This document shows, in pieces, positions 1 through 64,000 of a DNA stretch of 64,000 bases. The position numbers and the translations under genes were made by a program. Positions within the stretch are counted from its first letter, which is position 1, and each line of letters starts with the position of its first letter. The stretch is from Alphaproteobacteria bacterium (GTDB taxonomy: Bacteria > Pseudomonadota > Alphaproteobacteria > Micropepsales > Micropepsaceae), in NCBI GenBank assembly GCA_947467345.1, contig CANIHD010000001.1, positions 186,001 through 250,000 of the forward strand, given 5' to 3'. The notes beneath the pieces were generated by a model. That model saw nothing but the letters and a program-made list of their open reading frames with translations. It ran no database searches and was not told the DNA's origin.

Positions 1-809
1 AACACATGCAGCGGCCGGCCGCGATCATGCGCGATCAGATTGGTGACATCGACCAGCGCGGAGATCGGGCGAAGCCCGATGGCTTTCAGCCGCTTCTGCA
101 CCCAGTCCGGGCTCGGGTCGTTTTTGACGCCGCGCACATAGCGGCCGGCGAACATCGGTGCGGGTATCGGCGTACCCGCAGCGAAATCTAATGCTGTTGT
201 GATGGGCGAGGGATAGCCCCCCTTCACCGGCGCGACGCGCGCATCTTTCAACGTTCCAAGGCCGGCGGCGGCAAGGTCGCGCGCAATGCCATAGACCGAG
301 GTGCAATCGCTGCGATTGGGCGTGATGGCGACATCGATGACCGGATCATTCAACCCGAGGGCTTCGGCGGCGGGACTTCCGACCACCGCATCTGCATTCA
401 GCTCGATGATGCCGTCATGCTCGGTGCTGAGTTCGAGCTCGCGCTCCGAACACATCATGCCGCGCGATTCCACGCCGCGAATGGCGGCGATCTTCAACAC
501 CATGTTGGAGCCAGGAATGAAGGTTTCCGGCGGCGCGAAAACGACTTTCAAATCGGCGCGCGCATTCGGTGCGCCGCATACGACCTGCACGGTCTCTTTG
601 CCGGTATCGACCATGCAGAGTTTCAGGCGGTCGGCATTCGGATGCGTTTCGGCCGAGACCACGCGCGCCACCGTGAAGGCGGCCAGCGACTTCGCTTTGT
701 CTTCGACGCTTTCGACTTCGAGACCGATCGACGTCAATTTCTCGGCAATCGTCCCCGCATCGGCAGTCGTATCGAGGTGGTCCTTGAGCCAGGAGAGCGA
801 GAATTTCAT
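1..809 (-). CDS. pheT: Phenylalanyl-tRNA synthetase beta subunit, N-terminal part (runs off the window)
   Basis: The first 269 codons of PheT lie on the minus strand; the rest is beyond base 1. PheT pairs with PheS as an alpha2-beta2 enzyme that charges tRNA-Phe; this end carries the EMAP/tRNA-binding-like domain and the start of the B3/B4 editing region. The translation begins [13 protein letters not shown] and contains the typical [16 protein letters not shown] stretch and TPNRSDC, all standard for the family. The start ATG (807-809) overlaps the pheS stop as ATGA, so the two are translationally coupled. No anomalies are seen in the visible part. Confidence 0.96.
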
Positions 810-1882
810 CGGCTCAACCCTCCGTCGATGGAGGGCGCGTCGAAGGCGCCGAAGCCGTAATGGCGCAGCCAGCGCACATCGGAATCGAAGAACGGGCGCA
901 AATCGGGAATGCCGTATTTCAACATGGCGAGGCGGTCGATACCCATGCCGAAGGCGAAGCCCTGATAGATTTCCGGATCGACACCACACATTTCGAGCAC
1001 ACGCGGATGCACCATGCCGGCGCCGGCAATTTCAAGCCAATCCTTGCCTTCGCCGAATTTGATCTGCGCGCCGGAACGGTCGCATTGGATGTCGACTTCC
1101 AGCGAAGGTTCGGTGAACGGGAAATGCGACGGGCGAAAGCGCATGCCGACATTCGGCACTTCGAAGAACGCTTTGCACAATTCTTCCAACACCCATTTCA
1201 AATAGCCGAGATGGGTGTGCTCGTCGATGACAAGACCTTCGACCTGATGAAACATCGGTGAATGGGTGGCATCGGAATCGCAGCGATAGGTGCGCCCCGG
1301 TGCGATGATCCGGATCGGAGGTTTCTGGCTCAGCATGGTGCGCACCTGCACCGGGCTGGTATGCGTGCGCAGAAGCGACCGCGTGCCGTCCGCTTGCGGC
1401 TTCATATAAAACGTATCGTGCATTTGCCGCGCCGGGTGATCGGCCGGCATGTTCAGACGCGTGAAATTGTAATCGTCGCTCTCGACGTCGGGACCTTCTG
1501 CCACGGCGAAGCCGAGGTCGGCGAGAATGAGCGTCACTTCGCTCTGCACCTGGGACACCGGATGAATGGTGCCGCGTACGATTTCGGGAGCGGGCAGGGT
1601 GACATCGACGCGTTCCTGCGCGAGGCGGGCATCGAGCGCGCCTGCTTCCAGCGCGGTCTTGCGGGTGGCGATGGCTTCGGCCACGCGGTCGCGCAACCCG
1701 TTGATCAGCGGACCCTGGATTTTGCGCTCATCGGGGCTTAGCCCGCCGAGTGTTTTCAGAAGTTCGCTGACGCTGCCCTTTTTACCGAGCGCGGCGACGC
1801 GCAAGGATTCGAGCGCAGGCTCGTCACCGGCGGCAGCGATCCGCTCGGTGAGCTCGCGCTCCAGGCTTGCAATATCGGTCAT
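806..1882 (-). CDS. pheS: Phenylalanyl-tRNA synthetase alpha subunit
   Basis: 358 residues, the normal length for bacterial PheS. The protein holds the class II catalytic core that activates phenylalanine and transfers it to tRNA-Phe. An N-terminal coiled-coil (about residues 1-90) precedes the core. Visible motifs are [10 protein letters not shown], the motif 2 region [16 protein letters not shown], and motif 3 [15 protein letters not shown] near the C-terminus. The ATG at 1882 has a GGGGTGA ribosome site a few bases upstream. It is followed without a gap by pheT and preceded by rplT, with an 89-base spacer holding a strong hairpin. Confidence 0.97.
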
Positions 1883-1913
1883 GGATCACCCCAGTCTCGG
1901 AACGGCTTCAATC

Positions 1914-1940
1914 ACGGGCTTGGACAAATGCCAAGCCCGT
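1914..1940 (-). promoter_or_regulatory. Stable intercistronic hairpin between rplT and pheS
   Basis: A perfect 10-bp inverted repeat, ACGGGCTTGG / CCAAGCCCGT with a 7-base loop, sits in the spacer between the ribosomal protein gene and pheS. It has no U-tract on either strand, so it is unlikely to be a simple terminator. A processing site or mRNA stabiliser separating ribosomal-protein and synthetase expression levels is a reasonable inference. Confidence 0.45.
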
Positions 1941-1971
1941 TCGCTCCGATGGCTGGGACGCGTCGAAACGC

Positions 1972-2328
1972 TTAAGCCGACGCCGCGTTGATTTGTGCCA
2001 CCAGAGCCTTGAAGGCCTCGGGCTCGCGCACGGCAAGATCGGCCAGGACCTTACGGTCCAGTTCGATTCCGGCGCGGGCGAGGCCGCTGATAAATCGGCT
2101 GTAGGTGAGACCATGCTCGCGGACGGCGGCGTTGATGCGCTGAATCCAAAGCGCGCGGAAATTGCGCTTCTTCAGCTTTCGCCCGACATAGGCGTATTGC
2201 ATCGACCGATCGACGGCCGCGTTGGCGTTGGTGATCGTGTTCTTGCGGCGGCCGTAGAAACCTTTGGCCTGCTTGAGAACGCGCTTGCGACGGAGCCGTG
2301 ACGGGACGGCGCGGGGTGCTCTAGACAT
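1972..2328 (-). CDS. rplT: 50S ribosomal protein L20
   Basis: 118 residues, full length for L20, which binds 23S rRNA early in large-subunit assembly and in many bacteria represses its own operon. The translation has the usual very basic start ([20 protein letters not shown]) and the conserved [20 protein letters not shown] segment. An AGGAGG ribosome site precedes the ATG at 2326-2328. It lies 9 bases after rpmI, in the order rpmI-rplT-pheS-pheT. infC, often found ahead of rpmI, is absent here. Confidence 0.97.
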
Positions 2329-2337
2329 CCATGCCTC

Positions 2338-2538
2338 CTATTGTGCGTACGGCATCCAGCGCTTGACGCGCTGTTCTTCGGAATCCGACATGATGCGGGT
2401 ACCACGCAGATTACGAATCTGCTCGTTGGACCGTTTGATCATCCCGTGGCGCTTACCGGCTTGTCCGTGCTTGATCTTGCCGGACCCCGTAAGCCGAAAG
2501 CGCTTTTTGGCGCTCGACTTAGTCTTCAATTTGGGCAT
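2338..2538 (-). CDS. rpmI: 50S ribosomal protein L35
   Basis: 66 residues beginning [14 protein letters not shown], the hallmark L35 N-terminus, followed by [15 protein letters not shown]. The frame is open further upstream to 2628, but the ATG at 2536-2538 is the real start: it has an AAAGGAG ribosome site at proper spacing, and family members begin exactly here. It is the first gene of the rpmI-rplT-pheST unit, with a leader of about 110 bases to the predicted promoter. L35 is a small basic component of the large ribosomal subunit. Confidence 0.96.
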
Positions 2539-2656
2539 TTCCGTCTCCTTTGAGGCGAACGCCGAAGCTGTTCGCGGATCGCTTTTGAACCGCCTCGGCA
2601 TGCCCTTTACGCCGGCCGGTTCTGACAAACCCCAGCATTCGCAGCCGGGAGGCGGC

Positions 2657-2684
2657 GTTATAGCGGGGCGGGAGGCGTTTGCAA
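2657..2684 (-). promoter_or_regulatory. Predicted housekeeping promoter of rpmI-rplT-pheST
   Basis: On the minus strand, TTGCAA (2684-2679) and TATAAC (2662-2657) are separated by 16 bases, close to the alphaproteobacterial RpoD consensus. Transcription would start near 2650, giving a leader of roughly 110 bases before rpmI, in which L20 autoregulation could act. The call rests on pattern match and position only. Confidence 0.5.
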
Positions 2685-2702
2685 GACTATCGCGGCAAGA
2701 CT

Positions 2703-3815
2703 CTAGGTCCGGGCGAGGATCTTCTTGAAGAGGGTGATTTGCCCCTGGGTGGTCGAATCCCAGCTGAAGTCCTCAGCATAGGCGCGGGTGGCGGTACGAG
2801 CCGGAAGATTGGCGAACAGGCGGGTTACCCCTTCGGCGACGCCCTCGGCGGTGCGGCTTTTCATGAGAACGCCGGCAGCGGGCTTTGCCACTACCTCCGG
2901 ATTGCCCCAGACATTTGAGGCGACTACGGGTGAACCACAAGCCATTGATTCCAAGAGAACATTCGGCCAGCCCTCGCGGCTGGAGGCAAGTATGAGGGCG
3001 TCCGCCGCGGCAAAGGCCTTCTGGAGCTGGACCTGCGGCAGATTGCCGAGGACACGAACCCGGGATTCGACGCCGAGGCGCTTGGCCAGAGCTTCGAGAT
3101 TGGCCTTCTCAGGGCCGGAGCCGGCGATAAAGAGTGTGTAGTCGGGCAGGGATGGCAGGGCCGAAATGATCAGATCATGGCCTTTGCGTTCAATCAGCCA
3201 GCCAACCGAGAGGAGGGTTTTGCCGCTCATGCCGAAGGCGGCCCTCGCCTCCCCGCGCCCGCCCGGGTTGAAAAGCTTGAGGTCGACCCCGTTGCGCAAA
3301 ACCGTGATCCGGTCGGCAGGAATGCCGAAGCCTGCCATCTCGTCTTTCAGCACCTGGCTGACCGCGATCAAGTGGGCGGCGGATTCCGCGGCTTTCAGAA
3401 TCATCTGCCGCGGCAGGCGAAATTGCGGGATCAAATTCACATCCGTCCCGCGCGAGGTGATGACGACCGGCTTATTCAGCTTGCGGCCAAGCCAGGCGGC
3501 AGCCACGCCGTCCGGATAAAAATAATGCGCGTCGATCAGGTCGAAATCGCGTTCTTTTTGTAGGCGGCGTAGCACCGGCAGAGCGGCGGCATACATCATT
3601 GCCGGTGTCGTTTTCATGCCGATCTTGGGCAGCAGCAAATATTTCGGATGATCGATGGAAAAACCGATACGTTCTTCATGGTGCGGAATGCGCGCGAAAT
3701 CGGCATAGGAGCCGAAGCGCGGCGAAGACGAAGGAAACCACGGCGCGGGAGCGACAACGCGGGCGCGCACTTCGCCTGACGCCACCAAATGGCGCAGCCG
3801 CGTTTCCACGAAGCC
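2703..3815 (-). pseudogene. GT4-family glycosyltransferase, N-terminus lost at an IS remnant
   Basis: About 370 residues of a GT-B fold glycosyltransferase of family GT4 remain, starting at [10 protein letters not shown]. Recognisable parts are the acceptor-side sequence LIDAHYFYPDGVAAAWLGR, the linker ITVLRNGVDLKLFNP, and the donor-binding EGWPNVLLESMACG, where the E-x7-E motif sits. Homologues begin with about 20-30 more residues (a first beta strand and Rossmann-type loop) that are missing here. The frame stays open to 4229, but beyond about 3815 it only reads the IS backwards. A shortened product could still be made, but without the first strand it is probably inactive. Confidence 0.8.
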
Positions 3816-4222
3816 AGCCGTGAATGTCTGGCGCTCATCGTTGCGCGTCGGTTCCGTCACGAGGATGTTCTGGCCGCCCTGGCGGAGTTGTTCATCGCTC
3901 GCGGGCCGCCAGCAAATATCAGGTCCGACAATGGCCCGGAATTTATCGCGACTGCAGTTCAAAAATGGTTGGCCCAGGTCGGCGTGAAGACGCTTTACAT
4001 CACCCCGGCATCGCCCTGGGAGAACGGCTATAACGAAAGCTTCAACGGGTCGTTGCGTGACGAGCTGCTCAACGGTGAGATATTCTACAGCCTCACCGAA
4101 GCCAAAGTGCTGATTGAGGCCTGGCGGCGGCATTACAACACGATCCGCCCCCAAAGCAGCCTCGGCTACCGACCACCGGCCCCGGAAACCGCGACGCCGC
4201 CAAGGAAGAAGCAATGCACTAA
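3816..4222 (+). pseudogene. IS3-family transposase OrfB, C-terminal fragment
   Basis: The reading frame encodes [13 protein letters not shown], then IRSDNGPEF with the second catalytic Asp of the DDE triad, then [13 protein letters not shown] with the catalytic Glu, and the closing block [19 protein letters not shown]. The first catalytic Asp region and the helix-turn-helix OrfA are gone, so it cannot catalyse transposition. The frame reads through the IS end to 4325 because the usual stop is not in phase, which again indicates decay. Confidence 0.8.
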
Positions 4223-4256
4223 CATTCAAACCGGACCACCTAATGGGGGCCGATCA
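3816..4256 (+). mobile_element. Remnant of an IS3-family insertion sequence (right end)
   Basis: About 440 bases remain of an element normally 1.2-1.4 kb long. They comprise the C-terminal half of the orfB transposase and a right end that reads GGACCACCTAATGGGGGC, resembling IS3-family terminal repeats. The left end, orfA and the first half of orfB are absent. The break coincides with the truncation point of the glycosyltransferase, so a deletion running from inside the IS into the neighbouring gene is the simplest explanation. No matching left terminal repeat was found nearby. Confidence 0.8.
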
Positions 4257-4582
4257 CCGCCGCGCCCGCGTCTATGGAACGCGCGTCTAAGAAAGAACCA
4301 TATTCCATGCAGACTCGCCGAATGACCGCGCGATCACGACGTTAGGTTTCAGTGCGAGGCCGGTCAATCGATGAAGCATACGGAACCTTTCCGCTGAAGA
4401 GTTAACGCCGAGACAGATCGCCTATCTCGCCTCCCGGCGGAAACGTCTTGCTCGCAATTGTGCTCGGCTCTTATTTGACGGCGTCCATCTTTGAACCCGC
4501 GCGGCGTCGCTGCGCACAATCCGCTCTTGCAGAGGGGGGCCATTCTCCTCAATGTCGTAGGGGGACGTCCGGGCGGGAGTGG
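4257..4582. other. Region between IS remnant and transporter, no gene recognised
   Basis: About 330 bases with no convincing coding signal on either strand. The position is where a substrate-binding protein gene of a polyamine-type transporter often lies, but no remnant of one (signal peptide or SBP motif) can be seen. The stretch must supply the promoter for the transporter; I do not see a clear -35/-10 pair. Confidence 0.4.
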
Positions 4583-5492
4583 TGTGGCGGCAATAGACGT
4601 AAGGCGCGAGCCCAAGCCTGGGCTTTGGCAGGGTTTATTTCGATCTGAATCCGCGCGCGGCTATGCCCTGACCACGCCGATGCTGGCGGTGTTGTTTCTG
4701 ACACTGGCGGCGCCCATCGCCCTTCTGGTGCTCTACAGTTTCTGGACCCAGATGGGCCTTTATCTCGACCAAACGCCCACATTGGCGAATTACGAGCGCG
4801 CGCTGGGCGCTGCGAATTACCGCACATTGTTTTTGCGCTCGCTCGGCATTTCTAGTCTCGTCACGCTCATCACGGTGGGGATCGCCTACCCCATCGCCTA
4901 TTTCGTTGCCTTTCGCGTGCGGCGGGGAAAATTCCTCTGGCTGATCGCGCTGACCGTGCCGTTCTGGACGAGCTATCTTTTACGGGTCTTCGCCTGGAAA
5001 GTGATCCTCGGTTATAACGGCGTCATCAACTCCGGCCTGATGCAGCTCGGGCTCATTTCCAAGCCGCTGGAATTCCTGCTCTACAATCCGACCGCGGTGA
5101 TTGTGACCCTGGCGCATGCTTATGCAGCCTTCGCCATTCTTCCCATCTATGTGTCGCTGGAGAAAATCGACCGCTCGCTTTTGGAAGCAGCCGCCGATCT
5201 CGGTGACGGTCCCTTCCGCCGCTTCATGCGCATCACCCTGCCTTTGTCGCTTCCGGGCGTGATCGGCGCCGCGCTGGTTATTTTCGTTCCGACCACCGGC
5301 GACTACGTGACGCCCGCTTTGGTCGGCGGCCCCAGCGGAACGATGATTGCCAATATCATTCAGGTGCAATTCGGCCGGGTAAACAATTGGCCGCTAGGCG
5401 CAGCCCTCGCCATTGCCAGCATGACCGCCGTCGCCCTCGCCGCCATCTTTGCCATTCAAGCCTTGCGCATTGCCGTCGCGAGGGTTCGATAA
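4583..5492 (+). CDS. Spermidine/putrescine-type ABC transporter permease (PotB/PotH-like)
   Basis: Inner-membrane permease with about six transmembrane helices, the first at LAVLFLTLAAPIALLVLYSF. The cytoplasmic EAA loop that docks the ATPase reads LLEAAADLGDGPFRRFMRITLP, the conserved form for this family. I prefer GTG 4583, preceded by GGGCGGGAG, because it gives a normal 25-30-residue lead before helix 1. An ATG at 4491 in the same frame would add 31 residues that do not look like family sequence. The gene ends TAATG, overlapping the next permease by one base. The family imports polyamines or related cations; the substrate here is unproven. Confidence 0.88.
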
Positions 5493-6307
5493 TGGAAAAG
5501 AAGCACGGCGGCATCGGCCTGATGATCTATGCCATCGCCTATCTGACCTTCCTCTATGTACCCGTGCTGTTTCTGCCGCTGTTTTCGTTCAACGATTCCC
5601 TCTTCGTGGCCTTCCCGCTGAAGGGCTTCACGACGAAGTGGTACGCGCAGATGTTCGAAGACGAGGCGATGCACCGCGCCTTCTGGAACACTTTGCGCGT
5701 AGGGTTTGCCGCCGCTCTCGCTTCCACGGCTCTGGCGCTTCCCGCCGCCAAGGCGCTCACATTGAATCGCATGCGCGGCGGAAATGTTCTCATCGGCTTT
5801 GCCAATATTCCGCTCTTCGTGCCCGAAATCGTGCTCGGTATTTCGCTGCTGATTTTGATGACAGCCGCCAAAGTGCCGCTGTCGCTGATCAGCGTCACAG
5901 TCGGCCATACGCTGTTCTGCATTCCCTTCGCGCTTGCCGTTCTGATGTCGCGCTTCGAAGGCTTCGACCGCAGCCTTGAGGAAGCGTCACTCGATCTCGG
6001 CGAAAGCGGCTGGATGACATTCTGGCGCGTCACCTTTCCCATCGTGTTTCCGGGCGTCGTGGCTAGCCTGCTGCTAACCTTTCTGGTTTCGTTCGACGAT
6101 TTCATGGTCGCCTTCTTTCTTTGCGGCACTGACACCACCCTGCCCGTCTTCATCTGGGGAGAGCTGCGCTTTCCCTTCAAATTGCCGGGCGTGCTAGCGC
6201 TCGGCGCAGCGATATTGATCGGCTCCTGCATCCTGGTCGCGTTCGCGGAATGGGTACGCAGGCTCGGCACCACCGGCAGCGGACCGGCTTCATTCGGACA
6301 TGCGTGA
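5492..6307 (+). CDS. Spermidine/putrescine-type ABC transporter permease (PotC/PotI-like)
   Basis: 271 residues, six predicted membrane helices, partner of the preceding permease. The EAA loop reads LEEASLDLGESGWMTFWRVTFP. The PotC-type segment FLVSFDDFMVAFFLCG follows, with LPVFIWGELRFPF near the end. The ATG at 5492 shares its first base with the upstream stop codon, so translation is coupled. The frame is open upstream, but that part is a shadow of the first permease. The ATPase gene follows after 6 bases. Confidence 0.92.
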   Translation: MEKKHGGIGLMIYAIAYLTFLYVPVLFLPLFSFNDSLFVAFPLKGFTTKWYAQMFEDEAMHRAFWNTLRVGFAAALASTALALPAAKALTLNRMRGGNVLIGFANIPLFVPEIVLGISLLILMTAAKVPLSLISVTVGHTLFCIPFALAVLMSRFEGFDRSLEEASLDLGESGWMTFWRVTFPIVFPGVVASLLLTFLVSFDDFMVAFFLCGTDTTLPVFIWGELRFPFKLPGVLALGAAILIGSCILVAFAEWVRRLGTTGSGPASFGHA

Positions 6308-6313
6308 ACCTAG

Positions 6314-7411
6314 ATGGCGATAGATAATTTCCTCAGCATCCAAGGTGTGAGCAAACGCTTCGGCGGTACATTGGCGGTCAACAATGTCAGCCTCGACATT
6401 GCGCGCGGTGAGTTCTTCTCGCTGCTGGGACCCTCGGGCTGTGGCAAGACCACGTTGATGCGCATGATTGGCGGCTTTGCCATGCCCGACAGCGGCATTG
6501 TTGCCATCGACGGCGCCGATGTTACTGCTCTGCCACCCAATGCGCGGCCCACCAACATGGTGTTCCAGAGCTATGCGATATTTCCGCACCTGAATATTGC
6601 CGATAATATCGGCTATGGTTTGCGCAAGCTGAAGCTGTCGGCAGCCGAGCGCGAAAAGCGCATTGCCGCGTCGCTTGCAATGATCAAGCTGGAAGGGTTC
6701 GGGCAGCGCCGCGCCAATGAACTTTCCGGCGGCGAACGCCAGCGCGTCGCATTGGCGCGCGCTCTTATCATGCAGCCCAAGGTTCTCTTGCTGGACGAGC
6801 CCTTAGGTGCGCTGGACAAGCGATTGCGCGAGGCGATGCAGATCGAATTGCGCGAGCTGCAAAGGCGGCTGGGCATTACCTTTGTTTTCGTCACGCACGA
6901 CCAGGACGAAGCGCTCTCGATGTCCGACCGCGTGGGCGTGATGAGCAAAGGAAAACTGTTGCAGGTCGATAAACCCAAAGCGCTTTACGAACGCCCCGGC
7001 AGCCGCGAAGTGGCGAGCTTTATCGGCACGATGAATTTCTTCGAAGGACGCGTTCTCGAAGCCGCTGCCGACAGCCTGACCATCGAGACCAAGGAAATTT
7101 CCCGGGTTGCAGCGAAGCCCAATGGCGCCCGCGCCTTTGCCGTCGGCGACCGTGTCCTCGTTGCCATCCGCCCCGAGAAACTCAGCGTGTCATCGACACC
7201 GGCGTCGGTGAATTCGGTGCAAGGGCGCCTGCACGCCGTGTCCTATCTCGGCGATCACCATTTGCTGCAAATCATTGTGGACGGCATCCGCGAGCCCTTC
7301 ATCGTTTTAGCGCCAAGCGACGGCAAGGGCCTGGACGAGAATGCGATGCCGGACAGTGCGGTCTGGGTCAGCTGGCCCGCGGACGGAGCGATTATCTTGC
7401 CTGCTGCCTAA
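6314..7411 (+). CDS. ABC transporter ATPase of the polyamine type (PotA-like)
   Basis: 365 residues. Walker A GPSGCGKTT, signature LSGGERQRVALARAL, Walker B LLLDEPLGALD and the switch histidine in FVFVTHDQDEAL are all intact, followed by a C-terminal TOBE domain (about 280-360) typical of the PotA/CUT1 group. It would energise the two permeases just upstream. No periplasmic binding protein gene is present on either side, so this importer must borrow one encoded elsewhere or be inactive. The last four bases overlap the convergent cupredoxin gene. Confidence 0.92.
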   Translation: MAIDNFLSIQGVSKRFGGTLAVNNVSLDIARGEFFSLLGPSGCGKTTLMRMIGGFAMPDSGIVAIDGADVTALPPNARPTNMVFQSYAIFPHLNIADNIGYGLRKLKLSAAEREKRIAASLAMIKLEGFGQRRANELSGGERQRVALARALIMQPKVLLLDEPLGALDKRLREAMQIELRELQRRLGITFVFVTHDQDEALSMSDRVGVMSKGKLLQVDKPKALYERPGSREVASFIGTMNFFEGRVLEAAADSLTIETKEISRVAAKPNGARAFAVGDRVLVAIRPEKLSVSSTPASVNSVQGRLHAVSYLGDHHLLQIIVDGIREPFIVLAPSDGKGLDENAMPDSAVWVSWPADGAIILPAA

Positions 7412-7761
7412 GCGCGCGGCTTTACAATTACCGACAAGCGCATCTTTGGATGGATGGCGCAGCGCACTTCGAAGGTACCGGCTTCCGTCAAGCGAATGGG
7501 AACCCGCGCGCCGAGCTTCTGCTCGCCGGAATCAAAGCTGAACTCATCCGATTTGATAAAGGCGTGATGCACAAACGTGTCGTCGTTCACGATTGTCAGT
7601 GTGCTTCCCTGGTCCAGCGTGACCTCAGTGGGATTGAAGGCCCGGCGCTTTTGCGAAACGATCAGCCCTTCCGCCGCTGCCGCATCGAGCCCCGCCATCA
7701 CAACCGGTATCAGCAGCGCGGCGGTTACGATTACCTTCGACACATCACGGACTAGGCGCAT
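7408..7761 (-). CDS. Exported cupredoxin-like protein with a type 1 copper site
   Basis: 117 residues: a signal peptide (cleavage near A28-AA-E31) followed by a single plastocyanin/azurin-like domain. The ligand set of a type 1 copper centre is visible: His65 or His66 in FVHHAF, then Cys101, His104 and Met107 in CAIHPKM. Similar proteins are annotated as methylamine-utilisation or plastocyanin-like proteins. GAGGGGA precedes the ATG at 7761, although the frame is open further up inside the kinase gene. It is the last gene of a four-gene strand-matched cluster and would act as a periplasmic electron carrier or copper-based sensor partner. Confidence 0.85.
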   Translation of the reverse strand: MRLVRDVSKVIVTAALLIPVVMAGLDAAAAEGLIVSQKRRAFNPTEVTLDQGSTLTIVNDDTFVHHAFIKSDEFSFDSGEQKLGARVPIRLTEAGTFEVRCAIHPKMRLSVIVKPRA

Positions 7762-7771
7762 TTCGATCCCC

Positions 7772-9682
7772 TCACGCCGCATTGCTAACAGCATTGGGAT
7801 TATGCTTGCGCAGAAGCACTGACACCGAAGTTCCTTGTGCAAGGGCGCTTTGAATTTCGACGCGGCCGCCATGCAGATCCACCAGAGTCTTGACCAGCGG
7901 CAGCCCAAGCCCCGTTCCCTCGAAGCTGCGAGCCAGGCGGCCATCGATCTGCACAAAGGCCTCCATGGCCCTCGGAATATCCTCGGCCCGCATCCCGATG
8001 CCCGTGTCCCGGACCTCCAAGGCATAGTCATCAGCGGTCTCGCGGACGACGAGCACCACATAGCCGGATGGGGTAAATTTGATGGCGTTCAGTAGGAGGT
8101 TCAACAAGACCTGTTTCAGCCGCAATTGATCGCCGGAAATCACAGCCGCGCTCACCGTCAAATTGAGATCGAAATTCAGATTGGCCCGGGCGCATTGCGG
8201 GCCTACCTCGTCAGCGCATTCGCGCGCGAGTTCGCAAAGATCGATCGGGGCGCGGGTCAGTTCCAATGTTCCGGCATCGCTCCTGGAAATATCCAAGACA
8301 TCGTTGATGACATGAAGCAGGTGGCGGCCGGAGGAGAGAATGTCGCCGGCATATTCGAGATAGGAGTTGACGCCGATCGGTCCGAAAAGCTGCGCATTGA
8401 TAATTTCAGAGAAGCCGATGATGGCATTCAGCGGCGTGCGCAATTCATGGCTGATATTAGCCAGGAAGGTGCTCTTGGCGCGGCTTGCGGCTTCAGCTTC
8501 AAGCCTAGCCTGACGGTACTTTTCTTCCCGGTCTTTGAGAGCCGTGATGTCGCTCCAAAAGACAAACCAGCCACCTTCCGCCGTTCGACTGCGGCTGACA
8601 TGAAGCCAGCGACCATCCGCGAGGGGAATCTCACCGTGCGGATTGCTCTCCGCATCGACGCCCTCGGAAGCTACGCGCGCGTCACCCTGGGGAATACCGT
8701 TGTCAGAGAAGAGATATCCGAAATCGGCGTCGACAAGCGGTACACCTTGCAGCATCGGAAAGAACACGCGAACCTGTTCATTGGCGAGCACGATGCGGTT
8801 ATTGGAATCAACAAGCATCATTCCTTCGGGCGACCCTTCCAAAGCCTCGACAAGCCGCGTCTGCGCCGATCTTCGCTGCGCCTTCTCGCGCTCCATCATG
8901 GTTTGAATGCTTGCCTGCATCACCGACATGGAACGCAGCAACGTTCCAGTTTCATCGGAACCGCCGGTGGGAATTTTGGTGTCGAACGCCCCCGCCGCAA
9001 TTTGGTTCGCTGCGGAGGCCGCAGCGCCGAGAGGTTTTACGATCTGCCGTGAGAGAATGACGGCCATGACGAGGGCTAGAATCAACGCTGCCCCGGTTCC
9101 GCCGATTGCCAAGGCCTTCGATGTCGCGATAGCGGCTACGGATTTCTGCCGCTCCACGAACCCTTCATAGGTCAGGAGTTCGACCCCCTCGTCCAATGCG
9201 GCAATGACTTGGGCGGAAACCTCGTCAATCTTCTCCGCCGTGGCCACGTCAGGCGTAGCCACAAATTTGCGGGCCAGAGCAATCCACTGCGCTTCGAGCG
9301 CGTGCGCCGATTGGACCGCCTTTCGCGACATGTCCGAGAGAGCCCGCTCTTCGGCAACGCGGATATTTTCATCGAAATCGACTGCAAGAGCGTCAAGCGC
9401 CTCAATTCCGGAGGCGGCATCCGATTGGTGAAAGCGCTGCCGCAGCAATTCGCTTTCCAATTGAGCGAAGGAAAGGCTCGACTCGCGAGCATAGCTTATG
9501 CCTTGCAGCGGTCCATCATAGGTGTGAACAACGATCTCACCCGCCTGGGTGATGGCGTAAATCGCATATTCACCGAGGGCGGCAGCAATGAAGCTCAGCG
9601 CCAGGAATGCGGCGGTCAGTTTGAACCTGACGGACCGCAACCAATCCCGCGCGCGGAACGGCGTGCTACCGGGTGATGACAT
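7772..9682 (-). CDS. Membrane sensor histidine kinase with periplasmic helical domain, HAMP and PAS
   Basis: 636 residues. Transmembrane helices at about 22-45 and 190-211 enclose a helical periplasmic domain of about 145 residues. HAMP (about 212-265) and PAS (about 275-385) follow. The phospho-acceptor His412 lies in ISHELRTPLNAIIGFSEI. The ATPase domain has the N-box LLLNAIKF and G-boxes DTGIGM (559-564) and GTGLGL. The dimerisation helix continues QLFGPIG, then YLEYAGDI, as in DivJ/PleC/PdhS kinases. No response regulator is adjacent. The start overlaps the end of the globin gene by 17 bases and the cupredoxin follows after 10 bases, pointing to one transcript. Confidence 0.9.
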   Translation of the reverse strand: MSSPGSTPFRARDWLRSVRFKLTAAFLALSFIAAALGEYAIYAITQAGEIVVHTYDGPLQGISYARESSLSFAQLESELLRQRFHQSDAASGIEALDALAVDFDENIRVAEERALSDMSRKAVQSAHALEAQWIALARKFVATPDVATAEKIDEVSAQVIAALDEGVELLTYEGFVERQKSVAAIATSKALAIGGTGAALILALVMAVILSRQIVKPLGAAASAANQIAAGAFDTKIPTGGSDETGTLLRSMSVMQASIQTMMEREKAQRRSAQTRLVEALEGSPEGMMLVDSNNRIVLANEQVRVFFPMLQGVPLVDADFGYLFSDNGIPQGDARVASEGVDAESNPHGEIPLADGRWLHVSRSRTAEGGWFVFWSDITALKDREEKYRQARLEAEAASRAKSTFLANISHELRTPLNAIIGFSEIINAQLFGPIGVNSYLEYAGDILSSGRHLLHVINDVLDISRSDAGTLELTRAPIDLCELARECADEVGPQCARANLNFDLNLTVSAAVISGDQLRLKQVLLNLLLNAIKFTPSGYVVLVVRETADDYALEVRDTGIGMRAEDIPRAMEAFVQIDGRLARSFEGTGLGLPLVKTLVDLHGGRVEIQSALAQGTSVSVLLRKHNPNAVSNAA

Positions 9683-10088
9683 CTCTCACCATCGGCGCCA
9701 GAAGCGCCAAAAATCGGTTCTGTGTGGCGAACGGGATATTCTCGCGGTCCATCACGATCTGCAGAATTTCCACCAGCGCGTTGAAATCGGACTGCGTAAG
9801 CCCCAAGCCCTGATGGGATTCAGCCATCGTATGGCCTTCATAAACGCAGCCGCCACCCGTCAACGCGCAAAACTGAATCCCGAGCTGTTCCTTGACGCGT
9901 GGAATATCGCTCTCGGAGAATGTGTGCCCAATGCGTGGATCCTTTTCCGCCATCGCGATGGCTTCATTCGCGATCCGCGTCACGCCATCACGCCCGCCAA
10001 GGGCACGAAAAAGCGAGTCGTCGGCGGCCTGAGCCGGCGCTAGGCATAACGCGAACAGAACGGCCACGACGACGAAATTGATGCGCAT
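9666..10088 (-). CDS. Exported group 1 truncated haemoglobin
   Basis: 140 residues. An N-terminal signal peptide (cleavage after AQA-A, residue about 22) precedes a 2-on-2 globin of TrHbI type. LFRALGGRDGV is the A/B-helix start, the E-helix region reads FCALTGGGCVYEGHTM, and His92 in ESHQGL is the proximal haem ligand. Most truncated haemoglobins are cytoplasmic, so the export signal is notable. It sits 3 bases after the DUF3034 gene and overlaps the kinase gene. A haem protein in the periplasm beside a sensor kinase suggests O2, NO or redox sensing or detoxification; that function is inference. Confidence 0.88.
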   Translation of the reverse strand: MRINFVVVAVLFALCLAPAQAADDSLFRALGGRDGVTRIANEAIAMAEKDPRIGHTFSESDIPRVKEQLGIQFCALTGGGCVYEGHTMAESHQGLGLTQSDFNALVEILQIVMDRENIPFATQNRFLALLAPMVRDVITR

Positions 10089-10091
10089 GGA

Positions 10092-11009
10092 TCAGAATCC
10101 TACTTGGGCTGAGAGGTAAACGCCGTTCTGATTTTTCTGCAGGGCGATATCGCCGAGGAGGACATAGGCAGCTGTCAGTGAAAAGTTCTTGGTGGGAAAC
10201 CACGCCACAAAAGCATCGACCCAATCGCTCTCGCGCGCGAAGGCAAGATTGTCCGGTTTCATGCGGTACTCGCCACCGATCGCGAATTTGCGTGAGATGA
10301 GATAGGCGCCCGAAACTTCAACCTGGGTGCGATAGGAATTGTCCTTGCCGCCAAAGCCCAAAATGCCGAGCTGGTTGGCTTTGGTTTCGCGCAATGTGGC
10401 GTTCACCAGAAGGCTGGACGAAAGAAACAATTTGGTCGCGCTGAGGTAAAAATCCGTACCTGTGCTGTCCCTTGCTCCCAACGCGCTTAGGAGGCCGCCG
10501 CGATCGTTCATTTTGTGCTGAACGCCGATAGCCACTTGCGGCAGCAGCGTGTCCTGGTCGTACACCGCGCTCCCGAACACGCGGAGCTTGGCGCCGCAAA
10601 TGTCCATGTGGAACGTGTAGCCGTTCCCGATTCCGAGCCGACCACCGGTGTCGCCCGTATCAAACCATTACCGCGCGTAAGAGAGTTCAAGCCGGTCGAA
10701 TAGACCGATCGTTGCTCCTGCCGTGGTGAGCGTAAAATCCGGCAGCGCGACATAGGTGAGATGCGCGTTCGCGCCGATGGAATTGTTTGTTCCATAACCG
10801 CCGATCACCGCCCACGGCGTGAGGCCGCCGCCCGCGGCGCCTTCGACCTGGCTGACGCCGCCTGTAGCCAGCAAACGACCGCTGTCGAACATATCGGGCG
10901 CCGGAAACTCTTCCTCGACTTCTGCGGCAAAGGCCGGAAGCGAGACGGAAAGCAGCATTGCGCAAAGGAATAAACCGACTTGGGCAGGCGGTTTCACCAA
11001 CAATTTCAT
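10092..11009 (-). pseudogene. DUF3034 family outer-membrane protein, interrupted by an in-frame TAA
   Basis: Read through, this is a DUF3034 protein of about 305 codons: signal peptide ending FAAEVEEEF, then beta-rich sequence ending in the outer-membrane-type aromatic YLSAQVGF. After ELSYAR comes TAA (10668-10670) and the same frame resumes WFDTGDTGGRLGIGNGYTF. Family members carry glutamine at this point, so a single CAA to TAA change explains the break. Both halves are well conserved, so the change is recent or a sequencing error. ATG 11009 fits the signal peptide best; a TTG at 11051 is also in frame. It heads the globin-kinase-cupredoxin cluster. Confidence 0.8.
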
Positions 11010-11087
11010 GAACTGATATGGGGGAAAGAATTGCCCCCTCAGAGTGCCCAAAACCGGTTAAGAACGCGTTACTTTACAGTGGCTTAC

Positions 11088-13997
11088 CTAAATGGCGGGA
11101 TGGGCTTCAGGCGGCCCAGCCATCACTTTCGAAAACACGGCGCGCACTTTCTTTTGTGTCGCGAAAAGACGCTGCTCAAGATCCGGAAAGTCCCGCGTTT
11201 TGGCGGCGCGGACCAACAGCGCGCGCAAACCCGCCGTGGCTTCGTCCGGTTTGAAAGGACCGTCCAGGGCGATGCGAAGAACTTGCGTCAAAGCATGTTC
11301 CAACCGCGCTGCTTCAATCAGCATGTCGGCATCGGCTTGCGCCAATACGCCGGCTTTGGCTTCTTTGCGCAAAGCCGCGACGGTGTTCTGATCGAGGACG
11401 TCCGCGTCGGCGCCATGCACGAGCTGCAAAACTTGCGCAATGAATTCCAGATCGATCAACCCACCGACGGCGAATTTGATGTCCCAAGGATCGGTGTCGG
11501 GAAATTGCCCGGCGAGCTTGGCGCGCATCTCGCGTGCGTCGCGGATGATCTCTGCGGCCGGAACGCGCTTCTTAATACTGCCGCGAATAATCTCGTCCAC
11601 GGCATGGCGCAATTGATCCGGCCCGGAGAGAACGCGCGCGCGCGTTAGCGCCAAGCGTTCCCAGGTCCACGATTCTTTATTGTGATATTCGGCAAAGCTA
11701 TCGAGACGCACCGCGACCGGCCCCTGATTGCCGGAGGGGCGCAGGCGCATATCGACGTCGTAAAGCTTCCCCTCCGCGGTCATGGCGGTGAGTGCCGCGA
11801 CAAAGCGCTGCGAAGCACGCGCGAAATAGGTGAATGGCGGCAGAGGACGCGGGCCGTCCGACATCTGCGCGTCCGGATCGTGCGCGTACACGAACACGAG
11901 ATCGAGATCGGAGCCTGCGGTCATCTCCCGTCCGCCCAGCTTTCCTTGCGCGACGACCGCGAAAGCACCACCGGGCACGCGGCCATAGGTGGATTCGATT
12001 TCGGCCTCGACGACGGGTTGCAATCCGGCGATCACGGTTTCGGCGATAGCGGCATAGGCGCGGCCAGCACGCGACGCATCGGCCACGCCTTGAATCACCT
12101 GCACGCCGACGCGGAAAATTTCTTCGCGCGTGAACCGACGCACGGCATTGAGCGCCGCCTCGAACCCCGGAAGACGTTCTAGCTCGTCTTCGAAGCGCTT
12201 ACGCAATTCCGCTGCCTCGGGAACGCGCGACATGTAATCCTGGTCGATGAGCACATCGAGAACAGAAGGGTTGCGGCCCAGATAATCGGCCAGACGCGGC
12301 GCGGCTCCGGCGATCTCGGCAATCAGCGTGAGTAGGCCGGGGTTGGCGGCAAGCAGCGAGAACACTTGCACGCCAGCCGGCAAATTCGACAGGAACCGGT
12401 CGAAATGCATGAAGGCGCTGTGCGGATCGGCGGTCTTCGAGAGTGCATCGAGTAACGCCGGCATCAACTTGGTGAGAAGCTCGCGCGCCCGCGCGCTGCG
12501 CGTAGCGCGCACCCGCCCGTGATGCCAACCACGAATGGCTGCGGCCATCACACTGGGCGATGTGAACCCCATTGCGGTCAGGGTGGCGATGGTTTCCGGA
12601 TCGTCCTCGACACCGGTGAACACGAGACTTCCACCTTGAGCGGCTAACGGCGCGGCACGTTCAAACAGCCGCGCATAATTGGCAACCACACGATTGAGAT
12701 GTCCGGTGAGTACAGATTCAAATTCGTCCGTAGCGGCGAAGCCGCAAAACCGCGCCACATGATCGATATCCGTCTGTGTCTTCGGCAGCGTGTGGGTCTG
12801 CTGGTCGTCGATCATTTGCAGGCGATGTTCGAGAGTTCGCAGGAACCCGTAGGATTCGCCGAGCTCATTTTCGGCAATTTCCGATATCAATCCGCGCGCG
12901 CGCAACGCCGCGAGGGCACCGATTGTGGTGGGATTGCGTAAGGAAGGGTCACGCCCACCCAAAATGAGCTGCTGTGTCTGGGCGAAGAATTCGATTTCAC
13001 GAATACCGCCCCGCCCCAACTTGACGTTGTGCCCCGCGACCGCGACCTGCGCGTGGCCGCCATGCGCGTGGATCTGCCGCTTGATGGAGTGAATGTCTTC
13101 GATGGCGGCAAAATCGAGATTCTTGCGCCAAACGAACGGCTTCATGTTCTTCATGAATTGCGCGGCGGCTTCGGTGTCACCCGCTATGGCGCGCGCCTTG
13201 ATCCAGGCAGCGCGCTCCCAATTCTGGCCCATGCTCTCGTAATACGATTCAGCCGCCTCTGCGGTGATCGCCACCTGAGTCGCGCCGGCATCGGGGCGCA
13301 GCCGCAAATCGACACGAAATACATAACCGTCAGACGTCGTTTCAGCGAGCAGGCGCACAAGCCCTTTCACGATGTCGATCGCAGCGGGCGCCTTTTCACC
13401 ACGAAAGGCGAAAGGAAAATGCTCCGGCTCGTAAAACGAGACGATGTCGATGTCGCTGGAATAGTTCAATTCATGGCCGCCATGTTTTCCCATGGCGATC
13501 ACGATGAGACCGGTCGTTTCCTCCAGCTCTTGCGGCGTTTTCCCGGTCTGCCCCGCCTTTCGCGCCGCGTCGCTCACCAGAAACCGCAGCGCGCCTTTCA
13601 CGCTGGCATCCGCGAAACGCGTGAGAGAATTGGTAACGCGCGGCAATTCATAGAGGCCGCCGAGATCAGCGAGTGCGACGGTGAGCGCCATGCGCCTTTT
13701 GGCGACGCGAAGATTTTTCATAGCGGGCGCAGAGTCCGTTTCTCCGCTGACGGCGAGCGCCTCCGCTTCCAGCGCGTTCAGAACCTCGTCAGGTCCGCGC
13801 GCGTAAATCTCATCCAGAAATACGGCCTCGCGCAGCATGAGCCTCGCCAGATAGGGGCTATTGCTGGAAGTTGCGGCGAGGAGATCACGAAAGCCTTGAT
13901 CGCCTACCGGCGGGAGATCGGCCATCGTACGGCTTGCGCGCGCCGCATCGCATATCAGCGGAATCGGACCCGGAATGTCTTGAAAGCTTGCCGCCAT
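11088..13997 (-). CDS. glnE: Bifunctional glutamine synthetase adenylyltransferase/deadenylase
   Basis: About 969 residues, full length. Two nucleotidyltransferase domains are arranged in tandem: the N-terminal deadenylylase with GKHGGHELNYSSDIDIV, and the C-terminal adenylyltransferase with GKLGGREMTAGSDLDLVFVY. Both D-x-D pairs are intact. It adjusts glutamine synthetase activity to nitrogen status through PII. ATG 13997 opens MAASFQDIPG; a GTG 27 bases upstream (14024) is in the same frame, and neither has a strong ribosome site. It follows the two-component pair with a 61-base gap, a known alphaproteobacterial arrangement. Confidence 0.96.
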   Translation of the reverse strand: MAASFQDIPGPIPLICDAARASRTMADLPPVGDQGFRDLLAATSSNSPYLARLMLREAVFLDEIYARGPDEVLNALEAEALAVSGETDSAPAMKNLRVAKRRMALTVALADLGGLYELPRVTNSLTRFADASVKGALRFLVSDAARKAGQTGKTPQELEETTGLIVIAMGKHGGHELNYSSDIDIVSFYEPEHFPFAFRGEKAPAAIDIVKGLVRLLAETTSDGYVFRVDLRLRPDAGATQVAITAEAAESYYESMGQNWERAAWIKARAIAGDTEAAAQFMKNMKPFVWRKNLDFAAIEDIHSIKRQIHAHGGHAQVAVAGHNVKLGRGGIREIEFFAQTQQLILGGRDPSLRNPTTIGALAALRARGLISEIAENELGESYGFLRTLEHRLQMIDDQQTHTLPKTQTDIDHVARFCGFAATDEFESVLTGHLNRVVANYARLFERAAPLAAQGGSLVFTGVEDDPETIATLTAMGFTSPSVMAAAIRGWHHGRVRATRSARARELLTKLMPALLDALSKTADPHSAFMHFDRFLSNLPAGVQVFSLLAANPGLLTLIAEIAGAAPRLADYLGRNPSVLDVLIDQDYMSRVPEAAELRKRFEDELERLPGFEAALNAVRRFTREEIFRVGVQVIQGVADASRAGRAYAAIAETVIAGLQPVVEAEIESTYGRVPGGAFAVVAQGKLGGREMTAGSDLDLVFVYAHDPDAQMSDGPRPLPPFTYFARASQRFVAALTAMTAEGKLYDVDMRLRPSGNQGPVAVRLDSFAEYHNKESWTWERLALTRARVLSGPDQLRHAVDEIIRGSIKKRVPAAEIIRDAREMRAKLAGQFPDTDPWDIKFAVGGLIDLEFIAQVLQLVHGADADVLDQNTVAALRKEAKAGVLAQADADMLIEAARLEHALTQVLRIALDGPFKPDEATAGLRALLVRAAKTRDFPDLEQRLFATQKKVRAVFSKVMAGPPEAHPAI

Positions 13998-14058
13998 GGT
14001 CCACGCATTTGTGAGAGCGCACACCCAGCGTCAAGCGAAAACAGGCAAGCGACCTGAA

Positions 14059-15483
14059 TCAGTGCAAGGTTTCGATGCGGGGCGGCCATTGCGGCAAGGC
14101 CCGCGTCACGGTTTTGGCCCTGGCGAAGCGCAATGTCGCGCGCAATCCGGGTTTGTTGTCATCCAATATCAATTCCGCGTCGTGCAGATGGGCAACGGCG
14201 GCGACCAGGCTGAGGCCAAGCCCGGTACCGGGCGAATTGCGGCTGGCTTCCAGACGCACAAAACGTTCGGTAACGCGGCCGCGATCCTCGGGCGCGATGC
14301 CGGGCCCGGTATCAGCAACAATCAGGCTGGCTCGTTGTCCGTCACTTTCCACAATAACCTGAATCTTGCCGCCGGCCGGCGTATATTTGATCGCGTTATC
14401 GACCAAATTCGCAACAGCCTGCGACACCAGATTCTGGTTGCCGTGAACGTTCATTGGCGCGCCATCGGTCCGTTGTTCGAACGCCAATCCGGCGTCTTCG
14501 GCGACAGGTTCGTAAAGATCGCAGATGCCGCGGACAATCTCTCGAAGGTCGAACTCCGTCATCGATTCGCGCACACTGCCCGCTTCCGCTTCCGCGATGA
14601 GCAGCAGCGCGTTGAACGTATTGATCAGCCGGTCGGTTTCCTCGACGGCGGCGTCGATGTCGGATTTCACATCTGGATTGGAGGCTTGCTGACGCGAGAG
14701 TGCTTCCAGGCGGCCGCGCAAACGATTTAGCGGCGAGCGCAAATCATGAGCCACGTTGTCGGAGACCTCGCGCATCCCATGCATCAGCCGCTCGATGCGA
14801 TCGAGCATGCGATTGAGGTGGCCCGAAAGGTCGTCGAATTCGTCGCCGGTCTTTGTCACCGGCACGCGTTTGGTGAGATCGCCGGCGATAATTTCGCGGC
14901 TGGTACGGTTGATTACGTCAAGCCGGGCCAGAAAATTGCGGCTAATCAAGACGCCACCACCGACGCCGAGGAGGATCATCCACGCCACACTCCACGGCAG
15001 CGCTGTGGAGAACAGGCGTTCGATCTCGCGCCGGTCGCGCACATCGCGGGCGACGAGAAGAAAATAGCCTTGCGCCAGTTCAAAAATCTGTCCGCGCGCT
15101 TGACGTAACTGAAGCGCTTGCCCATCGCGGCGTTCGAATTCGAACTCGATAAATGTATCGCCGGCCGTTGCAACGCTGGGCCACAAATCCAGATTGCCGG
15201 CGATCACGCGATGGTCGCGGTCGGCAAGGACGTAAATGCCCTGTTCGCTGCGCGCCGAGCGCCTGCTGATGACGTCGGTGAGAACGGGGAGGCCGAGGCG
15301 CTGATATTGCTCGACCAGCCCCGCCACTTCGGCGCGAATTGTTTCGTCGGTCTCCCGATCAAGAACACGGGCTGTGTTCCAATAGAGAAAACCCACCAGG
15401 GCCGCCGCGGACACGGCAAAGATGCCCAGGTAAATGGCTACAAAGCGAAACGCCTGAGTCCGTAGGACTCTATGCGTACGCAC
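14059..15483 (-). CDS. Two-component sensor histidine kinase (partner of the upstream regulator)
   Basis: 474 residues. Membrane helices at about 13-34 and 164-182 flank a periplasmic domain of about 130 residues. HAMP (about 183-236) leads to the H-box VAHDLRSPLNRLRGRLEA with His246. The ATPase domain has NLVDNAIKYTPAGG, DTGPGI and GTGLGLSL. It starts with GTG inside the last codons of the response regulator (14-base overlap), so both are made together. Position after degP suggests an envelope stress role, but the signal is unknown. Confidence 0.93.
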   Translation of the reverse strand: MRTHRVLRTQAFRFVAIYLGIFAVSAAALVGFLYWNTARVLDRETDETIRAEVAGLVEQYQRLGLPVLTDVISRRSARSEQGIYVLADRDHRVIAGNLDLWPSVATAGDTFIEFEFERRDGQALQLRQARGQIFELAQGYFLLVARDVRDRREIERLFSTALPWSVAWMILLGVGGGVLISRNFLARLDVINRTSREIIAGDLTKRVPVTKTGDEFDDLSGHLNRMLDRIERLMHGMREVSDNVAHDLRSPLNRLRGRLEALSRQQASNPDVKSDIDAAVEETDRLINTFNALLLIAEAEAGSVRESMTEFDLREIVRGICDLYEPVAEDAGLAFEQRTDGAPMNVHGNQNLVSQAVANLVDNAIKYTPAGGKIQVIVESDGQRASLIVADTGPGIAPEDRGRVTERFVRLEASRNSPGTGLGLSLVAAVAHLHDAELILDDNKPGLRATLRFARAKTVTRALPQWPPRIETLH

Positions 15484-16147
15484 GGATCATGTAGCCCGCG
15501 CCGCGCACCGTATGCAGCAATGGCGAAGCGAAACCCTTGTCGATTTTGGCGCGCAGACGGGAAATATGCACGTCGATGACATTGGTTTGCGGATCGAAAT
15601 GATATTCCCAGACATTCTCCAGAAGCATCGTCCTGGTAACGATCTGCCCTGCGTGGCGCATTAAATATTCCAGCAGCCGAAATTCGCGCGGCTGAAGATC
15701 GATTTCAGAGCCCGACCGCTTGGCCGTGCGGCTGAGAAGATCAAGTTCAAGATCCCCGACCGACACCCGCGTCTTGACCGACAGCGGATCGCGCCGGCGC
15801 ATCAAGGCTTCCAGACGCGCCAACAACTCGGCGAAGGCATAGGGCTTGGTCAAATAATCGTCGCCTCCGGCGCGCAGGCCCTTGATGCGGTCATTGACGT
15901 CGGAAAGAGCACTGAGAAACAACACCGGAATGCTGTTGTGCTCTTCCCGAAGCGTCGCCACGAGTTTGAGCCCGTCGATTTTCGGCAACATGCGATCGAT
16001 GATCGTGACATCGTAGACGCGTGAGAGAGCCAGCGTCAGGCCGGTCTCGCCGTCCCCCGCCTCGTCCACCACATGCCCTGCCTCGCGCAGGCCCTTCACC
16101 AAATAGCGTTGGGCTTCGATATCGTCCTCGACGACAAGAATGCGCAT
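15470..16147 (-). CDS. OmpR-family response regulator
   Basis: 225 residues: receiver domain with acidic pocket EDD (7-9), phospho-acceptor Asp51 in IIDRMLP and Lys101 in LTKPY, then a winged-helix DNA-binding domain (about 130-222) with REFRLLEYLMRHAGQIVTR and VHISRLRAKID. Two adjacent ATGs are possible (16150 and 16147); the second has better spacing from CCGGAG. The open frame extends into degP but without family sequence. The gene lies 71 bases after degP and overlaps its kinase. Confidence 0.94.
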   Translation of the reverse strand: MRILVVEDDIEAQRYLVKGLREAGHVVDEAGDGETGLTLALSRVYDVTIIDRMLPKIDGLKLVATLREEHNSIPVLFLSALSDVNDRIKGLRAGGDDYLTKPYAFAELLARLEALMRRRDPLSVKTRVSVGDLELDLLSRTAKRSGSEIDLQPREFRLLEYLMRHAGQIVTRTMLLENVWEYHFDPQTNVIDVHISRLRAKIDKGFASPLLHTVRGAGYMIRAYA

Positions 16148-16218
16148 CATTTTCTCCGGTAGCGCGAATGCGCGAGGTGTGGGTGAAGTAGCATGAGCCT
16201 GCGACGGCGCTGCCGCGG

Positions 16219-17874
16219 TCATTCGTTTACCTTCAAAGCCACGAAGCGCTGTCCGCGCTGTTGGCCCCTTTGTTCCGCGACCAGAAGAAGAACCGTGTCA
16301 CGTCCCGCCGTTTTGGCTTCGGCAACGCCGCGCACAATATCGGCTGGCGCTGCGACGTCCTTGCCGCCCACCCGCATGATGACGTTCCCTGCGGCGAGGC
16401 CCTTATCGGCCGCGTCGCTGTTGGGATCGACTTCGGTGACGATGACACCCTTCACGTCGGCGGGAATGTTCTGCTGCCGACGCAGAGCCGGGGTAAGCGG
16501 CATCAGCGACAGTCCCAGAGATTCTGCGCCCTGTTGCGGGGCGCCATTTGGGGCTGCACCCGGGCCTTTGGCTCCCGGTTCGCGCAAAGCCGCCACTTGG
16601 TCGGCATCGCGCGGTGCGATGGTCGCCGTCAAAGATTCATGCTTGCCGTCACGAACGATATTGAAGCTTGCCTTTTGGCCGGCCAACAAAGCACCGACGC
16701 GGCGTGTCAATTCACGCTCGTCCGAGATTTCCGCGCCGTTGATAGCCAACACAACGTCGCCTTGCTTGAAGCCGGCGCGCGCCGCCGGGCTGTCGTCAAA
16801 GACGCCGGCGATAATCGCACCCTTCGCGTTCGGAATCCCGAAGCCGGTAGCGAGTTCAGGCGTCAGAGGCTGGATCGAAACCCCAAGCCAACCGCGTGCC
16901 ACGGCACCGGTGGACTTCAGCTGTTCGACCACAGCCCGCACCGTCGAAGACGGAATGGCGAAGCCGATACCGACGCTGCCGCCCGACGGCGAGAAGATAG
17001 CCGTGTTCATGCCAATCACGCGGCCCGAAAGATCGAAGGTCGGTCCGCCGGAATTGCCTTGGTTGATCGGCGCGTCAAGCTGGATGTAATCCGTGTACGG
17101 ACCGCTTCCGATGTCGCGGCCGATGGATGAGACGATGCCGGCAGTAACGGTGCTGGCGAGACCAAAGGGATTTCCGACCGCCACAACCCAGTCGCCGACG
17201 CGCAAGCGGCGGTCATCGCCGAACGCAACGGTGGGGAGATTGTGAACGCCTTCGACACGGAGGAGTGCGATATCGGTTTCCGGATCCACGCCAACGGTCT
17301 TGGCTTGGAATTCACGTCCATCGGGCAGCTTCACCGAAATCTTGGTGGCGCTGTCCACGACGTGATTATTCGTCACGATGAAGCCTTCGCCATCGATGAT
17401 GAAGCCCGATCCCATGGCGCGGGCGCGGCGTTGCTGCTGTTGCGGCGCTTCCTGCCCTTCTTGTCCAGGCTGGCCGAACTGGCGGAAGAAGTCACGGAAC
17501 GGCGCCGGCAAATTCTCCGGCGTTTGCCGTGTCGCCACTTCGGCTTGGCGTTCGGTCATGACGGTCACGACGGCCGGGCTAACCGCTTCGACCAGATTGG
17601 CGAAACTGAAGGGCTGTCCCTGCTCCAAGAGCCGCGGCGCCGGTACGGCAGCGGCGGCCATTTGTGTCGGCGTACTGCGTTGGGCTGGGGCCGCGACGGC
17701 TGCGGTGCCCTGCAAGAGCATCGGCCGCACCTTGGCATCGGTGTGGGTGACAAACAGTCCCCCGCCGATAAATGCCATAGCGGTGATGGCGAGAGCGCCC
17801 GCCGTCAGGCGGCCGCGTTTCAGGGTGGGCGTGCCGCCATTGCTGCGATCGCGACCCTGGTCTTCCTTATTCAT
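16219..17874 (-). CDS. degP: Periplasmic serine protease/chaperone DegP (HtrA)
   Basis: 551 residues. An N-terminal signal-anchor (about 23-42) is followed by a trypsin-like domain with catalytic His171 (TNNHVV), Asp201 (ETDIAL) and Ser275 (GNSGGP), then two PDZ domains (about 330-425 and 455-545). It degrades or refolds damaged envelope proteins. ATG 17874 has GAGGAA upstream. A proline- and glutamine-rich insert (about 134-152) lies in the LA loop, which in DegP controls oligomer assembly. It has its own predicted promoter at the end of ccmH and precedes the two-component pair. Confidence 0.96.
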   Translation of the reverse strand: MNKEDQGRDRSNGGTPTLKRGRLTAGALAITAMAFIGGGLFVTHTDAKVRPMLLQGTAAVAAPAQRSTPTQMAAAAVPAPRLLEQGQPFSFANLVEAVSPAVVTVMTERQAEVATRQTPENLPAPFRDFFRQFGQPGQEGQEAPQQQQRRARAMGSGFIIDGEGFIVTNNHVVDSATKISVKLPDGREFQAKTVGVDPETDIALLRVEGVHNLPTVAFGDDRRLRVGDWVVAVGNPFGLASTVTAGIVSSIGRDIGSGPYTDYIQLDAPINQGNSGGPTFDLSGRVIGMNTAIFSPSGGSVGIGFAIPSSTVRAVVEQLKSTGAVARGWLGVSIQPLTPELATGFGIPNAKGAIIAGVFDDSPAARAGFKQGDVVLAINGAEISDERELTRRVGALLAGQKASFNIVRDGKHESLTATIAPRDADQVAALREPGAKGPGAAPNGAPQQGAESLGLSLMPLTPALRRQQNIPADVKGVIVTEVDPNSDAADKGLAAGNVIMRVGGKDVAAPADIVRGVAEAKTAGRDTVLLLVAEQRGQQRGQRFVALKVNE

Positions 17875-17983
17875 GGAAATTCCTCTTTTACCGGTGTGAC
17901 GGGGTTCAGCCCCCCCTCGTCCTGGGAACAAGATAAGGCGCTAGCCTTACCGTTCCATGGCTCAAATATTAATCTTAGGACAG

Positions 17984-18012
17984 ATTATAGCGAATCCCTG
18001 AGCAAAGCTCAA
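17984..18012 (-). promoter_or_regulatory. Predicted degP promoter
   Basis: On the minus strand TTGAGC (18012-18007) and TATAAT (17989-17984) are separated by exactly 17 bases. The -35 box overlaps the ccmH stop codon. Transcription would begin near 17977, about 100 bases ahead of degP, so degP and the downstream regulator and kinase can be expressed apart from the ccm genes. Confidence 0.6.
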
Positions 18013-18449
18013 AGGGTGGGTTCGCCGAGATCCGGATCGATCGTTTGCGGTTCACTGGCGGAACGGCGATTGGCGCGCCTAACGATGGTCGCCACCACAC
18101 CCGCCCCGAGCAGCAGAATCAGCGCCGGGCCGAACCAGAGAAACGCGGTGTCGCCACGCACGGGCGGGCTCATAAGGATAAAGTCGCCGTAGCGCTCGAC
18201 CAGAAAGGCTTTGATCTGCTCGTCGCTCTGGCCCCCGGCGATGCGTTCGCGGACGAGTATGCGCAAATCCTGCGCAATCTTGGCATTCGATTCATCGACA
18301 GACTGGCCCTGACAGAGCGGGCAACGCAGCTCGCGTTGCAGCGTGCGCGCGCGCTCTTCTTGGACTGGATCAGGGAAGCTTTCGTCATAGGCGGCAAGAA
18401 CAGGACTACACGCCAGAGCAGCGGCCAGCACCAAGGCGGCGCGCTTCAC
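18009..18449 (-). CDS. ccmH: Cytochrome c maturation protein CcmH (CycL)
   Basis: 146 residues: a signal peptide (about 1-20), the LRCPLCQGQS motif with redox cysteines 43 and 46, and one C-terminal transmembrane helix (about 103-122). CcmH keeps apocytochrome thiols reduced for haem attachment in the periplasm. It is of the short type that lacks the CcmI-like TPR domain. The ATG overlaps the ccmF stop by 4 bases (ATGA). Confidence 0.94.
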   Translation of the reverse strand: MKRAALVLAAALACSPVLAAYDESFPDPVQEERARTLQRELRCPLCQGQSVDESNAKIAQDLRILVRERIAGGQSDEQIKAFLVERYGDFILMSPPVRGDTAFLWFGPALILLLGAGVVATIVRRANRRSASEPQTIDPDLGEPTL

Positions 18450-20386
18450 GTTACGGCGCCTTTTGCTCCGGCCGGTGCGCCAGCACGCGCACCGAGCGCG
18501 CGGCGGATTTTCACCGCCAAACCAAGCATCCCGCCCAGCGCGGCGATAACGGCGCCCAGCCAGATAAAGGGCGCCATCGGATTGACGTACGCCGTGACCG
18601 CCCAGCCGCCGTCTTCGCGCTTATCGCCCAGCGTAATGTACATGTCCTCAAGACCGTTGGAGCGGATCGAGGCGTCCGTCGTCACCATTTTCTCGGTCGG
18701 GAAGCTGCGCTTTTCCGGATAGACCACCGTGACCACTTTGCCGTCTTTCAACAGCGAGATGGATACGCGGTCCGCCACGTAGTTCGGGCCCTGCACCTGT
18801 TCGGTGCCGTCGAGACGCAGCATGTAGCCGCCGAGCGCAGCGCTTTCGCCGGGCTTGAGAATGCGGATGAGTTCGCTTTTCCAAACCGTTGTTCCAGCGA
18901 CACCAATTGCCGTTACCCCCAGGCCGCCATGGGCCAGTGCAACCGAGAAGGCGCCCAACGGTAGGAGCCCGATTCGGCGAAGGCTGCCGGCGCGGCGTGC
19001 GAGATCGCTGATCGAACCCGCGATCAACCAGACACCCAGCCCGACCGCGAGAAGGCCGCGCGCGGAACCCGGCGAAGCAATGGCGATAGTTGCCACCACG
19101 GCGACGGCAGCGGCGGCTGCCGCAAAGCGCAGCGTGTAGAGCGCGGCGCCTAGATTGCCACGGCGCCACGCAAGGATAGGACCGAATGGAACCACGATGG
19201 CGAGGATGGCCGCGAAGCTCAGCACGACCGTGTTGTAATACGGCGCGCCCACCGAAATGGTGCGGTTGAGCAGCGGAAACAGCGTGCCTATCAGGACCGC
19301 GACGGCTGCAACGGTGAGCACCAAATTATTGATCAGAATGCCGGTCTCGCGGCTGAGGGTTTCAAACGCTGCGCCGGGAGAAAGTTTCGGCGCGCGCCAT
19401 GCGAAGAGCGTCAGCGGCACCGCTACCGAGACAAACAAAATCAGCAGAATGAAAACGCCGCGGGCCGGATCGCTGGCAAAAGCATGCACCGAGGTGATGA
19501 CGCCTGAGCGCACCAGAAACGTGCCGATAAGGCTGAATGAGAACGCCGCAATCGAAAGCAACAGCGTCCAACTCTTGAAGGCACCGCTGCGTTCGGTCGC
19601 CATCATGGAATGCAAAAGCGCGGTGGCCACGATCCACGGCATCAGCGACGCATTCTCGACCGGATCCCAGAACCAGAACCCGCCCCAGCCGAGCGTGTAA
19701 TAGGCCCACCAGCTTCCCGCCGCGATGCCGAGCGTAAGGGCCGTCCACGCCGTCAGCGCATAGGGCCGCGCGGCGCGCACCCACGCGGCATCGTTGCGCG
19801 CTTCGAGAAGTGCGGCCACCGCGTAAGCGAAGGTCGCCGACATGCCGACATAGCCGAGGTAAAGCAGCGGCGGATGGAAGGCTAACCCTGGATCCTGCAG
19901 CAGCGGGTTGAGCCCCTCGCCTTCAAAGGGCTGCGGAAATAAACGTTCAAACGGGTTCGACGTCAGAAGCACAAAGAGGAGAAACGAAATCGCGATCAGC
20001 CCCTGCACGCCCAAAGCTTGTGCGCTCAAGCGCTCGCCGCCGGCTTTGAATGTCGCGATTGCCGCCGAGTAGAGCGAAAGAATGAGAAGCCAGAGAAGCA
20101 TCGAGCCCTCATGGTTTCCCCACACGCCGCTGATTTTATAGATCAGCGGTTTGGCGGTGTGCGAATTCTGCGCCACGGCCAACACCGAAAAATCAGACGT
20201 CACATAGGCGAAGGTCAGCGCACCGAATGCCAATGCCGAGAATACGAAAACGCCGAGGGCGGCGCCGCGGCTCATCGCCATCAAGCGATAGTCATTCTTA
20301 AGCGGACCCCATAGGCCGCCAAAGGATTGCGCCAGGCTGAGCGCCAGCGCCAAGCAAAGAGCAAGTTGTCCGAGTTCGCCGGTCAT
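18446..20386 (-). CDS. ccmF: Haem lyase subunit CcmF (CycK)
   Basis: About 646 residues with many transmembrane helices. The tryptophan-rich haem-handling motif reads WAYYTLGWGGFWFWDPVENAS, shared with CcmC and CcsA. With CcmH it forms the complex that ligates haem to apocytochrome c. ATG 20386 has AAGGTGG upstream; the frame is open 33 bases further back into ccmE without family sequence. The start overlaps the ccmE stop, so ccmE-ccmF-ccmH form one coupled unit. Confidence 0.95.
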   Translation of the reverse strand: MTGELGQLALCLALALSLAQSFGGLWGPLKNDYRLMAMSRGAALGVFVFSALAFGALTFAYVTSDFSVLAVAQNSHTAKPLIYKISGVWGNHEGSMLLWLLILSLYSAAIATFKAGGERLSAQALGVQGLIAISFLLFVLLTSNPFERLFPQPFEGEGLNPLLQDPGLAFHPPLLYLGYVGMSATFAYAVAALLEARNDAAWVRAARPYALTAWTALTLGIAAGSWWAYYTLGWGGFWFWDPVENASLMPWIVATALLHSMMATERSGAFKSWTLLLSIAAFSFSLIGTFLVRSGVITSVHAFASDPARGVFILLILFVSVAVPLTLFAWRAPKLSPGAAFETLSRETGILINNLVLTVAAVAVLIGTLFPLLNRTISVGAPYYNTVVLSFAAILAIVVPFGPILAWRRGNLGAALYTLRFAAAAAAVAVVATIAIASPGSARGLLAVGLGVWLIAGSISDLARRAGSLRRIGLLPLGAFSVALAHGGLGVTAIGVAGTTVWKSELIRILKPGESAALGGYMLRLDGTEQVQGPNYVADRVSISLLKDGKVVTVVYPEKRSFPTEKMVTTDASIRSNGLEDMYITLGDKREDGGWAVTAYVNPMAPFIWLGAVIAALGGMLGLAVKIRRALGARAGAPAGAKGAVT

Positions 20387-20841
20387 AGGCCACCTTTGGC
20401 GGGCGCGCCCTCTTCCCAACGTCCCGAACGCTTCAGCGCGTCGACGACTTCGGGCGGCATGTAGGTCTCGTCATGTTTGGCCAGAACCTCGCGCGCGGTG
20501 AAGACACCGTCAGGCTGGCGGCTGCCAAGCGCCACGACACCTTGGCCCTCGCGAAAAAGATCCGGAAGCGCGCCTACGTAACGCACCGGAACCGAAGCCT
20601 TGCCGTCGGTGACTTTGAATGTGATCTCGAGCCCCTGATCGCGCACCACGCTGCCGGTTTCCACCAAACCTCCGATACGGAAGGTCTGACCGGGCGATAC
20701 CGGATTGGCAACCAAATCGCTGGGACTATAGAAAAACAGGACGTTGTCGCGCAGTGCGACGACAATCAGGGCCGCGCCTGCCACGCCTGCGACCAGAAGT
20801 GCGGCCGCGAAAGCCAGGCGCCGCTGTTTCTTGGGGCTCAT
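20383..20841 (-). CDS. ccmE: Haem chaperone CcmE (CycJ)
   Basis: 152 residues: a membrane anchor (about 10-30) and a beta-barrel OB-fold domain in the periplasm. His123 in LAKHDETYMP is the residue that binds haem covalently, with Tyr127 nearby. It passes haem to CcmF/CcmH. The gene usually ahead of it, ccmI (cycH), is not found here; the upstream neighbour is an unrelated small gene on the same strand. Confidence 0.95.
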   Translation of the reverse strand: MSPKKQRRLAFAAALLVAGVAGAALIVVALRDNVLFFYSPSDLVANPVSPGQTFRIGGLVETGSVVRDQGLEITFKVTDGKASVPVRYVGALPDLFREGQGVVALGSRQPDGVFTAREVLAKHDETYMPPEVVDALKRSGRWEEGAPAKGGL

Positions 20842-20950
20842 GCGCTCACTTCTAAGCCTGGCGCTCGGGCCGGTCCAGCACGGCCGCCAACAAATCTGCT
20901 TGTGCTATGCCTTTGTAATATATGGGAGCCAGGCCGACTGGCGGCAGGCG

Positions 20951-21295
20951 TCAATGCCCGCCGCGCCGGAAAATCTTACCATCGTCCCCGGTGTCATACA
21001 TGAAGGCGTCGGCGGTCAAGGTGATCTGGGTCGGCCAATCGGCTCGGGAAAGACCCTTGCGAACCAAGGCGTTCCAGACGGCCTCATTAAACAAGCCGGT
21101 CGCATCCTTCCCCAAGACGAGAAACTCGCCGACGTGAAAATGGTCCTCGTGGCGCTTCGGGAAGCGCTGAACGGTCACCTCGCCGGGATTGGGCCCGCTC
21201 ACCGCGGAATTGGGCAGCCGCGCCAAGGCCTGAAGCAGGCTAAGCGTCCTAAGCTGGAGCGGATTGAGTTTAAGCGGATTCTTCTTAGCGTTCAT
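20951..21295 (-). CDS. Conserved hypothetical protein
   Basis: 114 residues, no signal peptide or membrane segment. It begins with a short basic stretch and LKLNPLQLRTLSLLQALARLP, then HEDHFHVGEFLVLGKDATGL and a helical end WNALVRKGL. I recall similar small alphaproteobacterial proteins with an H-x-DHFH-G pattern but no known function. The histidine-rich centre (RHEDHFHVG) could bind metal; this is speculation. The ATG lies at 21295 with no strong ribosome site. It stands 109 bases ahead of ccmE on the same strand. Confidence 0.65.
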   Translation of the reverse strand: MNAKKNPLKLNPLQLRTLSLLQALARLPNSAVSGPNPGEVTVQRFPKRHEDHFHVGEFLVLGKDATGLFNEAVWNALVRKGLSRADWPTQITLTADAFMYDTGDDGKIFRRGGH

Positions 21296-21403
21296 GTGAG
21301 GGCCCGGAGCTATCCTGATGTCGTCCTCGCGGGCTTCCCTAGAACGGCAGGAACCCGAAGGCGGGCATTGATTGCCATGAAGGCCCGGCGCCGTCGAGAT
21401 ATT

Positions 21404-22807
21404 CTATGCGGCGGTGTGCTGAGGACTGGGAATTGCGCGGGCGCGCCGGTGCAGGAAGGCGGTTTCCTCGGACCCCAACACCAATGTGCAAAGCTCGATA
21501 AGGCCGGCGAAATGCTCCTCGGCATGCTCGCCTTCCCGCTTGGTCTTCAATTCACGCAGAAGGTCCTCGGCGAATTGGCGCAGCAGCGAAGCCACTTCCT
21601 CATAAATGTCGTTGAATTTGGCGTGAAAGGCGGCGGCGACCGAAAATGGACCGGCGTGGCCGAGAACATAGGCATGGCGGCGGGCCCGCGCCATTTTCAA
21701 CGGATCAGGGGGATGGACCATATCCAGCGCCCGCGGAGCCTTGCCGGTGCCGTACATTTTGGGTTGTGGCAGCGCTGCCAAAATCTCCTTCGGGGCGCGC
21801 TCCAAAATCTCTTCCATTTTCTCGGACACGGCCACGCGCGCCTTGGTCAAGGTCTGACCCCATTTGCCGTCGCGGCGAATGGCAAGTTCCTTGACCATGC
21901 CGCTGGAGAGTTCTGCGAATGCCCCGAGAGAGACAAGCATCGGCTCGGCGTCGAAATCGTCGGAGCGCATGGCGACGATATGGGCGCGATGCTGATTGAG
22001 TTCATTGAACAGGATTTCGCCCACCAAGCCCATGTCGGTGCTGGCAAGCACTGTATCGGTCGATTGGTTGACGAAAACACCCGCCAGATGCAGCGCCTGC
22101 CACCGACGTTCCAGCCGCGCCATTGCGATCACTGCAACATAGGGCGCGACATCCGGCATGCGCGCGATGAAATCGTCATAGGCCGCGCGCATGACCATGA
22201 TCTCATGATCTGTTGCGGCATGCATGCGGCGCGGGAGCTTGTCTTGCAATTGCATCAGCTCGGGCCCTGCGCCGATCAATAGGGCCATCTCGGCAGCGTC
22301 GTCGGCAATTGTTCTCGCGCCGAGCTTGCAGCCCACTTCATCCTTCTGAGCTTCTGTAGCCAGCGCCGCCTGAATGGCCAGCGCCGAGATGCGCCATAGC
22401 TCACATAATTTCTCGTGTATCTCCTCGTCGCGCTCATGCAAAATCGCATCGTTGATGGCACGGTCGAGAATCTTGTGTTCCTCAGGAATCAATTCACGCG
22501 CAAGCCAGTGCCATACCGGAACGACGGAAACGCGTGCGATACACCCCTTCTGTTTTACTCTCGGCAAATGATTGTTCAGAAGCTCTTCGAACGGCCGGCA
22601 GAAATAACGCTGCGCCGTCAGCACACGCGATTCGCGCGGGATTTCGTGCAATTGGGGACGCAGGGCCTGCAATAGTTTTTCATGCGGAAGCTCGGTGCCG
22701 CCCACGAGACGGTCGACTTCGACGGCCTTTGCCAAACGCGCGGCGAGATGCGGCGGGAGCTTTCCCAAAAAGCCGCTAAGCAACATTTGTCTGTCAGCGG
22801 AAATCAT
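21404..22807 (-). CDS. Uncharacterised cytoplasmic protein, mostly helical
   Basis: About 467 residues, no signal peptide or obvious membrane helix, rich in alpha-helix-forming sequence, with many charged and leucine residues. I do not recognise a domain. The middle part (LQDKLPRRMHAATDHEIMVM and following) and the end (EEVASLLRQFAEDLLRELK) look like helical bundles. ATG 22807 is chosen; a TTG 24 bases upstream is in frame. It stands alone on the minus strand between a GT2 glycosyltransferase and the small gene before ccmE. A degenerate CtrA-like site lies about 90 bases upstream. Confidence 0.7.
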   Translation of the reverse strand: MISADRQMLLSGFLGKLPPHLAARLAKAVEVDRLVGGTELPHEKLLQALRPQLHEIPRESRVLTAQRYFCRPFEELLNNHLPRVKQKGCIARVSVVPVWHWLARELIPEEHKILDRAINDAILHERDEEIHEKLCELWRISALAIQAALATEAQKDEVGCKLGARTIADDAAEMALLIGAGPELMQLQDKLPRRMHAATDHEIMVMRAAYDDFIARMPDVAPYVAVIAMARLERRWQALHLAGVFVNQSTDTVLASTDMGLVGEILFNELNQHRAHIVAMRSDDFDAEPMLVSLGAFAELSSGMVKELAIRRDGKWGQTLTKARVAVSEKMEEILERAPKEILAALPQPKMYGTGKAPRALDMVHPPDPLKMARARRHAYVLGHAGPFSVAAAFHAKFNDIYEEVASLLRQFAEDLLRELKTKREGEHAEEHFAGLIELCTLVLGSEETAFLHRRARAIPSPQHTAA

Positions 22808-22895
22808 GACCGCGACATTGCCCCTCTCCAAATCGGAGCCCTATCGGCTCACATTCGGATGCCCTCTCAATTGTGACAGTTTGTGTCAGAGATCG

Positions 22896-22910
22896 TTAAG
22901 ATCGCATTGA
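22896..22910 (-). promoter_or_regulatory. Weak CtrA-like site
   Basis: TTAA-N7-TTGA, one mismatch from the CtrA consensus TTAA-N7-TTAA, lies about 90 bases upstream of the uncharacterised gene that starts at 22807. A match of this quality occurs by chance fairly often. Confidence 0.2.
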
Positions 22911-22931
22911 CCATTCGGTCGGCGAAGAGAT

Positions 22932-23741
22932 TTAAGAATCCTTGCGCCGCGCCTTTTCGCGCAGGAGATAGGCTTCTTCTTGAAACTTCTCGCGCGCCTT
23001 TGCGGCGCGGATTAGTCGTGAAAACGCATAGATATAGCTGCGAATCACGCCGTCCAGCCCATAGAAGATGTAGCCCCGTAGGAAATAAGCCTTGATGAAA
23101 GCCCAGATCGGCGTGAACACGATTCTTAGCAGGCTAGGGTTTCTTCCCTTGCGGTAAAGGTCCTCGGCCTGCATCGAGGAATAGAGATTCACTTTCTCGA
23201 TGGCGTGATGGTGCGACCGGAAGATGTAGTGGTTGAGGCCGTTCTTTAGCAGCTTGAGCTCGCCACCATCTCTCAGCACGACGGAATCATGCACCGTAGA
23301 ATCCTTGAAGCCGGCGAAGTCTTTATTGTACAGGCGGCCATGCGTCATGCTGACGGCGAAGCGACGCGGCTTGTCCTCGAAGCGAAACACCGTATTGGTC
23401 TTCATCGAGAACGCTTTGTGCGCCGGCTCGCCATTCGCGAACAGCGCCTTGATCTCGGCGATGGTTTCGGGCGTCGCTTCTTCGTCGGCGTCGAGATTGA
23501 ACAGCCATTTGTTGCGGCAGAGTGTTTCGCCGTAGATCTTCTGCGGCCCGTAGCCGTGCCATTCGTGAAAATAGGTTTTGGCGCCGAGGCGGTCGGCAAC
23601 CGCCACCGTGTCGTCGTCGCTGCCGGAATCGATGACGATCACCTCGTCCACCCAATCGCGCACCGAAAGGATCGCTTTCGGAATGCGATCCGCTTCGTTC
23701 TTGGCGATAATAAAGGCGGAGATGGGCAGTCGATCTGTCAT
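22932..23741 (-). CDS. GT2-family glycosyltransferase, lipopolysaccharide-core type
   Basis: About 269 residues from ATG 23741. The N-terminal GT-A fold shows ISAFIIAKNEADRI, the nucleotide-binding VIVIDSGSDDDT and a D-x-D-type metal site LFNLDADEEATPE. The C-terminal part (FTPIWAFIKAYFLRGYIFYGLDG) is the amphipathic membrane-associated tail common in LPS-core beta-glycosyltransferases (WaaE/KdtX-like). It would act on the cytoplasmic face of the inner membrane. Longer starts at 23777 or 23891 are in frame, but the family begins near MTDRLPIS. Confidence 0.82.
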   Translation of the reverse strand: MTDRLPISAFIIAKNEADRIPKAILSVRDWVDEVIVIDSGSDDDTVAVADRLGAKTYFHEWHGYGPQKIYGETLCRNKWLFNLDADEEATPETIAEIKALFANGEPAHKAFSMKTNTVFRFEDKPRRFAVSMTHGRLYNKDFAGFKDSTVHDSVVLRDGGELKLLKNGLNHYIFRSHHHAIEKVNLYSSMQAEDLYRKGRNPSLLRIVFTPIWAFIKAYFLRGYIFYGLDGVIRSYIYAFSRLIRAAKAREKFQEEAYLLREKARRKDS

Positions 23742-23814
23742 GGCGAGAAGCAATGTGTTGGGACGATGGTCTGCCATAGCATAGAGCCGGCGCCCTCCCC
23801 TACCGCCTTTGTGC

Positions 23815-25203
23815 TCAGCGAATGGAGGGCAATTCCAGTTTTGCCTCCAAGCCGCCAAGCTTGGATTCACCCAGGCTGAAACTGCCGCCATAAAGCTTGG
23901 CGATATCGCGTACGATGGCGAGGCCTAACCCTGAACCAGGAACCGATTCGTCCAGGCGCTCACCGCGTTCCATGGCGCGGGCTCGCACATCGGGGGCGAG
24001 TCCGGGGCCATCGTCGCCTACCGTGACGCCAAGACGGCCGCCGGAATGCGCAACAGCTTCGACCATGATTCGGCCTTTGGCCCATTTGCAGGCATTGTCG
24101 ATGAGATTGCCGACCATCTCTTCAAAATCTTCGCGCTCGCCGCGAAACGCCAAGCCGTCTTCGACCTCGGTAGCGATGTTCAGCGATTTCTCGGCGTGCA
24201 TGCGGGGCAGCACACGGGCGAGATCGGCAATGACAGGTGTGACTTCGGTGCGGCTGCCCAGCACATCAAGCGCGCCAGCGGCACGGGCGCGCGCCAAATA
24301 GTGATCGACCTGACGGCGCATAGACGTGACTTGGCGCGTCACGGTTTCGGCAAGCGGACCCGAACTCGAAGACGCCTCATTGCCGAGCACCGTCAGAGGC
24401 GTCTTGAGAAAATGCGTGAGATTGGCGACGTGTGTGCGCGCGCGGCCGACCACCTCGGCGCTGTGGGCAATCAGGGAATTCAGTTCACCCGCCAGCGGTG
24501 CGATCTCAGCGGGAAAATCACCTTCAAGCCGGCGCGATTGACCTTCACGAATGCGCGCAAGCGCTTCGGACACGCGCCGGAGTGGCAGCAAGCCCACGCG
24601 CACTTGAATCAGAATGGCGATGATCAAGCCGAAGCCAAGCGCAGCGAACGACCAAAACAAGGTGCGATTGAAATTCGCGACATTGGCTTCGAGTTCGCCG
24701 ACGTCGCCCGCGACAAGAAATTCGAAGGCCAATTCAGTTTCGCGCCCCTGAGCATCGCGCCCCGGAAACGCGATCCGGCGCGACAATACTCTGAGCGTTT
24801 GGTTATCAGGCCCAAGCGCATAGCCCCAGCGCATATTATTGGCGGCGGGGACCAAAGTCGGGTCTATCGTGTGGTCGAACAGCGAGCGCGAGCGTTGCGT
24901 CGCGTCCTCCACCAGCGTGCCGAAAGCATACAGTGGCACGATCTGCCAATACCAGCCGGAGAACACCCGTTGGTAACGCGGATCTCCCAGCCGGTTGGCG
25001 AATGCGATAGAAGCCGTCGATTGCGGCTCTGCGGCGGCGACCAAACCATCGAGATCGAAGACAAGCCTGTTGTCGAAATTCTGCTGAACCGCGCCGCGAA
25101 AAATTCCCGAGAGAACGAAGCCGCCGATAAGAAGGCCGAGCATACTCCAAACGGCAGCGCCGGCGATAAGCCGGAACGTCAGCGAGTTGGTCTGAAATTT
25201 CAC
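23815..25203 (-). CDS. PhoQ/FeuQ-like sensor histidine kinase
   Basis: 462 residues. Membrane helices at about 11-33 and 182-203 flank a periplasmic sensor of about 145 residues. The H-box is the PhoQ-type ANLTHFLKTPLTVLGNE with His264, where most kinases have HDLRTP or HELRTP. The ATPase domain has NLIDNACKWAKG, GDDGPGL and GSGLGLAI. The first codons overlap the regulator's stop by 4 bases. Together with the upstream PepSY gene the order matches feuN-feuP-feuQ of Sinorhizobium, a system related to PhoPQ; orthology is inferred from order and H-box only. Confidence 0.88.
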   Translation of the reverse strand: MKFQTNSLTFRLIAGAAVWSMLGLLIGGFVLSGIFRGAVQQNFDNRLVFDLDGLVAAAEPQSTASIAFANRLGDPRYQRVFSGWYWQIVPLYAFGTLVEDATQRSRSLFDHTIDPTLVPAANNMRWGYALGPDNQTLRVLSRRIAFPGRDAQGRETELAFEFLVAGDVGELEANVANFNRTLFWSFAALGFGLIIAILIQVRVGLLPLRRVSEALARIREGQSRRLEGDFPAEIAPLAGELNSLIAHSAEVVGRARTHVANLTHFLKTPLTVLGNEASSSSGPLAETVTRQVTSMRRQVDHYLARARAAGALDVLGSRTEVTPVIADLARVLPRMHAEKSLNIATEVEDGLAFRGEREDFEEMVGNLIDNACKWAKGRIMVEAVAHSGGRLGVTVGDDGPGLAPDVRARAMERGERLDESVPGSGLGLAIVRDIAKLYGGSFSLGESKLGGLEAKLELPSIR

Positions 25204-25883
25204 TTCGCCGCTTCGCCGGCGGCATCCGGCGCATCGAGCCGGTAGCCGAGCCCGCGCACGGTATGGATGACCTCAATGCCCAGTTTTTTGCGAAGGCGCC
25301 CGACAAAAACTTCGATTGTGTTGGAGTCGCGGTCGAAATCCTGATCGTACATGTGCTCGGTCAAGTCGGTGCGCGACAGCACCTGGCCCTTATGATGGGC
25401 GAAATAGGCCAGAAGTCGATATTCGGCCGAGGTGAGCTTGATCGGATTGCCGCTCACCGTAACGCGCGACGTGCGCGTGTCGATGCGCAAGGGTCCGATT
25501 TCGATATCCGGCGAGGCAAGTCCGGCAGCGCGCCGCAGAAGCGCACGCAGCCGCGCGAGCAATTCCTCGGTGTAAAACGGCTTGGCGAGATAGTCGTCAG
25601 CGCCCGCATCAAAGCCGGTGACCTTGTTGCTCCAGCGATCACGCGCTGTGAGGATAAGCACGGGCATAATGCGGCCCGCTTTGCGCCATTTCTCCAGAAC
25701 GGTCACGCCGTCCATTTTCGGCAGGCCGAGATCGAGCACGACTGCGTCATAGGGCTCGGTGTCGCCGAGGAAATGCCCCTCCTCGCCGTCGGAGGCCGTA
25801 TCGACCACGTAGCCGGCCTCGCCCAAGGCTTTCTTGAGCTGACGTTGCAGATCGGAATCGTCTTCAACCAGGAGTATGCGCAT
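25200..25883 (-). CDS. PhoP/FeuP-like response regulator
   Basis: 227 residues, OmpR family. Receiver domain: EDD at 7-9, phospho-acceptor Asp51 (VVLDLGLPKMDG) and Lys in LAKPFYTEEL. The winged helix (about 130-220) contains LTSAEYRLLAYFAHHKGQVLSRTDL and IEVFVGRLRKKLG. ATG 25883 starts 5 bases after the PepSY gene stops, so the genes are coupled; the frame is open far upstream but only as a shadow of the PepSY gene. A PhoP-box-like direct repeat lies ahead of the operon, suggesting autoregulation. Confidence 0.92.
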   Translation of the reverse strand: MRILLVEDDSDLQRQLKKALGEAGYVVDTASDGEEGHFLGDTEPYDAVVLDLGLPKMDGVTVLEKWRKAGRIMPVLILTARDRWSNKVTGFDAGADDYLAKPFYTEELLARLRALLRRAAGLASPDIEIGPLRIDTRTSRVTVSGNPIKLTSAEYRLLAYFAHHKGQVLSRTDLTEHMYDQDFDRDSNTIEVFVGRLRKKLGIEVIHTVRGLGYRLDAPDAAGEAAK

Positions 25884-25887
25884 CTGA

Positions 25888-26352
25888 TTAGCGATTGAAC
25901 GGCCGGCGACGGGCGCGGCCTTCATTTTGATTTTCGCCGTCGTCACCGTTCCAGCGCGGGCGGGCGCGCGGATTTTCCGGCCTGACGCCGCGCGTCGGTC
26001 GTTCATCGTCGTAACCAGGAGGCGCAACGGCTGTGCCGCGATCCGTGTAGTTCGGCGGGCCGAAATTGCGTTGGCCGCCGCCTCCCCCTTCCACGCCGAG
26101 AATACGACCGGTCCGCGCGTCCGCGTCTACCCACAGAACCCGGCCATCCGGCGTCAGCCATTTCACGCGATAGCGGCCACCGAAAGGGCCCTGCACGTCA
26201 GAAACCTGGCCAGGAAAGGACCGGCGGATGATATTGATGATCGTGTCTAGGGATTGGACCTGATCGTCGCCACGCGGAAAAGGCTGCGCCGCCGCGTCAG
26301 ACGCGGGGGCGGCCAGCAACAACGCAAAGAGAGCCGCCGCAAGGTACCGCAT
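25888..26352 (-). CDS. Periplasmic PepSY-domain protein (possible modulator of the kinase)
   Basis: 154 residues. A signal peptide (cleavage near AAAQP, residue 22-23) precedes a single PepSY domain (about 30-90: IINIIRRSFPGQVSDVQG, then VLWVDADARTGRILGV). The C-terminal third is low complexity, rich in Gly, Pro, Arg and Asn. PepSY domains often restrain proteases or sensors. In Sinorhizobium a small periplasmic protein, FeuN, encoded ahead of feuPQ, restrains FeuQ; the same position here suggests a similar role. It is first in the operon, with an almost leaderless predicted transcript. Confidence 0.8.
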   Translation of the reverse strand: MRYLAAALFALLLAAPASDAAAQPFPRGDDQVQSLDTIINIIRRSFPGQVSDVQGPFGGRYRVKWLTPDGRVLWVDADARTGRILGVEGGGGGQRNFGPPNYTDRGTAVAPPGYDDERPTRGVRPENPRARPRWNGDDGENQNEGRARRRPFNR

Positions 26353-26362
26353 AATGGGCGCT

Positions 26363-26394
26363 TTTATGCCTTTTCGAATGAACCCTGGATGAAC
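26363..26394 (-). promoter_or_regulatory. PhoP-box-like direct repeat and -10 element ahead of the PepSY-regulator-kinase operon
   Basis: On the minus strand GTTCAT (26394-26389), five bases, then GTTCAT again (26383-26378) form a direct repeat with 11-base periodicity, the layout of PhoP boxes (consensus GTTTA-N5-GTTTA). A -10-like CATAAA (26368-26363) follows about 9 bases later. The expected start of transcription, near 26356, is only a few bases from the ATG at 26352. Confidence 0.5.
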
Positions 26395-26489
26395 ACGCCA
26401 GCCAGACTGCGTTCAGCAACGCTTCGTCATAGTAACCGCAAGATGTGACGGCGGCCATAAGTGGGCCACCCAGCATCGGAGGAACTTAG

Positions 26490-26633
26490 AACCGGCGACT
26501 CGTGCAACGCCCCTCCTCGCGACGCCGGTTTTAGGGCCTAGACGCCCGCACGGCCCACAAGGCTGTGCGGGCGTTATATTTTCGGCCCCCTGGAACCAGA
26601 AGCTCCAGTGGCCCATTCTTGAACAGTAGGGCC
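26490..26633 (+). other. Cluster of stable hairpins between divergent operons (candidate structured RNA or leader)
   Basis: The 306-base gap between the PepSY gene and the PBP1A gene has no coding signal but several strong inverted repeats in a row. They are AACCGGCG/CGCCGGTT (26490-26497 with 26523-26530), ACGCCCGCAC/GTGCGGGCGT (26542-26574), GGCC plus CTGGA/TCCAG (26584-26613), and GGCCC/GGGCC (26610-26633). The last two share bases 26610-26613, so they exclude each other. All would be transcribed on the plus strand toward PBP1A. Confidence 0.4.
26542..26582 (+). terminator. Rho-independent-type hairpin upstream of the PBP1A gene
   Basis: A perfect 10-bp stem ACGCCCGCAC/GTGCGGGCGT is followed on the plus strand by TATATTTT. 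No plus-strand gene precedes it, so it either ends a short untranslated RNA started between about 26400 and 26500 or attenuates PBP1A transcription. Confidence 0.45.
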
Positions 26634-26658
26634 CGGTGAAGCCGGCAAGGTTTAACAC

Positions 26659-28759
26659 ATGGCGTTCGACTTCACTGCGATGAGCCCAATGACCCGGCGA
26701 ATGGTTAAAATCGCCGGGGGTGTTGTCGGGGTTGGCGTAGTCGGTGCGCTCGCCGTCTTCGGCACAATCAACGCCTATCGCCCCAGCATCGACCCGCACG
26801 CCGACCTCTACGCGTTGCAGCGGCCAATCGCCTACACCTTCGTGGACGCAAAGGGCGCCATTGTCGGGCATCACGGCGCCATAGTGGGCGAGCGGCTGAA
26901 GCTTGCGGATTTGCCTGATTTTCTTCCCGCCGCCTTCCTGGCGATGGAAGACCGCAAATTTTACGCGCATAGGGGCGTCGATTGGCGCGCGATGGTGCGC
27001 GCGTTTCTGGTCAACACCCGCGCCGGCGACACGGTTCAGGGCGGCTCCACCATCACGCAACAGCTGGTGAAGATTCTATTCCTGACTCCGGAGCGAACGG
27101 TTGACCGCAAGCTGCGCGAAATCGGCGGCGCGTGGACGCTGGAAGCGAGTTTGTCCAAGGACCAAATTCTTGAGCTCTACCTCAATCGAATCTATTTGGG
27201 CTCCGGCGCCTATGGCGTTGACGGTGCCGCGCGCACCTATTTCGGCAAATCCGCACGCGATGTGACGCTGTCGGAAGCCGCGATGTTGGCGGCGCTGACG
27301 CGCTCGCCTTCCGCCTACACGCCACGGCACGATCTCCAGCAGGCGCGTGCCCGCGCCAATATCGTATTAGGAGCGATGCTTGAAGCGGGATTGTATGATC
27401 CGGAAGCCATCAAGGCCGCCAAGGCCGCCCCCGCCACGACTTCAAATCGCTCGACGGACTTGGCGCGCGCGTATTTCTTCGATGCCGCGGCGGAGGAAGT
27501 TAGACGCCTTATCCCAGGCGAGACCCACGATTTGATCGTGCTGACGACATTCGACGCGGAGTTGCAGAATGCTGCGAATGCTGCGGTAGAAGGCGTGTTG
27601 ACAGCCAAATCGGCGTCCGCGTCGCGCGCTTCGCAGGCGAGCCTCGTTGCTATGGAGCCTAACGGCGCGGTTCGCGCCCTGGTTGGCGGACGCGACTATG
27701 CGGCCAGCCAATTCAACCGCGCGACGCAGGCCAAACGCCAGCCCGGCTCCGCCTTCAAGGCTTTCGTCTATTTGGCCGCGATGGAGTCCGGAGCATCGCC
27801 GTGGGATTATCGCACATACGGCGATAGTGACGTTACCTTGGCCGATGGCATAGCGCGCTCGCTGAACAGCGTGGCGACGAATCTGCAGCAGGAAGTCGGC
27901 ACAAAGAATGTGATCCGCGCCGCTGAGAAAATGGGCATTCGCTCAGGGCTGCGCGCGGTGCCTTCGCTGGCGCTCGGTACATCCGAAGTCACGCCGCTGG
28001 AGCTTACGGGCGCCTATGCGGGCTTCGCCTCGGGCGGCTACAAAGTTACGCACTATTTTGTGGTGGAAGCGCGCACACCGGACGGCGATGTTGTCTATCG
28101 CCTCGATGCGCCTCTAGCCCCGCGTGTCATCCGGGAAAATATCTCCTTGAACATGAATGCGATGTTGCTCGGTGTGGTGGAAACCGGAACCGCGCGCGCG
28201 GCGCGCATTGCCGATCGCGACGTCGCTGGCAAGACCGGCACCAGCAATGATTATCGCGACGCGTGGTTTGTCGGTTACACGCCGCAAATGGTGACCGGCG
28301 TGTGGCTTGTCAACGACGGATTTCACGCCGATGAAAACCGTGACCGGCGGAAGCCTGCCGGCGCAAATCTGGAAGCGGTTCATGACCGTGGCGCTCAAGG
28401 GCAAGCCGAGTTTGCCGTTGCCGAGATCGGTGCCGCAGGTTTTCGACCCGGAGCCGCAAATCGCTTATGACAATTTCGGCAATCCTTATTACGATTTCGG
28501 CCATAGCGAGCAGCGTCCCGAGCCGGACAATTATTACGGGGCTTCGATGCCGCGCCCAGATTTTGAGACGCGCGATCCATACGATCAGGACCGCGAAGCT
28601 TCTGAAGAGCAACGTCGGCGTTTCGCGGAAGAACGCGCCTATCGTGAATCGGCCGAGCGGCGCTACGAAGATCCCTACGCCGAACGCGACCGCCAGCGCC
28701 GCGAAGAAACGATGCGGCGCGGATATGACCGTTATTATGATCGCAATTTCGGGCGCTAG
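26659..28759 (+). pseudogene. mrcA: Class A penicillin-binding protein PBP1A with a one-base frameshift
   Basis: Bifunctional peptidoglycan polymerase and crosslinker. Membrane anchor about 16-37. The GT51 transglycosylase has Glu97 in AMEDRKFYAHRG and QGGSTITQQLVK. The transpeptidase has Ser364-x-x-Lys367 (PGSAFK), SLN 401-403 and KTG 525-527. At codon 553 the frame breaks: one extra G at 28318/28319 turns the expected NDDFTPMKTVTGG into NDGFHADENR. The correct continuation through LPAQIWKRFM to a charged tail runs in the next frame to 28759, for about 699 residues in total. As read, the product stops at 28470 with 603 residues and all active-site motifs, so activity may persist. A sequencing error is possible. 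Confidence 0.85.
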
Positions 28760-28819
28760 CTTGCGTCGCCGCTGAAGTGGCATCATCCTCCGGAGGCCAT
28801 AGTTCCGACCAGAGCACGC

Positions 28820-29848
28820 ATGAACCGCGCAATCCTAGCTGCCACCCTTTTTGTCGCGCTTGTCGCGGCAGCCTGCGGCCCGCGCGAAAGGCCGGCGGCG
28901 CAAGAGGGGCAAGCGCGTACGCGCATCAGCTTTATGACCGACTGGAAAGCGCAAGCTGAGCATGGCGGCTTCTATCAAGCACTCGCCGAAGGGCTTTATG
29001 CGGCGCGTGGGTTAGACGTTACCATCCGTGCCGGCGGGCCCGGCGTGAACGTGCCGCAAATCCTGGCGGGCGGTGCGGCGGATTTTGCCATCGGCTCGAA
29101 CAATTTCATCGCGCTGAATTTGATTCACGAGGGCGCCAAGTTTCGCGCCGTAATGGCGGTGTTTCAGAAGGACCCGCAGGTTCTCATCACACATCCGCGC
29201 GACGATGTGAAACGCATCGCCGATATGAAGGGCAAGCCGATGCTGATCGGCGATGCCGGTACGGTGACGTTCTGGCCCTGGCTGAAAGCGAAGTTCGGCT
29301 TCGAGGATTCGCAGATTAGAAAATACACATTCAATCTTGCGCCATTCCTCACGGATAAGAACGCCATTCAGGAAGGCTATCTTTCGTCGGAACCCTATGC
29401 GGTGGAGAAGGAAGGCGGATTTGTCCCGCAAGTGTTTCCGCTCGCGGACGAAGGGTATCCCGGCTACGCCAATATGGTGCTGGTGCCGCAAGAATGGATC
29501 GACCAGAGGCCGGAGATTGTGCAGGCCTTCGTCGATGCCACCATCGAAGGCTGGATGGACTATCTCTACGGCAACGCAGACGCCGGCAATGCGCTGATCA
29601 AGAAAGACAATCCTGAGATGACGGACGCGCTGCTCGCGCAGGCGATTGCCAAGATGCGCGAACACGGCATGGCGCTCTCAGGCGACACGGAGACTCTGGG
29701 CTTAGGCGCAATGACTGATGCGCGCTGGAAAGAATTCTTCGACGTGATGTCGGCGCAAGGCGTCTATCCCGCCAATCTGAACTACCGCGACGCCTACACG
29801 CTGCAATTCGTGAACAAAGGCCCGGCACCGATTCCGGCGGGGCCGTAG
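28820..29848 (+). CDS. NitT/TauT-type ABC transporter substrate-binding lipoprotein (NMT1/THI5 family)
   Basis: 342 residues with a lipobox ending VAAACG, so it is lipid-anchored at the inner membrane facing the periplasm. The NMT1/THI5 fold is shown by DWKAQAEHGGFYQALAEGLY, GGPGVNVPQILAGGAADFAIG and FWPWLKAKFGF. Relatives bind sulfonates, nitrate or pyrimidine precursors such as thiamine fragments; the AQAEHGGFYQA signature is common in uncharacterised or pyrimidine-type members, so the substrate is open. The stop TAG overlaps the GTG start of the ATPase by one base. Confidence 0.87.
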   Translation: MNRAILAATLFVALVAAACGPRERPAAQEGQARTRISFMTDWKAQAEHGGFYQALAEGLYAARGLDVTIRAGGPGVNVPQILAGGAADFAIGSNNFIALNLIHEGAKFRAVMAVFQKDPQVLITHPRDDVKRIADMKGKPMLIGDAGTVTFWPWLKAKFGFEDSQIRKYTFNLAPFLTDKNAIQEGYLSSEPYAVEKEGGFVPQVFPLADEGYPGYANMVLVPQEWIDQRPEIVQAFVDATIEGWMDYLYGNADAGNALIKKDNPEMTDALLAQAIAKMREHGMALSGDTETLGLGAMTDARWKEFFDVMSAQGVYPANLNYRDAYTLQFVNKGPAPIPAGP

Positions 29849-30603
29849 TGGCAGCGTCTGAGAACATCATTGCCTCACTGCGGCAGGTTACGAAGGCGTT
29901 TGGCAATGGCGTGCAGGCGCTGGGGCCGATTGATCTCCACATTGCGCGCGGCGAGTTTCTGTCGCTGCTGGGACCGAGCGGCTGCGGCAAGAGCACGGCT
30001 TTGCGCATTGTCGCCGGACTGCTGACACCGAGCACCGGCACGTTGCATTGGAATGGCGCGAGGCCACGGCTGTCTTTCGTTTTCCAAGATCCGACATTGA
30101 TGCCTTGGGCGACCGCGCAAGAGAATGTGCGCCTGCCGCTGGACCTGGGCGGTGTGCCGCGCAGCGAAGCAGACACACGCGCCGATGCGGCGCTGGCACG
30201 GCTTGGGCTTAACGGCTTCGGCGCCGCCTACCCGCGCGCGCTTTCAGGCGGCATGCGCATGCGCGTATCGATTGCGCGTGCGCTGGTCGCTGAGCCGCAA
30301 GTGTTGCTGATGGATGAACCTTTCGCCGCTTTAGACGAACCTACGCGTGAAAGGCTGAATGAGGATTTGCTACATCTGTGGCGCGAAGTCGGTGTGACCA
30401 TCGTTTTCGTGACCCACAGCGTTTACGAGAGCGCGTTTCTGTCTACGCGCGTCGTTGTGCTGAGCCCGAGGCCTGGACGCATCGCGGCGGAGATCGCCAT
30501 CGGCGCACATGAACGCAACACCGCGTGGCGCCTGTCCCCCGAATTCGCGAGCGAAGCACGGCGTGTGTCCGCGGCACTCCGGCAGAACAGCGAGGCGGCG
30601 TGA
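29848..30603 (+). CDS. NitT/TauT-type ABC transporter ATPase
   Basis: 251 residues. Walker A GPSGCGKST, signature LSGGMRMRVSIARAL (GG-M-R variant typical for this family), Walker B LLMDEPFAALDE and switch histidine in VFVTHSVYES. Start is GTG 29848, sharing a base with the preceding stop. It powers import of the ligand captured by the upstream lipoprotein through the downstream permease. Confidence 0.92.
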   Translation: MAASENIIASLRQVTKAFGNGVQALGPIDLHIARGEFLSLLGPSGCGKSTALRIVAGLLTPSTGTLHWNGARPRLSFVFQDPTLMPWATAQENVRLPLDLGGVPRSEADTRADAALARLGLNGFGAAYPRALSGGMRMRVSIARALVAEPQVLLMDEPFAALDEPTRERLNEDLLHLWREVGVTIVFVTHSVYESAFLSTRVVVLSPRPGRIAAEIAIGAHERNTAWRLSPEFASEARRVSAALRQNSEAA

Positions 30604-30604
30604 G

Positions 30605-31396
30605 ATGAAGCCCGCTCGCTTCGCCGCTGTGCTTCTGCCGCTTGCGTTAGGTGCCGCCGTTTTGGCGCTGTGGGAAATGCTCGTGCAGATTTACGCGGTG
30701 CCACGTTACGTGCTGCCGGCGCCCTCTCTCATCTTCACCACTTTTGTCGGCGAGTTTTCCTCGCTGATGGCGAGCGTGTGGACGACGTTCCGCATCACGC
30801 TGGAGGCATTTCTGCTGGCCGTCATCACCGGCGTCGCCGGCGCCATTGTGCTTAGCCAAAACCGCGTTGCCGAAATGGCGCTCTCGCCTTACGCCGTGGC
30901 TCTGCAGGTTTCGCCCATTTTCGCCATCGCACCGCTGGTCGTGATCTGGATCGGTTATGAACGCATCGAGCTCGCGCTTCTCCTGCTCGCCTGGCTGGCA
31001 GCGTTCTTTCCCATTCTCTCCAATGTCACCGCCGGCCTCAAATCGGTCGATCACAATCTTCTCGACCTGTTCCGCCTGCATGGCGCCTCGCGCCTTCAGA
31101 CGTTGTGGCGCCTGCGCCTTCCCAGCGCACTGCCGCATCTTCTGGCGGCGATGAAAATCTCCGGGGGCTTGGCGCTGATTGGCACTATTGTGGCGGAATT
31201 CGCCGCCGGCTCGGGAACTGCAACTGGGCTTGGCTGGCGCATTTTGGAAGCCGGGCACCGCTTACAAATTGCCCGCCAATTCGCCGCGTTGTTCGCCGTC
31301 ATCGGCCTTGGATTGGCGATCTACTTTGCCTTAACCCTCCTGGAGCATCTTGTCTTGCGACACTGGCATGACAGCGCCACGCGGCGCGAAGCGTGA
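30605..31396 (+). CDS. NitT/TauT-type ABC transporter permease
   Basis: 263 residues with six predicted transmembrane helices. The coupling-helix region reads LLDLFRLHGASRLQTLWRLRLPSALPHLL, and the short GLGWRIL motif is usual for SsuC/TauC/ThiX permeases. ATG 30605 follows the ATPase stop by one base (TGAGATG); the upstream open frame is a shadow. This completes a three-gene importer. Ornithine decarboxylase follows after 63 bases on the same strand and may share the transcript. Confidence 0.92.
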   Translation: MKPARFAAVLLPLALGAAVLALWEMLVQIYAVPRYVLPAPSLIFTTFVGEFSSLMASVWTTFRITLEAFLLAVITGVAGAIVLSQNRVAEMALSPYAVALQVSPIFAIAPLVVIWIGYERIELALLLLAWLAAFFPILSNVTAGLKSVDHNLLDLFRLHGASRLQTLWRLRLPSALPHLLAAMKISGGLALIGTIVAEFAAGSGTATGLGWRILEAGHRLQIARQFAALFAVIGLGLAIYFALTLLEHLVLRHWHDSATRREA

Positions 31397-31459
31397 ACCG
31401 CTTCCCTACGGGGGCAACATGCTCTAAGAAGCGCGCTCTTTTCAGGTAAGGGTCGGCAA

Positions 31460-32701
31460 ATGAATATCCGGTCGATTGCCGCCGCGCCGGTTAGCGCGAA
31501 AACCAGTGACGCAAAATCCAACGGCGCCAATACAGTCGCGGTGAAAACCGCGAGCACTTTGCCGCGCTATGAATCGATACCGGCTTTGCTTGAAAAAGTG
31601 AATCCGGTGATGCCGCATTTCGGGCTGCATCCGGAGCTCTTCCGCAACGCTGCCCAGCGCTTCCACGACAATTTCCCCGGCATCGCCATGTACGCGGTGA
31701 AGGCCAATCCGGTGGATCATGTGCTGGACCAGATTTACGAGTCCGGCATTCGGCATTTCGATACCGCCTCGCTTGCCGAGATCGAGCTGATCCGCCGCCG
31801 CTATCCCGACGCGCATTGCCATTTCATGGCGCCGGTGCGCCTGCCCGGTGCTTCTGCCGCCGCGGTGAACCAATTCGGCATCAAGGATTTCGTCGTCGAT
31901 TGCGATGAAGAGTTGGACAAACTCTTCGGCGAAACCGACGGCGGAAAAGGCCTACGCATTTTCGTGCGCATCGCCACGCCGTTAGGCGGCGCCATGCTGG
32001 AACTCTCGTCCAAATTCGGCACCTCGCCCGCCAATGGCGCAAAATTGCTGCAACGCGTGGCCGCTGCCGGCGCAACACCGGCGCTGACCTTCCATGTCGG
32101 CTCGCAGTGTTTGAGTCCGTTCTCCTACGCACAAGCGATCGAGCTGGCGCGCCGCGCCGCCGTGCTTTCGGATGTGCGCATTGCCGCGCTGGATGTTGGC
32201 GGCGGTTTTCCCGCGCCCTATCCCGGCAACGACGTGCCGCCTTATCACTGGTATTTCGACACGCTGAAGGAAGCGCTCTCCACCTTTCCAATGGAGCCTG
32301 ACACGGAGCTTCTGTGCGAACCCGGCCGCGCGCTCTGCGCCGAAGGCGTGACGCTGGTCTGCCGTGTGATCTTGCGCCGTGGCGACCAGCTGTTCCTGAA
32401 CGACGGCATTTACGGCAACATGGACGAGCTGTCGCTTGCTGGATGGACGGCCGAGTATCCGCGCACGATCTATCGCTTATGTCCCGACGGCAAGGCGGCG
32501 GTGATCGACGATCAGTCGGCGCCGTTCAAAATCTTCGGACCGACCTGCGACACCATCGATGTTCTGTCGCGCCCGATGATGCTGCCGAGCACGATCCAGA
32601 CCAACGATTTCATCGTGTTCCAAACGGTGGGCGCCTATTCCATCGCGCTGCGCACCGGCTTCAACGGTTTCTTCCCCGACGACTGGGCCATTATCGGCTG
32701 A
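31460..32701 (+). CDS. Ornithine decarboxylase-like PLP enzyme (fold type III)
   Basis: 413 residues. PLP-binding Lys81 in YAVKANP, phosphate loop DVGGGFPAPYP, EPGRALCAEG, and catalytic Cys363 in GPTCDTIDV, whose context favours ornithine or lysine decarboxylase over diaminopimelate decarboxylase. It would make putrescine (or cadaverine). The first 35 residues are an unconserved extension. The 63-base spacer upstream is too short for the long speF-type leader known in some alphaproteobacteria. The polyamine-type transporter at 4.5-7.4 kb is a possible functional companion. Confidence 0.88.
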   Translation: MNIRSIAAAPVSAKTSDAKSNGANTVAVKTASTLPRYESIPALLEKVNPVMPHFGLHPELFRNAAQRFHDNFPGIAMYAVKANPVDHVLDQIYESGIRHFDTASLAEIELIRRRYPDAHCHFMAPVRLPGASAAAVNQFGIKDFVVDCDEELDKLFGETDGGKGLRIFVRIATPLGGAMLELSSKFGTSPANGAKLLQRVAAAGATPALTFHVGSQCLSPFSYAQAIELARRAAVLSDVRIAALDVGGGFPAPYPGNDVPPYHWYFDTLKEALSTFPMEPDTELLCEPGRALCAEGVTLVCRVILRRGDQLFLNDGIYGNMDELSLAGWTAEYPRTIYRLCPDGKAAVIDDQSAPFKIFGPTCDTIDVLSRPMMLPSTIQTNDFIVFQTVGAYSIALRTGFNGFFPDDWAIIG

Positions 32702-32754
32702 GGGCGCGCGTAGCGTTACCGCGATTTTAACGGTGTTCGCGGCACAGTGCGGCG

Positions 32755-33144
32755 ATGAATGCCGCGCTGCCCCACCCCAACGCTCCAACCGCCGACGACA
32801 TCATTCGTCAGGCGCGTCAGAACGAGACGTGGCAGGCGCCGAAGCCGGCGCCGCGGCCCGCCGCCAAAAGCGAAACCGATATTGTCGCGCAATTGCGGAG
32901 CGGGAATCTCGACGGATTCTTGACGGCTTTCGAACAGGCGGCCGGCCCCGCTGCTCTGGCGGCCTGGCGCACGCTCTCAAAAGGCGATGCCAGCCTGCTC
33001 GCCGTCGTCTGCCGCAATGCCGGACTTTCGCGTGCCGCTTTCTCCGCCATGGTGGTGTTGTCGAATCCGGGACGCGACGCTGCCGACACCGAGAAATTTC
33101 TTGCGGCCTTGGAGCGCGACACGTCTCGGACAAACACAATTTAG
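32755..33144 (+). CDS. Conserved hypothetical protein
   Basis: 129 residues, no signal peptide. A Pro/Ala-rich linker (APKPAPRPAAK, about 28-38) separates a short N-terminal part from a helical domain (IVAQLRSGNLDGFLTAFEQ, LLAVVCRNAGLSRAAFSAMVVL). I do not recognise a family. It lies 53 bases after ornithine decarboxylase on the same strand and converges with prfC. ATG 32755 is the only start before the conserved-looking part. Confidence 0.55.
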   Translation: MNAALPHPNAPTADDIIRQARQNETWQAPKPAPRPAAKSETDIVAQLRSGNLDGFLTAFEQAAGPAALAAWRTLSKGDASLLAVVCRNAGLSRAAFSAMVVLSNPGRDAADTEKFLAALERDTSRTNTI

Positions 33145-33211
33145 AGTCTGCCCACGCGTCGATTGGCGGGCGGACTGCCCTAACGTCTTTCAGCGCGTGC
33201 GTCTCAACGCA

Positions 33212-34807
33212 TTACGCCGCTTCGGCGGGGGCGCTGCGTTCGCGGGTTTTCAGAAAGCGAATTTTCGGGAACTTGCCGCCGACATAGCCGAGCTCCCAAT
33301 TGCTCTTGGGCAGGAACACGGGCGCGCCGTCGCGGTCTTCCGCCATCTGGCCGCGATTGGCATCGCGGAACGCGGCGATGTCGTCCGGCGCGCCGTCCAG
33401 CCAGCGCGCGATTTCATAGGGGCTGGGCTCCAATTCAACGTCCAAACCATATTCCGCTGCAAGGCGGCTTTTGAGCACGTCGAGCTGCAGATGTCCGACC
33501 ACGCCCACCGTCCATTGCGAACCGAGGAGCGGCTTGAACACCTGCGTCACGCCCTCTTCGGCGAGGCTTTCTAGGGCACGCTTCAAATGCTTCGCTTTCA
33601 TGGCATCGAACAGGCGTACGCGGCGCAAGATTTCCGGCGCGAAATTGGGAATGCCGGTGACGGTGAGGATTTCGCCTTCGGTCAGCGTGTCGCCGACGCG
33701 CAAAACGCCGTGATTGGGAATGCCAATAATGTCGCCGGGGAACGCCTCATCCACCGTTTCGCGCTCCTGCGCGAAAAAGAGAATAGGGTTGTGCACGCCG
33801 ATCATCTTTCCGGTGCCCGATTGGCGCAATTTCATGCCGCGCCGGAAGCGTCCCGAGCACAGACGCAAGAAGGCGACGCGGTCGCGGTGGTTGGGATCCA
33901 TGTTCGCCTGAACCTTGAACACGAAACCGGTGACCGCCTCTTCCTCCGGCATGATGTTGCGCGGGGAGGCCGGCTGCATATGCGGGTGCGGCGCGAACTC
34001 GGCAAGCCCGCGCAAGAGTTCGCGCACGCCGAAGCTTTTCAGCGCGGAGCCGAAATAGACTGGCGTCATGTGGCCTTCACGATAAATGGCTTTGTCGAAT
34101 GGCGCACAGGCGCCTTCCGCCAAGGCGATGTCTTCGTCCAGCTTGGCCACGACGTCGTCTGTCATGCCGGCTTTGGCATCGGCTAAGGAAAGGCGCGGCG
34201 CATCCTTGGCGAACGGCACGAAATCGCGCGTCGCCAGATCGTAGACGCCCTTGAAATTCAGCCCCTGCCCGGCCGGCCAATTCATCGGCGCGCATTCAAG
34301 CTGCAATTGATCCGCGATCTCGTCCATGAGTTCGAAGGGATCGCGCGCCTCGCGGTCCATCTTGTTGATGAAGGTGATGATCGGAATGTCGCGCAGGCGG
34401 CAGACTTCGAACAATTTGCGCGTCTGCGTTTCGATGCCCTTAGCGGCGTCGATCACCATCACCGCGGAATCGGCGGCGGTGAGCGTGCGGTAGGTGTCTT
34501 CCGAGAAATCTTCGTGGCCCGGCGTGTCGAGGAGGTTGAACACAGCATGCTCGAACTCGAAGGTCATGACGGCGGTGGTCACCGAGATGCCGCGTTCCTG
34601 CTCGATGCGCATCCAATCGGAACGGGCGCGGCGGGCATCGCCACGCGCCTTCACCTGCCCCGCCATGCGGATGGCGCCGCCCAGGAGCAGCAATTGCTCT
34701 GTCAGCGTGGTTTTGCCCGCGTCAGGATGCGAGATGATGGCAAAGGTCCGCCGCCGCCGGCTTTGCGCGGCAGTTGTCTGGTTGGCGGAGGGGTTTTCGC
34801 TGCTCAT
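33212..34807 (-). CDS. prfC: Peptide chain release factor 3
   Basis: 531 residues, full length. The GTPase domain has P-loop SHPDAGKTTLTE, switch II DTPGHEDFSEDTYRTL and NKMD; the RF3-specific domains II-III include GIPNHGVLRVGDTLTEGE and GSQWTVGVVGHLQLDVL. RF3 recycles RF1/RF2 from the ribosome after termination. It is transcribed alone, divergently from a small basic gene with a 140-base spacer. Confidence 0.96.
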   Translation of the reverse strand: MSSENPSANQTTAAQSRRRRTFAIISHPDAGKTTLTEQLLLLGGAIRMAGQVKARGDARRARSDWMRIEQERGISVTTAVMTFEFEHAVFNLLDTPGHEDFSEDTYRTLTAADSAVMVIDAAKGIETQTRKLFEVCRLRDIPIITFINKMDREARDPFELMDEIADQLQLECAPMNWPAGQGLNFKGVYDLATRDFVPFAKDAPRLSLADAKAGMTDDVVAKLDEDIALAEGACAPFDKAIYREGHMTPVYFGSALKSFGVRELLRGLAEFAPHPHMQPASPRNIMPEEEAVTGFVFKVQANMDPNHRDRVAFLRLCSGRFRRGMKLRQSGTGKMIGVHNPILFFAQERETVDEAFPGDIIGIPNHGVLRVGDTLTEGEILTVTGIPNFAPEILRRVRLFDAMKAKHLKRALESLAEEGVTQVFKPLLGSQWTVGVVGHLQLDVLKSRLAAEYGLDVELEPSPYEIARWLDGAPDDIAAFRDANRGQMAEDRDGAPVFLPKSNWELGYVGGKFPKIRFLKTRERSAPAEAA

Positions 34808-34947
34808 CGGTCCTAAAGTTCAAAGTCGCGCGTGGGGTAGCAGGTTGGAGCGCCTCGCGGCAAGGCGGCGGGAATAAGCGCGTTTGGGTGAAAAGGCCCA
34901 AAGCGCTAATCTCTCGTCGCGCAGATTCGCACAACAGGGAGATTGAA

Positions 34948-35091
34948 ATGGCCAAAGGTGAGCAACGCAGCAACCGCGAAAAGAAGAAGCCGAAAGCCGA
35001 CAAGAACAAGAAAGACGCGGCTAAAGTTTCCGCCTATGCCGCGCAGTCCAACAAGACAGCGCAAACCATGACCGGCAAGGGCAAGAAATAA
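34948..35091 (+). CDS. Small highly basic protein of 47 residues
   Basis: A strong ribosome site (AGGGAGA, 6-7 bases before ATG 34948) starts a 47-residue lysine-rich protein, MAKGEQRSNREKKKPKADKN onwards, ending TMTGKGKK. About a third of residues are Lys or Arg, suggesting nucleic-acid or ribosome binding or simple disorder. I recall similar short lysine-rich proteins in alphaproteobacteria, none characterised. The frame is open further upstream, but the ribosome site decides the start. It stands alone between prfC and a convergent ModE-like gene. Confidence 0.65.
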   Translation: MAKGEQRSNREKKKPKADKNKKDAAKVSAYAAQSNKTAQTMTGKGKK

Positions 35092-35110
35092 AGCTCTCGC
35101 GCGCGGGTTC

Positions 35111-35464
35111 TTATAGCGCCGCGGCGCGTTTCAGCGTCGCGAGCGCGCCTGCCGTGGCGCGGTTGGCGCGGCGCTCTATGTCGCGGTAACGCTCCAGCAC
35201 CGCGCGCCCTTGAGGCGTAAGCATTGCACCGCCGCCTTTGGCGCCGCCCGTGGCGGTGACGATCAAAGGCGTGCCGAACGTCTCTTCCGTCGCGTCCAGC
35301 AATTTCCAAGCATGCGCATAGCTCATGCTCATCGCCGCCGCGGCACGGGCAATGGAGCCATGCTCATCGACAAGTTCGAGCAGCCGTGCTTTGCCCGGAC
35401 CGAACGCCTCGGCATCCCCGAAATCGATGCGTATGAACAGACGCGCTTTCGAAGCCTTCGTCAT
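35111..35464 (-). CDS. ModE-type winged-helix transcriptional regulator lacking molybdate-binding domains
   Basis: 117 residues, from ATG 35464 with GGGAG upstream. It is the N-terminal DNA-binding domain of ModE: FGPGKARLLELVDEHGSIARAAAAMSMSYAHAWKLL, then GGAKGGGAMLTPQGRAVLERYR. The C-terminal TOBE/Mop domains that bind molybdate in E. coli ModE are missing, as in many stand-alone alphaproteobacterial homologues. No molybdenum transport or cofactor gene is near, so its target is unclear. Confidence 0.85.
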   Translation of the reverse strand: MTKASKARLFIRIDFGDAEAFGPGKARLLELVDEHGSIARAAAAMSMSYAHAWKLLDATEETFGTPLIVTATGGAKGGGAMLTPQGRAVLERYRDIERRANRATAGALATLKRAAAL

Positions 35465-35619
35465 CCGCAACTCCCTGCCGCGATCCCATGCAAAGTGCCA
35501 GCTCGGCATAAATAGAGCAAAGACCGGCACCTTGCCTAGCGACAGAGATACCCTGGGGCAAAGAGCACCCTGGGTTTGCCCCGCCAGTCACTTTTCAGAC
35601 GGCCGCAAGAGAAGCCTCG

Positions 35620-35949
35620 CTAGACGACCGGTTCATCGACGAAATTGCGCCCCGCGCGGTCTTCGATTTCGACAATCCAAATATCGGGATCGAATTTCAG
35701 CTGACGCGCGAAATAGGCGGAAGCCGCCTCTTCATCGCAAGCTTCACCGAGCGGTCGCGTCCAGATGCGCTCGCCCTCCCCGCGCCGTGCCGGGCTGAGA
35801 ACAGTCAGCATTCCGTCCAAGCGATTGATTTTCAGGAATACCGCACCGGCATCTTCCGCGCCGCGCCTAAGTAGCCAAGCGGACGCACCCGCGACTTCGG
35901 CGCGGCGGATCAAGGCCTGGACGTAGAATTGGCTTTTTAGTTTGGACAA
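35620..35949 (-). CDS. DUF1491 family protein
   Basis: 109 residues matching DUF1491, a small alphaproteobacterial family of unknown function: VQALIRRAEVAGASAWLLRRG, then DAGAVFLKINRLDG, and the acidic block EACDEEAASAYFARQLKFDPDIWIVEIED. It has no signal peptide. The apparent start is TTG at 35949; no in-frame ATG precedes the conserved part. It lies 54 bases after the histidine kinase gene on the same strand. Confidence 0.82.
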   Translation of the reverse strand: MSKLKSQFYVQALIRRAEVAGASAWLLRRGAEDAGAVFLKINRLDGMLTVLSPARRGEGERIWTRPLGEACDEEAASAYFARQLKFDPDIWIVEIEDRAGRNFVDEPVV

Positions 35950-36003
35950 ACGTTCAAGTCCGGTGGCGTTCCGCTGCTGTGATAGCGGATTTTCGCGCGG
36001 GGT

Positions 36004-37701
36004 CTAAGCGGCGACGACCGTCTCGCTCGTAAGCGACGCTCTGGGGAGATGGACACGAACCGTCGTGCCGGCACCCAACACGGATTCGAGCTCCATGGAG
36101 CCGCCATGCAGATGCGAAAGCGCGCGCACCAAAGCGAGACCGAGGCCGGTGCCTTCCTTAGAGCGCGTATATTCGTTCTCGACCTGCTCGAAAGGCTGGC
36201 CGAGACGCTTGAGGCTTTCCTCCGGAATGCCGCGGCCGGTATCGGAGACTGCGATTTCTACGCCTTCAAGGCCTGCCTTCGCGGAGACATGCACCGACCC
36301 ACGCGCCGGCGTGAATTTCACGCCATTGGAAAGCAGATTGATCAGAATTTGCATTACAGCGCGGCGGTCGGCGTAAATCTTCTTCGCTGAAGGGGCGATG
36401 CTGAAATCCAGCACGATGGCCTGGCGCTCGGCCAAAAGCTTGACGAAGCGCAACGCCTGATTGGTCACATCCTCAAGATCGAATTCCTCCAACGCCAATT
36501 CAAAACGGCCGGCTTCGATCTTCGACATATCCAGAATGGAATTGATCAGCTCCAAAAGGTGCGAGCCGCTTTCATTGATGAGACGCGAATATTCCTGATA
36601 ACGCGGTCCGCCCACCGGCCCGAACATCTCCCGCGTCATCACTTCCGAGAAGCCGATAATCGCGTTTAGCGGCGTGCGCAGTTCATGGCTCATATTGGCG
36701 AGGAAGCGCGATTTCGCGCGCGACGCGTCTTCGGCCAGATCGCGCGCTTCGATCAACGCGCGTTCATGGGCTTTGCGCTCGGTGATATCGCGCGACACGG
36801 CAACGACATCGCTGCCCTCCGCATGCGCACCGCCCGCGGGGCGGCAGCGGAGTTCTATCCAAACATAGCCGCCGTCTTTGCGCTTCAAACGCACTTCGGC
36901 GCTCACCGCGTGGCGGTTTCGTCCGGCGCCCTCGAAGGCTAAAGCAATGGTGTTGGCATCTTCGTGATGGGTGAGAACGCTGATGTTCATGCCCGCCATT
37001 TCTTCCGGGCGATAACCGAGCAGCGAGAAGGATGCCGGACTTGCAAACAGAATGCGTCCGTCGGCGGCATGGCTTGTGATGAGATCCATGGCGTGTTCGG
37101 CAAGAAAGCGATAGCGCGCCTCGCCCTGTTCGGCCGCGAGGCTGGCCTCGACACGCCGGTGATGCGCGGCAATGGCAATCAACGTGGCCTGTATCATAGC
37201 AACGAACAGCGATAGTCCGACGGTATAAATCGTGGTGCCGGTCAGACGTGACGGCGGCAACATGCCCGTCAAATGCATCGCCAACAGGATGAGCGGGCAA
37301 GCCAACGCAAAGAGGCCAGAAAATAGCACCTTGCGGCTGCGCCCTGACAAAGCGCCCTCAAGCGGCACTAACATGAGCCAGACCAGAAACAGGGAGGAAA
37401 GCCCGCCGGTAAGCGCGCTGAGTAACGTGATCAGCCCCGCGTACAGCGCCAGAGCGGTGGCTTCCAACACCCGCATGCGGATGGGCAGTTTAGCCAATTT
37501 GGCCAAACCCAATGGCGCAATGAGTCCAAGCAGAACTAGCGCTTCGACGCCAAACGGCGCGCCGACATAGGAAAAATAGCCAAGCGCAAGGGCAAAACCA
37601 AGGGCGCCCTTCATTGTCTGCGTGCGAATGAAATCGCGCCGATGCGCGTTTATGATTCCCGCGGGCACATTTCGCGATCGGAAATACCTGAAGAATCCCA
37701 T
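36004..37701 (-). CDS. DivJ-like membrane histidine kinase with PAS domain
   Basis: About 565 residues from ATG 37701. Five to six membrane helices fill residues 30-180 with almost no periplasmic loops. A PAS domain (about 190-310, RYRFLAEHAMDLITSH) follows, then the H-box FLANMSHELRTPLNAIIGFSEV with His339 and an ATPase domain with NLLSNGVKF, DTGRGI and GTGLGLAL. Layout and the sequence EMFGPVGGPRYQEYSRLI after the H-box match DivJ/PleC/PdhS kinases that act on DivK in the CtrA cell-cycle pathway. No regulator is adjacent. A GTG at 37758 is an alternative start. A CtrA-like site lies about 140 bases upstream. Confidence 0.85.
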   Translation of the reverse strand: MGFFRYFRSRNVPAGIINAHRRDFIRTQTMKGALGFALALGYFSYVGAPFGVEALVLLGLIAPLGLAKLAKLPIRMRVLEATALALYAGLITLLSALTGGLSSLFLVWLMLVPLEGALSGRSRKVLFSGLFALACPLILLAMHLTGMLPPSRLTGTTIYTVGLSLFVAMIQATLIAIAAHHRRVEASLAAEQGEARYRFLAEHAMDLITSHAADGRILFASPASFSLLGYRPEEMAGMNISVLTHHEDANTIALAFEGAGRNRHAVSAEVRLKRKDGGYVWIELRCRPAGGAHAEGSDVVAVSRDITERKAHERALIEARDLAEDASRAKSRFLANMSHELRTPLNAIIGFSEVMTREMFGPVGGPRYQEYSRLINESGSHLLELINSILDMSKIEAGRFELALEEFDLEDVTNQALRFVKLLAERQAIVLDFSIAPSAKKIYADRRAVMQILINLLSNGVKFTPARGSVHVSAKAGLEGVEIAVSDTGRGIPEESLKRLGQPFEQVENEYTRSKEGTGLGLALVRALSHLHGGSMELESVLGAGTTVRVHLPRASLTSETVVAA

Positions 37702-38032
37702 TCGGGGGCGGGTGCCTTGCGCTGTAGCTGCTGCAGAGGAGAAGCCCCTGCACGCCACAACACTGACAAACCTCGCTTAATTCGACGTGAATACAGGCCG
37801 TATGCGGGAACGTAAGGAGCCAATTTGAGGCTGCGACGTTTACCTTCCGTTAAGGAGTCGAACCCGATGCGAGGTAATTGCTGCAATTGCTGCGAAGCCC
37901 GTAAACAGTCCGTTAGAGCTGAACCATAGTTCCCTGCTCGAAACGTCGTATGCGGACATTTTTAGCAATCCGCTTCAGTCTCCCGCAAAGCGATCGGGCC
38001 AATCTCTCGGGTGAGAGAACGAGGCGCCGCTG
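37702..38032. other. Divergent intergenic region upstream of the DivJ-like kinase
   Basis: 331 bases with no coding signal. It contains a CtrA-like site at 37839-37853, a short imperfect repeat AATTGCTGC twice (37876-37898), and presumably promoters for both the kinase (minus) and the small exported protein (plus). No clear -35/-10 pair was seen. Confidence 0.4.
37839..37853 (-). promoter_or_regulatory. CtrA-like site upstream of the DivJ-like kinase
   Basis: Read on the minus strand the site is TTAAC-N6-TAAAC, one mismatch from TTAA-N7-TTAA(C). It is about 140 bases from the kinase start. CtrA control of a kinase that feeds into the CtrA pathway would make a feedback loop, but the match is imperfect. 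Confidence 0.35.
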
Positions 38033-38278
38033 ATGTTTCTGATTAGAACCATTCTCTGGGTTACGGTGATGGCACTTCTGGTGCCGCAGGAACCGGCGCA
38101 ACAGACACTTATCCCGCATTCACCCGCGGGAATTGCCTGTGCCGCTGAAAGCCTAGCGTGTGAGGGCCCGGTTAATCTGCTGGAGCGGCTGCGGGCTGAG
38201 GCGATGGTTCGCATTACGACTTTGAAACACCGGTTGGACGTGGCCCGCCTTGAACGCGACAATAACGACGGCGCGTAA
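38033..38278 (+). CDS. Small exported or membrane-anchored protein, DUF5330-like
   Basis: 81 residues. It starts MFLIRTILWVTVMALLVPQEP, an N-terminal hydrophobic segment resembling DUF5330 proteins of alphaproteobacteria. A cysteine pair follows (GIACAAESLACEGP), then a charged helix (LLERLRAEAMVRITTLKHRL). The ATG at 38033 comes shortly after a GAGAACGAGG stretch. A clear terminator follows 60 bases after the stop. Function unknown. Confidence 0.6.
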   Translation: MFLIRTILWVTVMALLVPQEPAQQTLIPHSPAGIACAAESLACEGPVNLLERLRAEAMVRITTLKHRLDVARLERDNNDGA

Positions 38279-38337
38279 GAATTGACTTCAAAAATAAGGT
38301 TTTCCGCGCATATCGCCCCTCGGTAGGCGCGGCAATG

Positions 38338-38400
38338 AGCCCGCAGGCCCGATCCCGTCCACCCCCTCTCCCAGGACGGTTCGTGCCGCGGGCTTTTTTT
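38338..38400 (+). terminator. Rho-independent terminator
   Basis: Outer stem AGCCCGC (38338-38344) with GCGGGCT (38388-38394) encloses an inner stem CCGTCC/GGACGG (38355-38379). A run of seven T (38394-38400) follows. It ends plus-strand transcription from the DUF5330-like gene. The leading stretch could also form a short 3'-derived RNA. Confidence 0.75.
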
Positions 38401-38510
38401 GCCTTTTCCAGCTCTTTTGTTGAACTCAACGGCGAACCGGGTTGGCCGGCCTTCCGGACCGGGGTAGAGCATGTCCCTCTATTTTCTTAGCGAACGAAGC
38501 CGAGCCGACT

Positions 38511-38981
38511 ATGACCTGCGCCGCGATCATGACGCCCAATCCGCATAGCGTGCGCGCCGACCACACTGTGGGCCGCGCCGCCGATGAGCTGATCGCCCAC
38601 CGCTACATTAATCTGCCCGTAGTGGATGAAGCGGGCAGGCTTGTCGGCCTGTTCGGCATGCACGACCTTCTCGCGCTTTTGGTGCCGCGCATCGCAATGG
38701 TGGGCGATCTGGTACCGAATTTGCGCTTCATGAGCGACGATCTCAGCGTCCTACGCGAGAAATATAGCGCATTCCACGACACGCCGGTTTCGCGCGCCAT
38801 GAACAAGGAGCCGATTGCCCTCTATGCTGACACCGCGATTGTGCAGGCGGTCCGCCTGTTCTGTCATGACCATATGACCTTGCCGGTAATTGAGCAGAAA
38901 ACGCGGCGCTTGGTCGGCATCGTGTCCTATTGGGATGTCACGCGAGCCGTTTCGAGCGTAGGAAAAGCCGAACACGTATGA
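38511..38981 (+). CDS. CBS-domain pair protein
   Basis: 156 residues made of two CBS motifs forming one Bateman module: AAIMTPNPHSVRADHTVGRAADELI with LPVVDEAGRLVGLFGMHDLL, then VSRAMNKEPIALYADTAIVQAV with LPVIEQKTRRLVGIVSYWDVTRAV. Such stand-alone modules bind adenine nucleotides and regulate a partner protein. ATG 38511 opens the first CBS motif; no strong ribosome site is visible. The stop overlaps the start region of the lipoprotein gene, so the two may be cotranscribed. Confidence 0.88.
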   Translation: MTCAAIMTPNPHSVRADHTVGRAADELIAHRYINLPVVDEAGRLVGLFGMHDLLALLVPRIAMVGDLVPNLRFMSDDLSVLREKYSAFHDTPVSRAMNKEPIALYADTAIVQAVRLFCHDHMTLPVIEQKTRRLVGIVSYWDVTRAVSSVGKAEHV

Positions 38982-38998
38982 TGGGTGGCGCTTCCAGA

Positions 38999-39259
38999 AT
39001 GCGCAGCGCGCTACTCATTGCTGTCGCTTTCGCAATCTCCGGCTGCGCAACAGGCGCAAATCAGGATGCGCAAGGTTCCGGCCCCGGCTATGGGATCGGC
39101 TATGCCGATGGTTGCGCCAGTGCGGGCCGGGACACCGTGCCCCGACGCGATGCCCGACTCTATGCAGATGACGCTGACTATCGCGCCGGTTGGCAAAGCG
39201 GCCGCTTGGCGTGTGCCAAACCCGACAACGAAGGTCTGGGCCAAGGTCTTGGGCGCTGA
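38999..39259 (+). CDS. Small lipoprotein with repeated Y-x-x-G-aromatic motifs
   Basis: 86 residues with a signal peptide and lipobox (AFAISGC, Cys at about 17). The mature part repeats a tyrosine/glycine motif: YGIGYADGCASAGRD and YRAGWQSGRLAC, with ARLYADDADYRAGW between them. Similar short alphaproteobacterial lipoproteins carry the same two motifs with one Cys each, perhaps forming a disulfide. ATG 38999 (GGGTGG upstream) gives the best signal peptide; ATGs at 38978 and 38981 would overlap the CBS gene stop. Function unknown. Confidence 0.75.
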   Translation: MRSALLIAVAFAISGCATGANQDAQGSGPGYGIGYADGCASAGRDTVPRRDARLYADDADYRAGWQSGRLACAKPDNEGLGQGLGR

Positions 39260-39269
39260 GCTGCAGCAT

Positions 39270-39286
39270 TTAACTTTTCGTTAACC
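39270..39286 (+). promoter_or_regulatory. Perfect CtrA-type binding site
   Basis: TTAACTTTTCGTTAACC matches TTAA-N7-TTAACC, the CtrA consensus, without mismatch. It lies in intergenic DNA 80 bases upstream of the 43-codon ORF that starts at 39366, about the distance expected for a CtrA-activated promoter. Confidence 0.6.
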
Positions 39287-39365
39287 AAATTGGCCGACGA
39301 TTCCCTCAGCGTCCTGCTAGTGATTTGCGATATTGTCCGCATACGGCCTACCCGAGGAGGGAGCC

Positions 39366-39497
39366 ATGTCGTTGGCGCAATTGGTGACCGGTCGTTTCCG
39401 CGAGCGTGAGGCTGGCGAGCCGTACATCGTCGGTGGAGACTTGAAGCCGAAATATTGGCTCGGCCGATTTCTCGCTTTCGTTTCAGCCAAGCGCTAG
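39366..39497 (+). CDS. Candidate 43-residue small protein under a CtrA-type site
   Basis: ATG 39366 follows a strong GAGGAGGGAG ribosome site and opens 43 codons to TAG 39497. The product, MSLAQLVTGRFREREAGEPY followed by a GGDLKPKYWLG segment, ends in a short hydrophobic or amphipathic helix FLAFVSAKR. It has no signal peptide. I do not recognise it. Codon use is similar to neighbours, and the ribosome site plus the perfect CtrA-type site 80 bases upstream argue that it is real. It converges with the beta-oxidation gene, 7 bases apart. Confidence 0.6.
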   Translation: MSLAQLVTGRFREREAGEPYIVGGDLKPKYWLGRFLAFVSAKR

Positions 39498-39504
39498 CCG
39501 AATT

Positions 39505-41685
39505 TCACGCCGCCGCCTTCGGGGCAAATCGGCGATAGAAACTATCGCCCTTCGCCGCCATGTCCTTTAGAAGCTTGTTCGGCGCAAAGCGCGGACCATG
39601 TTCCTTCGCGAGCGCGTTGCAGCGATTGACGAACACTGCCGCACCCATCCCGTCGATATACGAAATCGGACCGCCGGTGAAAGGCGCAAAACCCCAACCC
39701 AATATGGCGCCAACATCGGCGTCGCGCGGGTCCAGAATGACGCCTTCTTCGAAGCAACGCGCAGCTTCCAACGCTTGAATGGTTAGAAGCCGCTCCTCAA
39801 GAGCCTTCACCTCATCGTCGGTGCGCCAAGTTTTTTGACGCGCGAACAATTCGGGCCACAGGCGCACGCGCTTCCCGCGCGTGTCATATTCGTAGAATCC
39901 TTCGCCGGCCTTCACGCCGAGGCGACCCGATGTTTCCACCAGCCAAGCCATCAGATCCTCAGTCGGATCGGGCGTTTCTTCTTTCGTCACTTCTTTGCGC
40001 GATTGCCGCGCGATCTTGAGCGCCGTGTCGACGCCTACGGAATCCAACACTTCCAACGGTCCCATCGGCATGCCAGCCATGCGCCCAGCATTTTCCACCA
40101 AAGGCGGCGCGATGCCCTCGACGATCATGCGAAGACCTTCCAGCGTGTAGGTGCCAAAGCAACGCGAGGTGTAGAAACCGCGCGCATCATTCACCACAAT
40201 CGGCGTCTTCTTGATCTTGCGGACGTAATCCATGGCGGTGGCCAAAGCGCGGTTGTCGGTTTTCTTGCCCACGATGAGCTCGACCAGCATCATCCGTTCA
40301 ACCGGCGAGAAGAAATGGATGCCGACAAAGGATTGCGGGCGCACGGAAGCTTCAGCCAGACCAGTAATCGGCAGTGTCGATGTGTTGGAGCCGAAAATAG
40401 CGTTCGTGCCGAGCACGGCTTCAGCCTTCTTGGTGGCTTCGGCCTTCACGCCGCGATCTTCGAACACGGCTTCGATTACAAGGTCCGCATCTTTCAGCGC
40501 GGCGTAATCCGAACTGGGCAGAATGCGGGCGAGGATTTCCGCCTTCTTATCAGGCGTCGAACGCCCGCGCTCGATTTCCTTATCCAGCAATTTCGCGGCG
40601 TGATCCTTGCCGCCATTGGCGCGCTCGTCGGTCGTGTCGATCAAGACGACATCGATGCCGGCCTGTGCCGACACATACGCGATCCCCGCCCCCATCACGC
40701 CGGCGCCAATCACGGCAAGGCGTTTGACGTTCGAAGGCGCCTCTGCGATCGGACGGCGCGCGCCTTTGCCGAGGTCCTGCATCGATTGAAACAACGTGCG
40801 GATCATGTCGCGCGCGGTCGGGCTGAGCAGCATCTTGACGAAATAGCGCGTCTCGATTTTCAGGCCGCTGTCGATATCGACCAAGAGCCCTTCATAGACG
40901 CAAGACATGATGGAGTTCTGCGCCGGATAATTGTCGAGCGTCTTTGCCCGCAACATCGCGTTACCGACGGTGAACACTTGCGCGCCCGCCGAGCTGAACG
41001 GCCCGCCGCCCGGAATGCGATAGTCTTTCTTGTCCCACGCTTGCGTCGAACTCGGACCGGTTTTGATCCAGGCTTTCGCGGCGGCAACGACTTCAGCAGC
41101 GGGCGCAAGCTTGCTTACGATGCCCATGCCCGCGGCCGATTGGGCATCAATGCGCTTCGATTCCAGTATGAACGGCAGAGCCGCCATGGCGCCGATCATG
41201 CGCGGCAGGCGTTGCGTGCCGCCGGCGCCTGGAATGAGACCGACTTGCGCTTCCGGAAAACCAACGCGACCGCGCGGGTCATCCGACATCACCCGGTAAT
41301 GACAAGCCAGCGTCACTTCCAAACCACCGCCAAGCGCCGTTCCGTTAATCGCGGCAGCCACCGGCTTGCCGCACGTTTCCAGCTTGCGCAATGTCTGATG
41401 CACATTCGTCATCAACCCGTAAGCCGTGGCTGCAGCGTTGGAGCCGGCGCGCGTGGCAGCGCCCGCCAGTTCCTCAAGATCGGCACCGGCGCAGAAATTA
41501 CCTTCTTTGGCGCTAGTGATCACCACGCCTTTGACGGTTTTATCGGCGATGATGGTGTCCACAGCTTTGGCGAGATCGGCAACCGCAGCACTCGAGAGAA
41601 GATTGACCGGCTTACCCGGCGTGTCCCACGTCAGCGTTACGATACCGTCAGCATCCAAATCCCATTTGAAATTCGCGAGGTCCAT
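39505..41685 (-). CDS. Fatty-acid oxidation multifunctional protein (enoyl-CoA hydratase / 3-hydroxyacyl-CoA dehydrogenase)
   Basis: 726 residues. The N-terminal crotonase domain (about 1-200) has the oxyanion-hole segments FCAGADLEELA and NGTALGGGLEVTLACHYR, and catalytic Glu region FPEAQVGLIPGAGGTQRLPR. The Rossmann domain of 3-hydroxyacyl-CoA dehydrogenase starts at AVIGAGVMGAGIAYVSA (about 330) with the FVGIHFFSPVERM catalytic His region; the C-terminal dehydrogenase domain repeats follow. FadB/FadJ-like. ATG 41685 has GAGGAAA upstream. It is last in the thiolase-cupin-hydratase/dehydrogenase unit. Confidence 0.94.
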   Translation of the reverse strand: MDLANFKWDLDADGIVTLTWDTPGKPVNLLSSAAVADLAKAVDTIIADKTVKGVVITSAKEGNFCAGADLEELAGAATRAGSNAAATAYGLMTNVHQTLRKLETCGKPVAAAINGTALGGGLEVTLACHYRVMSDDPRGRVGFPEAQVGLIPGAGGTQRLPRMIGAMAALPFILESKRIDAQSAAGMGIVSKLAPAAEVVAAAKAWIKTGPSSTQAWDKKDYRIPGGGPFSSAGAQVFTVGNAMLRAKTLDNYPAQNSIMSCVYEGLLVDIDSGLKIETRYFVKMLLSPTARDMIRTLFQSMQDLGKGARRPIAEAPSNVKRLAVIGAGVMGAGIAYVSAQAGIDVVLIDTTDERANGGKDHAAKLLDKEIERGRSTPDKKAEILARILPSSDYAALKDADLVIEAVFEDRGVKAEATKKAEAVLGTNAIFGSNTSTLPITGLAEASVRPQSFVGIHFFSPVERMMLVELIVGKKTDNRALATAMDYVRKIKKTPIVVNDARGFYTSRCFGTYTLEGLRMIVEGIAPPLVENAGRMAGMPMGPLEVLDSVGVDTALKIARQSRKEVTKEETPDPTEDLMAWLVETSGRLGVKAGEGFYEYDTRGKRVRLWPELFARQKTWRTDDEVKALEERLLTIQALEAARCFEEGVILDPRDADVGAILGWGFAPFTGGPISYIDGMGAAVFVNRCNALAKEHGPRFAPNKLLKDMAAKGDSFYRRFAPKAAA

Positions 41686-41696
41686 TTTCGTTTCCT

Positions 41697-42155
41697 CTAA
41701 TAGGGATCGCCGGATTTGCGGGTGTAGTGTGGGCCTTTGTCATCGTTGACATAAGCAAGATCGATATCGGGGTAGTGCGCGATTTCGCCTTTCACGCGCG
41801 AACCGATCTCCAGAAAGACCGCATCAGTCTTGAAGCGATTGACCAGACAATGACCGTTGGCAACGCCGCCTTTGAATGCGGCCGCGTCACCGGGCTTCAG
41901 CAAAATCTCGGCGCCGTCTTCGCACAACGTCAATTCACCTTCGAGCACATAGACGAATTCGTCTTCCTGCTCGTGCCAATGGCGCTGCGCCGACCACGCG
42001 CCGGGTTTCAACCGTGTAAGATTCACACCAAACTGATCGAGACCGACGACATTACCGAGGCGTTGGCGAAAGCGGCCGGCCGTAACTTGCTTGAATGGCT
42101 CGGGGTAGCCGGATTTGTTCTCAATCGGCACGCTGGCGATATCGATCTTCGGCAT
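41697..42155 (-). CDS. Cupin-domain protein within the fatty-acid oxidation operon
   Basis: 152 residues forming one cupin barrel. Motif 1 is [18 protein letters not shown] with the preceding His (SAQRHWHEQ), and motif 2 is [21 protein letters not shown]. His and Glu metal ligands appear intact. ATG 42155 starts 4 bases after the thiolase stop and the gene ends 11 bases before the hydratase/dehydrogenase gene, so all three are cotranscribed. Substrate unknown; such cupins may be isomerases or ligand-binding proteins. Confidence 0.85.
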
Positions 42156-42159
42156 GGGC

Positions 42160-43365
42160 TCAAATTCTCTCGATAATGGTCGCCGTACCCATGCCGGCAC
42201 CGATGCACAGCGTGATCAACGCAGTGGTCTTATTGCGTCGCTCCAATTCATCCAGTACCTGGCTGACCAGCATCGCGCCGGTTGCGCCCAAGGGATGACC
42301 GAGTGCAATCGCGCCACCGGTGACGTTGACCTTGTCATGCGGCAATTCCAGCACGCGCATGAAACGCAAAACAACAGCGGCAAAGGCCTCGTTGATTTCG
42401 AAAAGATCGATATCGGCTGTCGTCATGCCAGCACGCTTGAGGGCTTTGCGCGTCACATCGGCGGGTGCGGTCAACATGATGCAAGGCTCGGAGCCAATGG
42501 CGGCAAAGCCGCGTATCCGTGCGCGGGGCTTCAGATTCAATTTCTTGCCGGTCTTGGCGTTACCCACCAGAACTGCGGCAGCGCCATCAACAATGCCGGA
42601 TGAATTACCTGCATGATGAACATGATTCAGTGCTTCCAAATGCGGATAGCGTTGAATGGCGACGGAATCGAAACCCATGGCGCCGAATTCGGCGAAGGCA
42701 GGCTTCAGCGCGGCCAGAGACTGCATGTTCGTTCCGGGACGCATATGTTCGTCGTGGTCCAGAATGATCTGACCGAGATCATCCTTCACCGGCACCACAG
42801 AATTTTTGAAGTAGCCCTTCTCCCAGGAATTGGCGGCGCGGGCTTGGCTCTCCACCGCGAAAGCATCGACGTCGTCCCGCGAGAAACCGTCCACCGACGC
42901 AATGAGATCGGCGGCAATGCCTTGCGGTACGAAATAGGCGGGAATGGCCACGGACGGATCCTCCGGCCACGCGCCACCCGAAGCGCCGATGGCAACACGG
43001 CTCATCGATTCTACGCCGCCGCCGATGGCGAGATCGGACTGACCCGACATGATCTGCCCAGAAGCCATGTTCACGGCCTCAAGGCCGCTGGCGCAAAACC
43101 GATTGATCTGCATGCCCGGCACGGTGTCGGCGAAGCCGGCCTTCAGCACCGCGGCGCGCGCGATGTCCGAGCCTTGCTCGCCGACGGGATCGACGCAGCC
43201 GAGAATGACATCGCCCAGTTTGCTGGTGTCCAGGCTGTTGCGGTCGCGAATGGCCTTCAGTGATTGGGTGGCCAATTCGACCGCAGTCACCGAATGAAGC
43301 GAGCCATCCTTCTTGCCCTTGCCGCGCGGCGTGCGGACCGCATCGAAGATGAAACAATCCGTCAT
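42160..43365 (-). CDS. Acetyl-CoA acyltransferase (thiolase)
   Basis: 401 residues from ATG 43365, with a textbook GGAGGA site. The nucleophile Cys lies in [22 protein letters not shown] follows, and the C-terminal active-site segments are [27 protein letters not shown] and the second Cys in [11 protein letters not shown]. FadA-like degradative thiolase that releases acetyl-CoA. It heads a unit with the cupin and the hydratase/dehydrogenase genes. Confidence 0.95.
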
Positions 43366-43493
43366 GTTTCCTCCTTGGCGGCCACAGGTCCGAGGAAACA
43401 CTCAAGAATGCCGGACAAAGGCGCAGCCAAAATCACTCGCGCGACTCGTTTTTCGTGAGTCGTTCGCACGCCAACCTAAGATGGGGTGAAGCG

Positions 43494-43508
43494 CCTGGTC
43501 AAACCAGG
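43494..43508 (-). terminator. Possible terminator hairpin after sodB
   Basis: CCTGGT/ACCAGG with a 3-base loop sits just beyond the sodB stop, next to a second small palindrome GGGCTAAGCTTGCCC (43509-43523). There is no U-run, so rho-independent termination is doubtful. Confidence 0.25.
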
Positions 43509-43516
43509 GGGCAAGC

Positions 43517-44134
43517 TTAGCCCGGGGCGAAATTCTCCGAGACAAAATTCCAGTTCAAGCAGGAATCCAGCACCACCCGCAGGAAGTCCGCGCGCCGGTT
43601 CTGGTAATCCAGATAATAGGCATGCTCCCACACGTCGATGGTCAGAAGAGCGGTCTTGCCTTCCGCCAGCGGCGTCATCGCGTTTGACGTTTTTTCGATT
43701 GTTAGCTTGCCCCCATTATTGACCAGCCAGACCCATCCGCTGCCGAATTGACCGACGCCGGCGGTGGCAAAGGCCTTCTTGAACTGCTCCAGATCACCGA
43801 AATCGCGATCAATGGCGCGTTGCAATTCTTTGCCCGGGGCGCCGGTTTTGGGCGTCAGGCTGTTCCAGAAAAATGTGTGATTCCAAACCTGCGCGGCGTT
43901 GTTGAAAATACCTTGCTCGGCAGGCTTTCCGGCGGAGGCTTTGATCACCTCTTCCAGTGTCATGTCGGCATATGGCTTGCCGGCGACGAGGCCATTCAGA
44001 TTGTCGACATAGGTTTTGTGGTGCTTGCCGTAATGAAAGCCGAAGGTCGCAGCGGAGATTGCGGGCGCCAACGCACCTTCGTCGAAGGGAAGCGGCGGCA
44101 AGACAAACGGCTTGGAGCTGAATTCCGTATTCAT
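43517..44134 (-). CDS. sodB: Iron-type superoxide dismutase
   Basis: 205 residues. Metal ligands His34 (FGFHYGKHH), His86 (VWNHTFFW), Asp167 and His171 (IDVWEHAYY) are all present, and the glutamine in VGQFGSGWVWL together with LPPLPFDEGALAP favours the Fe-type. No signal peptide, so cytoplasmic. ATG 44134 has AGGAGA upstream; the frame reaches 44140 as TTG. Transcribed alone on the minus strand between argG and the thiolase gene. Confidence 0.95.
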   Translation of the reverse strand: MNTEFSSKPFVLPPLPFDEGALAPAISAATFGFHYGKHHKTYVDNLNGLVAGKPYADMTLEEVIKASAGKPAEQGIFNNAAQVWNHTFFWNSLTPKTGAPGKELQRAIDRDFGDLEQFKKAFATAGVGQFGSGWVWLVNNGGKLTIEKTSNAMTPLAEGKTALLTIDVWEHAYYLDYQNRRADFLRVVLDSCLNWNFVSENFAPG

Positions 44135-44214
44135 AAGCAATCTCCTGGTGTGGACGCGCGCGGCGGCGGCCCGCCCACTCTAATTCCTGAAAGAGCAAAA
44201 TGTTCCCTGAGGCG

Positions 44215-45450
44215 TCAAGATTTTCCGGTCTTACGCCGACGCATAGCAAGGGTGCGAAGGCGCAAGGCATTCAGCTTGATAAAACCGGCCGCGTCCTTCT
44301 GGTCATAGGCACCACCATCATCCTCGAAGGTGACGAGATCTTGCGCATAGAGCGAATTTGGCGATGAGCGGCCGATGACGATCACATTGCCCTTATAAAG
44401 CTTGAGACGCACCTCGCCGGCGACAAATTCCTGGCTCTTGTCGATGGCGGCCTGCAGCATTTCGCGCTCAGGTGAAAACCAGAAGCCGTTATAGATCAGC
44501 TCGGCGTAACGTGGCATCAGATCGTCTTTGAGATGGGCGGCGCCGCGATCCAACGTGAGCGATTCCATGGCGCGGTGTGCGGCCAGAAGAATCGTACCGC
44601 CCGGCGTTTCATAAACGCCGCGCGATTTCATCCCGACAAAGCGGTTCTCCACCAAATCGATGCGACCGATGCCATTGGCTTTGCCAAGCGCATTCAGTTG
44701 GGTGAGCAGCGTGGCCGGTGACAATTTCGCACCATCGATGGAAACGGCGTCGCCTTTTTCAAATCCGATTGTGATGATCGTCGCTTTGTCGGGGGCCTGC
44801 TCCGGCGAGAGCGTCCGCTGATAGACCACGTCGTCGGCTTCGACCGCAGGGTCTTCCAGCACTTTGCCTTCCGAGGACGAATGCAGAAGATTGGCATCGA
44901 CCGAGAAGGGTGCCTCGCCGCGCTTGTCCTTGGAAATCGGAATCTGGTGCGTTTCTGCGAATTCAATCAGCTTGGTGCGGCTGGTGAGATTCCATTCACG
45001 CCATGGCGCGATGATTTTGATATCGGGCTTCAGCGCGTAATAGCCGAGCTCGAAACGGACCTGATCGTTACCCTTGCCGGTGGCGCCATGAGACACGGCG
45101 TCGGCACCGACTTTTTCAGCGATCTCGATTTGCTTCTTGGCGATCAGCGGACGCGCGATCGAGGTGCCGAGAAGATAGACGCCTTCATAGAGCGCGTTCG
45201 CCCGGAACATGGGAAACACATAATCGCGCACGAATTCTTCGCGCAGGTCCTGGATGAAGATGTTCTCTTCTTTGATGCCGAGAAGGCGGGCTTTGGCGCG
45301 GGCCGGCTCTAGCTCTTCGCCCTGCCCCAAATCGGCGGTGAAGGTGACAACCTCGCATCCATATTCGGTCTGCAGCCATTTAAGGATGACCGACGTATCC
45401 AACCCGCCAGAATAGGCCAAAACAACCTTCGAAACGCCCTTCTTTGCCAC
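44215..45450 (-). CDS. argG: Argininosuccinate synthase
   Basis: 411 residues, full length. The PP-loop ATP pyrophosphatase motif [15 protein letters not shown] begins at residue 12; [19 protein letters not shown] and the citrulline/aspartate-binding segments follow. It makes argininosuccinate from citrulline and aspartate in arginine synthesis. The start is GTG 45450 with GGAGGCC upstream; no ATG is available. Monocistronic in appearance. Confidence 0.96.
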
Positions 45451-45534
45451 CTATGGCCTCCAACACACCGAGCCGGGGCGGTCTAAAGGATTGCGGGGAT
45501 TGGCGCAACCAAGGGCGCCCCTCCGCCGCCCTTT

Positions 45535-45550
45535 CTTAGGCGCACCTAAG
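45535..45550. promoter_or_regulatory. Perfect palindrome upstream of argG
   Basis: CTTAGGCGCACCTAAG is a 6-bp perfect inverted repeat with a 4-base loop, about 85-100 bases upstream of the argG start and 58 bases after cimA. It could be an operator or part of a cimA terminator structure; no T-run follows on the minus strand. Confidence 0.25.
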
Positions 45551-45607
45551 CGCAGAGACCGGCAGGCAGACAACGCTAACGTTTTTCAACTCAGGCGTTT
45601 CAACGCA

Positions 45608-47206
45608 TTAACTGCTCGGCGCCCCATCGCGATAGAGCATGTAGCAGATGGAATCCGACAGCGCCTCGAATGAGGCATCCACAATGTTGGCGGAGACGCC
45701 GACCGTGGACCAGCGCCGTTCCTGGTCGTCGGCACTTTCGATCATCACGCGCGTCACGGCCTCTGTGCCGCCCGTGAGGATACGCACTTTGTAATCCACC
45801 AAACGCAGGCCTTCGAGAAATTTGGAATAGCGCCCTAGATCCTTGCGCAAGGCTTGGTCGAGCGCGTTCACGGGGCCATTGCCGGTGCCGACATTGTGGT
45901 AGTCGACACCCGCGACATTCACCTTCACGACCGCTTCAGAGATCGTCACCTCTGAGCCGAGTGCGTTGTGGCGCCGCTCAACCATGACGCGAAAGGAATC
46001 GACACGGAAATATTCCGGCACCTGACCGAGCGCGCGCCGCGCCAGAAGTTCGAACGATGCTTCCGCGCCATCATAGGCATAGCCCAAAAATTCGCGTTGC
46101 TTCACATCTTCCAACAGGCGGGCGATGCGTTTGTCGGTGGGTTCGACTTCGATTCCGACTTCGGCCAACCGGGACAGAATATTCGAACGCCCGGCTTGGT
46201 CTGACACCAAGACGTGGCGGCGATTGCCGACGGATTCCGGCGGCACATGTTCATAGGTGCGCGGATCTTTGGCGACGGCCGACACATGCAGCCCGCCTTT
46301 GTGCGCGAAGGCGGAAGGCCCCACATAGGGCGCGTGCTTGTGCGGCGCGCGATTTAAGATTTCGTCCAAGAGGCGCGATGTCGACGTGAGCTTCGGCAAT
46401 TTGTCGCCAATGCCGGTTTCAAACTGCGAGGCATAGGGCTCCTTCAACATGAGATTGGCGATGATGGAGCAAAGATTGGCATTGCCGCAACGCTCGCCGA
46501 GGCCATTCAACGTGCCCTGGATCTGGCGTACGCCGCCGCGCAAGGCCGCGAGGCTGACAGCGACTGCCTGTTCGGTATCGTTGTGCGCATGGATCCCAAA
46601 ATTGACGTGGGGCAGTTTCGCCTTCACCTCGGACACGATGCGATAGACCTCCTCCGGCATGGTGCCGCCATTGGTATCGCAAAGAACGACCCAGGCGGCG
46701 CCCGCTTCGGCGGCGGCTTTTAGACATTCCAGCGCATAAGATGGATTGGCTTTATAGCCATCGAAGAAATGCTCGGCGTCCAACATGGCTTCGCGCTTCT
46801 TGGCGACCAAAGCGGCGATGGATTCCGAGATGTTGGCGACGTTTTCCGCCAGCGGAATTTCCAGCGCTACCTTCACCTGATAGTCGTAGCTCTTGCCGAC
46901 GATACAGAAGGCCGAGGATTTGGAATTCAAAAGCGCGGCGAGACCCGGGTCGTTATCGGCGCTGCGGCCAGATTTCTTCGTCATGCCAAACGCCGTGAAA
47001 CGCGCGTGGCTAAGCTTCGGATCAACTGCAAAAAACGCCGTGTCCGTAGGATTGGCGCCCGGCCAGCCGCCTTCCACATAGTCGATCCCGAGATCATCCA
47101 GGGCTTCGGCCATGGTGCGCTTGTCTTCGACCGAGAAATCTACACCTTGCGTTTGCGCTCCGTCGCGGAGCGTGGTGTCGAAGAGATAGAGTCTTTCGCG
47201 GCTCAT
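45608..47206 (-). CDS. cimA: Citramalate synthase
   Basis: 532 residues. The N-terminal TIM-barrel has FDTTLRDGAQTQGVDFSVEDK, the WPGANPTD substrate loop of the CimA/isopropylmalate synthase group, and metal-binding HAHNDTEQAVA. The C-terminal allosteric LeuA-type domain runs from about 390 (ISEAVVKVNVAG). The sequence type (EGGWPGANPTD, LVSDQAGRSNI) is of the CimA class, which makes citramalate from pyruvate and acetyl-CoA for isoleucine synthesis. ATG 47206. No partner gene adjacent; cysS lies upstream on the same strand with a repeat element between. Confidence 0.92.
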   Translation of the reverse strand: MSRERLYLFDTTLRDGAQTQGVDFSVEDKRTMAEALDDLGIDYVEGGWPGANPTDTAFFAVDPKLSHARFTAFGMTKKSGRSADNDPGLAALLNSKSSAFCIVGKSYDYQVKVALEIPLAENVANISESIAALVAKKREAMLDAEHFFDGYKANPSYALECLKAAAEAGAAWVVLCDTNGGTMPEEVYRIVSEVKAKLPHVNFGIHAHNDTEQAVAVSLAALRGGVRQIQGTLNGLGERCGNANLCSIIANLMLKEPYASQFETGIGDKLPKLTSTSRLLDEILNRAPHKHAPYVGPSAFAHKGGLHVSAVAKDPRTYEHVPPESVGNRRHVLVSDQAGRSNILSRLAEVGIEVEPTDKRIARLLEDVKQREFLGYAYDGAEASFELLARRALGQVPEYFRVDSFRVMVERRHNALGSEVTISEAVVKVNVAGVDYHNVGTGNGPVNALDQALRKDLGRYSKFLEGLRLVDYKVRILTGGTEAVTRVMIESADDQERRWSTVGVSANIVDASFEALSDSICYMLYRDGAPSS

Positions 47207-47223
47207 GACGCTGCCATCCTGCT

Positions 47224-47321
47224 CCTCATGGTTCGAGACGTCCGCTTCGCGGCCTCCTCACCATGAGGTTTGTATAAATCCTCGTCCTGAGGAGCGTGCG
47301 CAGCACGCATCTCGAAGGACG
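47224..47321. repeat. REP-like palindromic repeat pair
   Basis: Two related units in opposite orientation lie between cysS and cimA. One (47280-47321) begins CCTCGTCCTGAGGAG, carries an internal stem GCGTGC/GCACGC and ends CTCGAAGGACG. The other (47224-47268), read on the minus strand, begins CCTCATGGTGAGGAG, carries stem CCGC/GCGG and ends CTCGAACCATG. This CCTC-nTCCTGAGGAG...CTCGAAGGA type is common in intergenic DNA of alphaproteobacteria. No further copies were noticed in the window. Confidence 0.65.
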
Positions 47322-47351
47322 GACGCGCGGCGACCACATTACGTATCGCGC

Positions 47352-48662
47352 TCATCGCTTGACCTCCCAGGTCGTTCCACCGGCACCGTCTTTCAGCACG
47401 ATGCCCTTGGCCAGAAGCTCGTCGCGGATGCGATCCGATTCCTTGAAATCCTTCGCGGCCCGCGCTGCGGTGCGCGCGGCGATCGCGTGATTTATAGAAG
47501 TGGCATCCAATTCCGGTTTTGCTGCGATGCTTTCGCTCATCACAGAAAAACCCAGGAGCGACAGGCCGCCTGCGACGGCCTCCGGCGTTTCCTGATGCAA
47601 TTCGGCCAGAGCCTGCGGTGTATTGAGATCGTCAGCAAGCGCCGCCAAAAATTTCTCGCCGAGACGCGGCGACGCCATGGCGCCCGCATCGTCGTACCAG
47701 CGCTCCAGAATCTTCCAGCTTTCTTTGAGACTATGCGCGGTCCAATCGATAGGCTGGCGATAATGCGTGCGCAGCATATTGAGGCGCAGCACCTCACCTG
47801 GCCAATCGTCCAGCAGTTCACGGATGGTGAAAAAATTTCCCAGGCTCTTGGACATTTTCTCGCCCTCGACCTGCAGGAAGCCATTGTGCATCCACACTTT
47901 CGCGAATGGGTGGCCGCCATGGGCGCATTCCGATTGCGCGATTTCATTTTCGTGGTGCGGAAACTGCAGATCGATTCCGCCGCCATGAATGTCGAAGGTT
48001 TCGCCAAGCAGGCTCTCGCTCATCGCCGAGCATTCCAAATGCCAGCCCGGACGGCCGCGCCCCCACGGGCTCTCCCATCCGGGGATATCTGCGTCGCTCG
48101 GCTTCCAGAGCACAAAATCCATCGTGTTCTTTTTGTAGGGCGCCACTTCCACGCGCGCGCCCGCCAGCATCTCGTTGATAGAGCGCCGGGAAAGCTTGCC
48201 GTAATCAGACTTCGATTCCACGTCGAACAGCACATGGCCTTGCGCCGCATAGGCATGGCCGGAAGCGACAAGCCGCTCGACCATCGCGATCATCTGCCCG
48301 ATATAATGCGTGGCGCGTGGTTCATGCGTCGGCGGCAAACAGCCAAGCGCCTGCACGTCAGCTTGATATTGCGCGGCGGTGCGCGTGGTCAGATCGGCAA
48401 TGGAGATTTTTTCTTCCGCCGCACGCGCGTTGATCTTGTCGTCCACGTCCGTGATGTTGCGGACGAAAGTAACATGCGCGTCGCCATAGGAATGGCGCAG
48501 CAGCCGAAACAGCACGTCGAAGACAATGGCGGGGCGCGCATTGCCGATATGGGCATAGTCATAGACCGTGGGCCCGCACACATACATGCGGACATTTTTC
48601 GGGTCGAGCGGCGCGAAATCGACTTTGTCGCGCGTCAGCGTGTTGTGAAGGCGAAGCACCAT
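47352..48662 (-). CDS. cysS: Cysteinyl-tRNA synthetase
   Basis: 436 residues. Class I signature [18 protein letters not shown] (HIGN) and [10 protein letters not shown] (KMSKS) are intact; the zinc ligands include Cys in MYVCGP, CSAM and [16 protein letters not shown] 48662 opens [10 protein letters not shown]; a GTG nine bases upstream is in the same frame. A stem-loop in the leader (48697-48719) may influence expression. The gene is full length. Confidence 0.96.
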
Positions 48663-48696
48663 GGCGGTCACTCATAGCAACAAAAGCGTTACCTGA

Positions 48697-48719
48697 CTCT
48701 CCCCAGCAACGCGGGAGAG
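48697..48719 (-). promoter_or_regulatory. Leader hairpin upstream of cysS
   Basis: CTCTCCC/GGGAGAG (7 bp, 9-base loop) lies 35-57 bases before the cysS start. A second inverted repeat TTGGCGG/CCGCCAA occurs at 48790-48809, nearer the end of nadE. Either could separate the two genes' transcripts; neither has a U-tract. Confidence 0.3.
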
Positions 48720-48888
48720 GCCAGCCCATTCGGACTAAGCCGAACAAGAAAGGGGAATTTTCTAAAAATAGGGTGTGGGAAAGCGTCTCTTGGCGGGGCT
48801 AGCCGCCAATATCGGTCCTGCAAATCCGAATGACCAGACAGGTCATGACATTTCTCCGTTTCGGGGCGCGGCCCATGTGAATGAACGC

Positions 48889-50595
48889 CTAGCAGGTCGA
48901 GGAGCTCCGGTCCAGAGAGGCGCCCCACTCCGTGTCGCGGAAGCGATTGGTGATGGGATAGCGCCGGTCGCGCCCAAAGCCGCGGGTGGACAGTTTCACG
49001 CCCGGCGGCGCCTGCCGGCGCTTATACTCCGCGACATAGAGAAGGCTCTCGACACGGCGAATGGTGGCGAGGTCGTAGCCTTTGGCGACGATGTCGTGGA
49101 TCGCCATTTCGCGTTCGACCAGACATTCGAGAATGCCGTCCAAAATGTCGTAAGGCGGCAGTGAATCCTGATCGGTTTGATTGGCACGGAGTTCCGCCGT
49201 CGGCGCTTTGGTAATGACACGTTCGGGAATCACGTGACCAGGTGGCCCCAATGCGCCAGGCGGGCGATGCAGATTGCGCCAGCGTGACAGCGCAAAGACC
49301 TGCGTTTTGTAAAGATCCTTCAGAACATTGTAGCCGCCGCACATATCGCCATAGAGCGTGGCATAGCCGACGCTCATTTCCGACTTATTGCCGGTGGTTA
49401 GAACCATGGGGCCGTCTTTGTTGGAGATCGCCATCAGCATCATGCCGCGAATGCGCGATTGCAGATTTTCTTCCGCGATGTCGGGTGCGCGCCCCGCAAA
49501 AGCTGGCGCCAGAGTTTGCGTCATCGTGCCGAACGCGGCTTCGATGGAGATGGTTTCGTACGGTGTGCCCAGAACCGTCGCCACTTCCGCCGCGTCGTCC
49601 AGACTATCTTGGGAGGTGAAGCGCGACGGCATCATCACACAGCGCACACGCGCCGCACCCAAAGCATCCACTGCCACAGCGGCGCTAAGTGCGGAATCGA
49701 TACCGCCGGAAAGTCCTAGAACCACCGATTTGAAGCGGTTTTTGTTCACATAATCCTTGAGGCCGAGAACCATGCCGGCATAGAGCGCCGCATCCATGTC
49801 TTCATTGGGTGCGAGATCGCCGGTCGCGCTAACCCACGCGCCGTTCGTGCGTGTCCAGCGCGTGACGACGATGCTCTCTTCCCAACTCGGCAGTTGTAGC
49901 GCGAGGTGACGGTCGGCATTCAGAACAAACGAGCCGCCATCGAACACAAGCTCGTCCTGCCCGCCGATTTGATTGAGATAGACCAGCGGCAGGCCGGATT
50001 CGACGACGCGCGCCACGACCACATTCATGCGAAATTCGCGCTTCAAGGCGTCGAAGGGCGAGCCGTTCGGCGAGAGCAGAATTTCCGCACCGGTTTCGGA
50101 AAGAGTTTCCACCAGATCCGGCGTCCAAATGTCTTCGCAAATCGGCACGCCGATGCGCACACCGCGAATATTGAACGGCCCCTTCGGATTGCCGGCGCGG
50201 AATACGCGCTTTTCATCGAAGACGCCGTAATTGGGCAGATCGGTTTTGAAGGTGAGCCCACGTACCGCGCCGGAATCGAGATAAGCCACCGCATTATAGA
50301 GCGCGCCGTCTTCCGCCCATGGCGTTCCGATGAGAACCGCCGGGCCGCCGTCGGCGGTGTCGGCAGCCAAAGCTGTGACTGCCGTCATCGCCGCTTGCTG
50401 GAGTGCTGGCTTCAGAACCAGATCTTCCGGTGTGTAACCGACGATGAAAAGTTCGCTGAAGAGAATGAGATCGGCACCTTGCTCGGCAGCCTTCGCACGC
50501 GCGGCGCGCGCACGCCTAAGGTTGCCGGAGATATCGCCGACAACTGGGTTGAGCTGTGCCAATGCAATGGCGAATGTGTTTGGGGGCGTGGACAT
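48889..50595 (-). CDS. nadE: Glutamine-dependent NAD+ synthetase
   Basis: 568 residues. The N-terminal nitrilase-type glutaminase domain (about 1-260) has Glu in LILFSELFIVGYTPED, Lys in TFKTDLPNYG and catalytic Cys in GVPICEDIW. The C-terminal synthetase domain has the P-loop VLGLSGGIDSALSAAVAVDALG and TTGNKSEMSVGYATLYGD. It amidates nicotinate adenine dinucleotide using glutamine. The last 15 residues (WGASLDRSSSTC) are an unusual tail but the domain is complete. ATG 50595. Confidence 0.95.
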   Translation of the reverse strand: MSTPPNTFAIALAQLNPVVGDISGNLRRARAARAKAAEQGADLILFSELFIVGYTPEDLVLKPALQQAAMTAVTALAADTADGGPAVLIGTPWAEDGALYNAVAYLDSGAVRGLTFKTDLPNYGVFDEKRVFRAGNPKGPFNIRGVRIGVPICEDIWTPDLVETLSETGAEILLSPNGSPFDALKREFRMNVVVARVVESGLPLVYLNQIGGQDELVFDGGSFVLNADRHLALQLPSWEESIVVTRWTRTNGAWVSATGDLAPNEDMDAALYAGMVLGLKDYVNKNRFKSVVLGLSGGIDSALSAAVAVDALGAARVRCVMMPSRFTSQDSLDDAAEVATVLGTPYETISIEAAFGTMTQTLAPAFAGRAPDIAEENLQSRIRGMMLMAISNKDGPMVLTTGNKSEMSVGYATLYGDMCGGYNVLKDLYKTQVFALSRWRNLHRPPGALGPPGHVIPERVITKAPTAELRANQTDQDSLPPYDILDGILECLVEREMAIHDIVAKGYDLATIRRVESLLYVAEYKRRQAPPGVKLSTRGFGRDRRYPITNRFRDTEWGASLDRSSSTC

Positions 50596-50622
50596 GGCGT
50601 CGTTGTAACGCCTTAGCGCGCG

Positions 50623-51636
50623 TTAAGCGACGACGGCGATGCCTTGCGGCGCGCGCGTCTTCAGGACGCCAACGCCCAGAGCTGCGGCATCCTCAATGGC
50701 GAGAGCGGTGGCAAGCGCACGGCGCGCCTCTTCCGGGCGCACCAGCGAGGCCGAACCACCCTCAACCGCCGTAACAAAGGCCGTGACGGATTGGCCAAGC
50801 GGATCGTCAAGCTCAAGCGGCAGAAGCGCGCGCGAGGTGGTGTTCACCATCGTGCGCGTCAAGAAATCGATTTCGATGGTTCCGTCCGGATAGACCAAAC
50901 GCATAGAGCGCTGACGGGTATCGGCAACGCGGCTGGCAAACAAAGTCACTTCGCTGCCATTGGCGAAGCTGAGATTGGCGGTGACTTCGTCCAGCATGGC
51001 CCCGCGAACCGCCTGCCCGCTCGCGCGAACGCTGGTGAGCGCATGCGTCACGAGGCAGTGAACGAGATCGATATCGTGAATCATCAAATCCAACACCGCG
51101 CCCACATCGGTGCTGCGTCCGGTCCAAGGACCAGCGCGCGTGCATTCGATAGAAAGCGGCGCATCTTCACGCGCTAGCAATCCGCTTTTCGCGAAAACGA
51201 AACGTTCCTGATGGCCGACGGTAAGAACACGTCCGCGCGTGGATGCGAGATGGATAAGCTCCTCGGCTTCTTCTAGCGTGGTTGCGATCGGCTTTTCGAC
51301 CAGCACATGCGCGCCGGCTTCCAAGAAGCCGCGCACAATGGCGGCATGCGTGACGGCAGGAGAGCAGATGCTGACGAGATCGACTGTGCCTTTGAGTTTC
51401 CGCCAATCAGCAATCGCTCGCACACCCAATTGCGTTTCGGCCGTGAGGCGCGCATCGGCTGAAGGATCGGCGACAGCGATGAGATCGACATTCGCCATGC
51501 CCTGATATTTCGCAGCGTGGAAACGCCCGAAAACACCGGCACCGATGACGGCGGCACGAAGACGCGAATGCTTAGGAACGATATGAAGGGTCACGGATAA
51601 ACCTACGCTGCAACGCGAAATAACTAACGCTTGCAT
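50623..51636 (-). CDS. Gfo/Idh/MocA-family NAD(P)-dependent oxidoreductase
   Basis: 337 residues. The Rossmann motif AVIGAGVFGRFHAAKY starts at about 29, EKP in HVLVEKPIATTLEEAEEL is the conserved lysine-proline of the family, and DLMIHDIDLVHCL contains the His/Asp substrate-site residues. These enzymes oxidise sugars, inositol or UDP-sugars; the substrate cannot be told. The first 20 residues are not conserved, so GTG 51594 is an alternative start. It lies 27 bases upstream of nadE on the same strand. Confidence 0.85.
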   Translation of the reverse strand: MQALVISRCSVGLSVTLHIVPKHSRLRAAVIGAGVFGRFHAAKYQGMANVDLIAVADPSADARLTAETQLGVRAIADWRKLKGTVDLVSICSPAVTHAAIVRGFLEAGAHVLVEKPIATTLEEAEELIHLASTRGRVLTVGHQERFVFAKSGLLAREDAPLSIECTRAGPWTGRSTDVGAVLDLMIHDIDLVHCLVTHALTSVRASGQAVRGAMLDEVTANLSFANGSEVTLFASRVADTRQRSMRLVYPDGTIEIDFLTRTMVNTTSRALLPLELDDPLGQSVTAFVTAVEGGSASLVRPEEARRALATALAIEDAAALGVGVLKTRAPQGIAVVA

Positions 51637-51817
51637 GCCGGAAAACAGGGTTTACGTGCCACTCATAATATATTTCCGCTTATTACATCATTGATTTTGC
51701 TTACATTTTTCCATTTTTGCAGACCAGCCACCCCACTGCCCGTTCTTTAGGCCATCGCCTTTGCGCGCAGAGCAGACCGCGCTAGTCTGCCTTTCGCTTC
51801 AGTCGTCGGGGGGCGAC

Positions 51818-52831
51818 ATGCCTAAAATCTCAAACGTATTTGCGTGGGTTTTCGTCGCACTCGCGGCGGTTTCGGCTGTTGCATCGGGCTACGCGGCCGA
51901 ACCGCAACGGCCGCGACTGAACCTGACGATGCAGCCAATCGATTATCCGATTGAAGCGCTCGCCGCCGCCGAGGAAGGTACAACGCTGGTGGAACTCGGC
52001 ATTGGCGTAGATGGCGCGGTGACCGACGTCGTGCTGCAACAGTCGAGCGGTTCGTCACGTCTTGATGACGCGGGAATCCACGCAGCGCGATCTCTCAAAC
52101 TTTCGTCACCACCAATGCGCGGTGGCGTGCCCGTTGCCGCGCGACTGCCGGCGGAGATTGTTTGGAAATTGCCCGCGACGCTTGCCGAGAAATACTTTGC
52201 AATCAGCGACCAGCTTACTCGGACAGTTGACGAAGAAATTCGCCGCATCAATGGCGGCCAGAAACCCGAAAATATACGCCCTCCACGCCCTTTCGGTCGC
52301 GGAAATCGAATAAACTCAAACAGCTATCCAGCGGAATCGGTTCGTCGAAATGAAATGGGGCGCGCAACTTTTGCTACCCATATCGGTATCGATGGTTCGG
52401 TCGTTGAAACATATCTGGTTGGTTCTAGTGGGTTCGAACGCCTCGATCAGTGGGCTATCAATGAGGTGCGGAAATTTCGTTATGAACCTGCACGTCTCGG
52501 GGATGTTCCTGTTCCTTCGATTGCCATGCAAAGATTGAGCTTTCTCCTCAATGGGGCCCAACTAAGCAATTGCGAGGCAAACCCTCTGATTACCAGGAGT
52601 GATCGTCGAACTCGCTAGGAAGCTGGCGAGGCAGTGCCGCGATACTCGCGGTGGACGTTGGTCAACGCCTTAGGGAAAATCGACGAAAGTTTATTGCTCA
52701 CCGAAAAAGGTTGGATGAGTCTCGATCCTTCGCTTGTAGCCGTAATGAACCAGCAAGCCCGATATCCTACAAAAGGCCGTCCGGCGCGTTGCTGGGTTTA
52801 TGATGGCGTCGATCCGATGATGAACGGTTGA
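51818..52831 (+). pseudogene. TonB C-terminal-type protein, first of a tandem pair, interrupted by an in-frame TAG
   Basis: A signal peptide (cleavage near GYAAEP) is followed by two TonB_C-like repeats: IEALAAAEEGTTLVELGIGVDG and then RRNEMGRATFATHIGIDGSVVETYL with SSGFERLDQWAINEVRKFRYEPA. TAG at 52616-52618 stops the protein at 266 residues. The same frame continues EAGEAVPRYSRWTLVNALG to TGA 52831, matching the C-terminal 65 residues of the next gene (PRYSRWTLINAYG; LLTEKGWMS; ARCWVYDGVDPMM). GGGGGG precedes ATG 51818. It lacks the membrane anchor of true TonB, so it is exported rather than an energy transducer. Confidence 0.75.
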
Positions 52832-52835
52832 TGCT

Positions 52836-53825
52836 GTGATTTACAAATCGCGCATCTTGGCCTTCGCAACGTTGGCAGCAATAGCTTCATCTGCTCATGC
52901 CGCCGAGCAGCAGCGGCCGCGCATAAATTTCGAGCCGTCACAGGTACGATACTCGATGGAATCCCTCGCCGCAGGCGAAGAAGGCACCGTGACGGTGGAA
53001 TTGACCATTGGTCGGGACGATCGCGCATCCGATATTCAGCTGCAACGATCTAGCGGCTACGCAAACCTTGATGAAGGAGGCGTGCTTGCCGCCGGCGACA
53101 TAACGCTAAATCCCCCACCGAGAACGCGAAATGGTGTGCCCACATCGGTGCGTTTGCTTGCAGACATTGTTTGGAAGCTGCCTCTAATCTCGGCGGAGAA
53201 ATATTTTCCGAAGGATCTCCCAGGAGGAGCTCCCGTCGGCCCGAACGACGTGGTTGTTGGTCCAGGCCCCATTGCTGGCGGGCGGTACGTCCCTCCTAGA
53301 GATTATCCAGCCCTCTCAAGGACTCGTAACGAACAAGGAGTGGTGACCTTATACGCGCTGATTGGCGCCGATGGTCATGTGAAAGATGCGCTTTTGGGTT
53401 CGACAAGTGGCTTCCAACGTCTGGACAACGCCGCTCTCAATATCGTCAAGCGGTTTGAATATGTGCCCGGTCAAATAAATGGAGTGCCATCGCCCATATG
53501 GTGGCCGCTCACCATTTCATTTTCCTTCAGAGGCGAACGCGCGCTGAGTTGCAGTGCCATTCCCGTCATTACTCCGTACGAAAAGCGGCCTCGCGTTCCG
53601 TCCGATTCAAGTTTGCCCCGATACTCGCGGTGGACGCTGATCAATGCCTACGGGCTAACCGAAGAAAGTCTTCTGCTTACTGAAAAGGGGTGGATGAGCT
53701 TCACCTATACGTATGTACGGGGAATGGCCATTGCCCAACGTCCGCCAGCAGGTCGTCCGGGAGCACGTTGCTGGATTTATGACGGCATCGATCCAATGAT
53801 GGACGGGTGGGTAACCGGCCTCTAG
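52836..53825 (+). CDS. TonB C-terminal-type exported protein, second of a tandem pair (intact)
   Basis: 329 residues from GTG 52836, four bases after the first paralogue would end. A signal peptide (cleavage near AHAAEQ) precedes two TonB_C-like repeats (about 40-110 and 160-235; EEGTVTVELTIGRDD and NEQGVVTLYALIGADG) and a C-terminal block of about 65 residues shared only with the neighbour: PRYSRWTLINAYG, LLLTEKGWMSF and ARCWIYDGIDPMMDG. That block is of no family I know. No TonB partner, ExbB/D or receptor is adjacent. Confidence 0.82.
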   Translation: MIYKSRILAFATLAAIASSAHAAEQQRPRINFEPSQVRYSMESLAAGEEGTVTVELTIGRDDRASDIQLQRSSGYANLDEGGVLAAGDITLNPPPRTRNGVPTSVRLLADIVWKLPLISAEKYFPKDLPGGAPVGPNDVVVGPGPIAGGRYVPPRDYPALSRTRNEQGVVTLYALIGADGHVKDALLGSTSGFQRLDNAALNIVKRFEYVPGQINGVPSPIWWPLTISFSFRGERALSCSAIPVITPYEKRPRVPSDSSLPRYSRWTLINAYGLTEESLLLTEKGWMSFTYTYVRGMAIAQRPPAGRPGARCWIYDGIDPMMDGWVTGL

Positions 53826-53866
53826 CGCCGCTAGCCGCGAACTTCGATCCCCTTTTTCGTCCTAGA

Positions 53867-53920
53867 TGCGATTGACTCGCAGCTTTCATGCGCCTAACCG
53901 CAAGTTGCGACTAAGTCGCA
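53867..53920 (+). promoter_or_regulatory. Tandem TGCGA-N5-TCGCA operators, Fur-box-like
   Basis: TGCGATTGACTCGCA (53867-53881) and TGCGACTAAGTCGCA (53906-53920) are two copies of one palindrome. A third, weaker copy TGCGCCTAACCGCA (53889-53902) lies between them; centres are about 18-22 bases apart. The second copy resembles Fur boxes of the TTGCGA...TCGCA type seen in iron-regulated promoters of proteobacteria. They lie 64-117 bases upstream of the DUF6607 gene. Confidence 0.5.
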
Positions 53921-53983
53921 TTATTACTTGTTGATCAGAGTTTGGGCGACAATTGAGAGAGTGAGCCAGGAATTTCATACGCT

Positions 53984-54942
53984 ATGAATGCGCTCTGGCG
54001 GGCGCCATCTTCTTTTTCCCCGCGATCACTTCAGCTGCGGAAGTGTCGCCGCCCCAGATTACCGAAGAACAGGCCAGCTTCGCGCGCGATCGCGCGTCCA
54101 TTCTCGCCATGGCCGGCACTTATAATGTGCGCTTCGACATGCGCGAGACCGTGCCCTTCGTCGAAGGTTACGTTCCGCTCAAGCCGAAGGTAACGGGCGG
54201 ATTTGAAGTTGTTCGCGTGGCGGAAGACACGCTGACCATGATCAGGCTGCAACATTTACTCGTCGTTACCGGAAGCGACGGCAAAGAGATCGTCATCAAA
54301 CATTGGCGGCAGGATTGGGCTTACGAACCGACACGCCTTCTTACCTATCTCGGTAATAGTCACTGGGCGTTCGAAGATGTGCCGGCACCTGCGAGCAGTC
54401 ACGCGTGGTCGCAAATTGTGTGGCAGACGGATGATTCACCGCGCTATGGCGGCGTCGGTCGCTGGGCCTACGATAATGGCGTCACGCGCTGGACCAGCAA
54501 TGACACATGGCGCCCGCTCGCGCAGCGTGATGCGATTTTGCACCCGGTCTATGACCGCTATCTCGGCACCAACCGTCACGCGTTGACACCGGCAGGCTGG
54601 ATACATGAACAGGACAACGCAAAAATCGGCACGCGAGACGGAAAGTCCGTCACCTTCGTTCATGAAATCGTTCTCAATACCTATCAACGCGATGCGGAGA
54701 TTCCGTTCGCGGCCGCCGACGCCTATTGGGACAAAACCAAAGACTATTGGGCCAACGTGCGAGCGTTGTGGGACGAAGCGATAGAGCGCCAGGGCGGAAT
54801 TACGGTCATCGAGGAAGCCGAGAAGGGCTCGGCGACAGCGCCGCAATTGATGGGAATGGCTGAGGACATCGCGGACGGAAAGATGACGACCGCCGCGGCG
54901 CTGGCAGAAGCGAGAACGCTTGTGCTTTCGCTGCCGCGATAA
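53984..54942 (+). pseudogene. DUF6607 family exported protein with a frameshift in its signal peptide
   Basis: The frame from 54043 to 54942 encodes a DUF6607-type protein (EQASFARDRASILAMAGTYNVRF; HWRQDWAYEP; WAYDNGVTRW; ALTPAGWIHEQDNAKIG; VLNTYQRDAEIPFAAADAYWD). The same frame upstream reads LAGAIFFFPAITSAAEVSP, the end of a signal peptide, but has no start codon before an upstream TGA. ATG 53984 is in another frame; restoring one T near 53997 joins it as MNALLAGAIFFFPAITSA. So a one-base deletion disables export or initiation. GTG 54043 could still give a cytoplasmic form. Fur-like operators lie just upstream. Confidence 0.75.
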
Positions 54943-54973
54943 CCAGGACTGTGCACAAAGACGGGTGATTGAG

Positions 54974-55480
54974 ATGTTCATGCCGATCATGCTCGGTTCC
55001 GCAGGCGACCGTTTCGCCAGACTCAATACCGCCGAGCTTCTTGTCACCGTTTCATTTCGCCTGTGGTTCGCATCCTGCCGCGACATCGATGCCGCTGGCG
55101 CCATTTGGCATAAGGGCTTCGACATGGCGGGGCTCGACCGCGATGCGGTCGTTTCGTTCGATCTTCTTGTGCGCATGATCGTGGCCAGCAAGAAACAGGG
55201 CGTGGATGCGCGCTGACCCTGTAGTCCCTCGCTTGGAAATGACGAATTACTGCTGCTTCACTGCATCGGGTTGATGCAACGCGACGCACATAGCGAGGCC
55301 TTCGCATTGCTCTCAAGCTGGATTTCACCGGCCACCGCGCGTCTTGCGCTTCTACCAGGCGGAATATTCGCGCATGCACTGCAAGAGCAGGGTCTTATCA
55401 TCCCTGCTCATCGCCGCGCGCCCGGACATTCATATGAAACGGTGGACTCTGCGCTCGACGGTTCGATCTCCATACGTTGA
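54974..55480 (+). pseudogene. Conserved hypothetical protein interrupted by an in-frame TGA
   Basis: ATG 54974 opens MFMPIMLGSAGDRFARLNTA and reads 80 codons to TGA 55214-55216. The same frame then continues PCSPSLGNDELLLLHCIGLM, ISPATARLALLPGGIFAHAL and ends at 55480. The two halves together resemble small alphaproteobacterial proteins of about 150 residues with an R-C-P-C-x-x-LG-x-DE-x-x-LL pattern at this joint, where TGA would replace TGC or TGG. It has no signal peptide. It follows the DUF6607 gene by 31 bases and probably shares its transcript. Function unknown. Confidence 0.5.
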
Positions 55481-55514
55481 CCGATCCGTCGAAACGCTCC
55501 GTTCCAAAAACTCC

Positions 55515-56912
55515 TTAAGCGTTCGCGACCAATGGCGTTTGCGACGCCCCTTGCCGTTCGGAACGCAGGCCTTCCGCAATGAGAAACGCGAGTTCAAGCG
55601 CCTGGCTGGCGTTCAACCGCGGATCGCAATGCGTGTGGTAGCGATCGGACAAATCCTCGTCGGTGATCGCCTGGGCGCCGCCGATACATTCGGTGACGTT
55701 CTGGCCGGTCATCTCGACATGGACGCCGCCGGCATGGGTACCTTCGGCACGGTGTACGTCGAAAAAGGCGCGAACCTCTTTCATCACGCGGTCGAAGGGC
55801 CGGGTCTTGTAGCCGGTGGATGATTTGATCGTATTGCCGTGCATGGGATCGCAGGACCACACAACTTTGCGCCCTTCACGCGTGACCGCGCGCAGCAGCT
55901 TGGGGAATTTCTCACCCACTTTGTCGGAGCCGAAACGCACAATGAGCGTCAGGCGCCCGGGCTGGTTTTCCGGATCCAAAGCCTCGATCAGCCGCAGGAG
56001 ATCGTCCTCGGCAAGGCTGGGACCGCACTTCAGACCGATGGGATTTTTCACGCCGCGCATGAATTCGACATGGGCGCCGTCGAGCTGACGTGTGCGATCG
56101 CCGATCCACAGCATATGGGCGGAAGTGTCGTACCATTCGCCCGAGGTGGAATCGACGCGCGTCATCGCCTGCTCGTAACCGAGCAGCAGCGCTTCGTGGC
56201 TGGTGTAGAAATCGGTGGTGCGCAGTTGCGGCACCAATTCCGGCGTGATGCCGCAGGCCTCCATGAAGGCCAGCGATTCACTGATCCGGTCGGACAAAGC
56301 GCGGTAGCGTTCGCCTGACGGCGAACCGCCGATGAAGCCGAGATTCCAACGGTGCACGTTATGCAGATCGGCATAACCACCGGTCGCGAATGCGCGCAGC
56401 AGATTGAGCGTCGATGCCGATTGCAGATAGGCCTGCATCAAGCGCTCGGGATCTGGAATACGCGATGCCGCGTCAAAGCCGATCGCGTTGATATTGTCGC
56501 CGCGATAGGACGGCAGCGTAACGCCGTCGATGGTTTCATTATCTTCCGTGCGCGGTTTGGCGAACTGGCCGGCGATGCGGCCGACCTTCACCACCGGCAG
56601 AGCGCCAGCGAAGGTGAGAACAACAGCCATCTGCAGCAACACGCGGAACGTGTCACGGATCTTGTCCGGGTGGAATTCAGCGAAGCTCTCGGCGCAGTCA
56701 CCGCCTTGGAGGAGGAACGCTTTGCCCTCGGCCACCTGACCCAACGCCGCTTTCAAATTGCGGGCTTCGCCGGCAAACACCAGCGGCGGGTAGGATTTGA
56801 GGCGCGTTTCAACCGCCGTCACGGCAGCAGGGTCCGGGTACACCGGCGACTGCTTGATCGGCTTCGACCGCCAGCTGGCGGGATTCCACGATTTGGACAT
56901 TGCTTCGGCCAT
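55515..56912 (-). CDS. aroG: Class II (plant/Mycobacterium-type) DAHP synthase
   Basis: 465 residues. It catalyses the first shikimate step, condensing phosphoenolpyruvate and erythrose 4-phosphate. Class II landmarks: [12 protein letters not shown] with the metal-binding Cys, [32 protein letters not shown] and [11 protein letters not shown], with [19 protein letters not shown] at the end. ATG 56912 follows GGAGGCC. It is complete and stands alone on the minus strand. Confidence 0.96.
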
Positions 56913-57056
56913 TCCGGCCTCCTTGATCTGGCGGGCCCTATAGGCGGTCTAACCGTTTTTCACCAGACGGTTCATACGGCTAAGAGGATATCCTCAAACG
57001 CCATATAGGGCGAAGGCCGCAGTATACCAGGGGTTTTCTTGGAATTGGAGCGCGGC

Positions 57057-57770
57057 TTACGGCGGACCTACGATGACCCGCACGCCGCTAGGCCCGGCCA
57101 AAACAAGCGCCGAGGCCATGCCGACAAACAGCCCATGCTCTACGACGCCCGGGATGGTCGACAGCGTGACGGCCAAGAGCGGCACGTTCTCGATGGCTCC
57201 GAATGGACAGTCGTAGATGTAATTGCCGTTGTCGGTGCGATAGGGGGCGTAATCCTTGGTACGCAGGACCGGTACCATGTGGGGGTATCCGCGCGCGTGC
57301 GCCACCGCGGCGATGCGCCTGGCGGTCGAACCATGGCCGAAGGGGACCACTTCAACCGGCAAAGCGAAAGCGCCTAGCCGGTCCACTAGCTTGGTTTCGT
57401 CGGCGATGACCAGCATCCGCAGGCCGGACGCAGCGACAATTTTTTCGCGCAGAAGCGCCCCCCCCCCGCCTTTGATGAGATTCAAATCACCATCGGCTTC
57501 GTCGGCACCATCGACCACCAGATCGAGCGGACCGAGCATATCCAATTCTTCAATGGGAATGCCCAACGCGCGCGCTTTGTCGGCCGTGCGCTGAGAGGTA
57601 GGTGTTCCGACGATCTTGAGCCCCGCGTGAACCAAGGGGGCGAGAAGGTCGAGAAATGCGTCGGCGGTCGAGCCGGTGCCCAACCCGATCTTCATCCCGT
57701 CTTCGACAAATTCCAGCGCGCGCGCGGCGGCGGCGCGTTTCATGGCTTCAGCGGCGGGCGGTGTGTTCAT
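57057..57770 (-). CDS. rpiA: Ribose-5-phosphate isomerase A
   Basis: 237 residues. The substrate-binding GLGTGSTADAFLDLL and SQRTADKA, active-site DLVVDGADEADGDLNLIKGGGGALLREK, and YDCPFGAIENVPLL are typical. It interconverts ribose 5-phosphate and ribulose 5-phosphate. The GGGGALL stretch is encoded by a long C-run (on the plus strand near 57460-57470); the frame is intact across it. ATG 57770, divergent from the lipoprotein gene. Confidence 0.95.
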   Translation of the reverse strand: MNTPPAAEAMKRAAAARALEFVEDGMKIGLGTGSTADAFLDLLAPLVHAGLKIVGTPTSQRTADKARALGIPIEELDMLGPLDLVVDGADEADGDLNLIKGGGGALLREKIVAASGLRMLVIADETKLVDRLGAFALPVEVVPFGHGSTARRIAAVAHARGYPHMVPVLRTKDYAPYRTDNGNYIYDCPFGAIENVPLLAVTLSTIPGVVEHGLFVGMASALVLAGPSGVRVIVGPP

Positions 57771-57904
57771 GGGGGAAACTATAGACGGGCGTACGACGGA
57801 GTCGATTGCTTAAGTGATGCAATGACTGGCGCCTATTCGCCAACCTAAGACTCTGGCAAGCTAACTCGTTAGGGGGAATTCGGGGTTCCAACTGGGGGTA
57901 TAAA

Positions 57905-58459
57905 ATGAAAATTCTGTCGCTGGCGGCGGTCGCAATTCTTTCGATGCACTTGGCCGCATGCGAAACTATGTCTCCCGCCACATATTCCAATTTCGGAGAC
58001 AATACTTTCTCTCTGCGGAAATATGAGGGTGCTAAAGTTCGCTTGGGCGGCATGCTCGACCAAAGCAAATTTGACAGCGGTTGCAGACTTGTAGGCCCGA
58101 TAAAAACGGCTGGAAACAGACCGCTTGCGGATTTTATACGTGACTCGTTCAATGACGAACTGAAGTTCGCCGAACTTTACTCGGATGACCAGCAGTCGGT
58201 TCTTCTTAATGCCACTCTGCAGGCCGCTGAATTCTCATCAATGACTGGTCTGACAAATGGTCACTGGACCTTCTCGCTTCAGCTTGCGAACCCGGCCAAC
58301 GGTAGAGTCGTGAATGCCAACTCCACCTACGATTTCGACAGTGGATTTGTCGCCGAAATTGCGTGCCGCAATGTTTCGAATGCACTTACTCCGGCCGTTC
58401 AGCGACTTATAAATCGGGCGGTTGCCGACCCTGCCTTTGGGCCGCTCATAGGGCGATGA
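57905..58459 (+). CDS. Hypothetical lipoprotein
   Basis: 184 residues with a lipobox (SMHLAAC, Cys at 19). The mature part reads VRLGGMLDQSKFDSGCRLVGPIKTA, then FIRDSFNDELKFAELYS, and ends with helical segment SNALTPAVQRLINRAV. The two Cys residues (SGCR, IACRN) may pair. Family not recognised with certainty; the pattern GNRPLADFIRDSFNDEL resembles small envelope lipoproteins that affect assembly of surface structures, a weak analogy only. Lower GC than neighbours. It converges with the caspase-like gene, 22 bases apart. Confidence 0.75.
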   Translation: MKILSLAAVAILSMHLAACETMSPATYSNFGDNTFSLRKYEGAKVRLGGMLDQSKFDSGCRLVGPIKTAGNRPLADFIRDSFNDELKFAELYSDDQQSVLLNATLQAAEFSSMTGLTNGHWTFSLQLANPANGRVVNANSTYDFDSGFVAEIACRNVSNALTPAVQRLINRAVADPAFGPLIGR

Positions 58460-58481
58460 CGTTTGAACGTTGGCCGTAATA

Positions 58482-60763
58482 TCATGGCAGCGCGAAGAGA
58501 ACCGCATAGGGACCCACGCCGCCGCGATCGACCACCAAATGCTGGTAGTTGAAGGAGTCCGCCAAAACCGCCGTCATGCTCTTGACCTGGGACTCGCCGG
58601 CATAGCGCTGATGCAAATATTGGCTGAGCTCCAGAGCATTGATGCGATGGTCATGGCCGTCGTCGGCGCGGCCGTCGATGATGCCGTCTCTGACGAAGGC
58701 CGCAAGATAGCCCCCGGCGCGGAATTTTTCAGCAACCAGCGACGTCACATCTTCGTCCGACGAAAACAGGCCCATGCGGCCCGGCTTCGAAACCAGATCT
58801 TTCGCAAAGCCGCCGCTGAAACAGGAATCGAGAATGACCAGCGACGCAGCCGCATGGATTTGGTCAAACATCGTGGCGAATTCATTGTCGATCATCGGGG
58901 CATCGTAAAACTCAACCGTTTCGTCAATGCCGTCGGCATCGGCGGGTTCAGGCCCGGTTAGACGCTCGCGCTGCGAACCATGACCTGAGAAGAAGAATAC
59001 AAATGTATCGTTGGGTCCGATGCGCGGTGCCAAATCGCTAAACGCCCTGCGCACATTGGCGACGGTTGCAGCTCCATTCGTCAGCGTGATCGCATTGCGT
59101 GCCTGGAGGCCTGCGCTGCGAATAAGCGCATCACGCACATTCACCGGATCGTCAGCCGTGAACCGCAAAGGATTAGCGCAGCCGCCATAGTCGCTGACAC
59201 CAACAAAGACGCCATAAACCGTACCACCGGCGCGCGGCGCAATGGCATTCGCCACCGCGCCGGTTCGGAGGCTCGCCGTGACGGTATAATTGCCGGTCTC
59301 TTTGTCGTCATAGGACGTGACGAAAATCTGATATCTGCCGGTTTCAGGCAATGTCAGATCGACGACGGAGCGCGAAGAGCTCGCTTCGAAATCGTCGTTG
59401 GTGATGTCCTTCCCACTCGGCGTCCGCACGGTGAGGTAAGTATCGAAATCACGCGAAGTTACATCGACCCGTATATTCTGCCCTGCATTTGCAGTGAACG
59501 CGTAGACGTCCTGATATTTGCCGGGCTGCGGTTCGAGATCGCCCGCCGCGAGCTGGCCGGTCGCGGCGCGGCCCAGCACCAAATTGGTGATGTCACGCGC
59601 GGATTGCTGCGCCGCTGTCGGCGCGCCGGCGCGTTCGATGCGCAAATGATAGGCGCCCGCTTTTTTGGCCTCATAAGAGGTGACGCGCACCCGATAGGTG
59701 CCGGCTTCCGTCAAATCCGCATGAATAATGCTGTGATTGGCGACGGCAGAATCATCATTGATGGTGCGCACATTCGATGGGCTGAACAGCATCACGTAGG
59801 TGTCGAAGTCCGTAGACGACAGGTCTATCTTCACGTGGCGACCCGGCGTTCCGACAAACTCAAATGTGTCGACAAATTCGCCTTCCGAGAGCGTCTCATC
59901 ACCAGCCGCCAGTCGCCCGTCATAGTTCGTTATGAGCGGACCGTCGGCGCGTTGCGGCGTGAGCGTCAAAGTGTAAGGCCCAGTCTCGCCTTTTTGAAAA
60001 CTGGTGGTCGAAATTTCGAAATCGCCGGTTTCTTCGAGTGTCAGATTCAGAAGCGAGCGATGTTTGTTGCCCTCGAAATTGTCGTTGTCGAATTGCTTGC
60101 CGCTGGGCGCCTCGACAATGAGATAGGGATCGAAATCGTCGGTGTGCAGATCGACTACCAGCTGATCTCCGCGCGTGCCATTGAACATATGGGTATCGTA
60201 ATACTCGCCCGTCTTTAGCGTCTTGTCGCCGACCTCAAGCCGGCCCCGCTCGGTACGAACGCCATTCGCATTTGCGGCCACGGCGGCGGGCGACCCGGGG
60301 GTGACGAGAGATCACGGCCCGCGATCTTTAATGTCGCGGCGGGATTGTCCTCGGTATCGACGGTGCCGATCCAAATGTCATAGATGCCAGCTTGCGGCCG
60401 GTCGAACAGCAGAGCCGGATTCAGACTCGATGCGGAATCATCGTTACAGGCCCATTTCTCGTCCGGCAAATTGACGACGAGCGTGGTGTCCGCATCGGAC
60501 TCGACAGAGAGATAAAGGGTACCCTGCCCGGCTTTGTAATCGAGCTGCACGTCCGGCGCGTTGGCGATCATCCCGGTGCAATCGCCACCCAATTTCTCGG
60601 CGTCGGTATCGCCGCCCGCCTCTAAGACGACATTGTGCGGGTCGGGCGTAAAGCCACTGGAAAGCACAACATTGCCGTAAGTGGCCGGTTCCGTTGGGTT
60701 TTGCGCGGAGGCATTACCGACGACCGCAACGGCCGCACAAACGACCCATGCAGCGTAACGCAT
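58482..60763 (-). pseudogene. Exported caspase-like (C14) protease with PPC-type repeats, split by a one-base frameshift
   Basis: A signal peptide (NASAQNP) and first PPC-type domain lie in one frame (60763 to about 60300). Three more PPC-like repeats (each with a GxxxD.Y/F-x-F...G start and a DFDPY/DFDTY-type core) and a C14 caspase domain lie in another (to 58482). The frames join at a five-C run near 60295: adding one C gives a continuous protein of about 760 residues. The catalytic dyad is intact: His in FFFSGHGSQ and Cys in ILDSCFSGGF. As read, a GTG at 60281 could start only the cytoplasmic part. Bacterial orthocaspases cleave after basic residues; the PPC repeats suggest secretion or self-processing. 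Confidence 0.8.
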
Positions 60764-60910
60764 TTGAAAATCCCCCAACCACCCAGAATTCCCGTGAGTT
60801 TGCCGAAGTTCCGCCTGCCCCGCAATGCGATTGCATGCGTCTTTTAGGCTCTATTCGCGCGTTATGAGGCCCATTGCATGGGTGTAATGCGCGCAAAAAC
60901 CTCGCGCCGA

Positions 60911-61633
60911 TCAGACCTTCACCGTCATGCGGCCGGTGTAATCGATATAGTGAAAGAACGGCCGGGCGCTGCCGAAGAATTCATCCACGGCCTTTTTGGC
61001 GCCGCCCCAATGCCCGTAATCGTCAATCATAAGGATGCCGCCGGAGCTGAGACGGGGCCAGAGAACTTCCAATTCCTTGGCGGTGGATTCATACCAATCC
61101 GTATCCAGCCGCAGCACTGAAATGCACTCGGGGAGATTGGCTTCCTCTTTCAGAGTTTCCAGAACATCGCCTTTCACAAAGGCAACGCGATCAATGGGTA
61201 CGCCAGAAGCGCGCACATTCTCCTTCACGTCCTCCAGCGAGGCGTAACACCATTCATTGTGCGTATCGCGTTGCGACTTTTCATATTTCTCTTGCGCATG
61301 CTTTCCTTCTGCGTTGTCCACATCGTGTTCAGTGGGCGCGGTCATGCCGGCAAACGTATCGAAAAGGCGCACGGTCGCGTTTTTCTTTTCCCGCACAAAA
61401 ACATCCGCCGCGATAATGGCATTGCCACCGCGCCAGACACCGCATTCGACAAAATCACCCGCAATACCCGCCGCGCAAACATGTTTGCAGGCCATCAGAG
61501 TCGCGAACAGGCGTTCGCGCCCTGCCATGGTCCAATGCCGATCGATGACTTGGGCGATTATTTTCTTATCGGCCTCGTCGAATTCAACGGGGAATTCCAC
61601 GCCCGCCGATTTGGGCTTACGAAATAAGGCCAT
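60911..61633 (-). CDS. TylF/MycF-family SAM-dependent methyltransferase
   Basis: 240 residues of the TylF family (macrocin O-methyltransferase type). The SAM site is GDFVECGVWRGGNAIIAADVF, followed by FDTFAGMTAPT, the metal-binding LRLDTDWYESTAKELEVLWPRL and MIDDYGHWGGAKKAVDEFF. Homologues methylate sugars or small hydroxylated metabolites; in alphaproteobacteria they are often linked to surface polysaccharides. No biosynthetic cluster surrounds it. Starts with ATG at 61633. Confidence 0.9.
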   Translation of the reverse strand: MALFRKPKSAGVEFPVEFDEADKKIIAQVIDRHWTMAGRERLFATLMACKHVCAAGIAGDFVECGVWRGGNAIIAADVFVREKKNATVRLFDTFAGMTAPTEHDVDNAEGKHAQEKYEKSQRDTHNEWCYASLEDVKENVRASGVPIDRVAFVKGDVLETLKEEANLPECISVLRLDTDWYESTAKELEVLWPRLSSGGILMIDDYGHWGGAKKAVDEFFGSARPFFHYIDYTGRMTVKV

Positions 61634-61666
61634 GCACGCGCTGCTTTCAAATATAGAAGCGCGAGA

Positions 61667-63493
61667 CTATTCCACCGTCACCGATTTGGCGAGATTGCGC
61701 GGCTGATCCACGTCGGTGCCTTTGGCCACGGCCGTGTGATAGGCCAGAAGCTGCATCGGAAGCGCGTAGACCAAAGGCGCGATGAAACTGTCGACCGTCG
61801 GCACTTCGATCGTCGCCCAGACGCCGTCGCCGGCTTTATCGATACCTTTGCGATCCGAAATCAGTACCACCTTCCCGCCACGCGCCATGACTTCGTGCAT
61901 GTTGGAAACGGTCTTCTCAAACAAAGCATCACGCGGAGCCATGACGATGACCGGGACTTTCTCGTCGATCAAAGCGATGGGGCCATGTTTCATTTCCCCG
62001 GCCGCGTAGGCTTCGGCGTGGATATAGGAGATTTCCTTCAACTTCAGCGCGCCTTCGAGCGCCAGCGGATAGGCAACGCCGCGTCCGAGATAAAGCACGT
62101 CCTGCGCCTTAGCGAGTTCGTGTCCCAAGGTCTCAATGCGGGAATCCTGTAACAGCGCAGCGTTCATGTGACGCGGCACTTCCAGAAGCAGCGCGCAGAG
62201 TCGCTTTTCTTCCTCGGCGTCGATGGTGCCGCGCGCTACGCCGGCGGCGATGGCAAGTGCTGCAAGCACGGTAAGCTGGCACGTGAACGCTTTGGTGGAG
62301 GCGACTCCGATTTCCGGTCCCGCATAGGTTCGCACCACGATGTCGGAATCCCGCGCAATCGAGCTTTCCGGTACATTGACGATGGAGATGATGTTCTGCC
62401 CCACCGACTTGGCATCGCGCAAAGCAGCGAGCGTGTCGGCGGTCTCGCCTGACTGCGAGATATAAAGGCAGAGCCCGTCTTTGGGATAAATCGGATTGCG
62501 GTAGCGCAATTCCGACGAGATATCGGCCTCAACCGGCAGGCGCGCCAATTGTTCGAACCAATATTTCCCGACCAGGCCCGCATAAAACGAAGTACCGCAG
62601 GCCGATAGAGTCAGACGGGGCGTCTTGGCAAACATCGCTACTGCTTCCGGCGGCAGGTCCACTGTCGGCCCTGCGGCATGCAGGTAGCGCGACATGGTAT
62701 GACCAACGACTTCAGGCTGCTCGTCGATTTCCTTGGCCATGAAATGGCGCTTACCGCCTTTGTCCACCATCGCGGCAGCCGGCGGAATGATGTTGATCTT
62801 GCGGACCACCTTGTTGCCCGCGCCGTCGAAAATATCGATCTGCGCGCCGCGCACCACAGCGACATCGCCGTCTTCGAGATAGGCGACACGATTGGTGAAA
62901 GGTGCCAGCGAAAACGCGTCCGAACCGAGATAGCCTTCGGTATCGCCATAACCCACCGCGAGCGGCGAGCCGCGGCGCGCGGCGATCAAAAGTTTTTCCT
63001 CGCCGTCGAAAATCATCACCAGCGCGAAGGCGCCGGTGAGGCGGCGCACTGCGGTGCTTGCCGCCGCGACCGGGTCGAGACCTTTATCCAGATAGTCGGT
63101 GATCAAATGGACCGCCACTTCGGTATCGGTTTCCGATTCGAATTGATGGCCGGCCTCGCGCAGTTCGTCGCGCAATTCACGGAAGTTCTCGATGATGCCG
63201 TTGTGCACCAGCGCCACGCGCGAGGACGCGTGCGGGTGCGCATTGCGCTCTGTTGGCGCACCATGCGTGGCCCAGCGCGTGTGGCCAATGCCGGTGACGC
63301 CGGAGAGCGGCTGTTCGCCCATCAATGTCGCAAGCCGGTCCAATTTGCCGGGCGAACGGCGGCGTTCGATATGGCCGTTCACCAGCGTGGCGACGCCAGC
63401 AGAATCGTAGCCACGATATTCAAGACGCCTCAGCGCACCGACAATAAGCGGCGCGACATCGCGTTGACCGGAAATTCCAATGATCCCGCACAT
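61667..63493 (-). CDS. glmS: Glutamine-fructose-6-phosphate aminotransferase
   Basis: 608 residues. Catalytic Cys2 after the initiator Met (MCGIIG), the glutaminase site GIGHTRWATHGAPTERNAHPH, two SIS domains (LSACGTSFYAGL; DVLYLGRGVAYPLALEGALKLKEI) and the C-terminal KSVTVE are all present. It makes glucosamine 6-phosphate, first step to UDP-GlcNAc. It starts 3 bases after glmU. No glmS ribozyme is expected or seen in this tight junction. Confidence 0.96.
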   Translation of the reverse strand: MCGIIGISGQRDVAPLIVGALRRLEYRGYDSAGVATLVNGHIERRRSPGKLDRLATLMGEQPLSGVTGIGHTRWATHGAPTERNAHPHASSRVALVHNGIIENFRELRDELREAGHQFESETDTEVAVHLITDYLDKGLDPVAAASTAVRRLTGAFALVMIFDGEEKLLIAARRGSPLAVGYGDTEGYLGSDAFSLAPFTNRVAYLEDGDVAVVRGAQIDIFDGAGNKVVRKINIIPPAAAMVDKGGKRHFMAKEIDEQPEVVGHTMSRYLHAAGPTVDLPPEAVAMFAKTPRLTLSACGTSFYAGLVGKYWFEQLARLPVEADISSELRYRNPIYPKDGLCLYISQSGETADTLAALRDAKSVGQNIISIVNVPESSIARDSDIVVRTYAGPEIGVASTKAFTCQLTVLAALAIAAGVARGTIDAEEEKRLCALLLEVPRHMNAALLQDSRIETLGHELAKAQDVLYLGRGVAYPLALEGALKLKEISYIHAEAYAAGEMKHGPIALIDEKVPVIVMAPRDALFEKTVSNMHEVMARGGKVVLISDRKGIDKAGDGVWATIEVPTVDSFIAPLVYALPMQLLAYHTAVAKGTDVDQPRNLAKSVTVE

Positions 63494-63495
63494 AT

Positions 63496-64000
63496 TCAGG
63501 ATTCCTTTTTCTTCGCGCTCTTGTGGCGCGCACGAATGCGTTCGGCAAAGCCGAGTTTGTTGATCTGTGTGGCGCGGCCAATGGCGAGTGAGCCGGCTTC
63601 GACATTCTTGGTGACGACACTGCCAGCCGCGACATAGGCCCCGTCGCCAATACTGACAGGCGCCACCAGAACCGAGTCCGAACCCACGAAGGCGCCGGCG
63701 CCGATATCGGTGTGGTGCTTGTTCACGCCGTCGTAATTGCAGGTGATGGTGCCAGCGCCGATATTTGATCCGGCACCGACGCGCGCGTCCCCGATATAGG
63801 TGAGATGGTTTGCTTTCGCGCCCTTTTCCAGGCGCGCGTTTTTCACTTCCACGAAATTGCCGACATGAACGCCTGCTTCCAGCACGGCGCCGGGGCGGAG
63901 CCGCGCATAGGGACCCACAATTGCCCCCTCGCCCACGTCAGCCTGTTCGAAATGGCAAAATGCTTTGATTTCAGCACCCGTACGCACGCGCACGCCTTGT
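63496..64000 (-). CDS. glmU: GlmU, C-terminal part (runs off the window)
   Basis: The last 167 codons of the bifunctional N-acetylglucosamine-1-phosphate uridyltransferase/glucosamine-1-phosphate acetyltransferase. The visible part is left-handed beta-helix hexapeptide sequence with [28 protein letters not shown] and [15 protein letters not shown], all typical of the acetyltransferase domain. The reading frame continues past base 64000. The stop is 3 bases before glmS, so glmU-glmS form an operon that completes UDP-GlcNAc synthesis. Confidence 0.95.

Follow-up and report, generated by a model that had tools for sequence, protein, structure and literature searches.

SpoVM and the bactofilin N-terminal peptide are small membrane-targeting peptides or amphipathic helices. 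Promoters of the CtrA regulon have been described in Caulobacter and Hyphomonas (PMC4287350, PMC7200025, PMC11264516), and TTAA-N7-TTAAC is the consensus obtained by CtrA ChIP-seq in Hyphomonas (PMC7200025). In Caulobacter, most sites from which CtrA activates lie at −35, and additional upstream sites can repress and delay expression (PMC11264516, PMC4287350), as they do at pilA. Non-coding RNAs controlled by CtrA are also known, among them Caulobacter CcnA (PMC8959179).

The locus described here lies in a 64-kb stretch of alphaproteobacterial DNA (the whole of the analysed sequence, hereafter the window) and belongs to a family of loci that shares the full TTAA-N7-TTAA(C) with these promoters. 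One subgroup of the family has the downstream half-site in place of the −35 element, as in most CtrA-activated Caulobacter promoters. Unlike in the known regulon promoters, the box in most members lies 67–89 nt before a palindrome and upstream of a recognisable −35, and the conserved palindrome itself (CCGTRYACGG) stands directly 3′ of the −10. Because upstream sites in Caulobacter can repress and delay, activation from the distal box positions is proposed here conditionally. By description, the encoded protein is like SpoVM and the bactofilin peptide in being short and basic with a hydrophobic cationic helix, but its family has an N-terminal MLGHLV block of its own. The locus would resemble CcnA in giving a short transcript linked to CtrA; unlike CcnA, it is under protein-level selection and lacks a conserved RNA structure.

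The site, the gene and their neighbours

A CtrA-type box of the form TTAA-N7-TTAACC (TTAACTTTTCGTTAACC) is read directly on the forward strand at 39270–39286, with 79 nt between it and an ATG at 39366. A Shine–Dalgarno stretch (GAGGAGGGAG) at 39354–39363 precedes this ATG, and the forward-strand frame at 39366–39497 (MSLAQLVTGRFREREAGEPYIVGGDLKPKYWLGRFLAFVSAKR) translates to 43 aa. The first-pass annotation had reported a mismatch-free site ahead of this start, a ribosome site just 5′ of it and a 43-residue open reading frame, and our reading agreed with it on all three. The box is the single occurrence of TTAA-N7-TTAA in the window. The 2.49-Mb genome from which the window is taken (G000) has three TTAA-N7-TTAACC sites and four matches to a reversed control pattern, so the genome-wide count is not enriched. 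The other two sites lie before mraZ, which is followed by rsmH, and 48 nt before a FlgB-type rod gene (flgB), both of the sort that a CtrA regulon would be expected to contain.

The genome also encodes CtrA itself, which scores 418 bits with the NCBIfam model NF045991 (cut-off 350). Independently of that model, a Caulobacter CtrA query matched G000:C13 at 79% identity. With the same query, a CtrA homologue was found in 22 of the 24 genomes tested (G000 and 21 of 23 others), with 75–81% identity over the best match.

Upstream on the same strand lie a gene for a two-CBS-domain protein (38511–38981; PF00571, E 1.6e-22), found in 13 of the 96 genomes of the bacterial family, and a small lipoprotein gene (38978–39259; GYxDGCA...YRxGWxxGxxxC) whose start overlaps the end of the CBS gene and whose product had no confident Pfam match. 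Of the 29 loci, 28 have a homologue of the lipoprotein gene 5′ of the small gene. Downstream, a FadB-like gene for an enoyl-CoA hydratase/3-hydroxyacyl-CoA dehydrogenase (39505–41685, reverse strand; PF00378, PF02737) is convergent with the small gene. A PAS-HisKA-HATPase kinase is encoded at 36004–37758 and ends 1.5 kb from the box. It had been called DivJ-like, placed within 2 kb and offered as a ground for a cell-cycle role. The nearness holds and DivJ (NF050805) is the best NCBIfam model, but its score of 275.8 bits falls far short of the cut-off of 1000. The kinase was found beside the CBS gene in just two genomes, G000 and its relative G002, and the small gene occurs elsewhere without it, so its nearness is no evidence for such a role; a test for a role in the cell cycle is warranted on the better grounds that follow.

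A fast-evolving family of small proteins

Used as a lone query, the 43-aa protein had no match in 60 relatives, a blank that reflects the insensitivity of such a search with 43 diverged residues. Pfam and NCBIfam gave no family for it at E-values up to 1, and Rfam had no match anywhere in the window. Synteny and profile searches uncovered a family of fast-evolving proteins of 32–48 aa, in which the window copy scores E-values of 2e-17 to 3e-11 with models that contain it. The syntenic position immediately 3′ of the FadB-like gene yielded diverged homologues in three of the six other genomes of the same genus (G002, G004 and G005). They begin with MLLAHLVPGRYG, MLLAHLVSGRYG and MLLARLV, each is preceded by a retained AGGAGG, and in all three the FadB-like gene adjoins the small gene as in the window. 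In G003 and G006, also of this genus, the lipoprotein gene reaches the FadB gene with the small gene absent between them.

Profiles and patterns derived from the same-genus homologues reached a second genus. A DNA pattern combining the palindrome with the N-terminal codons was run over all genome contigs and gave 28 matches, 20 of which encode a family protein in metagenome-assembled genomes (19 titled Alphaproteobacteria and one Proteobacteria). A last profile search contributed six further members. In all, 29 distinct members from two genera of one alphaproteobacterial family were examined, one of them (G085) broken by Ns. Loss of the frame in relatives had been named beforehand as the observation that would speak against the gene; the frame is kept across both genera.

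The majority of the 96 genomes in the bacterial family gave no detection of the small gene, a result that mixes true absence with detections missed for a protein so short. Outside this bacterial family, a sample of 385 genomes from the class yielded no member, with up to 19 candidates scored per genome; among the relatives searched, the order was represented by this one bacterial family. The small proteins thus appear, as far as searched, to be confined to one alphaproteobacterial family. Weak profile matches at L038–L040, L043, L055, L097, L213, L215 and L216 were attributed to chance or left undecided, and were not accepted because they came without a start codon, an MLGHLV block or promoter elements.

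Promoter architecture across the family

Of the 29 members, 24 have a full TTAA-N7-TTAA in the 260 nt before the gene, comprising 23 of the 25 outside the window's genus and one of the four inside it. The flanking DNA of the same loci has three such sites in 188 kb, a background of 0.4% per 260 bp. The corresponding binomial P of ∼3e-53 assumes independent members, which these, being related, are not. The CtrA box was used in no homologue search. Ten members came from the protein profile alone (G033, G096, G098 and G113 in the first search; L209–L212, L214 and L218 in the last), and the box occurs in nine of them, the palindrome likewise in nine. Among the 28 matches to the DNA pattern, the box was found for 19 of the 20 family members versus none of the eight others. 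With the relatives included, conservation of the box is on these counts far beyond chance, and CtrA very probably targets the small gene throughout the family.

The five members in which the full box is missing (G002, G004, G005, L139 and L209) have single TTAA half-sites only. CtrA control may have been lost or weakened in G002, G004 and G005, the homologues from the window's genus, because the full box is absent there. Distances from the start of the box to the palindrome cluster at 35–45, 67–75 and 82–89 nt. In the 35–45 nt group the TTAACC half-site occupies the −35 place, and with the more distal boxes a −35-like TTGTGA or GATTGTC is often present. The position of the box is −35-like in seven members and farther upstream in the remainder, including the window. 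Box positions in 19 related members gave a resultant of 0.41–0.48 at periods of 10.5 and 10, which is only suggestive of helical phasing.

In the window, a candidate −10 hexamer (TATTGT, 39331–39336, forward strand) is in register with the TTGTGA-N17-TATAAT-like hexamers that precede the palindrome in relatives, and a good −35 hexamer is not recognisable. Directly 3′ of it, at 39337–39346, stands the palindrome CCGCATACGG, which is present in 28 of the 29 homologues, mostly 25–43 nt from the start codon (72 nt in one member), with a variable last base. This element is newly recognised here, and its conservation is as strong as that of the CtrA box. It should lie over the predicted start of transcription, a position that would suit a repressor site.

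Across eight genomes, the palindrome pattern TANNNTCCGTRYACG gave 37 matches versus six for a control. We make no claim of a palindrome regulon, as a repeat in G031 explains much of the excess and many other matches apparently fall within coding sequence. The G031 repeats are intergenic (L171, L184 and L195), contain TTCCGTRTACGGAA, which is matched on both strands, and share the palindrome core. In the window genome, L194 (TATTGTCCGTACACGG) has the same order of −10 and palindrome ∼100 nt before the start of an apparently Sel1/TPR-like repeat protein, possibly a second target of the palindrome's putative regulator.

Protein function and competing readings

Two end blocks are common to all 29 members. 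The N-terminal block is M-L-G-[HL]-L-V, which in the window's genus takes the form MLLAHLV or MSLAQLV; the C-terminal block is basic and hydrophobic (GWLxRLxxxLFRR, or as a pattern GW[LMF]xR[LVF]xx[AL][LI]F[RKH]), and the linker between them varies in both length and sequence. The 28 complete members all reach a stop after 32–48 codons. AlphaFold2 modelled nothing but a C-terminal helix at residues 30–42, with a pLDDT of 78 for the block and a low-confidence 61 overall, and this helix is cationic and hydrophobic. The first-pass annotation had described an amphipathic C-terminal helix. The helix is predicted, at low confidence, but the amphipathicity did not hold up in the window copy, whose hydrophobic moment of 0.35 is not above shuffles (p 0.79); the helices of several relatives do exceed them. 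Composition and the low-confidence model point to a protein that is probably membrane-associated, with a window copy that is not significantly amphipathic.

Function has two main readings: the protein may associate peripherally with the membrane, or it may be a peptide that binds a partner. The second accepts a real, CtrA-controlled gene and has the protein bind its partner through the two end motifs. It might then serve as an adaptor or inhibitor, acting on the neighbouring lipoprotein or on a protein of the envelope, of division or of the CtrA pathway. We regard this as possible, if clearly the less probable of the two. Two short conserved blocks joined by a free linker resemble linear motifs, the predicted structure shows no compact fold, and the lipoprotein gene is a nearly constant upstream neighbour (28 of 29). 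However, W, F, L and R abound in the C-terminal block, as they do in membrane-binding peptides, and G003 and G006 have the lipoprotein without the small gene.

The connection to CtrA could also be doubted if the box were a relic or belonged to another promoter and the window gene, perhaps like those of sister species, were transcribed from an ordinary sigma-70 promoter to which CtrA is irrelevant. G002, G004 and G005 fit this picture in having TTGC...TATACT-like promoters without the full box, but the window copy retains a perfect TTAA-N7-TTAACC without a good −35 hexamer. Moreover, the flanking genes are convergent or upstream on the same strand, which leaves the small gene as the only obvious target of the box. 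We consider it unlikely that CtrA plays no part here.

A CtrA-controlled regulatory RNA like CcnA, with an incidental reading frame, would likewise have a short single transcript, as predicted here, with its own conserved promoter, and such RNAs have precedent (PMC8959179). This is very improbable given how the sequences vary. Among the 24 members from outside the window's genus, the second codon position of the N-terminal block hardly varies and the third does, amino-acid motifs are kept at both ends, and Shine–Dalgarno stretches are found in many members. Folding of the transcripts gave a mean z of −0.05, with no excess and no consensus structure. Codon-position variation together with the lack of RNA structure is the pattern of a translated gene. 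Among 22 members, pN/pS was 0.20/0.53 in the N-terminal block and 0.55/0.57 in the remainder; the overall ratio is high (median 0.82), and selection outside the end blocks is therefore weak. Frame and amino acids are conserved across species, as in a protein-coding gene, and 39366–39497 is probably a genuine one, overlooked so far and below the usual annotation size. That frame and site are both accidental, as the blank lone-sequence search and the genome-wide count no higher than its control might suggest, is already ruled out for practical purposes, since up to 29 genomes retain the frame, the end motifs, the palindrome, the box and the synteny.

Taken together, we find it probable that this is a real gene, activated by phosphorylated CtrA via TTAACTTTTCGTTAACC, whose product is a small peripheral membrane-associated protein. 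Phosphorylated CtrA would bind the box and turn on the promoter at ∼39331–39345 from an upstream position, or in some relatives from a box at −35, and the palindrome over the predicted transcription start may be where a second factor acts. The product would be made during the CtrA-active portion of the cell cycle, and would be basic, with a hydrophobic N-terminus, the variable linker and the cationic hydrophobic C-terminal helix. The family, the frame, the box, the palindrome, the synteny and the CtrA gene are seen in the sequences themselves. We infer the binding and activation, their timing and the membrane association from the genomes compared, and a cell-cycle role is suggested on the same footing, given that three of the four members in the window's genus lack the full box. 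It is rather doubtful that the protein is a lineage-specific cell-cycle effector, confined to one short period of expression per cycle by CtrA activation and a dedicated second regulator at CCGTRYACGG, and acting on the membrane, pole or divisome.

Being compact and conserved, the promoter lends itself, in a cultured relative, to direct tests of its dependence on CtrA, of where the box lies and of what the palindrome does. A conserved CtrA site can expose genes that fall under annotation size limits, and here an unannotated small-protein family without a Pfam or NCBIfam model is added to what is probably the CtrA regulon in a little-studied group of Alphaproteobacteria.
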